Shown: in pieces, positions 1 through 37,075 of the stretch | Position numbering within the stretch: position 1 is the first letter of the stretch | How the letters are laid out: every line of letters starts with the position of its first letter | NCBI GenBank assembly: GCA_944325055.1 | Contig: CALUYP010000048.1 | Coordinates: 1 to 37,075 of the forward strand | DNA: 37,075 nt | Source: an uncultured Elusimicrobiales bacterium | GTDB taxonomy: Bacteria > Elusimicrobiota > Elusimicrobia > Elusimicrobiales > Elusimicrobiaceae | Reading direction: 5' to 3' | Translations under genes and position numbers: made by a program | Notes under the pieces: generated by a model | Databases searched by the model: none | What the model saw: only the letters and a program-made list of their open reading frames with translations | Told to the model about the DNA's origin: nothing

Positions 1-18
1 AACGGGATCCATAGGCAT
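1..18 (-). CDS. Possible 5' end of a leftward gene leaving the window
   Basis: Reading the minus strand from position 18 gives ATG CCT ATG GAT CCC GTT, which stays open to the window edge. A perfect TATAAT lies at 30-25 on the minus strand, exactly six bases upstream of this ATG, so the transcript could be leaderless. The second ATG at 12 is preceded by AGGG at a workable distance and is an alternative start. Only six codons are visible, so no function can be given. Confidence 0.25.
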
Positions 19-146
19 ACCCTTATTATAAAAAATCTGGACGTTTTGAAAAGGCGGAAATATAGGTTAGTCCCAAGCGGGGAGCATTTTCTGCCGGGCC
101 GGCGGGTGTGCGCGATTTCCGATGCGGCGGCGAATATAGGCAGACG

Positions 147-1004
147 TTAAGGAGTAGGCAGGGGCGTGCCGGCCGGGATTTTGCTTGGAGTTAAAGCCGG
201 CAGCGGCGTAGCATTAACGGCGCGGGGCATATACATCTGGTCTTCTATTGTGCCGCCGGATACAAGAGCTTTTCGAACGGGACGTTGAGCCCGTTCCAAC
301 GATTCTTGACGTGCTTTTTGAAGTTGGGCTTGACGCGCCTGTTCTCGCTTTTTTTGTTCGTTGCGCAGCGATTGGTTGCTTTGGGATAATTCGTTTAAAA
401 ATTGATTATAAGCTTCCTCCCCGGCATAGGTGCCGATAAGGGCATCTTCCGAAAAAACAAAATAATGCGCAGAAGGCGTTTTATGATTGACGTCAGAATA
501 ATTGAGCTTATAAACTTGATAAATTTTACCGGCGGCTTGGTCGGTTAAATTCATCAGCGCAGCTTGTTTTTCGTAACGGCGCACAAAATCCCGTCGATCC
601 ACTCCCAGATTTACCTGGTATTTTTTATTTATGGCTAAGACGTCTTCGATGTTCGCCGCGCAGGCAACGAAGCGCTGAGGTTCTTGCGCTTTGAAAAGAA
701 ATTTCCGGTAATCCCCGTCATCACTTCCGTAGCGCACGTAGGCGTATTGCGTTCCGTCCTCTGCGGAAATGATTTCGTCTTTGGATGACACGGTGTCCAC
801 TTGATACAATACATAAGAGCGGTCCTTCTTGCGGAAAAGTTTCGTAAGCTGCTGAGCGTTTTTGTCCCACACGGAAACAGATTCCCGCGGGGCAGAGGGC
901 TGCCCTTGTATCTCAATCACAATTTCCGGCGCATCGGGTTGGGCATATAAAAACCCCGTCCACAACAACGCCGCACTTATAAGAATATAAGGCCATTTAT
1001 TCAT
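147..1004 (-). CDS. Secreted hypothetical protein with coiled-coil and proline-rich tail
   Basis: Product of 285 residues. Residues 1-21 form a signal peptide (MNKWPYILISAALLWTGFLYA), so the mature protein should be periplasmic or exported. I do not recognise the central region (about 35-195), which is mixed and rich in charged and aromatic residues. Residues of about 200-245 are rich in Gln, Arg and Glu and predict a helix or coiled coil. The last 30 residues are rich in Pro and Thr (PLPALTPSKIPAGTPLPTP), like a flexible or wall-spanning tail. It lies 27 bases downstream of cysK on the same strand but has its own promoter overlapping the cysK end. No Shine-Dalgarno sequence precedes the ATG. 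Function unknown. Confidence 0.8.
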   Translation of the reverse strand: MNKWPYILISAALLWTGFLYAQPDAPEIVIEIQGQPSAPRESVSVWDKNAQQLTKLFRKKDRSYVLYQVDTVSSKDEIISAEDGTQYAYVRYGSDDGDYRKFLFKAQEPQRFVACAANIEDVLAINKKYQVNLGVDRRDFVRRYEKQAALMNLTDQAAGKIYQVYKLNYSDVNHKTPSAHYFVFSEDALIGTYAGEEAYNQFLNELSQSNQSLRNEQKKREQARQAQLQKARQESLERAQRPVRKALVSGGTIEDQMYMPRAVNATPLPALTPSKIPAGTPLPTP

Positions 1005-1010
1005 ATCTAT

Positions 1011-1039
1011 ATTCTAATCGGTTCGTTTCAATTATTCAA
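1011..1039 (-). promoter_or_regulatory. Promoter of the 147-1004 gene, probably leaderless
   Basis: On the minus strand TTGAAT (1039-1034), a 17-base spacer and TAGAAT (1016-1011) are followed by six bases and then the ATG at 1004. Transcription would start at or next to the A of the ATG. The -35 box overlaps the cysK stop codon. Confidence 0.5.
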
Positions 1040-1943
1040 ATAATCCGGTGCTTAAGTACCGCTCGCCGCCATCCGGCAGGAGGGTAACAATATTTTTACC
1101 GGCGTTTTGTGCGCGCTTTGCCACTTGCAAGGCCGCCCATAATGCCGCCCCCCCTGATATGCCGGGTAAAATGCCTTGAGCGGTAGCCAGGTCCCGTGCG
1201 GTTCGGTATGCGTCTTGCGTGGTGACGCAAATCACCTCATCCAGCAAAGACCGGTCCAACAAAGACGGAATAAAATTAGCCCCGATTCCTTGAATCCCGT
1301 GCGGCGCGGCTTTCCCGCCGGATAACAACGCGGACTCCGCCGGTTCTACCGCAATTATTTTGATGTTTGGATTTTTACTTTTTAAATAACGGCCTGTTCC
1401 GGTAATCGTGCCGCCGGTGCCGACGCCAGCTACAAAAAAGTCTATTTTCCCATTTAAATCGTTCCAAATTTCAGGTCCGGTGGTTTTTTCATGCGCCAAC
1501 GCGTTGTTGGGATTGTCAAACTGTCCGGGCATAAAAGAACCGGGCGTTTGGGCCAGAATTTGTTTGGCGGCTTCTATTGCGCCTTTCATTCCGTCCGCTT
1601 TAGGAGTAAGCACCAGCTTGGCGCCCAGTGCTTTAAGCAGTTTCATGCGTTCGGCGCTCATATTCTCAGGCATTGTCAAAACGATTTTATACCCGCGCGC
1701 CGCTGCTAAAAAGGCTAAAGCGATACCGGTGTTGCCGCTGGTAGGTTCCACCAGGGTCCCTCCGGCGCACAAGCGTCCTTCTTTTTCGGCGGCATGAATC
1801 ATATAGAGCGCCGCACGGTCCTTTACGCTAAAAGGATTATACATTTCCAACTTAGCCCAAACGCGTCCTCGTTTGGGGCCCAACCCCGCAATTTCAACCA
1901 AGGGCGTATTTCCGATGGCTTGTTCCAATGATTTTATTTTCAT
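1032..1943 (-). CDS. cysK: Cysteine synthase (O-acetylserine sulfhydrylase)
   Basis: A 303-residue PLP enzyme that makes cysteine from O-acetylserine and sulfide in the cytoplasm. Lys41 in NPFSVKDR is the Schiff-base lysine. TSGNTG at 68-73 is the substrate loop, and the Gly-rich phosphate-binding loop GVGTGGTITGTGRYLK follows in the middle of the protein. The C-terminal LLPDGGERYLSTGLFE is typical of the CysK/CysM group. Length is normal for CysK (300-325). The ATG at 1943 is preceded by GCGGAG at a fitting distance. It is transcribed divergently from the efflux operon. I see no domain fusion or missing catalytic residue. CysM or cystathionine beta-synthase-like specificity cannot be excluded from sequence alone. 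Confidence 0.93.
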   Translation of the reverse strand: MKIKSLEQAIGNTPLVEIAGLGPKRGRVWAKLEMYNPFSVKDRAALYMIHAAEKEGRLCAGGTLVEPTSGNTGIALAFLAAARGYKIVLTMPENMSAERMKLLKALGAKLVLTPKADGMKGAIEAAKQILAQTPGSFMPGQFDNPNNALAHEKTTGPEIWNDLNGKIDFFVAGVGTGGTITGTGRYLKSKNPNIKIIAVEPAESALLSGGKAAPHGIQGIGANFIPSLLDRSLLDEVICVTTQDAYRTARDLATAQGILPGISGGAALWAALQVAKRAQNAGKNIVTLLPDGGERYLSTGLFE

Positions 1944-1970
1944 TTCTGGCTCCGCTTAAAGGGTTCTTAT

Positions 1971-1999
1971 ATTATAAGCGTTTAAGAAGCGTTTGCCAA
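1971..1999 (-). promoter_or_regulatory. cysK promoter
   Basis: Minus-strand TTGGCA (1999-1994), exactly 17 bases, then TATAAT (1976-1971). This is a near-consensus sigma-70 promoter about 28 bases upstream of the cysK ATG. It overlaps the candidate efflux-operon promoter on the other strand. Confidence 0.65.
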
Positions 2000-2010
2000 T
2001 TGTCTATAAT
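1982..2010 (+). promoter_or_regulatory. Candidate promoter of the RND efflux operon
   Basis: TTAAGA (1982-1987), 17 bases, then TATAAT (2005-2010). The -10 box is perfect and the -35 matches four of six. It would give a leader of about 80 bases before the ATG at 2099. No regulator gene lies next to it. Confidence 0.45.
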
Positions 2011-2098
2011 CTTTAAAAATAAAAAGTTATGGGAATAAATTTTATACAATACTATCATACGCTTCTATAGCGTGAACCTTAAAAGGGGATTTAAATCA

Positions 2099-3685
2099 AT
2101 GAATAAAAAATATTTTTTGCCGGCGGCGTTAACCGCCTTGGTGTTTGCAGCCTTGTTTATAAGCGGTTGCAAAAAAACAGAAAAGTCCGGTGCTTTGCCT
2201 GCACCTGTGGTCAATGCCATTACGGTGGTACAAAAAGATCTTCCATGGAATATAGAGTATCCGGCGCAAGTGGCGGGTTCACTGGAAATCCAAATCCGCG
2301 CCCAAGTAGGGGGTATTTTGCAAGCCCGGCTGTATAATGAAGGAGAATATGTTACCGAGGGAACACAGCTGTTCCAAATAGACGATAAAGAATATAAAGT
2401 GGCGTTGGAAAAAGCCCAGGGTACTTTGGCTCAAGCCAAAGCGGAAGAACGCCGTACCCAGCGTACTTATTCACGTATGAAACGGCTGCGTGCGGATAAT
2501 GCTATCAGCCAGCAGGATTATGATAATGCCCTTTCCGCCTATGAAACGGCCCAAGCAAATGTAAAAGTGGCCCAAGCCGGTGTAAGCGATGCGGAAATTA
2601 ATTTAGGTTATACAAAAGTGACGGCGCCTATTTCTGGAATTGCCGGCAAAGAAGCACAATCGGTGGGCAGCTTGATTTCTCCTGCCGGAGAGTCCGGTTT
2701 GCTGACGACAATGGTTCAAATTAATCCGCTGTATGTTAATTTCTCTATGCCCAGCCGCCAGTTTGAAAAACTATCCGCCGGTTTTGTTTCCGGCCAAATT
2801 TCTATTGGCACCAAAGAACAACAGGATAAATTGGCCGCCGATCAATACCGCCGTACCGCTGCGGCGGATGCGCCCCTTTATGTGGAGGTGTTGTTAAATA
2901 ACGGTAAAATTTATCCTGAAAAAGGAAAAATTGTGTTCTTCGACAGCACTGAAAATACCCAAACTTCCAGCTTGGCCATGAAGGCGGAATTTGCCAATCC
3001 TAAAAATTCACGCGCCTTAATGCCCGGACAATTCGTGCGGGTGCGTTTGGTCGGAGCTACTTATAAAAACGCTATTTTGATTCCTTCTTCAGCCGTGCTT
3101 AATACCGCGCAAGGAATGCTGGCTTATGTGATTGACGCAAATGATACGGTCGTATCCAGACCAATTCAGGCGCAACTCCAGGATGATATGTATATCGTAA
3201 CGGATGGATTAAAAGCCGGAGACCGTATTGTAAGTGAAGGGCTGATCAAAGTGCGTCCCGGACAACAAGTACAGGTGCAAATGAAAACTTTTAATGCGGC
3301 AGAAGCGCCCGCTCCGCAGGAGCAGCCTCTTTCGCAGGACGGAAGAAGCACTGCATTATTAGAAGAAGAAATTGAAGAGTCTGAAGCGCCTGATACGCAA
3401 GCGTTGCCGGCTGATGAGAAGGCCGATTCTCCCGCCAAAGAAGCGTCCGCCGCTCCTGCCGCGGCCTCTGCCGAAAAGGTGTCGGCAACTGCGGCAAAGC
3501 AAACGGAGGCTTTGGTAAATTCCGCATCAAATTCGACAGTGCCTGCTTCAAAGGCTGAACCTGCTCTCTCTGCTCCGGCGGATAAAGCGGCGGCTGCGGC
3601 GGACGCGGAGTCTGCTATTCCCTCCGGGAAAGTGCAAGCGACTGCCTCTTCGGAGACGGAATCAAACGCCGTTGCCGCGAAATAA
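2099..3685 (+). CDS. RND efflux periplasmic adaptor (AcrA/MexA-type lipoprotein)
   Basis: Membrane fusion protein of 528 residues that links the RND pump to the outer-membrane channel. An upstream GTG at 2072 is possible, but ATG 2099 is preferred: AGGGGA sits about nine bases before it and the product begins with a clean lipoprotein signal ending FISGC (lipid-modified Cys24). The order is lipoyl half-motif, alpha-hairpin (about 95-165), second lipoyl half and beta-barrel, as in AcrA. After about residue 400, where this family usually ends, there is an extra tail of about 125 residues that is acidic and Ala, Ser, Glu and Pro rich. The pump gene begins nine bases downstream. Substrate cannot be predicted. 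Confidence 0.92.
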   Translation: MNKKYFLPAALTALVFAALFISGCKKTEKSGALPAPVVNAITVVQKDLPWNIEYPAQVAGSLEIQIRAQVGGILQARLYNEGEYVTEGTQLFQIDDKEYKVALEKAQGTLAQAKAEERRTQRTYSRMKRLRADNAISQQDYDNALSAYETAQANVKVAQAGVSDAEINLGYTKVTAPISGIAGKEAQSVGSLISPAGESGLLTTMVQINPLYVNFSMPSRQFEKLSAGFVSGQISIGTKEQQDKLAADQYRRTAAADAPLYVEVLLNNGKIYPEKGKIVFFDSTENTQTSSLAMKAEFANPKNSRALMPGQFVRVRLVGATYKNAILIPSSAVLNTAQGMLAYVIDANDTVVSRPIQAQLQDDMYIVTDGLKAGDRIVSEGLIKVRPGQQVQVQMKTFNAAEAPAPQEQPLSQDGRSTALLEEEIEESEAPDTQALPADEKADSPAKEASAAPAAASAEKVSATAAKQTEALVNSASNSTVPASKAEPALSAPADKAAAAADAESAIPSGKVQATASSETESNAVAAK

Positions 3686-3694
3686 GGAGAGGGT

Positions 3695-6600
3695 ATGTTT
3701 TCTAAATTTTTTATCAACCGTCCCATTTTTTCTACGGTCATTTCGTTGTTGATTTCGCTGGCGGGAATCGTGTCTATCACGATGCTTCCGATTGAACAAT
3801 ATCCCGATTTGACTCCTCCCACGGTGGAAGTGTCCGCTACGTACCCAGGCGCCAGCCCGGAAGTAATCGCCAATACCGTAGCCGCACCGATTGAACAACA
3901 AGTCAACGGAGTGGAAGACATGTTGTATATGAATTCCACTTCTTCTTCCAATGGGGATATGTCTTTGGTGGTATCGTTTAAAGTAGGGACGGATCCCGAC
4001 CAAGCGGTCATTAACGTCAATAACCGCGTTCAGGGCGCAACGGCAAGTCTGCCTGAGGATGTCCGCCGATATGGGATTACGGTCGATAAAAAATCTTCCT
4101 CTATTTTGCAATTAATTGCTTTGTATTCGCCTAACGGACATTCCGACACGACCACCATCGGCAACTATGCCTTGCTCAATATCGTAGATGATCTAAAACG
4201 TATTGAGGGCGTTGGGGATGCGCAGGTGATGTCTGCCAACGATTACTCTATCCGTATTTGGATTAAGCCGGATGTTTTGTCCCAACGAGGTCTTTCGGTC
4301 AGTGATTTGGTATCCGCCGTTCAAGCGCAAAATACCCAGCGGTCTGCCGGTAAAATCGGGCAGCCGCCGCTGCCTGTTAAAGTAGACCGGATGTATTCCA
4401 TCATCGCACCCGGCCGGTTAACCGATCCAAAGGAATTTGAAGAAATTATTTTACGCGCCAATCCCGACGGTACATCCCTTCGGTTAAAAGATGTGGCGCG
4501 CGTAGAGTTAGGCAGTCAGACGTATGAATTCAATGCTACGTTTAACGGAAAACCCGCCGTACCGATTGGCATTTATTTGTCTCCGGGGGCCAACGCCGTA
4601 GCAACCGCCGAAGCGGTGGACGCGCATATGAAAGAACTGGCCCAAAACTTTCCGCCGGAATTGGATATAGACTATCAGGTGGCCTATGATACCACCTTAT
4701 TCGTAACCGCTTCCATCAAAGAAGTGATCCATACGCTGATTGAAGCGATGATTTTAGTGTTTTTAGTGGTCTATTTGTTCTTGAAGGACTGGCGTGCCAC
4801 GTTAATTCCCTGTTTGGCGGTGCCGGTATCCATTATCGGCGCGTTTGCCGGGATGTTGTTGTTGGGATTTTCAATCAATACGTTGACGTTGTTTGGATTG
4901 GTGCTGGCGATCGGTATGGTGGTGGACGACGCGATTGTAGTAATTGAAAACGTGGAACGCATCATGCACGAAGAAAATCTGCCGGTGAAAGAAGCGACCA
5001 TTAAGGCCATGGATGAAGTGTCCGGCCCGGTGGTAGCGATCGTGCTGGTGTTGTGCTCCGTGTTTGTGCCGGTGGCGTTTATGGGCGGGCTGACGGGGGT
5101 CATGTACCAGCAGTTTGCTATTACAATTGCCGTTTCAGTGATTATTTCCGGGCTGGTGGCGCTTACGCTGACGCCCGCTTTGTGTGCGTTGCTGCTTAAA
5201 AAACAAGAACACCCGACCAAAGGATTTTTCTACCAGTTTGACCGGTTTTTCGAAAAGATGACGGAAAAATATGGTTCTTGGGTATCGTTTTTTATCCGCC
5301 GTTTATCGGTGTCCGCCATATTGATTGCGGTCATCTTTTTGGCGGCATTGGTATTGTTTAAAACCGTACCTACCAGCTTATTGCCGGATGAGGACCAAGG
5401 GGTAATTATGGTGGCGGCGCAGCTGGATCCGTCGGCCTCGTTATCCAACAGCGATGCGGTAGCCAAACAGTTGGAGGAATTGATCGAAGCGCAGCCGGCG
5501 GTATCGCAGGAATTGACGTTTTCTGGATTTGATTTGCTCAGCAGTACCCAAAAAGGCAATGCGGTCTCTTCGTTTATTATGTTAAAGCCTTGGGATGAAC
5601 GCAAGGAAAAATCGCTTTCAGCGGCTGCGGTGGTGCAGGATTTGTATGTTCAATCCCAAGTTAAAATTCCGGCTGCGGTGGTAATGCCGTTTAATCCGCC
5701 CGCCATTATGGGTATGAGTACAACGGGCGGTTTGGAAGGATATATCCAAAACCGCAGTTCCGGAGGGAGTGCGGAGCTGGAAGCGCAGACGCAAAAATTT
5801 ATTGAAGCGGCCAAGAAACGTCCGGAGCTTTCCAGCGTTAGTACTACTTTCTCCGCGGCGGTGCCGCAGTATAAGTTGGATGTAGACGAGATCAAAGCGC
5901 AGGCTATGGGAGTGACGCTGTCGGAGTTGTATACGACTTTACAAGGAACGTTTGGAACTTATTATATCAATGATTTTACGTATTCCGGACGCAGTTTTAA
6001 AGTGATGATGCAGGCGGATGGGGAATACCGCGCCAAGCCCGAACAAATTTCGGGTATTTACGTCCGTTCTTCTTCCGGCGCGATGGTGCCGCTTTCGACG
6101 TTGGTCACGCTGACGCCCATTTTAGGGCCGGATGTAGTGGAACGGTTTAACGTATTCCCGGCGGCTAAAATCATCGCCAACCCGGCGGAAGGATATAGCT
6201 CGGGAGACGCCATCCGCGCCGTCGAAGAAACCGCCAAAGAAGTGCTGGACTCCGGGTTTACCTTGGCTTGGACGGGAACCACTTATCAAGAAAAGCTGAC
6301 GGGCAGCTCTTCTGCTTCAGCGTTGCTGTTGGGGATGTTGGTAGTATTTCTGATTCTGGCGGCGCAGTATGAAAAGTGGAGCCTTCCCATCGCGGTGTTG
6401 CTGGCGGTGCCGTTTGCCTTGTTTGGCGCATTGGCCGGTACGTGGGCGAGAGGACTTTCCAATGATGTTTATTTCCAAATTGCATTGGTGGCGCTGGTTG
6501 GGTTGGCGGCCAAGAACGCGATTTTGATTGTAGAATTTGCCGTCATGCTAAAACAGCAGGGCATGGAAGCGGCAAAGGCCGCGGTACAGGCGGCGCAGCT

Positions 6601-6844
6601 GCGTTTCCGCCCGATTGTGATGACTTCACTGGCGTTTATTTTAGGATGTGTTCCATTAGCTGTCAGCACCGGCGCTGGGGCGGCCAGCCGCCATTCGATT
6701 GGGACGGCGGTTGTATTTGGAATGTTGGCCGCTACGGCGATTGCGCCGTTGTTTATTCCGCTTTTCTTCTGCATATTTGACGGTCGGAAAAAGAAAGAAA
6801 CGGCGGTTGCAGTGCAAGTTGAAAATAAAGAGGAGCAAATATGA
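3695..6844 (+). CDS. RND multidrug efflux pump, inner-membrane permease (AcrB/MexB type)
   Basis: Product of 1049 residues, the usual HAE1-RND length. It exports drugs or other amphiphiles using the proton gradient, working as a trimer with the adaptor and outer-membrane channel. The start FSKFFINRPIFSTVISLLIS is typical. The proton-relay pair is present as Asp411-Asp412 (GMVVDDAIVVIENVER), and the matching lysine is Lys940 in AAKNAILIVEFA. Twelve transmembrane helices and two large periplasmic loops are evident. The ATG at 3695 has GGAGAGGG just upstream. Its stop overlaps the start of the outer-membrane gene by four bases (ATGA), so translation is likely coupled. No frame break is visible. 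Confidence 0.95.
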   Translation: MFSKFFINRPIFSTVISLLISLAGIVSITMLPIEQYPDLTPPTVEVSATYPGASPEVIANTVAAPIEQQVNGVEDMLYMNSTSSSNGDMSLVVSFKVGTDPDQAVINVNNRVQGATASLPEDVRRYGITVDKKSSSILQLIALYSPNGHSDTTTIGNYALLNIVDDLKRIEGVGDAQVMSANDYSIRIWIKPDVLSQRGLSVSDLVSAVQAQNTQRSAGKIGQPPLPVKVDRMYSIIAPGRLTDPKEFEEIILRANPDGTSLRLKDVARVELGSQTYEFNATFNGKPAVPIGIYLSPGANAVATAEAVDAHMKELAQNFPPELDIDYQVAYDTTLFVTASIKEVIHTLIEAMILVFLVVYLFLKDWRATLIPCLAVPVSIIGAFAGMLLLGFSINTLTLFGLVLAIGMVVDDAIVVIENVERIMHEENLPVKEATIKAMDEVSGPVVAIVLVLCSVFVPVAFMGGLTGVMYQQFAITIAVSVIISGLVALTLTPALCALLLKKQEHPTKGFFYQFDRFFEKMTEKYGSWVSFFIRRLSVSAILIAVIFLAALVLFKTVPTSLLPDEDQGVIMVAAQLDPSASLSNSDAVAKQLEELIEAQPAVSQELTFSGFDLLSSTQKGNAVSSFIMLKPWDERKEKSLSAAAVVQDLYVQSQVKIPAAVVMPFNPPAIMGMSTTGGLEGYIQNRSSGGSAELEAQTQKFIEAAKKRPELSSVSTTFSAAVPQYKLDVDEIKAQAMGVTLSELYTTLQGTFGTYYINDFTYSGRSFKVMMQADGEYRAKPEQISGIYVRSSSGAMVPLSTLVTLTPILGPDVVERFNVFPAAKIIANPAEGYSSGDAIRAVEETAKEVLDSGFTLAWTGTTYQEKLTGSSSASALLLGMLVVFLILAAQYEKWSLPIAVLLAVPFALFGALAGTWARGLSNDVYFQIALVALVGLAAKNAILIVEFAVMLKQQGMEAAKAAVQAAQLRFRPIVMTSLAFILGCVPLAVSTGAGAASRHSIGTAVVFGMLAATAIAPLFIPLFFCIFDGRKKKETAVAVQVENKEEQI

Positions 6845-8289
6845 ATCTAAAACAATTAGGAGCTGTGTGGGCGGCGTCCCTTTTCTTGGGCGGTTGTATG
6901 TTAGGACCCAATTATAAACAGCCGGAACTGGATTTGCCTGCCGGGCAGTCTTCCGATAACTTTAGCGTGTTTACCAATGCCAAGTGGTGGGAAGTATTCC
7001 AAGATCCGGTGTTGGACCAATTGGAAGCGGAGGCGTTGGAATACAATAAAGATTTACAAGCCGCCGTTGCGCGGGTAGATCAAGCCCGTGCCGCTGTGGG
7101 GATTGCCACGGCAGACCAGTTGCCGAGTCTTTCCGCCGCGGCAGAGTCTGGACGGGCTGGCAGCCAGGCCGGTTCCGGCGAAACGCAAAGTACCGCTAAT
7201 GTGTCGGTTTCGTATGAATTAGATCTGTGGGGTAAATACCGCCGTTTAAGCGAAGCGGCCCGCGCCCAGTTGCTTGCCAGTGAGGCCGCACGCGATACGA
7301 TACGCTTGACGCTCACGGCAGATGTAGCCAAAAATTATTTTTCGCTTCGCATGTTGGATGCCCAGTTGGAAATCGCCCAGCGTACTTTAAAGGCGCGGCA
7401 AGAAAATGTGCGCATCTATACCAGCCGTTATCAAAACGGTTATTGTACGGAAGTGGATTTGAAACGTGTGGAAGCCAATATGGCCAGCGTGCAGGCGCAG
7501 GAACAGCAACTGCGTTTGAAGATTGCTCAGACGGAAACGGCTCTTTCCGTGTTGGTAGGAAAATCTCCGCGGGAAATGGTCCAGAACGATACGGCGAGGG
7601 GGAAGAGTCTGTCGGAAATTACGCTTATTCCCGACGTGCCGGAAGGAATCCCGTCCGATTTGCTCGCCCGCCGTCCGGATGTGCGTTCCGCGGAAGGACA
7701 GCTGATTGCCGCCAATGCCAATATCGGTGCGGCCCGCGCGGCTTATTTCCCTTCTATTCCGTTGACGGCTTCTGCCGGTTATGCCAGCGGCGCATTGAAT
7801 GATTTGTTTACCGGATCGTCCGGCGTTTGGGCTGTCGGCGGACAATTATTAGCGCCTATTTTTGAAGGCGGCAAAATCCGTGCGGAAAACGAACAAGCAG
7901 AAGCTCAATATCGTGAGATGTTGGCCTCGTATGAAAAAACGGTGCAAGGGGCTTTCAAAGAAGCATTGGATGCCATTGCGGCAAACCGGATCAACCGTGA
8001 AATTTTTGATTCTTACAAGCAGCAAACCGAAGCCATGTAGCGCAGTTACGATTTGACTAAAAAGCAAGAAGACGCGGGGCTGATTGGCGTAACCGATTTG
8101 CTCGATGTAGAAGAGAATCTGCTTTCCGCCGAAATGAATTTGGCCTCCGCACGCAATGATGAATTGGCGGCTGTGGTGAACTTATCCAAGGCATTGGGCG
8201 GCGGATGGAACGTACAGGAAGGGTTTGGCCCATACGAACAGTTAGTCAAAGACCAACAGACTGAATTGAAAACACAAGCAGCCAAGTAA
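6841..8289 (+). pseudogene. RND outer-membrane factor (OprM/NodT family), interrupted by in-frame TAG
   Basis: An outer-membrane lipoprotein channel: the signal ends LGGC at Cys19, followed by MLGPNYKQP, the classic NodT/OprM start. The frame is open from 6841 to a TAG at 8038-8040 (399 codons). It continues in the same frame from 8041 to TAA at 8289 with clear family sequence (SYDLTKKQEDAGLIGVTDLL, then ENLLSAEMNLASARND). The full product would be 482 residues with one stop inside the last alpha-hairpin. The family commonly has Gln there, and CAG to TAG is a single change. Without readthrough the protein loses its final helices and should not form a trimer. The alternatives are a real nonsense mutation, a base-call error, or suppression. 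TAG also ends the intact GH3 gene at 33929, so general recoding is unlikely. Confidence 0.88.
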
Positions 8290-8303
8290 AAATTCGGTTT
8301 ACA

Positions 8304-8340
8304 CAACGTCCCGTTCAAATAGAACGGGACGTTGTTTTTT
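8304..8340 (+). terminator. Rho-independent terminator of the efflux operon
   Basis: CAACGTCCCGTTC (8304-8316) pairs perfectly with GAACGGGACGTTG (8322-8334) across a five-base loop, followed by a run of T. It lies 15 bases past the TAA of the outer-membrane gene, which supports the operon extending through the TAG at 8038. Confidence 0.9.
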
Positions 8341-8376
8341 ATAGAAATATATTTGTTAAAATAAAGACAGAAGAAC

Positions 8377-8404
8377 TTGATTTTCTGAAATTCTAAGATA
8401 CACT
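8377..8404 (+). promoter_or_regulatory. Candidate promoter of the 8444 gene
   Basis: TTGATT (8377-8382), 16 bases, then TACACT (8399-8404), each four or more of six against consensus. A GGGGAG ribosome-binding site lies eight bases before the ATG at 8444. Confidence 0.35.
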
Positions 8405-8443
8405 ATTTAGTAAGGCGAAAATGCTTTTTGGGGAGAGAAAAGT

Positions 8444-9169
8444 ATGTTTAAAGTTTATAAAAAATTATTTAGTATATGCCTGTTTTTCTGTATGACGGCT
8501 TCTGTTTCTGCGGAAGTGATTTCCACGATTAGTTATAATCCATCCCGTATGGGGGAATATACTTATTTGAAGATATCAGACAGAGCTTCCTTTAAAGGCG
8601 GATTAACTACACCTGTATTGAATATTAATTCTAGTGGAACGGTGTCTATGGAAAGTGATACAAATTTGCGTATTGATGATCTTATAGAGAGTAGCGGCGC
8701 CAGTATTAATATGCCAAATACAGTCTTTCATGGAAATGCTTCTGTTTCCTATGCTTCCTATGATGCGGAAGATGAAAGTCTCCCTTCTACAGGGTTGCTT
8801 CCTCAAGTACAAGTTAAAGGAGGGGAGCAGAATTATAAACAGGATTCTTATATTAATACATTAGAAGCTGTAAATATATTAAAGCAGAAAGTAGCTCTTC
8901 TTAAAAGTTCTACCACGAATATTCTAGGGAATAAAGGCGCTTCGGTGACACTGTATGAAGGAGACACTACGACTGGTTTTTTATTGGATGGAAAAGATAT
9001 TCCTGAGCCTACTGCTATGCATACCAATACCGGAAAAGATTTATCATCCTGTGAATTGGTTTGGGAAAAGAGAAAGACAAGTGATACCACAACAAAGACG
9101 GTGTATTTATTGGCCTTAAAGGGTTGTTCTTCTTCTGCCCCCACTACGGGAGATGAATCCGAAGATTAA
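8444..9169 (+). CDS. Secreted protein of unknown function, Ser/Thr-rich
   Basis: Product of 241 residues. Residues 1-23 form a signal peptide ending SVSA, so it is exported. I do not recognise a family. Residues of about 40-110 alternate short hydrophobic stretches with Ser, Asn and Gly (SSGTVSMESDTNLRIDDL), which suggests stacked beta strands such as a beta-helix. This is inference. The C-terminal part has two Cys (SSCELVWEK and LKGCSSS) that could form a disulfide, and the protein ends in an acidic Thr/Ser tail. The ATG has GGGGAGAG upstream. It sits alone between two hairpins and is probably monocistronic. Its base composition is more AT-rich than the efflux genes before it. Possible roles are a surface fibre or appendage subunit. 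Confidence 0.75.
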   Translation: MFKVYKKLFSICLFFCMTASVSAEVISTISYNPSRMGEYTYLKISDRASFKGGLTTPVLNINSSGTVSMESDTNLRIDDLIESSGASINMPNTVFHGNASVSYASYDAEDESLPSTGLLPQVQVKGGEQNYKQDSYINTLEAVNILKQKVALLKSSTTNILGNKGASVTLYEGDTTTGFLLDGKDIPEPTAMHTNTGKDLSSCELVWEKRKTSDTTTKTVYLLALKGCSSSAPTTGDESED

Positions 9170-9205
9170 GAGATATCCCTTTTATTTATATTATAGAGTG
9201 TTATG

Positions 9206-9238
9206 TACGTAAAGCAGCTAGATTAGCTGCTTTACGTA
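9206..9238. terminator. Perfect 15-bp hairpin after the secreted protein gene
   Basis: TACGTAAAGCAGCTA (9206-9220) pairs with TAGCTGCTTTACGTA (9224-9238) across a three-base loop. No strong T run follows on either strand, so terminator function is plausible but not certain. A regulatory or protein-binding palindrome is the alternative. Confidence 0.5.
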
Positions 9239-9279
9239 TAGAGGTATTCTTTTGTGAAATTCTTTTCTCTTTAATTTAG

Positions 9280-9285
9280 TAAAAT
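9280..9285 (+). promoter_or_regulatory. -10 box of purB, probably leaderless
   Basis: TAAAAT lies exactly six bases before the purB ATG (9292). No Shine-Dalgarno sequence is present in the A/T-rich stretch between. No convincing -35 box is seen at 16-18 bases. Confidence 0.35.
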
Positions 9286-9291
9286 ATAAAT

Positions 9292-10686
9292 ATGAACATA
9301 CCGGCGCTGTGCCCGTTGGACGGCCGTTATAGCGGCAGACTGGGCGCGCTCAGAAGTGTAATGAGCGAAGCCGCCTTTCTTGCATCCCGCGTGCGGATAG
9401 AATGTACATGGCTGGAAATTCTTTCCAAGTTAAAGCTTCCCCATTTTAAAACGCTTTCTCCACAAGAACGTCAGTTGTTGGCGGAGAAGGGAGTTTTGTC
9501 TGAAGCCGATTTAAAACTTATTTGCAACTTGGAATTTAACGGATATCAAAATATCCCGCCTACCAAACATGATGTAAAAGCCATAGAATATTTTTTGCGC
9601 TTGCGACTTGAAAACACTTCTCTCAAGGACCGGTTGCCTTGGATCCATTTTGCGCTGACCAGCGAAGACGTCAACAGCGCCGCTTATGCACTTTTATTAG
9701 CAGACGGAGTGGAAAAGGTTCTCTTGCCCTTGCTGGCAAAACTGCAAAGAGAATTGGAAAAATTAGCCTGTAAAGAAGCCAAATCTGTTTTGCTGGCGCG
9801 TACGCATGGCCAGCCGGCCGTGCCGACTACTTTTGGAAAAGAAATCCGCGTATATCTTTGCCGAATTACTCGTCAAATAGAAGAGTTGAAAAAGAGGAAA
9901 ATTTCCTTTAAATGGGGCGGCGCGGTGGGAAATTTTAATGCCCATTATGCAGCTTTTCCTCAGGTCAGCTGGCCGCACGCCGCACGCAAAATGGAGACTG
10001 TGTTAAACCATAAACGGAAAATTAAACTGTTTCTGTCTCCTCTTTCTACGCAGGTGGATCCGCGGGACAGTTATGCGGAATTATTTGATAATTTGCGTCG
10101 GATAAATATCATTTTGTTGGATTTATGCCGAGATATGTGGCAGTATGTTTCGGCGGGGTTAGTACGGCAGAAAGCAATAAAGGGGGAAGTGGGCTCTTCC
10201 ACCATGCCGCAAAAAGTTAATCCCATTGATTTTGAAAATGCCGAAGGCAATTTAGAATTAGCGGATGCGTTATTTGAATTTTTTTCACGGAAACTTCCGG
10301 TCTCGCGTCTCCAGCGGGATTTATCGGATTCCACGGTGCTGCGTAACATGGCGGCAGCGTTTGGATATGCGTGTGTAGCGTATGAATCTGTCTTGAACGG
10401 GTTATCCAAGATCTCTTTTAACCGGGTTTTGGGGAGAGAAGAAGTGCGATCCCATCCGGAAGTATTAGCGGAGGCAATTCAAACGATTCTGCGGGCGGGG
10501 GGCTATCTCCAAGCATATGAAATGTTGCGCGATTTGACGCGCGGACAAAAAATAACAATGGCGTCCTTGGACCAGTTGATAGAAAATTTGCCTATTGATG
10601 ATCAGACCCGTGTTAAACTAAAAGCATTGCGTCCGGAAGAATATTTGGGCCTGGCGTGCGAAATGGCGGAGGGAAGGTATGATTGA
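9292..10686 (+). CDS. purB: Adenylosuccinate lyase
   Basis: Product of 464 residues of the E. coli PurB type. It cleaves SAICAR and adenylosuccinate in purine synthesis. The start CPLDGRYSGRLGALRSVMSE is diagnostic of this subgroup. The catalytic His region is THGQPAVPTTFGKE and the flexible signature loop is GSSTMPQKVNPIDFEN, holding the catalytic Ser. E. coli PurB has MPHKVNP here, so Gln replaces His outside the catalytic residues. The C-terminal DSTVLRN and VLAEAIQTILR also match. The last eight bases overlap purA, so the two genes are co-translated and together turn IMP into AMP. Start codon chosen because nothing upstream is open and the family start fits. Confidence 0.95.
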   Translation: MNIPALCPLDGRYSGRLGALRSVMSEAAFLASRVRIECTWLEILSKLKLPHFKTLSPQERQLLAEKGVLSEADLKLICNLEFNGYQNIPPTKHDVKAIEYFLRLRLENTSLKDRLPWIHFALTSEDVNSAAYALLLADGVEKVLLPLLAKLQRELEKLACKEAKSVLLARTHGQPAVPTTFGKEIRVYLCRITRQIEELKKRKISFKWGGAVGNFNAHYAAFPQVSWPHAARKMETVLNHKRKIKLFLSPLSTQVDPRDSYAELFDNLRRINIILLDLCRDMWQYVSAGLVRQKAIKGEVGSSTMPQKVNPIDFENAEGNLELADALFEFFSRKLPVSRLQRDLSDSTVLRNMAAAFGYACVAYESVLNGLSKISFNRVLGREEVRSHPEVLAEAIQTILRAGGYLQAYEMLRDLTRGQKITMASLDQLIENLPIDDQTRVKLKALRPEEYLGLACEMAEGRYD

Positions 10687-11695
10687 TATTGTATGCGGCG
10701 GACAAGCCGGCGATGAAGGAAAAGGTAAAATTTCCGCTTATTTGTCTTATAAAGGAAATTATGATTATTGCGTGCGGGTAGGCGGTCCCAATGCGGGCCA
10801 TACGGTAGTTAAGGACGGAAAGTCCTACACGCTTAAAAATATTCCGTCCGGATTTTTAAATCCGAAAACGAAATTGGTATTAGGTGCCGGCGCGTATACG
10901 AAAACAGAATGGCTGCTTGAAGAAATCCAGTTTACCGGGACGCGAGACCGGCTGATTATCGATCCTTATGCAGTATTGATTTCCGACGAACAAACTGCGG
11001 CCGAGAAGAATGCCTCGCATTTTATGAAGCACATTGGAAGCGTTGGAACGGGATTAGGGCAGGCCGTACGCGACCGAATTGAACGGCGCAATATCAAATT
11101 TGCCAAAGATGAGCCGTTGTTAAAAGAGTTTATTCAAGATGTTCCCGAATTATTAAATAACTGTTTGGATCAAGACGGAGAAATTTTGTTGGAAGGTACG
11201 CAAGGCATTAAACTCTCTTTATTGCATGGGGAGTATCCCTTTGTTACCTCGCGCGATACCACCGCCAGCACGTTTTTGGGAGAGGCGGGCTTAGGTCCCA
11301 AATCGGTACGGGACGTATATGTCGTGTTTAAACCATATATTACGCGGGTTGGCCCCGGTCCTTTGGAAGAAGAGTTAACGGATGAAAACAAATTGGAAGT
11401 TTATCATACAAAAGGCCATGAAATAGGAAGCGTGAGCAAACGGCTGCGCCGTATTGGTGCGTTTGAGCCGCGTTCAGCCGCCAGGGCCATTATGATTAAC
11501 AACTGTACAAAAATCGCCATCACGCATATTGATATGTTTCCCGGGAATGACCGTGTGAGAAGATATGAGGATTTTACTCCTGAAGCGAAGCAATTTCTGG
11601 AGAATCTAAAAACATTATCTTCCCAAACTTATCCACATCCGGCAATTTCCCTAATTTCTACCGGTCCGGAAATGGAAGATACCTTGGTTTTATAA
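10679..11695 (+). CDS. purA: Adenylosuccinate synthetase, short form
   Basis: Product of 338 residues catalysing GTP-dependent ligation of IMP and aspartate. The P-loop-like GQAGDEGKGK is at residues 8-17, and GGPNAGHT follows at the IMP site. GTQGIKLSLLHGEYPFVTSRDTT and the Arg-rich GHEIGSVSKRLRRIGAFEP region are present. Most bacterial PurA proteins are about 430 residues. This one has the compact length known from archaeal and some thermophile enzymes and shows no sign of a frame break. It overlaps purB by eight bases and has GGAGGG upstream. A strong terminator follows. Confidence 0.93.
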   Translation: MIDIVCGGQAGDEGKGKISAYLSYKGNYDYCVRVGGPNAGHTVVKDGKSYTLKNIPSGFLNPKTKLVLGAGAYTKTEWLLEEIQFTGTRDRLIIDPYAVLISDEQTAAEKNASHFMKHIGSVGTGLGQAVRDRIERRNIKFAKDEPLLKEFIQDVPELLNNCLDQDGEILLEGTQGIKLSLLHGEYPFVTSRDTTASTFLGEAGLGPKSVRDVYVVFKPYITRVGPGPLEEELTDENKLEVYHTKGHEIGSVSKRLRRIGAFEPRSAARAIMINNCTKIAITHIDMFPGNDRVRRYEDFTPEAKQFLENLKTLSSQTYPHPAISLISTGPEMEDTLVL

Positions 11696-11700
11696 ACAGA

Positions 11701-11725
11701 CCCGCGTTTTAAACGCGGGTTTTTT
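11701..11725 (+). terminator. Rho-independent terminator of purBA
   Basis: CCCGCGTTT (11701-11709) pairs with AAACGCGGG (11711-11719), effectively a seven-pair stem with a small loop, followed by six T. It ends just before the ribosome-binding site of the next gene. Confidence 0.88.
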
Positions 11726-11749
11726 GTATATTTGGGAGAGGGTAATTGT

Positions 11750-12349
11750 ATGAAAGATATCATTTTTGATTTGGGCGGCGTAATGATTGATTGGAACCCG
11801 CGCCATTTATATAAGAAAATTTTTGCTTCGACGGAAGAAATGGAATGGTTCCTTGGAAACGTGTGTACTCTCCAGTGGAATACCCAACAAGATGCCGGCC
11901 GTCCGTTTGCAGACGGGATTGCTTTATTAAAGGAAAGATTTCCCAAGTATTCCATCCAGATTGAAGATTATTATAACAGATGGGAGGAAATGCTGGGCGG
12001 ACCGATTAAAGGAACCGTAGCGGTTTTTTACGAATTGAAACGAAAAGGATACCGGGCGTTTGCTCTTACCAATTGGTCGGCGGAAACTTTCCCCATTGCC
12101 CGTACCCATTATGATTTTTTGCAACAGATGGACGGCCTTGTGGTATCCGGAGAGGAACATCTGGTCAAGCCTGATCCCGAAATTTACGCCCGCTTATTGG
12201 AGCGGTTTCATTTGAAATCTACCAATTGTTTGTTTATCGATGATAACCCGGCCAATATTGCTGCGGCTGCCAACTTGGGATTTGACGGCATTCTTTTTAA
12301 GAGTCCTAATTCTTTACGTGAACAAATCTGTTCTCGCGGTTTATTGTAA
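11750..12349 (+). CDS. HAD-superfamily phosphatase (YihX-like)
   Basis: Product of 199 residues, cytoplasmic. ATG 11750 is chosen over an upstream TTG at 11732 because GGGAGAGG lies eight bases before it and the product begins directly with the HAD nucleophile motif FDLGGV (Asp7). Position 9 is Gly where many HAD phosphatases have the second Asp; the YihX/epoxide-hydrolase-like group shares this DLG form. Motif II is ALTNWS, motif III the Lys in HLVKPDPEIY, and motif IV is FIDDNPANIAAA. The likely reaction is hydrolysis of a small sugar phosphate such as glucose 1-phosphate, but the substrate cannot be read from sequence. It sits between terminators, so it is probably a single gene or reached by read-through from purBA. 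Confidence 0.85.
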   Translation: MKDIIFDLGGVMIDWNPRHLYKKIFASTEEMEWFLGNVCTLQWNTQQDAGRPFADGIALLKERFPKYSIQIEDYYNRWEEMLGGPIKGTVAVFYELKRKGYRAFALTNWSAETFPIARTHYDFLQQMDGLVVSGEEHLVKPDPEIYARLLERFHLKSTNCLFIDDNPANIAAAANLGFDGILFKSPNSLREQICSRGLL

Positions 12350-12360
12350 GTTACACTAAT

Positions 12361-12392
12361 AAAACGCCCTGCTAACCAAAGCGGGGCGTTTT
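12361..12392. terminator. Bidirectional terminator between convergent genes
   Basis: AAAACGCCCTGC (12361-12372) pairs with GCGGGGCGTTTT (12381-12392) with one G-T pair. A/T runs on both sides let it serve the HAD gene and the leftward CNNM gene. A smaller hairpin, CCTCGG/CCGAGG at 12411-12429, lies between it and the CNNM stop. Confidence 0.8.
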
Positions 12393-12437
12393 ATAAATCT
12401 TTTTCATAATCCTCGGTTGTAAGCCGAGGTTATCTAA

Positions 12438-13733
12438 TTACGCTTTGCTAATTAAGACTTCCATCAGTTTATGGCGCCGGAATTTTCGAGGATCCACCAA
12501 TAATCCTTCGGATTTGAGTTTGTCGCTTTTATCCAATTCGCGGCCTAATTGTTTTTCCGTCCATTGGGCTAAGGTCATATTTGGCGAGATATCCTGCGGT
12601 ACTGGCAGCTGGAGTTGTGTAAAAACATCCGCCATTTTAGCCGAAGCGCTCACTACCAATGATTGCCCGAACGGACGGATATAGGCGGGAAAGAAATCGT
12701 ATTCATCTTCTATTTCTCCAACCAGTTCTTCAAAGATATCTTCCAGCGTTAGAATGCCGGTAATTTTTTCCTCCTCTGTTACCAAACAAATATGTTGTTT
12801 GTTTTTCATTAATTTTTCCAACGCGGTGGAAATCAACATATCGGCTTCCAGTCGTAAGATCGGGCGGATAATGGTACGCGCGGATGTAGGAGCGTTACCC
12901 GCCATTTTGGTAGAGAGAAAAATATCCTTGAAGTTTAAATATCCGATAATACTTTGCGGATCTTGTGGGTTTTCCCGCACGGGAAAACGGGTATGCATAT
13001 CCAGATGGGCTTTCACAAAAGTATCGGCAATCGAGTCGCCCGCGTCCAGCATATATACCTGATCCAGCGGTACCTGGATTTCTCGGATTTTACGGATGCA
13101 AAACATGGCGCTGGAGAGCACAATTTTTTCTTCCGCTTTTCCAAATAAGCGGGAGGAAGAAGCTATAGCCGCCGCAGTACGCAAATCCGTCATCGCCGCT
13201 TTTTGGGCTTCTTTGGGATCGGGCTTTTTATTGCTTAACGGTTTTTGCGTAAAGAAACGCACCATGGCCTCCATAATGCGTACAATGGGCGATAAAATGG
13301 AATACAACACGCGCATAATGGGCGAAAATTTAAGCGTTACAAATTCTTTGTTTTTAATGGCAAAGGTTTTGGGCGTAAGTTCGGCAAACACAATGGTAAT
13401 AAAGCTAAGCGGTATGACCACTACGGCTACAGATAAAGCGTCAGCCAGTCGTTTTGGAACAGAAAGCCACTCTTGAAGTACGGGAGAGAACATCTCATCG
13501 GCTCCCGCTCCGCCTGCCGCGGCGGCGATGGCTCCCACCAGCGTAATCCCAATTTGAACTACAGCCAAGCTGCCTTCCATATGGTCTTTCATAAAGAGAG
13601 CTTGTTCCGCTCCTAAGCGTTTCTCTTGAGCCAGGATGGATAATTTGGTGCGAGAAACGGATGCCAGCGCCATTTCATAGGCAGCCAGCAAGGCGTTTAA
13701 AATGAGCATAAGTATGATGATAAGTATCGTCAT
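12438..13733 (-). CDS. CNNM/CBS-domain membrane protein (HlyC/CorC family)
   Basis: With the start at 13733 the product is 431 residues. The N-terminal DUF21/CNNM domain (about 1-195) has several transmembrane helices beginning MTILIIILMLILNALLAAYE and the family motif AELTPKTFAIKN. Two CBS domains follow (about 210-330), including GILTLEDIFEELVGEIEDEYD at the second. A CorC_HlyC domain ends the protein. The family is linked to Mg and Co efflux or ion homeostasis in the inner membrane; the hemolysin label is historical. An in-frame ATG at 13853 would add 40 residues of unlike sequence. The 13733 start is favoured because the hydrophobic domain begins there and a -10 box lies just upstream. 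No Shine-Dalgarno sequence is seen. Confidence 0.88.
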   Translation of the reverse strand: MTILIIILMLILNALLAAYEMALASVSRTKLSILAQEKRLGAEQALFMKDHMEGSLAVVQIGITLVGAIAAAAGGAGADEMFSPVLQEWLSVPKRLADALSVAVVVIPLSFITIVFAELTPKTFAIKNKEFVTLKFSPIMRVLYSILSPIVRIMEAMVRFFTQKPLSNKKPDPKEAQKAAMTDLRTAAAIASSSRLFGKAEEKIVLSSAMFCIRKIREIQVPLDQVYMLDAGDSIADTFVKAHLDMHTRFPVRENPQDPQSIIGYLNFKDIFLSTKMAGNAPTSARTIIRPILRLEADMLISTALEKLMKNKQHICLVTEEEKITGILTLEDIFEELVGEIEDEYDFFPAYIRPFGQSLVVSASAKMADVFTQLQLPVPQDISPNMTLAQWTEKQLGRELDKSDKLKSEGLLVDPRKFRRHKLMEVLISKA

Positions 13734-13740
13734 GGGATAT

Positions 13741-13749
13741 AGTGTAGCA
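13741..13749 (-). promoter_or_regulatory. Extended -10 box of the CNNM gene, probably leaderless
   Basis: TGCTACACT on the minus strand is a TGC-extended -10 element whose last base is seven bases before the ATG at 13733. That places the transcript start at the start codon. Confidence 0.4.
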
Positions 13750-13846
13750 AAAAAGAGAGGAAAAACAAAATGGCGGTCGTCGTAAGAACGCCGGGAAAGC
13801 ATTCTCTTTTTGGCCGGTTGGCCAGACAAAGCAAAAAGAGTTTTAC

Positions 13847-13875
13847 TTGACAATCCCCGACGATAAGCTTATTCT
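13847..13875 (+). promoter_or_regulatory. copA promoter
   Basis: TTGACA (13847-13852), exactly 17 bases, then TATTCT (13870-13875). The consensus -35 and standard spacing do not look like a MerR-type CueR promoter, which needs a longer 19-base spacer. No clear CsoR operator palindrome was seen. GAGAAGGGG precedes the ATG. Confidence 0.6.
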
Positions 13876-13898
13876 TTAAAGAGAAGGGGTTTAAACCG

Positions 13899-16391
13899 AT
13901 GAAGAAAAAATTTAATATAACCGGGATGACCTGTTCTGCTTGTCAAGCGCATGTAGAACGGGCTGTTGCAAAATTGCCGGGTGTACGCAGTGCAACCGTT
14001 AATTTGCTTCAAAATACATTGATAACCGAATATGACGAAGACCGCTTGAATGCCCAAGATATTATTTCAGCGGTCCGTGCGGCCGGCTATGATGCTTTTG
14101 CGCCGGGGGAAGAAATGGGAGTCATCTCTCCCCAGCGTGCTGCAAAGGAAGAAGCGATCCGGTTAAAAAATCGGTTTATGGCGTCGGTTCTGTTTTTGCT
14201 GCCGTTATTATATGTGGCGATGGGAGATATGTTTTCTTTTCCACTGCCGCAGGGAATAGAAAAAAATCCAGGGATCTTTGCTTTGACGCAGTTTCTGCTT
14301 ACGTGTCCGATTTTATCTGTGAACCGTCGATTTTTTACCAATGGGTTTAAACGGTTGCTGCGCGGGGCTCCTAATATGGACAGTTTGATTGCGTTAGGTG
14401 CGGGTGCAGCGTTATTATCCGGGATATGGGGATTATTCCGCATTTTAGGGTTGATGGAACATCCCGATTGGACGGCGGCATTTGAGACGCAGCATAAATT
14501 ATATTTTGAATCAGCGGCCATGATTTTAACGTTGGTTACTTTGGGCAAATGGCTGGAAGCGCGTGCAAAGGTAAAAACATCGGATGCTCTTTCGGCATTG
14601 GTCCGTTTGATTCCGGCAGAGGCTTCTGTCCTGCGAAACGGGAAAGAAGTGACCGTTCCAGTGGAAGGATTGGTGCCGGGAGATATGGTGGTTGTGCGTG
14701 CCGGGGAACGAATTGCCGCGGACGGCGTGGTTATAGAGGGTGGCGGAGCGGCGGACGAATCGGCTTTGACAGGGGAAAGCGTTCCGCAGGATAAGCCTAT
14801 TGGCGCCGAGGTGGCGGCAGGGACGCTTTTAGCCAGCGGATATATAGAGCTTCGGGTAGAACGTACGGGAAGAGATACGGTTTTGGCGCAAATTGTCACT
14901 TTGGTGGAGGAAGCGGCCGGGAGCAAAGCGCCGATTGCGCGGCTGGCGGACCGTGTAAGCGCCGTTTTCGTGCCGGCTGTTATTGCCATAGCGTTGCTGA
15001 CGTTAATCGTTTGGTTGGCGCAGGGAACCAGCTTTAGTTTTGCGCTTTCTGCGGCGGTTTCCGTGCTTGTTATTTCTTGTCCTTGTGCGTTGGGGTTGGC
15101 TACGCCTACAGCCATTATGGTTGGGACGGGCAGTGCCGCGCGCAACGGAATTTTAGTTAAATCTGCCGCTGCATTGGAACGCGCCCAAAAAGTCACCACC
15201 GTCGTCTTGGATAAAACGGGAACCGTAACCACTGGACAAATGCAAGTAGCGTCCGTTGTGCCCGCCAAAGGAATAACAGAAAAAGAGCTGTTAGAACAAG
15301 CAGCTTCATTAGAATATTTTTCCCAACATCCTTTTGCCCGCGCACTGGCGACTTATGCGGACCAGCGCAATACGCCTCTGTTGCAAGTATCTGGTTTTGA
15401 ACTCATTCCCGGCCGCGGCATATGCGCCCAAGAGGGTAATCAAACGCTAGCGGGAGGCAATTTAACCTATATGCAGGAGTTGGGGGTTGCCGTAGCAGAT
15501 GCAGACGTTTGTTTAAAACAAGCGGCTGAAAAAGGACGTACTCCTTTGTTTTTTGCGCGTGGGAAATCCTATTTAGGAATGATTTCTTTTTCAGATACGA
15601 TTAAAGAGTCGGCGAAGAGTGCAGTACAGCTGCTTCAAAAGATGCATCTTGAAGTGATTTTGCTGACAGGCGACAATGAACAAACTGCCCAATGCGTGGC
15701 ACAAGCGGCAGGAATCAAGCAGGTCATTGCCGGCGTATTGCCTCAAGAAAAGGAAGCCGTCATCCGCCGCTTGCAGGACGAGGGTAAAACCGTAGCCATG
15801 GTGGGCGACGGAGTAAACGATGCGCCGGCGTTGGTGCGCGCCGACGTCGGGATGGCGTTAGGCACCGGAACGGATGTGGCGGTGGAATCGGCGGATATGG
15901 TGCTGATGAAAGATGACTTAACTGGAGTGGCCACTGCTTTGCAGTTGAGCCGCGCCGTGTTGCGGAACATCAAGCAAAATTTATTCTGGGCGTTTATTTA
16001 TAATCTGTTGGGAATCCCGTTAGCTGCGGGTGTGTTATATTTGCCGTTTGGATGGAAATTAAGCCCTATGTTTGCGGCGGCGGCAATGAGTTTGAGTTCC
16101 GTGTGTGTGGTAACAAATGCGCTCCGGTTGCGGTTTTTTAAACCGGTGCACCTATTTGAAAAAACCGAAAAAGAGGAAAAGGGTATGAGAAAAACTTTAA
16201 TTATTGAAGGAATGGTTTGCTCCCATTGTGCCGGCCGGGTGGAACGGGCGCTCAACGCAATTCCCGGAGTACAGGCTAAGGTGGATTTGGGGCGGAAATG
16301 TGCGGTTGTGGAAGCAAATGCCGAGATCAATGACGAGGTGCTGAAACAAGCCGTGCAAAAAGCCGGTTATGAAGTGGTTGCTATAAATTGA
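13899..16391 (+). CDS. copA: Copper-exporting P1B-type ATPase with N- and C-terminal HMA domains
   Basis: Product of 830 residues in the inner membrane that exports Cu(I) using ATP. The N-terminal HMA domain has GMTCSAC (Cys12, Cys15). The transmembrane metal site is CPC (Cys394-Pro-Cys396). TGES of the actuator domain, the phosphorylated Asp438 in DKTGT, the HP motif in SQHPFAR and GDGVNDAP (Asp637 to Asp641) are all intact. After the last helices there is a second HMA domain from residue 763, with GMVCSHC (Cys774, Cys777). This is the sequence normally found as the separate chaperone CopZ. An in-frame ATG at 16185 with its own ribosome-binding site suggests it is also made alone. Cu(I) specificity follows from the CPC motif and is well supported. 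Confidence 0.94.
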   Translation: MKKKFNITGMTCSACQAHVERAVAKLPGVRSATVNLLQNTLITEYDEDRLNAQDIISAVRAAGYDAFAPGEEMGVISPQRAAKEEAIRLKNRFMASVLFLLPLLYVAMGDMFSFPLPQGIEKNPGIFALTQFLLTCPILSVNRRFFTNGFKRLLRGAPNMDSLIALGAGAALLSGIWGLFRILGLMEHPDWTAAFETQHKLYFESAAMILTLVTLGKWLEARAKVKTSDALSALVRLIPAEASVLRNGKEVTVPVEGLVPGDMVVVRAGERIAADGVVIEGGGAADESALTGESVPQDKPIGAEVAAGTLLASGYIELRVERTGRDTVLAQIVTLVEEAAGSKAPIARLADRVSAVFVPAVIAIALLTLIVWLAQGTSFSFALSAAVSVLVISCPCALGLATPTAIMVGTGSAARNGILVKSAAALERAQKVTTVVLDKTGTVTTGQMQVASVVPAKGITEKELLEQAASLEYFSQHPFARALATYADQRNTPLLQVSGFELIPGRGICAQEGNQTLAGGNLTYMQELGVAVADADVCLKQAAEKGRTPLFFARGKSYLGMISFSDTIKESAKSAVQLLQKMHLEVILLTGDNEQTAQCVAQAAGIKQVIAGVLPQEKEAVIRRLQDEGKTVAMVGDGVNDAPALVRADVGMALGTGTDVAVESADMVLMKDDLTGVATALQLSRAVLRNIKQNLFWAFIYNLLGIPLAAGVLYLPFGWKLSPMFAAAAMSLSSVCVVTNALRLRFFKPVHLFEKTEKEEKGMRKTLIIEGMVCSHCAGRVERALNAIPGVQAKVDLGRKCAVVEANAEINDEVLKQAVQKAGYEVVAIN
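16185..16391 (+). CDS. Possible independently translated CopZ-like copper chaperone inside copA
   Basis: An in-frame ATG within copA at 16185 follows AGAGGAAAAGGGT, a strong Shine-Dalgarno-like stretch with GAGG eight bases away. Initiation here would give a 68-residue soluble HMA protein with GMVCSHC and the beta-alpha-beta-beta-alpha-beta length of CopZ. Known CopZ proteins hand Cu(I) to CopA. E. coli is known to make a short CopZ from copA by frameshifting, so dual products from one gene have precedent, though by a different mechanism. Whether it is used here is inference. Confidence 0.45.
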   Translation: MRKTLIIEGMVCSHCAGRVERALNAIPGVQAKVDLGRKCAVVEANAEINDEVLKQAVQKAGYEVVAIN

Positions 16392-16403
16392 TTGGGGATA
16401 TGT

Positions 16404-16437
16404 AAAAAATCCGGGCGTAGATACGTCCGGATTTTTT
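16404..16437. terminator. Bidirectional terminator between copA and deoB
   Basis: AAAAAATCCGG, an unpaired G, CGTA, a two-base loop, TACG, an unpaired T and CCGGATTTTTT form a long stem with T runs on both strands. It serves the convergent copA and deoB genes. Confidence 0.88.
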
Positions 16438-16449
16438 ATGGGAAAGCAA

Positions 16450-17658
16450 TCAATCGTTTAAGAAGCTTTTTCCAAATTTGAGCGGTGGCAGTTTAAAATA
16501 ATCTGCAATGGTCTGGCCGATATCGGCATAAGTATCGCGTCCGCCCAAAAATGCAGGTCTTACGTTCGGACCAAACATAATTACCGGTACGTTTTCACGT
16601 GTATGATCCGTGCCTTTGTAGGTAGGGTCGCAGCCGTGGTCAGCCGTGATAAAGGCAAGATCGCCGGGGCGCATTTGGGCGGCTAATTCGGGTAAGCGCG
16701 AGTCAAAATATTCCAGTCCTTGGGCGTAGCCTTCCACATCGCGGCGGTGGCCCCAAGTCATATCGAAATCCACAAAATTCGTAAATACTAAACTAAAGTC
16801 TTTTGCGGATTTCGCTTCAGCTAAGGTGGTATCCCATAATTCTGGCAATCCAGACGCTTTGACGGCTTTGGTGATTCCTTGTCCGGCAAAAATATCGGCT
16901 ATTTTGCCAACGGAAATTACTGCTCCGCCCGCATTTTTGATTTCGTCCAATACGGTAATCATCGGCGGTTTGACGGAATAGTCATGCCGGTTTTTCGTGC
17001 GTTTAAATTCGCCTTTTTTTTCTCCCTCAAACGGGCGCGCAATCACGCGGGCAATGTTATAGGGGGCGACGTGTTTGAAGGCAATCTCGCAGACTTTATA
17101 CAGGCGGTCCAGACCAAAATATTTTTCATGAGCGGCAATTTGGAACACGCTGTCTGCCGAGGTATAGCAAATAGGCTTTCCCGTTTTGAGGTGTTCTTCT
17201 CCCAGTTCTTCAATAATGGCGGTGCCGGAGGCGGCTTTATTTCCTAAAATGCCGGGCAGACCCGCTTCTGCACAAATTTTTCCAATCAGCTCCGGTGGGA
17301 AGGACGGATAATCCGGTTTGAAATATCCCCATTCAAATTCTACGGGCGATCCGGCCATTTCCCAATGTCCGGAAGAGGTATCTTTCCCCCGGCTGGTTTC
17401 CCGCATAAAACCGTACTTGGACGGAAGGTGTATAGAAGCGGGAGGCTGCGGCCCGGCAACTGGGGAAAGGCCGGTGGAGGCTTGTGCCGCTTTTAAGAGA
17501 CCGAGTGCCGTTAAATTGGGAATTTTTAATCCGCCGCGTGCGGCCGCAATATGACCTAAGGTGTTGGCTCCTTCATCTCCAAAGACAGCGGCGTCGGCGG
17601 CTCCGCCCAATCCAAAAGAATCCATCATTAAAATGACTACGCGTCCTTTCTGGGGCAT
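16450..17658 (-). CDS. deoB: Phosphopentomutase
   Basis: Product of 402 residues, of the alkaline phosphatase superfamily. It interconverts ribose or deoxyribose 1- and 5-phosphates in nucleoside salvage. ATG 17658 is chosen over an upstream in-frame ATG at 17694 because GGGAGGAA lies seven bases before it and the family starts [19 protein letters not shown]. The first metal-binding Asp is in MMDSFG. The phosphorylated Thr is in [11 protein letters not shown]. Further metal ligands are in [13 protein letters not shown] and [17 protein letters not shown]. Length matches DeoB. It stands alone rather than with other deo genes. Confidence 0.94.
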
Positions 17659-17744
17659 ATTTCCTCCCTTTCTTATTTTTTTCATTATACCCAATTTTGA
17701 GCTTTTTCCTAATCCTTTCCCTGTGCGCCAAAAAGAGTTTAAAA

Positions 17745-17753
17745 TGCTATATT
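17745..17753 (+). promoter_or_regulatory. Extended -10 box before the 17775 gene
   Basis: TGCTATATT matches the TGC-extended -10 form seen repeatedly in this window. It lies 21 bases before the ATG, with GGGGGGAA between. Confidence 0.35.
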
Positions 17754-17774
17754 GTAATGAAAATAGGGGGGAAT

Positions 17775-18302
17775 ATGAAACAGGCTTATCTCAATATGCG
17801 GAATTTTTGGTTAGATGTAAAAAATTTAGAGAACCGTAAAGGGGTTATCGAGATCGGCCCGGATAAAATTTCTGTAGCCGGCATAGAAATGGCAATGCAG
17901 GATGGAGAAGAAACCAAACATCTGTTTCTTGCGACCAATTCATTAGGAGACAGCAGCTTATATTTTGAAAACAACAGCAAAAGCGGTTTGGGCGGTATGA
18001 TTGGAGGACATGGCAACGAGTCGCTGCAGGAAGCCGCCGCCCGGATGCTGGCCCATGCAAGCAAGCTTACGGACCAGATGGAGTCGGTTGCGGCTGGGGA
18101 GGAACTGCCGCCTCCTTCTTCTTCAAAAATGGTGCGGTTGTTTGCAGTTTCCAAGGAGAAGCTGTTTTATACGGAAAAGCCGGAAACGGATTTGCGTAAT
18201 CCGGAAAACGATTTTTATCCGTTTTTCGCTTACTCACAGCAAGCGCTGGGACTGTTTCGGGAACAGGAGCAAAGCGTTGCTTCCGAGCAGGCGCATTCGT
18301 AA
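17775..18302 (+). CDS. Hypothetical cytoplasmic protein
   Basis: Product of 175 residues with no signal peptide or membrane helix. ATG 17775 is used because a strong AGGGGGGAA site precedes it; the longer frame from 17697 lacks one. I do not recognise the family. Visible features are an N-terminal segment with [14 protein letters not shown], a Gly-rich piece [12 protein letters not shown] near residue 75, a predicted helix after it ([17 protein letters not shown]), and a Glu/Gln-rich C-terminus. It is flanked by its own promoter and a terminator, so it is probably monocistronic. Nothing in the neighbourhood points to a role. Confidence 0.75.
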
Positions 18303-18317
18303 AACGGATCGCTTTTA

Positions 18318-18342
18318 AAAACCGCTTAAAAGGCGGTTTTTT
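18318..18342. terminator. Bidirectional terminator between convergent genes
   Basis: AAAACCGC (18318-18325) pairs with GCGGTTTT (18333-18340), with T runs on both strands. It overlaps the stop codon of the leftward glycosyltransferase gene. Confidence 0.75.
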
Positions 18343-19282
18343 AAAACGGTTCATCACAATTGATTTTTTCGTCTATTAAATAAAGAGGCCGTTGCTTGAC
18401 TTCCATAAAGACGCGTCCCAAATATTCGCCAATGACGCCTAAAGAGATCAGTTGTACTCCGCTAAAAAATAAAATCGTTACCATAAGTGAAGCATACCCG
18501 CTGACAGGGTTTCCGTACACAATCTTTTGGAAGGTAATCCATACCGCATATAAAAAAGCAAAGGCGGATACCACAAATCCGAAATATGTCCACAAGCGAA
18601 GTGGCACCGTGCTGGAAGCGGTAAGCCCTCCCAACGCAAAATTCCACAGCCGCCAATAATTCCATTTGGTTCGGCCCGCTTTTCGCGCCGGGCGGGTAAA
18701 CGGGACGGACGCCGTCCGAAATCCCACCCAGTTGAACAACCCTTTCATAAATCGTTCCCGTTCCGGCAAGGACAGTACGGCTTGTACCGCCCGGCGGCTC
18801 AACAGGCGGCAGTCTCCCGCATCTTCCGGCAGGGGACGGGTGGAAATAGAATTATAAAATTTATAAAAACAACGGGCGGTAAGCCGTTTGACAAACGAAT
18901 CTTGTTGCCGGTTTTGCCGTGCCGCATAGACTATTTCGCAGCCTTCTTTATGTTTTTGCAGAAAAAGGGGGATTAGGGAAGGCGGATCCTGTAAATCGGC
19001 ATCCAAAATAATGACCGCATCTGCTTGGACTGCTTCCTGCAGGCCGGCAGTGAGGGCGGCCTCTTTCCCGAAATTGCGCGAAAGAGAAATTATTTTTACC
19101 GCTGGATTTTGCCTTGCCCAACTTTTTAATAGAGGAAGCGATCCGTCGGTACTGCCGTCATTTACAAAAATGTACTCGAATTTTTCATCCGGAAGTTCTT
19201 TTAAAACAGACTGGGTTGCCTCCCAGAAAAGGGGCAAAACTTCCTGTTCATTGTAAACGGGTACCAGCAAAGCGGTTTTCAT
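18341..19282 (-). CDS. Family 2 glycosyltransferase, polyprenyl-phosphate sugar synthase (GtrB/ArnC-like)
   Basis: Product of 313 residues. The GT-A catalytic domain spans about 1-220: PVYNEQEVLPLF, IFVNDGSTDGS, SRNFGKEAALTAGL and the DxD metal site in ILDADLQDPP. Two transmembrane helices follow (about 230-252 and 262-285), ending with IGEYLGRVFMEVKQRPLYL, the typical GtrB end. Such enzymes move a sugar from a nucleotide sugar to undecaprenyl phosphate at the inner membrane. The lipid-linked sugar is then used for surface glycan or lipid A decoration. AGGAGGAA lies seven to eight bases before the ATG, and a TATAAT precedes that (19307-19302, minus strand). No partner flippase or GT-C gene is adjacent. 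The sugar is unknown. Confidence 0.88.
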   Translation of the reverse strand: MKTALLVPVYNEQEVLPLFWEATQSVLKELPDEKFEYIFVNDGSTDGSLPLLKSWARQNPAVKIISLSRNFGKEAALTAGLQEAVQADAVIILDADLQDPPSLIPLFLQKHKEGCEIVYAARQNRQQDSFVKRLTARCFYKFYNSISTRPLPEDAGDCRLLSRRAVQAVLSLPERERFMKGLFNWVGFRTASVPFTRPARKAGRTKWNYWRLWNFALGGLTASSTVPLRLWTYFGFVVSAFAFLYAVWITFQKIVYGNPVSGYASLMVTILFFSGVQLISLGVIGEYLGRVFMEVKQRPLYLIDEKINCDEPF

Positions 19283-19514
19283 AAAGAGTTCCTCCTGCTT
19301 TATTATAGTATTTTATTTTTCTGCAAAGGGGCAACTTGCCTGCAGCCGTTTTGTGGAAGAGCATTTCTCTATGTAGGGGTAGAAATAGCGTAGATTTTTT
19401 GTAGGAGAATTGGAAGAGCGTTTTAAAGATATTCGTGCAAATTTTTACTGTGCGGAAACAAAAAGAGCGAAAAAAATGAGTGGGGTTCTCTTCACTGGCT
19501 TTTTGACGGAGAAA

Positions 19515-19523
19515 TGCTATAAT
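19515..19523 (+). promoter_or_regulatory. Extended -10 promoter of the EAL-domain gene
   Basis: TGCTATAAT is a perfect -10 box with the TGN extension. It lies 38 bases before the preferred ATG at 19562. No good -35 is seen, as expected for extended -10 promoters. Confidence 0.5.
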
Positions 19524-19561
19524 AACTACGCGGCGTGGCATATTGCCGTACGGATATTTAT

Positions 19562-21787
19562 ATGCAGCGTATTTCTTTTCGGTTATTTATCTTTTGTTTT
19601 ATGCTGGCGGCGATCGTGCTGGCCGCCGGCGTGGTGCTGTATTGGCAGAGGGTAAGCCATATTTTGGAACGGGATGTCAAAACGCATGTGGCGGCCGCCA
19701 GCGAGGAAGCGGCGGCGGATTTTAACCGTTTAATTCAAAATGACCAGCGCGTGTTGGAATCCATTGCCATTACGGTAGAAGATACTTATCCGTGGACGGA
19801 TCCTTCTTTGCTGAATGCCTTTTTACAACGCCAAACCCGACATAATGACTTTAAATTACTGGGAGTCCTGACGGAGGATGGACGAGTTTTTCTTTCGGAG
19901 CAACGTTCGTTTAATCCCGTTTTTTTGGCGGATATCGCCGCCCGAACGAAAGAGACAGACCATTATCTTTCCGCCCGTCAGCTGGATCCTGTAGATGGGC
20001 AAGACATATTAGTACAATCCGTTTCTTTACGCCGCCAAAACCAGTTTATAGGGATTCTTTTCGCTTTGCAAAATCCACAGCGTTACCGCCCGTTATTAGC
20101 GTTGTCTGCCATGGGCAGCCGGGGATATTCCCTGATTATTGAACGCAGCGGCGAACCGGTAATGGGATACCGGCAGCCTTGGTTTTCTAATGCGTTCAAA
20201 GAATTGGCCCGGGTAGATTTTGATGAAGATATGACGTTGGATTCTCTGCGCGGATTGGTCCAGGCGGGCCAGCATTTTATGACCGGTTTTCGCAGCGAAA
20301 AAGGGCACCGTTTCCTGCACTTTATTCCGTTGCAAATGAACGGATGGTATATGATTTCGGCCTTGCCGGCGGTATATGTGGAACATCAGGCCAAATATTT
20401 AACTTGGCTTTCATTTTTGTTGTTTTTATCCGTGTTTGTGGTTTTTTTAGGTTTGATTTTTTATATCTTTCATATGCGCGCTTACAGCAACCGCCAATTA
20501 TTTGCCACCGCTTTTGTCGACCGTCTGACCGGCGCGGATAATTTCAACCGCATGTGTGAGCAGTTCCCCGTAAAATTGGCGGGACTAAACGGCCGCGCTG
20601 CGTTGGTCCTTTTTGATATCAGCAAATTTAAAGCCATTAACGATTTGCACGGTTATGAACGGGGAAACCAAGTGCTTCAGCGGGTGGCGGACGTGTTGCG
20701 GGAAAATATTAATTCGGATGAATGTTTTTGCCGTTCTACGGCGGATAATTTTATTCTCCTTTTAAAATACGATGACCACAAATCTTTTCTCGCTCGGATC
20801 AAGGAACTTGCCACGCAGCTGCGGCGGGATTGTACGGTGGAAGACTCCTGCTTAATGTTGGATGTGGCTTTTGGAATATATGAAGTCAAAGAGAATATTC
20901 CGTTCTACAGTATGCTCGACCGTGCCCATTTGGCTTTAGAAAACGCCAAAAAAATGTCTTTTGAAAAGATCCAGTTTTATGACGAAGCCGACCGAAAACG
21001 GATTGTAGCCGAAAAGCAAATCGAAAATACCATGGAAAGCGCCTTAGAACACGGTGACTTTACGGTGTATCTGCAGCCTAAATGTGATTTGGTCAGCGGC
21101 AAAATGCATGGTGCGGAAGCATTGGTGCGATGGAACCGGGCGGACCAAGGAATTGTAAAACCGGATGATTTTATTCCGATTTTCGAAAAAAACGGATTTA
21201 TTTTGCGTTTGGATATGTTTATTTTAGAAGAGGTGGTCCGTTTGTTGGCGGGCTGGAAGGAAAAAGGATTAAGCACCGTACCCGTAGCGGTTAATTTTTC
21301 GCGGTTGCATTTGAATGATACTCGTTATATTCCACAGATGCTCCGGGTGGTGGATAAGTACAGTATTGCACATGAAATGATTGAGGTAGAGTTAACCGAA
21401 AGCGTGATTTTCAATAACCTGGAACGCGCGCAGAACGTTATCCGCCGCTTGCACCGGCTGGGATTTTCGGTGGCGATGGATGATTTCGGGTCGGGGTATT
21501 CGTCGTTAAATGTGCTGAAGAGCTTACAGTTTGACAGCATTAAGCTTGATAAGGAATTTTTAAGCGGATTTGAAGAAAATCCTTACGCCCATAAAGTCAT
21601 TGAGGGAGCGGTTTCCATGATTAAATCCTTGTCCATACAAGTGGTGGCTGAAGGGGTGGAAACCCGTCACCAGGCTGATTTTTTGAAGCATACCGGCTGT
21701 GATTTGGCGCAGGGTTATTTTTTCTCTTGCCCGCTGCCGGCTGACCAATTTGAAAAATTGCTCCAAAAATCTGCCGAAGAAGCTTAA
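19562..21787 (+). CDS. Membrane c-di-GMP phosphodiesterase with degenerate GGDEF and intact EAL domain
   Basis: Product of 741 residues. A GTG at 19535 is an alternative start. TM1 is about 4-25, a periplasmic sensor region (Cache-like by position and style) about 26-275, and TM2 about 278-302. The GGDEF domain (about 315-470) has lost its active site: the motif reads TADNF at about 392-396, with both Gly and the Glu changed, so cyclase activity is unlikely. The EAL domain (about 490-735) keeps Glu519-Ala-Leu, the Asn in AVNFSR, Glu in ELTES, the Asp pair in MDDFGSGYSS, Lys in IKLDK and Glu in AEGVET. The expected role is ligand-controlled breakdown of c-di-GMP, affecting motility, pili or adhesion. 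The signal is unknown. Confidence 0.9.
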   Translation: MQRISFRLFIFCFMLAAIVLAAGVVLYWQRVSHILERDVKTHVAAASEEAAADFNRLIQNDQRVLESIAITVEDTYPWTDPSLLNAFLQRQTRHNDFKLLGVLTEDGRVFLSEQRSFNPVFLADIAARTKETDHYLSARQLDPVDGQDILVQSVSLRRQNQFIGILFALQNPQRYRPLLALSAMGSRGYSLIIERSGEPVMGYRQPWFSNAFKELARVDFDEDMTLDSLRGLVQAGQHFMTGFRSEKGHRFLHFIPLQMNGWYMISALPAVYVEHQAKYLTWLSFLLFLSVFVVFLGLIFYIFHMRAYSNRQLFATAFVDRLTGADNFNRMCEQFPVKLAGLNGRAALVLFDISKFKAINDLHGYERGNQVLQRVADVLRENINSDECFCRSTADNFILLLKYDDHKSFLARIKELATQLRRDCTVEDSCLMLDVAFGIYEVKENIPFYSMLDRAHLALENAKKMSFEKIQFYDEADRKRIVAEKQIENTMESALEHGDFTVYLQPKCDLVSGKMHGAEALVRWNRADQGIVKPDDFIPIFEKNGFILRLDMFILEEVVRLLAGWKEKGLSTVPVAVNFSRLHLNDTRYIPQMLRVVDKYSIAHEMIEVELTESVIFNNLERAQNVIRRLHRLGFSVAMDDFGSGYSSLNVLKSLQFDSIKLDKEFLSGFEENPYAHKVIEGAVSMIKSLSIQVVAEGVETRHQADFLKHTGCDLAQGYFFSCPLPADQFEKLLQKSAEEA

Positions 21788-21803
21788 TTTGCGTTTTTTC
21801 CGG

Positions 21804-21843
21804 AAAATGCCCCCGTTGAAATACCCGTCAACGGGGGCATTTT
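21804..21843 (+). terminator. Rho-independent terminator of the EAL-domain gene
   Basis: AAAATGCCCCCGTTGA (21804-21819) pairs perfectly with TCAACGGGGGCATTTT (21828-21843) across an eight-base loop. Confidence 0.85.
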
Positions 21844-21927
21844 ACGAGCTTCCCGGCGTTTTTTCCGTTATATAAATTAAACCGCCTAAAAGAAGCGCCT
21901 TCAAGAAGCGTTTAAATCGTCTAAATA

Positions 21928-21936
21928 TGCTAAAAT
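21928..21936 (+). promoter_or_regulatory. Extended -10 promoter of the citrate-to-2-oxoglutarate operon
   Basis: TGCTAAAAT is a TGC-extended -10 box 36 bases before the ATG at 21973. GGAGG follows at 21958-21962. No convincing -35 box is seen. Confidence 0.45.
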
Positions 21937-21972
21937 TTACCAATAAAAACTGATTTTGGAGGACCGGCTGTT

Positions 21973-23232
21973 ATGAAACATACGATTTGGATTGTGGATG
22001 TTACCAACCGGGACGGCGTACAGACTTCCCGTTTAGGTTTATCTAAGCTGCAGAAAACCATGTTGAATTTCTACCTTAATGAGTTGGGAGTTGCTTTCTC
22101 TGAATTTGGATTTCCAACCACGAACCACGAAACCAATTATTTAAACGCCAATTTGGAACTAGTTAAGCAGGGCATTTTGACAAAAACCCGTCTAAGCGGT
22201 TGGCTGCGTGCGGTGGAAGAAGATGTCAAATTGGCTTATCAAAACGTACCCGGTCTGCAATATTGTAATTTGTCCATGTCGACCTCGGACCAAATGCTTG
22301 CCGGCAAATTTGGCGGTAAATTTAATCGGAAAGATATTTTAAATAAAGCGGTGAGTGCCGTACGGTTGGCCAAAGAAAAAGGAGCGTTGGGAGTAGGAGT
22401 GAATGCCGAAGACGCTTCCCGCACGGAGCTGGATTTCTTAATCGAGTTTGCTTGCGCCGCCAAAGAAGCGGGCGCTTCGCGCTTCCGCTATTGCGATACG
22501 CTGGGCTATGACACGCCGGACGTGATTTATGAGCGGATTCGCAAGATTGCTGAAGCTTCTCATATCGCGATTGAACTTCATTGCCATAACGATTTAGGCA
22601 TGGCGGTCGCCAATTCCATTATGGGGGCCAAAGGCGCAGTAGACGGCGGTTCGGAAGCGTTTATTAATACTACGGTCAACGGATTGGGAGAACGCGCCGG
22701 AAATGCGGATTTAGTATCTTGTTTGCTGGCCATTGTACATGGAAGCGGAATGAAAGATTATAAATTAAACCCCAATATCCGCTTAAATAAGGCGTGGCAA
22801 TTGGCCAAATACGCTTCCTACGCATTTGGCGTACCGATACCCATAAACCAACCGGCTGTGGGTGCAAACGCGTTTGCGCATGAATCGGGTATTCATGCGG
22901 ACGGTGCCCTTAAAGACCGCCGCAACTATGAACTCTATGATTTTGAAGAACTCGGCCGCGGCGAACCGGAAATTATTGAAACCGGACGAGTCATTACGAC
23001 CGGAGAATACGGCGGTATTAAAGGGTTCCGCAACGTATATGAAAAGTTGGAACTGGAATTTAAGAATGATCAACATGCGCGTGAAATCTTAGAGCTGGTG
23101 CGCTATGCCAACGTACATAACCAATTGCCGTTGGTGGAAAGCGAATTGCGTTTTATTTACCATCATCCGGACATCGCCGCCAAGGTGATGACCATTACCC
23201 CTCACTATTCGGGAGAAGAACAGAATGCTTAA
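21973..23232 (+). CDS. Re-type citrate synthase / homocitrate synthase family (DRE-TIM metallolyase)
   Basis: Product of 419 residues. A TIM-barrel Claisen condensation enzyme that joins acetyl-CoA to a 2-oxoacid. The metal and catalytic signature is VDVTNRDGVQTSR near the N-terminus, with HCHNDLGMA and NTTVNGLGERAGN as the remaining metal-site motifs. AHESGIHADGALKDR follows the barrel. The protein lacks the about 130-residue regulatory domain of LeuA-type isopropylmalate synthases. The VTNRDGVQTSR form resembles the group that contains the Re-citrate synthase of Clostridium kluyveri. Downstream aconitase-like and isocitrate-dehydrogenase genes support citrate as the product. Homocitrate or citramalate synthesis remains possible. 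It overlaps the next gene by eight bases. Confidence 0.72.
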   Translation: MKHTIWIVDVTNRDGVQTSRLGLSKLQKTMLNFYLNELGVAFSEFGFPTTNHETNYLNANLELVKQGILTKTRLSGWLRAVEEDVKLAYQNVPGLQYCNLSMSTSDQMLAGKFGGKFNRKDILNKAVSAVRLAKEKGALGVGVNAEDASRTELDFLIEFACAAKEAGASRFRYCDTLGYDTPDVIYERIRKIAEASHIAIELHCHNDLGMAVANSIMGAKGAVDGGSEAFINTTVNGLGERAGNADLVSCLLAIVHGSGMKDYKLNPNIRLNKAWQLAKYASYAFGVPIPINQPAVGANAFAHESGIHADGALKDRRNYELYDFEELGRGEPEIIETGRVITTGEYGGIKGFRNVYEKLELEFKNDQHAREILELVRYANVHNQLPLVESELRFIYHHPDIAAKVMTITPHYSGEEQNA

Positions 23233-24478
23233 ACAAACTCTTGCGGAAAAAATTATTTCCGCCCATACTCCCGCGCCGGTGCGCGCCGGAGATTTTACGG
23301 TGGCGGACGTGGATGTTGCCGCCGTTCAAGACGGGACGGGCCCGCTGACTGTAGCAGAATTGGAAAAAGCCGGTTTTACTACCGTTAAAAATCCTGCCCG
23401 TACCATTTTATTTATCGACCATGCCGCTCCCAGCCCGCGCAAAGAACTTTCCAATACCCACTTGGTATTGCGCGATTTTGCCAAAAGAACGGGGGCCGTG
23501 TTGTCCGAAATTGGAGAAGGGGTATGCCATCAGCTGTTGGTGGAAAAATACGTTAATCCCGGCGAAATTCTCATTGGGGCGGACTCCCATACCTGCACCT
23601 CTGGCGCATTGGGCGCCTTTGCCACCGGAATGGGTTCTACGGATGTGGCGGTTGGAATGGCGATTGGGAAAGCTTGGCTGAAAGTACCGGCTACTTTTAA
23701 AATAGAAGTTACGGGTAAATTCCAGGCGGGGGTAGGCGCAAAAGATTTAATTTTGCATTTGATTGGGCTTATCGGCGCAGATGGCGCTACATATAAAGCG
23801 TTGGAATTTTGCGGAGAAACCATCGAAAATATGGAAATGGCTGACCGGTTTACTTTGTCGAATATGGCCGTGGAGGCCGGAGCAAAGGCGGGATTGATTG
23901 CGACCGATTCAAAAACAAAAAAATATTTGGAAGAACACGGACGGGGCGATAAATTCAAAGAAATCAAAGCCGATGAAGGCGCAGTTTATGAGCGTGTGAT
24001 TAAAATAGATGCTTCTAAATTGGAGCCGACGGTTTCTTGTCCCCATACCGTAGACAACGTCAAAACGGCGAAAGAATTGGCGGACGTCAAAGTCAATCAA
24101 GTCTATATTGGTACTTGCACAAACGGTCGTATCGAAGATTTACGGGTGGCGGCGGCTATTTTAAAAAACAGAAAGATAGCGGACGGAGTACGTTTGTTTA
24201 TTACACCGGCCTCTCGGGATGTAATGCTGCAAGCGTTAAAAGAAGGACTGATCGAAATTTTTGTACAAAGCGGCGCTTCCGTACAAACGCCCGGCTGCGG
24301 GCCGTGTGTGGGCGTTCACGGCGGCATTTTAGGAGACGGAGAAGTCTGTTTGTCTACCCAGAACCGCAATTTCCAAGGAAGGATGGGAAATACAAAAGGA
24401 TTTATCTATCTATGCAGCCCTGCGGTGGCGGCGGCCAGTGCATTAGCCGGACATATTGCTGATCCGAGGGGGATTTAA
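23225..24478 (+). CDS. Aconitase/isopropylmalate dehydratase family, large subunit
   Basis: Product of 417 residues, the length of the two-subunit LeuC2/HacA-like dehydratases rather than the long single-chain aconitases. The [4Fe-4S] ligands are the Cys in GTCTNGRIEDL and the two Cys in TPGCGPCVGVHGG. GADSHTCTSGALGAFATGMGSTD is the conserved active-site segment. It moves a hydroxyl group between adjacent carbons through a cis-double-bond intermediate. In this operon the likely substrate pair is citrate and isocitrate, but isopropylmalate or homocitrate cannot be excluded from sequence. It overlaps the gene before it by eight bases and is followed after one base by the small subunit. Confidence 0.85.
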   Translation: MLKQTLAEKIISAHTPAPVRAGDFTVADVDVAAVQDGTGPLTVAELEKAGFTTVKNPARTILFIDHAAPSPRKELSNTHLVLRDFAKRTGAVLSEIGEGVCHQLLVEKYVNPGEILIGADSHTCTSGALGAFATGMGSTDVAVGMAIGKAWLKVPATFKIEVTGKFQAGVGAKDLILHLIGLIGADGATYKALEFCGETIENMEMADRFTLSNMAVEAGAKAGLIATDSKTKKYLEEHGRGDKFKEIKADEGAVYERVIKIDASKLEPTVSCPHTVDNVKTAKELADVKVNQVYIGTCTNGRIEDLRVAAAILKNRKIADGVRLFITPASRDVMLQALKEGLIEIFVQSGASVQTPGCGPCVGVHGGILGDGEVCLSTQNRNFQGRMGNTKGFIYLCSPAVAAASALAGHIADPRGI

Positions 24479-24479
24479 T

Positions 24480-24980
24480 ATGGAATTAAAAGGAAAAGCT
24501 TGGAAATTCGGTAACGATATCAGTACGGACCATATTGCGCCGGGCCGTTTGTTCCACCTGAGAAGCAATCTGCCTGAAATGGCTAAACACGTGTTGGAAG
24601 ATGCCGATCCCAACTTTGCTTCTTCTATGCAAAAAGGCGATTTTGTGGTGGCCGGTAAAAATTTTGGATTAGGGTCTTCCCGTGAACATGCGCCTACTAT
24701 TATTAAATTGGCGGGAGTCAATGCCGTGCTGGCCAAAAGTTTTGCGCGTATTTTCTTCCGTAACGCCATTAATATCGGCTTACTGCTGGTGGAATGCGAT
24801 ACCGATAAGATTAATGCAGGAGATGAACTTTCGGTGGACGTAAAAGCCGGGGTTGTTCATAATTTAACCCAAAAAACTGATATTCCCGTTACGCCGCTGC
24901 CGGATGTGATGATTAAAATCTTAAACGAAGGCGGTTTGATGGCGCATATTAAAAAACACGGCGGGTTTGATTTGGTATGA
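24480..24980 (+). CDS. Aconitase/isopropylmalate dehydratase family, small subunit
   Basis: Product of 166 residues, typical of LeuD/HacB swivelling subunits. ATG 24480 is preferred over an upstream TTG because GAGGGGGA lies just before it. WKFGNDISTDHIAPGR at the N-terminus and VVAGKNFGLGSSREHAP in the middle are the family motifs. The latter includes the substrate-binding Ser-Arg. It closes over the large subunit, and its loop between these motifs (about 20-45, FHLRSNLPEMAKHVLEDA) is the part that sets substrate choice in this family. The stop overlaps the dehydrogenase start by four bases. Confidence 0.87.
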   Translation: MELKGKAWKFGNDISTDHIAPGRLFHLRSNLPEMAKHVLEDADPNFASSMQKGDFVVAGKNFGLGSSREHAPTIIKLAGVNAVLAKSFARIFFRNAINIGLLLVECDTDKINAGDELSVDVKAGVVHNLTQKTDIPVTPLPDVMIKILNEGGLMAHIKKHGGFDLV

Positions 24981-25981
24981 CAAAAGAGTATACCGTAACA
25001 TTGATTCCGGGGGACGGAATCGGACCGGAAATTACGGCAGCGGTAACGGATGTGATTAAAGCGTCCGGCGTCCAAATTAATTGGGAAAAACAAGCCGCTG
25101 GCGCGGCCGTACTGGAAAAAGAAGGGACGGTGCTTCCTCGGCGCGTTTTAGACAGTATTGCCAAAAACGGAGTTGCGTTGAAAGGACCTATTACTACGCC
25201 GATTGGAAAAGGGTTTCGCAGTGTAAATGTCGCGCTTCGGAAAGAATTGGACTTATATGCCTGCGTGCGGCCGGCCAAATCATTGCCGGGCATTAAGAGC
25301 CGTTACGAAAACGTCGATTTAGTGATTGTACGCGAAAACACCGAGGACTTATATGCCGGAATAGAACGGAAAATCGATGAAAATACCGCCGAATCCATTA
25401 AGCGTATTACGCGCGGCGCTTCGGAGCGGATTGCGCGGTATGCGTTTGAGTATGCCGTTCAAAACGGACGGCAGAAGGTAACGGCTGTAAGCAAAGCCAA
25501 TATTTGTAAATTTTCTGACGGACTCTTTTTAGAAGCCGTCCGGACGGTGGCCCAAGAGTATCCGCAAATTGCATACGAAGAAGTATTGGTGGATAATTTA
25601 TGTATGCAGTTAGTCATCAATCCGGAAAATTACGATGTCTTGGTGCTGCCTAATTTGTATGGTGATATTGTTTCGGATCTGGCGGCCGGATTAACGGGCG
25701 GACTGGGGGTGGCTCCGGGCGCCAATATCGGCAAGAAGGCGGCTGTTTTTGAAGCCGTACATGGAAGCAGCCCTTCTCTGGCTGGACAGCATAAGGCGAA
25801 CCCGACGGCACTTTTATTGAGCGCCTGTTTGATGCTTCGGCATTTGGGAGAGATAGAATGCGCTCAAAAAATTGAAAACGCTTTAGAAAAAGTGTTGCAG
25901 CAAGGCAACGTGCGCACCTTTGATTTGGGAGGCAGTGCAACGACGGAAGAGTTTGCCCAAGCTGTTATCAAACAATTGTAA
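24977..25981 (+). CDS. Isocitrate dehydrogenase, short IDH3-like form
   Basis: Product of 334 residues of the beta-decarboxylating dehydrogenase family. The substrate helix reads SVNVALRKELDLYACVRP. The Ser-x-Asn before LRK is the isocitrate-type signature, whereas isopropylmalate dehydrogenases have Leu-rich sequence there. VRENTEDLYAGIE, the catalytic Lys in VSKANICKFSDG, and the metal Asp residues in NLYGDIVSDLAAG are present. Overall it resembles mitochondrial NAD-IDH. However, the cofactor segment reads HGSSPSLAGQHKANP: the Asp-Ile usual in NAD-linked members (APDIAGK) is Ser-Leu. NAD versus NADP use is therefore open. It should convert isocitrate to 2-oxoglutarate, closing the operon's route to glutamate. 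Confidence 0.82.
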   Translation: MTKEYTVTLIPGDGIGPEITAAVTDVIKASGVQINWEKQAAGAAVLEKEGTVLPRRVLDSIAKNGVALKGPITTPIGKGFRSVNVALRKELDLYACVRPAKSLPGIKSRYENVDLVIVRENTEDLYAGIERKIDENTAESIKRITRGASERIARYAFEYAVQNGRQKVTAVSKANICKFSDGLFLEAVRTVAQEYPQIAYEEVLVDNLCMQLVINPENYDVLVLPNLYGDIVSDLAAGLTGGLGVAPGANIGKKAAVFEAVHGSSPSLAGQHKANPTALLLSACLMLRHLGEIECAQKIENALEKVLQQGNVRTFDLGGSATTEEFAQAVIKQL

Positions 25982-25996
25982 TTTTTTTGCCGGATT

Positions 25997-26032
25997 AAAA
26001 AATCCTCCGCTTTTTTAAGCGGAGGATTTTTT
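25997..26032. terminator. Bidirectional terminator after the isocitrate dehydrogenase gene
   Basis: AAAAAATCCTCCGCTT pairs with AAGCGGAGGATTTTTT across a short T loop. A and T runs on both sides let it serve the leftward hydrolase gene too. Confidence 0.92.
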
Positions 26033-26047
26033 AATGAATTTTACTCA

Positions 26048-27138
26048 TTAGAAGGAAAGCATCTCTATTTGTTCCGGTGTTTTATCCAGCGGCAGGACTT
26101 GAGATTTTACCGAAGCAAAATCAATTTTGCTTAGATCCACTTGCCGGATTTGGCTGTTATTCATGGTGCGGTAATAGAAAGACGGCCGGGTCATATTGGT
26201 AACGCTGGTCCACTGGGTGGCGCTGGGTAAGTCCGGTATTTTTTGATCCGGAGCAAACTCTACGCCGATTGGAATATCAAAGTTATTCAAAATATGAAAG
26301 GCTTGCAAAACGCCTGCTTCTGCGTTCGGCATAACGGGTGCGGTGTGTAAATAGAAAAAGGCCCGAACGAAGCGGGAAGGAGGCGTAATATCGCCGGGAA
26401 GTCCCCACATACCGGCCCCAGCGCCGAAAGCGGAGAGGGTGGTCTTACCATAAGGTTGGGGGCGCACATCTCCGGCCTGCAGATGAACGTAATTGTTTAG
26501 GTGGGTTACTTGCCACGGAAAAGAAGGCGAATTAGTAAACACTCCAACTGTATTTTCATAAATATGACGTTCACCCTTATTCTCAATTTCCAACACAATA
26601 CTGCGCCCGCTTGCATCGGCGATGCGCCAATGCCCGGTAGAAGAGGTTTCTTGCCCGGCTTGTGGAGGATAAATTGTTACAATATCTATTTTTTTAAGGC
26701 CTTGTATCACTTCTTCTACCGTAGCGAAATTGGTTAATATCCAACGTACCAGTTCCACATCCGCTACCGATTTTTTGGCCCGTTTGGGGTTATAGGCGCC
26801 TAAGCTGCCATATCCTGAAAAATAAAAAATACCGGCGGCCAGTCCTTTTTCATTGACCCCCTCACCGATAAAAGGATCTTTTACCACACTGATACCAACG
26901 GCTCCGTATTTATTTTTCCAAGAAAGACCGTTTTGGCCCTGCGGAGTGAAAGAAGTATTTGTTGCCCCCGCGGCATAATTACGAGTTTGCTTTCCAGCGA
27001 AAAACCGCCCCATTCTATGGTACGGGCTTGTAGTTGGGTGCCGTCTTGCGTACTAAATGAGATTCCCGTGCAGGCGTCGACTGGTATTTGTGATAAGACA
27101 AATCCGATCGTGAACAAAAAAGAAAATGTTTTTTTCAT
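26048..27138 (-). pseudogene. Choloylglycine hydrolase family (bile salt hydrolase/penicillin V acylase), frameshifted
   Basis: The ATG at 27138 follows AGGAGG and starts a signal peptide that ends just before Cys (VDA then CTGISF). Cys is the N-terminal nucleophile exposed by processing. The active-site Arg is in ARTIEW, with Glu where many members have Asp. The reading frame reaches VIMPRG and is then lost. Family sequence resumes in the next frame (ATNTSFTPQGQNGLSW, YGAVGI, GEGVNEKGLAAG, TNSPSFPWQ, TPPSRFVRAFFY). The break lies at the C tract 26965-26969 (five bases, plus strand). One extra base there would restore a single protein of about 363 residues. It may be a pseudogene, a phase-variable tract or a sequencing error. 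If active, it would be periplasmic and hydrolyse conjugated bile salts, penicillin V or acyl-homoserine lactones. Confidence 0.87.
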
Positions 27139-27253
27139 ACGTATCCTCCTTTTTTTTATTATAAAAAAGATAAAAGCCACCAGAACTTAAAAAATTATAT
27201 TAGAAAAGGATTCATCTGTTGGCAGACCATTTTTCTTGTACTAGAATGGACGG

Positions 27254-27280
27254 AAAAAAGAGGAATCTTTTTATGATTCC
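27254..27280 (-). terminator. Terminator of nadE
   Basis: On the minus strand GGAATC, a seven-base loop and GATTCC are followed by TCTTTTTT. The stem overlaps the stop codon. It is short, so confidence is moderate. Confidence 0.5.
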
Positions 27281-28011
27281 GGCTCATATTTAAAAGAAGG
27301 CATGGAAGAAAGTTTAAATAAGTTCTTTTGATGTAAGGAATCAATTTTTTCTTTCCAAATTGGGTTTTCGCATATGCCAGTGCGAATGTATACATCTAGC
27401 GCGGCGTAAGGAAAACCTAATTTTTCCTCGTCGCTTTTTCCGGACAAACCATCCGAAGGAGCCTTAAATACGAACCTATCTGGAAGATTTAATTCTTTTC
27501 CTATTGTTAACAATTCAGTTACGGTAAGATTTAAAAGCGGGGCAAAGTCTCCTGCGCCGTCCCCATAACGGGTGGAATATCCCACCCAAGCTTCCGACTT
27601 GTTGGAGGTGTTTATCACACGGCCATTTACGGATTGTGCTACAGCATATAACGTAGCCATCCTTAAGCGCGGAGCCAAATTTATTTTACTTTGCTCGGTC
27701 AATGAAAAAGAAGAACCTACTTGCCATAAAATATCCCGGTAAGCATTTTGTATATTGATTTGCAGATTTCTTATGCCCAGATAATGACATAGGGCTTTTG
27801 AATCTTCTATATCCTGTTGAGTGCCGTTTGGCATAAGCACCCCCAAAACGCGTTCTTTCCCCAAGGCGTGTACGCAAAGAGCTGCGGCAATAGAGCTGTC
27901 TTTCCCCCCGGAAATGCCAATTACAGCCGTACAGCCTTTTCCATTTTGTTCAAAACACTCGGCAATCCATTTGATTAAACCGTGTGTAATTTTTTGGGCT
28001 TGAAAAGACAT
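27271..28011 (-). CDS. nadE: NH3-dependent NAD+ synthetase
   Basis: Product of 246 residues converting deamido-NAD to NAD with ATP and ammonia. ATG 28011 is chosen over ATG 28020 because the AAAGGG site would touch the upstream codon but is about nine bases from this one. The ATP pyrophosphatase loop is GISGGKDSS near residue 30. NTSNKSEAWVGYSTRYGDGAGDFAPL is the second signature, and PSDGLSGKSDEEKLGFPYAALD the third. No glutaminase (nitrilase) domain is present, so it must use free ammonia. The C-terminus (residues beyond about 225) is short. It is not in an obvious operon. Confidence 0.92.
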   Translation of the reverse strand: MSFQAQKITHGLIKWIAECFEQNGKGCTAVIGISGGKDSSIAAALCVHALGKERVLGVLMPNGTQQDIEDSKALCHYLGIRNLQINIQNAYRDILWQVGSSFSLTEQSKINLAPRLRMATLYAVAQSVNGRVINTSNKSEAWVGYSTRYGDGAGDFAPLLNLTVTELLTIGKELNLPDRFVFKAPSDGLSGKSDEEKLGFPYAALDVYIRTGICENPIWKEKIDSLHQKNLFKLSSMPSFKYEPES

Positions 28012-28183
28012 ATGTAACATCCCTTTATATGTAAAGTATCTCTTTCTATTTTACTGCTTTTGAAATTTCTTTTCTGGATATTTTAATTTATTCGTTGGTA
28101 TTGGAGAGGGGAAAACAGATAGGCTTTAAAATAATATTTTAAGATTGAGTCGTTGGTGTATACATAGAAAATAACACTAAGTT

Positions 28184-28954
28184 TCAGCACCCATCATTCT
28201 TGACATGGCTTTCTACAAAAGCATGGCGTTTTTTCTTGTTTATAATTCCAACGGAAAGAATTCGAAAAAAGAACGCCTTTATTTTTATTTTTAAGTTTTG
28301 CCAATAAGAGATCTTGAGAGATAAATTTTTGAAAATAGGATCCAGTTGTTTTAGATCCCACAGAAGGTAGCCTTCTTTCCGATTAGCTAAACTTTTTTCG
28401 GGAAGTTGATACACACTCACCCCTTCCAAAGGAATTTGACAAGAGAAGGTTTCTCCTTTTTCTGTATAAGTAATAAAAAGAAAATGTATATCCGCCGTGT
28501 GTAATTGGCGAATGGAATTTACATAATAAAGTATCTTAGAGAAGGGCAATTGACTGCCCGTTTCCGCATACCACACCAAGAGTACTTTCTTTCCCTTTTT
28601 AAGATCGTTTTGAAAACGAGTTACTCTTCGTGTATATTTTGCCAAAATGCTCGGAATCTGCAATCTTATGTTTTGCCCTGCAATAAAATCATGAAAAAAG
28701 ATATAGCCGTTTTGTATATGTTTGCAAATTTGATTACAGGCTTTTGGAGAATCTTCCTCTAGGGGGACAATATAAGTAAAATTTAAAAAAGATTGAAAAT
28801 GCGTACAAATCGTTTCAAAAGGGGCATTTATATTGGCAGAGGTAATCCAATCTAAAGGACCCGCGTATTTCCTTAAATTATATTTGCGCAAATATTCCGC
28901 ACAGGCGCAATTAGTCCCTATAGAATAAATGACATCATATTTTATTTTATTCAT
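28184..28954 (-). CDS. DUF1796-like (putative papain-like cysteine peptidase family) protein
   Basis: Product of 256 residues without signal peptide or membrane helix. The N-terminus SIGTNCACAEYLRKYNLRKYAG followed by PLDWI is the DUF1796 pattern: a Cys after SxGxNC, then PLDW. FFHDF in the middle supplies the His-Asp of the proposed catalytic set, and the RVTRFQNDLKKGKKVLLVWY segment is also family-like. This fold is often found near polysaccharide and glycosyltransferase genes in bacteria, which matches the cluster to its right. Biochemical function is not established. AAGGAT lies about eight bases before the ATG. The C-terminal 50 residues are Lys-rich. Very AT-rich relative to the left half of the window. 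Confidence 0.68.
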   Translation of the reverse strand: MNKIKYDVIYSIGTNCACAEYLRKYNLRKYAGPLDWITSANINAPFETICTHFQSFLNFTYIVPLEEDSPKACNQICKHIQNGYIFFHDFIAGQNIRLQIPSILAKYTRRVTRFQNDLKKGKKVLLVWYAETGSQLPFSKILYYVNSIRQLHTADIHFLFITYTEKGETFSCQIPLEGVSVYQLPEKSLANRKEGYLLWDLKQLDPIFKNLSLKISYWQNLKIKIKAFFFRILSVGIINKKKRHAFVESHVKNDGC

Positions 28955-29341
28955 CTTTTAAATCCTTGCGGCATTTAACAGATTAAAAAAAGGAATTATA
29001 TACATCTTAGCAAAGATTTTAGCTGAAATTCTGAAAGTGATTTAGTTATACGAAAATAACTCAAATATAACATTGTTTTTCTTTCAAAAATTCTAAGAGA
29101 GTATATGGGCTATATAACAGGAATGGAATTCGTATCTCTTTTATGGGGAGAGATTTTGTCCATTGTGCTGCCTATACATAAAATTTGTGTAGAAGTAAAT
29201 AATTGTCATGTTTCGAGAGGTTCGCTTTTGGTGTGGGGGACTATTTAACAAGGGTGGCAAGATTGAAGGGCAGAGTCTTTTTTGCTAAACTATAGTTGGT
29301 GCTTGAATGATAATGTAGTTATATTTATTTTAGGAGGTTTT
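28955..29341. other. AT-rich intergenic region between DUF1796 gene and pilin
   Basis: 387 bases without a convincing gene. It holds the start signals of the leftward DUF1796 gene at its left end and the pilin promoter and ribosome-binding site at its right end. I see no RNA gene, repeat or strong hairpin in the middle. A short GGTGTGGGGGAC patch at about 29230-29241 stands out from the A/T background. Confidence 0.5.
29263..29291 (+). promoter_or_regulatory. Pilin gene promoter
   Basis: TTGAAG (29263-29268), exactly 17 bases, then TAAACT (29286-29291), with TGC directly before the -10 box. This gives a leader of about 45 bases ending in the strong AGGAGG before the ATG at 29342. Confidence 0.5.
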
Positions 29342-29812
29342 ATGAATAGAGGGTTTACGCTGATAGAGTTGTTGGTTGTTGTATTGATCATTGGTATTTT
29401 GGCTGCCGTGGCATTGCCTCAATACCAAAAGGCAGTGATGAAGAGCCGTACGGCTGAAGCTTGGGGAAATTTAAAAGCCATTAATACCGCGCTAAACGTC
29501 TATTGCTTAAGTCATTCAGATGATGGTGATAGAGCTACCGATTTTGAAACGATCAGGCAGGACTTGGATATAGACGTTAAGGATTCTGACAATTTTACCT
29601 ATGCGGGATTTTTTAGGTGTTCTACCATATTTAAATATATTTATGCGGAATATACAGGCCCTGGGGATTATGATTTTAAGTTAGAACTTAATCCTCAAAA
29701 TGGCGCCCGGTCTTGTGAAGGAGCTTCTTGCCCGGAAGTAGGCTTTTCAAGATATGGCTCTTTTTCAGAGTGTTTATGCGGATCTCTGCAGGCTGAATGT
29801 TACATAGAATAA
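29342..29812 (+). CDS. Type IV pilin-like protein (PilA/PulG class)
   Basis: Product of 156 residues. ATG 29342 is chosen because AGGAGG lies right before it and the product starts with the prepilin signal: MNRG, then FTLIELLVVVLIIGILAAVA. Cleavage after Gly4 would leave N-methyl-Phe and the conserved Glu5. The rest of the hydrophobic helix continues LPQYQKAVMKSRTAEAWGNL, a form common in Elusimicrobiota pilins. The globular part holds seven Cys (YCLSH, FRCST, RSCEGASCPE, ECLCG, AECYI), pointing to disulfides. It should be a pilus or pseudopilus subunit assembled by machinery elsewhere. A glycosyltransferase cluster begins about 100 bases downstream with no terminator between. Confidence 0.93.
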   Translation: MNRGFTLIELLVVVLIIGILAAVALPQYQKAVMKSRTAEAWGNLKAINTALNVYCLSHSDDGDRATDFETIRQDLDIDVKDSDNFTYAGFFRCSTIFKYIYAEYTGPGDYDFKLELNPQNGARSCEGASCPEVGFSRYGSFSECLCGSLQAECYIE

Positions 29813-29915
29813 ACAATTATAATCGTACTTTTCTGTTTGCATAATGATGGTTTCGTCTTTATGTGAGTAATTTTTACTATATTAGCTTTTGTTGCCGATT
29901 TGGAACGGATGGATT

Positions 29916-31523
29916 GTGGATAAATCATCATTTCTGTTCAAATATAAAAACTTATCCCTTCTCCTATTTTTTATTTGTTTGGGAGGAGGGATAAGTTTAC
30001 TTTTTGGGCAGGATATGTGCTTTGACTTCCAAAATTATCATTTGTATATTCCATATGCTTTTTTGCATGGGCGTGCGGCAGTGGATATAATTCCTGCCGG
30101 AGCCATCCATACGTTTTTTAATCCTTTGCTAGATATTCCTTCCTATTTGTTGTTTACTGCTCTTACCGATTGGCCTCATCTAGTCGGTTTTTTAATGGGA
30201 GGATTTTATGGGGTTTTTCTGTTTGCGGTATGGAAAAGCACTTCTTTATTATTTCCTAGAGAGAAGCCAATAGAAAAATGGTTACATTTTTTTGTTTTTT
30301 GTTTGGCTGTAACGGGAATAGCGGCGCTGTTGCAAATAGGCCGTTTTACCAATGAAATCCAGACCGCCCTATTAGGGGTAACTGCGGGGTGGCTGTTGTT
30401 GAAATTTGTGTCCAATTATAAAACCGGTTTCCTTTGCCTGTCCTCTTTTGTTGCGGCATTTGCAGCCGGGCTTAAATATACCGCCGCTCCGGTTGCGGTA
30501 GGAATAGGGCTGGGAGGGGTTTTTTTATTATTTTGCAGGCGGGAGTCTTGGCGTAAATATGTATTGTTTGGGTTAAGCGGCTTATGCGGTTTTTTGTTGG
30601 CGGATGGTTGGTTCCTTTACCAAAAATGGACGGAACTTGGAAATCCTTTTTTCCCCTATTTCAATCATATTTTTAAATCGCCCTATTTCACCGCGGAAGC
30701 TTTGCCTAACGGGTCCCTTACGCCGGCCGGATGGAAGGAAATATTATTTCTTCCCTTTCTGCGATACCATATTTTAGCGATAGAATACCGGTTGGATATT
30801 CGCCTTATTTTGGGCTTGGTTTCTTGTTGGGTGCTGTGGGCGAAATTTCTGTTTGGAAAGGAAAGATTGTCTAACATACGGGAAACCATCGTGCTGTGCT
30901 TTTTTTCCGGCACTTATATTGCTTGGGTGTGGCTGTTTGGCAATATGCGCTATACCGTTTGTTTAGAAGTTTTCTCTGCTTGGTTGTTTGCTTTGGCATT
31001 AAAAAGATTTTTGCCGATTCGTATTACGGTATGTATTGTAGCGTCGGTATGGGCGGCCCTTTTGTTGCGTCCGTTACCCGAATGGCCTAGAGAGCCATTT
31101 ATGGAGAAAACGATTGTCTTTTCGCAGGAAGTGTCCGTTCCGGACAATGCATTTGTACTCTTGGCCGGACACCTATCTTTTTTAATCCCTTTTTTAAATC
31201 CGAATGCGCGGTATGCCGGCGGCGTTTGGTTTGATCCGGAGAAGTTGCCTTCCGCCCCAGAGCAGGAAATTCAGGCTTTTAACTGGTTGCAACGAGCTGA
31301 TTATCGCCATCATTTTGCTCCAATCATTCAACGGGAAATCGCCCGTCATGAAGGGCCGGTCTATATTTTGGCTCCATCGACTCGTTGGGCGTGGAAAGAC
31401 GCGTTGTGGAGTGACTATGGCATAAAAGTGGTTCCGTCAACTGAGTCTTGCCAGTTCTTCTTTATTTCGCCCGATATGTTATATGATGGATTTATGTTGT
31501 GTGAGGCGCAAAAAACGAGTTAA
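29916..31523 (+). CDS. Polytopic membrane protein, GT-C-like glycosyltransferase (paralog 1)
   Basis: Product of 535 residues from the GTG at 29916; a TTG at 29889 is an alternative start. About ten hydrophobic helices fill residues 12-400, followed by a soluble C-terminal domain of about 130 residues. The first extracytoplasmic loop reads GQDMCFDFQNYHLYIPYAF, then LHGR. A loop with Asp and a Tyr-His pair after helix 1 is typical of GT-C enzymes that use polyprenyl-phosphate sugars. FNPLLDIPSYLLF follows. The C-terminal segment has VLLAGHLSFLIPFL and RYAGGVWFDPE. It is clearly homologous to the product of 32256-33860. Likely role: transfer of a sugar from a lipid carrier at the inner membrane. 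The exact family (GT87-like or other) is not certain. Confidence 0.72.
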   Translation: MDKSSFLFKYKNLSLLLFFICLGGGISLLFGQDMCFDFQNYHLYIPYAFLHGRAAVDIIPAGAIHTFFNPLLDIPSYLLFTALTDWPHLVGFLMGGFYGVFLFAVWKSTSLLFPREKPIEKWLHFFVFCLAVTGIAALLQIGRFTNEIQTALLGVTAGWLLLKFVSNYKTGFLCLSSFVAAFAAGLKYTAAPVAVGIGLGGVFLLFCRRESWRKYVLFGLSGLCGFLLADGWFLYQKWTELGNPFFPYFNHIFKSPYFTAEALPNGSLTPAGWKEILFLPFLRYHILAIEYRLDIRLILGLVSCWVLWAKFLFGKERLSNIRETIVLCFFSGTYIAWVWLFGNMRYTVCLEVFSAWLFALALKRFLPIRITVCIVASVWAALLLRPLPEWPREPFMEKTIVFSQEVSVPDNAFVLLAGHLSFLIPFLNPNARYAGGVWFDPEKLPSAPEQEIQAFNWLQRADYRHHFAPIIQREIARHEGPVYILAPSTRWAWKDALWSDYGIKVVPSTESCQFFFISPDMLYDGFMLCEAQKTS

Positions 31524-31527
31524 AACT

Positions 31528-32259
31528 ATGCCTAAAAAGATTTGCTCTCCTGAACTAAGTATCGTGTTTCCCTGCTTAAACGAACAAGCCGCTCTTTCAG
31601 TTTGTCTGGAGAAAGCGCGGGAGGCATGTTTAGCAGGGAAAATTTCTTTTGAGATTGTAGTGGCTGATAATGGATCCTCGGATAAAAGCGTTGAATTAGC
31701 CCATGCAGCCAGCGTGCGGGTAATTCACGTGAAGGAAAAGGGTTATGGCGCGGCTTTGCACCAGGGTATCTTGGCCGCGCAGGGAAAATATGTTGCGTTT
31801 TGTGATGCAGACGGTTCTTATCCGGTGGGATTTTTCCCCCAAATGCTACTTGATATAAAACAAAACAAGTTGGACTTATTATTGGCTAATCGTTTGAAAG
31901 CTCCTATGCAACGGGGGGCGATGCCTTGGCTAAACCGTTATGTGGGGACTCCGGTGTTATCAGGCTTCATTCGGTGTTTGTTTTCCTATCCGGTGTACGA
32001 TTGCAACAGTGGGATGCGGATGCTGCTGCGGGAAAAATACCCCGATCTAGACTTGCATCATACAGGAATGGCCTATGCCAGTGAAATGCTTTGCGCGGCG
32101 GCGGTAAAAGGCTGGCGTTATGCTGAATGTGTGATGCCGGAATTTAAAAAAGATTTGCGCGGACGGCCGCCGCATTTAAACCGTTGGCGGGATGGATGGG
32201 CTCATTTATGTGTGATTTGGGGATTGTATTTTAAGACTAAGCTGCGTAAAAATAAATGA
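31528..32259 (+). CDS. Family 2 glycosyltransferase (DPM/DPG synthase-like)
   Basis: Product of 243 residues without membrane helices. ATG 31528 follows the stop of the gene before by four bases. Motifs are SIVFPCLNEQAALSVCL, VVADNGSSDKSVELA, EKGYGAALHQGILAAQGKY and the metal-binding DxD as FCDADGSYP. The order and spacing match polyprenyl-phosphate mannose or glucose synthases. CNSGMRM later in the protein is also typical. It probably loads a sugar on undecaprenyl phosphate for one or both flanking GT-C-like proteins. The last codons overlap the next start (ATGA), so the three genes form one operon. Confidence 0.88.
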   Translation: MPKKICSPELSIVFPCLNEQAALSVCLEKAREACLAGKISFEIVVADNGSSDKSVELAHAASVRVIHVKEKGYGAALHQGILAAQGKYVAFCDADGSYPVGFFPQMLLDIKQNKLDLLLANRLKAPMQRGAMPWLNRYVGTPVLSGFIRCLFSYPVYDCNSGMRMLLREKYPDLDLHHTGMAYASEMLCAAAVKGWRYAECVMPEFKKDLRGRPPHLNRWRDGWAHLCVIWGLYFKTKLRKNK

Positions 32260-33860
32260 CCAATCAATTACAACGAGTTTTTACTAAGATTCCCTATTGG
32301 GTACGTATAGCAATCCAGCTGGTTGCTTGTACGGTGTTGGGTGGTTTAATCAGCCTTTTCTTGGGGCGGGATGCGTCTATGCTTCCTATGGATCGGGCAT
32401 TATATTCCGCTCATGCGCTTCTTACCGGACGGATGAATATGGATCTGTTTGCCGCGGGAGAAGGGCCCGTTCTCAATCCATTATTATATATTCCCTATTA
32501 TCTTATATTTGTAAAGTTAAATAATTTTCCTCATCTATCGGTGTTTTTGGCAGGTTTTCCGTATGGGTTATTGGTTTTTTTAGTTTGGAAAGTCTGTACG
32601 CGTCTGTTTAAAGAAAACGGGAATTTGGTTGTTGTAATGTTTGCAGCTCTGGCGGTAACAGGTTCAGCCGCCTTAGCTAATATTGGCGTTGGAAACGGAA
32701 GTATTGGGTTGGCGGTTTTTGCTGTTTGGGCATTCATATTGTTGCTTGATATAAAAAATCCGTATAAAAGGAAGTGGAGTTTTTTTATAGCAGCGTTTGC
32801 GGCCGGATTGCATTTTTCCGCTTTTCCAGCGCTGGTGGGGATCACTGCTGCTTCGTTTGTATTGCATAGCGGCTCAGCAAGAAAGAGGAACTATCTAGAA
32901 GATATTGCTTTTGCCCTTGCGGGGTTTCTGCTGGCTCTGTCGGTGGGTATGTGGTATGCTTGGCAAACAGGGGTGCTGGATTCTTTTTTGGGGTTTTTCT
33001 GGCCGAAAGGCTGGGCATTTGGCCTATCCCCTTGGGCTGAACGGTGGGAGTTGCCGGCCAATTTACAAGAGTGGGTATTTTTGCCGTTTTGGCGCATCCG
33101 GTATGCATTGTCCGGCTATGTTTTGGATGTACGTATTGCCTGCGGGATCATGTGTAGTGTGATTTTATTGGCCAAATATTTCTTTAGTCCACCGGAAGAG
33201 TACTCTTGTACGGAGACGGCTTTGAGTTGGTTTTTTCTAGGGATATACATCTGTTGGTTATTGGGTTGGCGTACGGCGGATTCTTCTATTGTGTTGGAAT
33301 TTTTAGGGGTTTTATTATTGGGCCGTTGTTTGGTATGGTTAATCGGAGGAAGGGGCGCTGTTTTATGTGCGCTCGTATTATTATGGTTGTTTTTCCCGTT
33401 AAGGACTCCTGAAAAAAGACAAGGAATAGAAAACCATAATTTTTCTTTTTTTAAAGAACCTGTTCTTGAAAAAGATTCGTTAGTTTTATTGTCTGGACAT
33501 GTATCTGGATTGATTCCTTTTTTGCCACAGGATGCTCGGTATATAGGCGGTATTTGGTTTGATCCCCAAGATTATTCTGTTGCAAGTCAGTTTTATTTGC
33601 ACCGTTTAAATCCTCTTCCTTCGGGTTATTATTCTCACCGATGGGATGAAGCAGTTCGGGAGACTGTTCGAGCGCATACCGGCGCTATCTATGCCGTAGT
33701 TCCACAAGAAAAAGCAACGGATTGGCCAGCAGTCTGGCAGCGATATGGAGTAAAATTTAACGAAACGTTAGATACTTGTCAGTTATTAAATCCGGCTGAT
33801 GTGACCGGAGAAAAAGGATTTCTTCTTTGTTCTGTACAAAAAATACCCGATGGAAAATGA
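32256..33860 (+). CDS. Polytopic membrane protein, GT-C-like, diverged active-site loop (paralog 2)
   Basis: Product of 534 residues. It shares topology and several blocks with the protein at 29916: GGLISLFLG, NPLLYIPYYLIF, FFIAAFAAGLHFSAFPALVGI, WVFLPFWRIRY, VLLSGHVSGLIPFL and RYIGGIWFDPQ. The first loop has the same 23-residue spacing from GRD to TGR, but residues corresponding to Asp37, Asn40, Tyr41 and His42 of paralog 1 are Leu, Asp, Arg and Ala. The Asp of FNPLLD is also changed to Tyr. Either the acceptor or donor differs, or this copy is a non-catalytic partner. Its start overlaps the glycosyltransferase before it. No terminator was found in the 68 bases to the convergent GH3 gene. 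Confidence 0.72.
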   Translation: MTNQLQRVFTKIPYWVRIAIQLVACTVLGGLISLFLGRDASMLPMDRALYSAHALLTGRMNMDLFAAGEGPVLNPLLYIPYYLIFVKLNNFPHLSVFLAGFPYGLLVFLVWKVCTRLFKENGNLVVVMFAALAVTGSAALANIGVGNGSIGLAVFAVWAFILLLDIKNPYKRKWSFFIAAFAAGLHFSAFPALVGITAASFVLHSGSARKRNYLEDIAFALAGFLLALSVGMWYAWQTGVLDSFLGFFWPKGWAFGLSPWAERWELPANLQEWVFLPFWRIRYALSGYVLDVRIACGIMCSVILLAKYFFSPPEEYSCTETALSWFFLGIYICWLLGWRTADSSIVLEFLGVLLLGRCLVWLIGGRGAVLCALVLLWLFFPLRTPEKRQGIENHNFSFFKEPVLEKDSLVLLSGHVSGLIPFLPQDARYIGGIWFDPQDYSVASQFYLHRLNPLPSGYYSHRWDEAVRETVRAHTGAIYAVVPQEKATDWPAVWQRYGVKFNETLDTCQLLNPADVTGEKGFLLCSVQKIPDGK

Positions 33861-33928
33861 TCCTTTCTTCTATTAAGAACCTTTCAAGCAGATACAACTA
33901 CACCCCAAAAATTAGATTCAAGAAAAAA

Positions 33929-34996
33929 CTAATTCCTTCTCTTAAGTAGATGAGCTTTCTTTTGAAAACGTTTAATATAAGGAGACCGAATTTGACGGAT
34001 TTGTTCTTCCATCCATTTTGGGTCAGAACTAAAAGGGAAAAACGGCATAATTACATCTGCGCCGGCGGCCAAAGCTTTATTCATGCGTGCACCAATAGAT
34101 TCCAGCTCGCTGCCTGCAGCGGCTTGCATGTTGAGGGCGTCGGGAATTATGATCCCTTCAAAAGGTACTTCTTTTCGTAAGAAACGATAAAACAAGGGAG
34201 AATAAGCCGAAATATTTTTTTTATCTAAAGCCTGATAAGTTGCATGGGCCGTCATCAGGCAGTTCCAACGGCTGCTATTTTCAAATTGTCCCACATATTG
34301 TGTACGCAGTGTTTCTGCGGAAAGATCCAGCGTCTGGGCGGTTGCATGAGGATCAGTAGAGGTCGCGGCACCTGGGAAATGTTTATAACAGGGTGTTACC
34401 CCGCCGTCATCGATTCCTTGTGCAAAGGCGTCAGCCAATATTTTGGCAATTTTAGGATCAGTGGAGAAATAGCGGCTGCGCTGATAGATCATCTCAGAAG
34501 AGGCCGCTTCCGCCAAAGGAGCGAATACCACGTCTATTCCTAAATCTTTTAAGGCTTTTCCCGTCCGAAGACCATATTCGTACACTTCGCGGACTGCTTT
34601 GTCGGGATCTTTTTTAGCCAATTCCCCAAAAGATTGGGGAGAGGGGGCTTGGAATTCTTTTATAAAATGCTTCAAACGGTTAACCGAACCGCCTTCCTGG
34701 TCTATAAAAAACAAAAAATCACTTCTTCCCAGCACACTTTCCAGCTCTTTTTTCAGTTCTTTTGGTTTTAAGCCGGGATGAATGGGGATGCTGAGCAGAA
34801 ACCCATAAGGATTCACCCTTTTTAAAAAGCGCTTATCCTCTTCTTGCAACGGATAGCGATTAATCAACAGAATGACGGGAGAAATGGGATGTTCGTGAGG
34901 AAAAAAGCATTTACACATAGCAAACAAAACTATTCCAGCGCATACTAGGCGGATGATATTTTTAAATGTGAGAAACTTAGATACATTATGGATCAT
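33929..34996 (-). CDS. Glycoside hydrolase family 3, NagZ-like beta-N-acetylglucosaminidase
   Basis: Product of 355 residues. Residues of about 13-30 form a hydrophobic anchor, so it is held at the inner membrane facing the periplasm, unlike cytoplasmic NagZ of E. coli. FFIDQEGGSVNRLK opens the barrel. The catalytic loop reads YKHFPGAATSTDPHATAQTL, keeping Lys-His-Phe-Pro-Gly and the Asp-x-His dyad, though the usual HG after KHFPG is AA. The nucleophile Asp is in IIIPDALNMQA. The expected activity is release of N-acetylhexosamine from peptidoglycan fragments or glycans. It ends in TAG, the one intact gene here to do so. The start at 34996 has no clear ribosome-binding site. Confidence 0.85.
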   Translation of the reverse strand: MIHNVSKFLTFKNIIRLVCAGIVLFAMCKCFFPHEHPISPVILLINRYPLQEEDKRFLKRVNPYGFLLSIPIHPGLKPKELKKELESVLGRSDFLFFIDQEGGSVNRLKHFIKEFQAPSPQSFGELAKKDPDKAVREVYEYGLRTGKALKDLGIDVVFAPLAEAASSEMIYQRSRYFSTDPKIAKILADAFAQGIDDGGVTPCYKHFPGAATSTDPHATAQTLDLSAETLRTQYVGQFENSSRWNCLMTAHATYQALDKKNISAYSPLFYRFLRKEVPFEGIIIPDALNMQAAAGSELESIGARMNKALAAGADVIMPFFPFSSDPKWMEEQIRQIRSPYIKRFQKKAHLLKRRN

Positions 34997-35119
34997 AAGT
35001 ATAAGGATTGATTATTTGGCGGACTAACTCTTGTATATATTTGTATAGATACCTCAACCAAAAGAAAAGAACAGCTTCTACTTTAGTATACAAAAATAAA
35101 ATTGTGGGAAAGAATCTAA

Positions 35120-35991
35120 AAGAAATCAGAATCAAAGCAATCAGCTATAGCCTGTAACGTGATTACATCGACTAGATCAGATCGCTATCCTGTCATTATC
35201 ACAAAGCAATTATTTGATAAATGTCAGCAAGTCCGGCAAAGATACCATAAACAGCCGCTGCGGTATGATAAATTGACTTTTGCTTTCAAACGAATGATAA
35301 AATGCGCTTGTTGTGGTTCGTATATATCCAGTTATCACAGGTATAAGACAAATAAAACCGATGGGAAACAACATCATTATGTCTATTTACGCTGTGCGGG
35401 AAAAGCCAATAAAATACCCTGTTCTTACAAGGAAATTCGTGAAGAAGTGGCTATAGATGCGGTAATGAGTAAACTGAAAGCAATTCAAGTCCCGGACGCT
35501 CTGTTAAAAGGGCTTTGGAACAGTTAGTAAGCAGACTGGGCACGCTGCAGCAAGCCGGACAAGCCACCTTGTATGCGGCCCAACGCAGATTGGGACAAAT
35601 TGCTAAAGAAAAGGAAGTGTGGGTACAAAAAGAAGCCAGCGGGTTAATAAGTAGCGAAATCGTGAATAACAAGCTGCAAGCACTAACGGAAGAAGAACAA
35701 ACCTTGCAGGCCAAGCTGTCTAACCGCCCGGAAGCATCTAAACATACTGCCTGGACCTTAACACGAGCGATAAACCTGCTTTCCCGCCTGCCGGAGCTGT
35801 TTGCAGGTTCGCAACCGGAGCAAAAACGCAAGATTCTGAACTTGATATTTGCGAACCTGTCTTTGAAAGATAAAAAGCTTGAAATTATATACAAAAAACC
35901 CTTCAACTTACTTGCTGAAGGGTCTAAATGTTGTATATGGGGTACTGTGGTCAATGCTTTTTATAATTTTTTAATTGGAAAAAATAATTAG
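35120..35991 (+). pseudogene. Large serine recombinase, C-terminal remnant with frameshift
   Basis: Only the distal part of a phage or transposon-type serine recombinase remains. From about 35159 the sequence is family-like (DRYPVIITKQLFDKCQQV). A zinc ribbon follows (CACC, then two later Cys). The frame ends at TAG 35525 after LLKGLWNS. In the next frame RALEQLVSRL and a long coiled-coil continue to 35991, ending KKPFNLLAEGSKCCIWG, a usual end for these enzymes. One extra A in the A4 run at about 35504-35507 would join the two parts. The N-terminal catalytic domain with its nucleophilic Ser is absent: an in-frame TAA at 35117 closes the frame and no resolvase motif lies upstream. It is a dead trace of an integrated element. 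Confidence 0.85.
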
Positions 35992-36054
35992 ATTTTTACA
36001 CAAGAGTAGTGAAATATTATATTATTAGCATATCAATAACATTTGGAAATAAAT

Positions 36055-36624
36055 ATGAAAGAATTATTTAAAACCTTTGTCTTTGTTGTGGTTTCTTTAT
36101 TTTTGCTCCTACTGTTGTCTTTGATCTTTTTCCCTCATTTTACATTGCACAGTCTTTTTCATGCTAAGCCGTCTTATACTTTGTATGTCTTAAACTCTCA
36201 AACGAGTGTTCCACGCGATTTTAATGCTGTTAGTATTTCTTTTGTAGATAAAAGAAATAGAGAGGCTTTTTTGAATATTCTAAATAATTCTAATGTCTCA
36301 TTGGATACATATTTGAGCACACAATTAGATTATTATGATCGCTTAATTGCTTTTTTAATTGTTATCATTGGACTTTATGCACTGTGTTCATTCTTATATA
36401 TCAAAGCTATAAGCGAAGAAAAAGCAAAAAAGATGTGCGAGGAAATAGTATTAAAAGAGATGAAATCTCTTGAAATTCGCAATTTAATTACTAGAGGTGT
36501 AGCTGACAGCGTGGAAGAACAGATGAAAGGAGAAGCGGTTCGTGACCAAATTGATAAAAGGTTAGATTCTCTGTTGCAGACACAAGAAGAACAGCTACCA
36601 ATGAGTAAGAAACAAGAGGACTGA
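36055..36624 (+). CDS. Two-helix membrane protein with cytoplasmic coiled-coil tail
   Basis: Product of 189 residues from the ATG at 36055; a TTG at 36043 is an alternative. TM1 is about 5-27, an outside loop of about 65 residues follows, TM2 is about 93-115, and the remaining 75 residues are charged and helical (EEKAKKMCEEIVLKEMKSLE). I do not recognise the family. The stop is three bases before the ATG of the ImmA/IrrE-type peptidase gene, so the two are almost certainly co-expressed and may act together. Base composition is strongly AT-rich, unlike the left half of the window, and a recombinase remnant lies just upstream. Both fit acquired DNA. One guess is a membrane substrate, sensor or anchor for the peptidase. 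Confidence 0.75.
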   Translation: MKELFKTFVFVVVSLFLLLLLSLIFFPHFTLHSLFHAKPSYTLYVLNSQTSVPRDFNAVSISFVDKRNREAFLNILNNSNVSLDTYLSTQLDYYDRLIAFLIVIIGLYALCSFLYIKAISEEKAKKMCEEIVLKEMKSLEIRNLITRGVADSVEEQMKGEAVRDQIDKRLDSLLQTQEEQLPMSKKQED

Positions 36625-36627
36625 GGT

Positions 36628-37075
36628 ATGGGAGTCTTAAATTTTTCTATAGAAGATCTGCAAAAGAAGGGAGATAAGAAAAGAGAGAAACAACAAACCG
36701 TCTCTCCTTCTTTAACATCCGTAGAGGAAATATTGGCGGAAGCCAAACTCCGACATTTTACAATGATTCCATTAGATATTTATCGAGTTGTTACAGAGAT
36801 TTTTGGCGTGGAAGTCCAATTAGAAAACATGGACCGTAATATATCAGGATATTTGGAAGAAAACCCCAAGGCAGGGAAGTGGGTGATTTTTCTGAATCAA
36901 TATGATAACCCTCGTAGACGTAATTTTACTATGGCTCATGAGCTAGCGCATTTAGTATTGCAGCATAATAATCAATTAATTAATGGGCGGAAAGATGAGG
37001 TTATCTTGTTGAGAAGTGATAATGATGATCTTATTGAAAAAGCCGCCGATGATTTCGCAGCCAACTTACTCATGC
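36628..37075 (+). CDS. ImmA/IrrE family metallo-endopeptidase, partial
   Basis: The first 149 codons are visible and the gene runs off the window. The zinc site is HELAH at residues 104-108 within FTMAHELAHLVLQHN. The third-ligand helix appears as EKAADDFAANLLM at the very end, the usual ExxAxxFAxxLLMP pattern. Residues 1-30 are a charged, Lys-rich lead not needed for the peptidase fold. Relatives include ImmA, which cleaves the ICEBs1 repressor ImmR, and IrrE of Deinococcus, which cleaves DdrO. They usually cut a helix-turn-helix repressor, but none is visible here, and instead a membrane protein precedes it. The ATG follows GAGG closely. Any C-terminal effector domain lies outside the window. 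Confidence 0.9.
   Translation, partial: MGVLNFSIEDLQKKGDKKREKQQTVSPSLTSVEEILAEAKLRHFTMIPLDIYRVVTEIFGVEVQLENMDRNISGYLEENPKAGKWVIFLNQYDNPRRRNFTMAHELAHLVLQHNNQLINGRKDEVILLRSDNDDLIEKAADDFAANLLM

Follow-up and report, generated by a model that had tools for sequence, protein, structure and literature searches.

A lone in-frame amber codon interrupts the NodT/OprM channel gene of an otherwise intact RND efflux operon in a gut Elusimicrobiota genome

Results

The window, the 37,075-nucleotide stretch of DNA analysed here, is the whole of contig 48 of a gut Elusimicrobiota MAG (1.32 Mb in 81 contigs, 90% completeness), the nearest named relatives of which are gut Elusimicrobiota MAGs. On its forward strand lies an RND efflux operon with an intact gene for a periplasmic adaptor of 537 aa (2072-3685; TIGR01730 RND_mfp, 244 bits against a cut-off of 94.9) and an intact gene for a permease of 1049 aa (3695-6844; Pfam ACR_tran, 1124 bits; NF000282, 1388.8 bits against a cut-off of 1250). 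The permease frame is open in this genome and in its relatives; as a separate observation, the permease orthologue of one genome (G017, C8:52827-55846) consists of two adjoining pieces that share no common open frame, suggesting a frameshift there.

The outer-membrane channel gene lies directly downstream of the permease, an adjacency also seen in relatives, and it is here that the operon is interrupted. The 5' part of the gene (6841-8040, +; 399 aa; Pfam OEP, 146.7 bits) ends in a premature in-frame TAG at codon 400 (8038-8040, +), past which the same frame continues with a conserved 3' remainder (8041-8289, +) of 82 codons and a TAA at 8287-8289. This remainder has its own Pfam OEP match (31.9 bits), and dN/dS over codons 401-470 is 0.01-0.05. 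When the TAG is read through, the protein matches the TIGR01845 outer_NodT model along positions 2-460 of 460 (410.7 bits against a cut-off of 210) and aligns along its full length with OprM (E 2.2e-70, residues 19-460). The preliminary description of this DNA had claimed a lone stop splitting a channel gene, OprM/NodT sequence after that stop, and undamaged adaptor and pump genes, all of which these matches bear out. Like the known NodT/OprM efflux channels (TIGR01845; OprM, 1wp1; CusC, 3pik; SilC, 9rmm), the gene belongs to an operon with an adaptor and a permease; what sets it apart is the TAG at codon 400, present in this genome alone. Further downstream, a 241-aa ORF (8444-9169, +) has no Pfam match and no relative among the 13 nearest loci.

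At the position of codon 400, a stop occurs in 0 of 48 orthologous loci, some of which are one genome present in two collections. The codons found there are CAG (22 loci), CGC (9), CAA (8), AAA (3) and CGT (3), with CGA, AAT and AAG once each. CAG is thus both the commonest codon and the one present in the closest relatives, and a single C-to-T change from it suffices to produce the TAG, as had been proposed. The channels of two relatives (G021 and G031) carry TAA at codons 450-460, close to the C-terminus. Loss of the channel without loss of the permease is seen in no other genome of the genus, and the two genus genomes that have no channel orthologue also lack the matching permease.

Silent sites have diverged nearly to saturation from every sampled relative, yet dN/dS for the two nearest of these is 0.04 before the stop and 0.01-0.03 after it. 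Where the 13 nearest loci are invariant, the channel has one unique residue at 317 positions, a rate as low as that of the permease in the same test (1 at 785 invariant positions). Neither the relaxed constraint nor the several lesions of a decayed pseudogene are seen; the channel gene has a single lesion and is still fully constrained, so that the lesion either arose very recently or does not exist in the living population. In the same part of the window (2072-11695), purB has 18 unique residues at 278 invariant positions.

The channel is not the only gene interrupted in this way. When ~77% of the genome was set against one relative, G023 (1.02 Mb against 1.24 Mb), over 230,000 aligned residues, three clean lone mid-gene stops emerged, each of them a TAG at a glutamine codon that is CAG in G023; among these aligned residues none of the clean lone stops was TAA, or TGA or TAG at tryptophan. 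Beside the channel, the interrupted genes are atpA (contig 66, TAG at C66:4655) and a gene for a YgjP-like peptidase, identified with Pfam (contig 18, TAG at C18:50357), and all three sites lie away from contig ends. The atpA gene, the sole copy in the genome, is otherwise near-perfect, with 316 of 329 residues identical before the stop and 169 of 184 after it, and the site is open in all other genus genomes that show it. The YgjP-like gene is present in 24 of the 25 genomes searched, and outside this genome all 23 copies are open. The reverse scan, over a comparable 230,000 aligned residues, found no convincing mid-gene stop in G023. Further apparent stops were discarded as shadow frames antisense to ribosomal or other genes (contigs 31, 11 and 35) or as lying upstream of true starts (contigs 52, 80 and 23).

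In-frame TAG at a conserved glutamine in several genes is also what amber recoding would produce, as in the crAss-like phages that use genetic code 15 and in supE-type suppressor strains. This genome differs from those systems: many of its genes end in TAG, its RF1 is intact and the tRNA search gave none with a CUA anticodon. The preliminary description had held amber to be a real stop, and the GH3 gene indeed ends in TAG (33929); it had also called amber rare, which it is not, since TAG ends 4 of the 30 ORFs in the window and 97 of 647 orthologue-paired ORFs genome-wide (about 15%, a few of these being shadow ORFs) versus 91 of 647 in G023, with no sign of depletion. The gene for RF1, prfA, encodes 360 aa, 94% identical to the product in G023, and both tRNA-Gln genes are identical to those of that relative. 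The search for an amber suppressor tRNA, which had also been suggested, found the CUA anticodon in none of 44 tRNAs of this ~90%-complete genome, from which the Ile-GAU and Ala-UGC tRNA genes appear to be missing; the one tRNA cut by a contig end has an anticodon that reads CGU. On the common TAG terminators, the intact RF1 and the lack of a detected CUA tRNA, we reject a change of genetic code. The authors of Codetta have cautioned that in-frame stops of pseudogenes tend to be those that one transition can create, and that they resemble recoding (PMC8629427).

Single-base frameshifts interrupt three further, otherwise conserved genes, as found with a scan that used a codon-position filter (an unfiltered scan was swamped by shadow frames). 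One is in the window itself: a choloylglycine-hydrolase-family (bile-salt-hydrolase-like) gene (26051-27122, -) is frameshifted near 26959-26968, such that the conserved N-terminal part lies in another frame; most genomes of the genus that carry this gene have it at full length. The others are a methylthiotransferase-like gene (contig 11, ~14.2 kb) and an MsrB-MsrA gene (contig 67, ~19.1 kb), both intact in G023. The genome also holds a true, older pseudogene, a TolC-type channel gene on contig 28 (locus L170, 1360-2712) with three in-frame TAA codons and raised divergence; an intact HlyD-type adaptor ORF adjoins it. An RseP-like gene (C20:10925) has a TGA close to its C-terminus, and the end of the contig is 85 bases away.

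All three lone nonsense codons are CAG-to-TAG transitions, the chance of which is ~5e-5 under random substitution and 0.014 if only C>T or G>A nonsense changes are considered; none of the C>T or G>A nonsense changes is at CAA, CGA or TGG. In the one 10-kb region where singletons were counted (window 2072-11695), C>T and G>A singletons at the first and second codon positions are over-represented on this lineage (21 of 48 versus 84 of 348 among 13 relatives; Fisher p 0.008). We also considered C-to-T damage to the source DNA and rejected it, since three nonsense changes in ~14,184 C>T or G>A opportunities are too few and too selective.

Termination at codon 400 would end translation after residue 399. 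In a structure model that is poor overall (pLDDT 51.9, ~72 around Q400), and from which only local helix boundaries were used, Q400 falls close to where a long predicted helix (338-411) ends; a turn and a returning helix (417-452) follow. The end of the long periplasmic helix and the entire returning helix of the second OEP repeat would thus be lost, and the Pfam matches likewise place the end of that repeat after the stop, leaving the truncated form without half an OEP repeat. Lacking part of this repeat, the 399-aa product should therefore not form a trimeric channel or its alpha-barrel. The pump might then be silent, or leaky via a distant channel. The genome has four other intact OEP-family channels (contigs 53, 33, 32 and 34), of which the one on contig 33 adjoins its own permease, and matches between the interrupted gene and its paralogues in the genome are only ~20-25% identical.

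Discussion

Overall, we lean slightly toward the view that the stop is an ordinary, fresh C-to-T nonsense allele and one of several recent lesions in this genome. According to this model, the channel gene, part of a chromosomal RND efflux operon, would have acquired its amber TAG by a very recent transition in the glutamine codon CAG at 8038. The stop is found in this genome and at none of the orthologous loci, the frame is otherwise intact and its constraint undiminished, and TAG is a normal terminator here, with RF1 intact and a CUA anticodon found in none of the tRNAs. Transitions at CAG combined with single-base slippage match the spectrum of spontaneous mutation better than random error does, which favours real, fresh alleles, and the three frameshifts in otherwise conserved genes fit that spectrum. 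Thus, the locus resembles the single-lesion nonsense pseudogenes of bacteria, in which one in-frame stop lies a single transition away from an otherwise intact frame; it differs from them in that its lesion is a candidate, seen in a MAG consensus. Both the presence of this base in the living population and the loss of channel function are inferences. At the same time, it is difficult to believe that the only atpA has truly been lost, and the genus has kept both atpA and the YgjP-like gene throughout.

That conservation, together with the fact that the channel is never seen to be lost alone elsewhere, makes a consensus artefact nearly as plausible, and we regard it as a serious contender, if somewhat short of an even chance. 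Under such a model, the T at 8038 arose as an error in assembly or sequencing, or came into the MAG consensus from a minority strain, and the channel of the population is intact. An unrelaxed channel gene is what this would predict, and similar lone lesions in two genus-conserved genes, frameshifts in three more, and a relative with no convincing mid-gene stop over a comparable set of residues all point the same way, as does the draft nature of an assembly in 81 contigs. Nonetheless, the artefact would have to strike as C-to-T at CAG on three of three occasions, which random substitution would hardly achieve, and at sites distant from contig ends.

A third explanation is natural amber suppression, in which some UAG codons would be decoded as glutamine by an unseen suppressor tRNA or by near-cognate reading, with TAG still ending genes in the ordinary way. 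The channel, atpA and the YgjP-like gene would all tolerate a CAG-to-TAG change under this model, the near-perfect atpA sequence on both sides of its stop would be expected, and read-through of UAG in E. coli does insert glutamine among other residues (PMC11126739). The occurrence of all three clean lone stops at CAG, with its probability of 0.014, leaves some room for such amber tolerance. Set against this are the tRNA complement, with no CUA anticodon and with tRNA-Gln genes unchanged relative to G023, the intact RF1 and the undepleted TAG terminators, and the fresh frameshifts elsewhere would need another cause regardless. We therefore consider amber suppression improbable.

A long-standing pseudogene, in decay within a pump for which the lineage has no further need, is less probable still: the contig 28 channel shows that such cases exist in this very genome, and two genus genomes lack both channel and matching permease, but a single lesion, intact adaptor and permease genes, and full constraint on both sides of the stop contradict it. 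Equally remote is a programmed stop, whether for regulated read-through or for a functional 399-aa short protein, in favour of which there is nothing specific beyond the open frame after the stop, and which sits poorly with a TAG confined to one genome and a product missing half of an OEP repeat.

The meaning of the lone TAG differs with its origin. If amber suppression were true, this bacterium would be one of the rare natural examples of ambiguous decoding at a stop codon. If the base is an artefact, the locus is a warning against calling gene loss from single lesions in MAGs, since atpA would count as lost by the same reasoning. If, as we slightly favour, the nonsense allele is real, the genome would have been caught early in the loss of an efflux channel, with the other two parts of the pump still intact.
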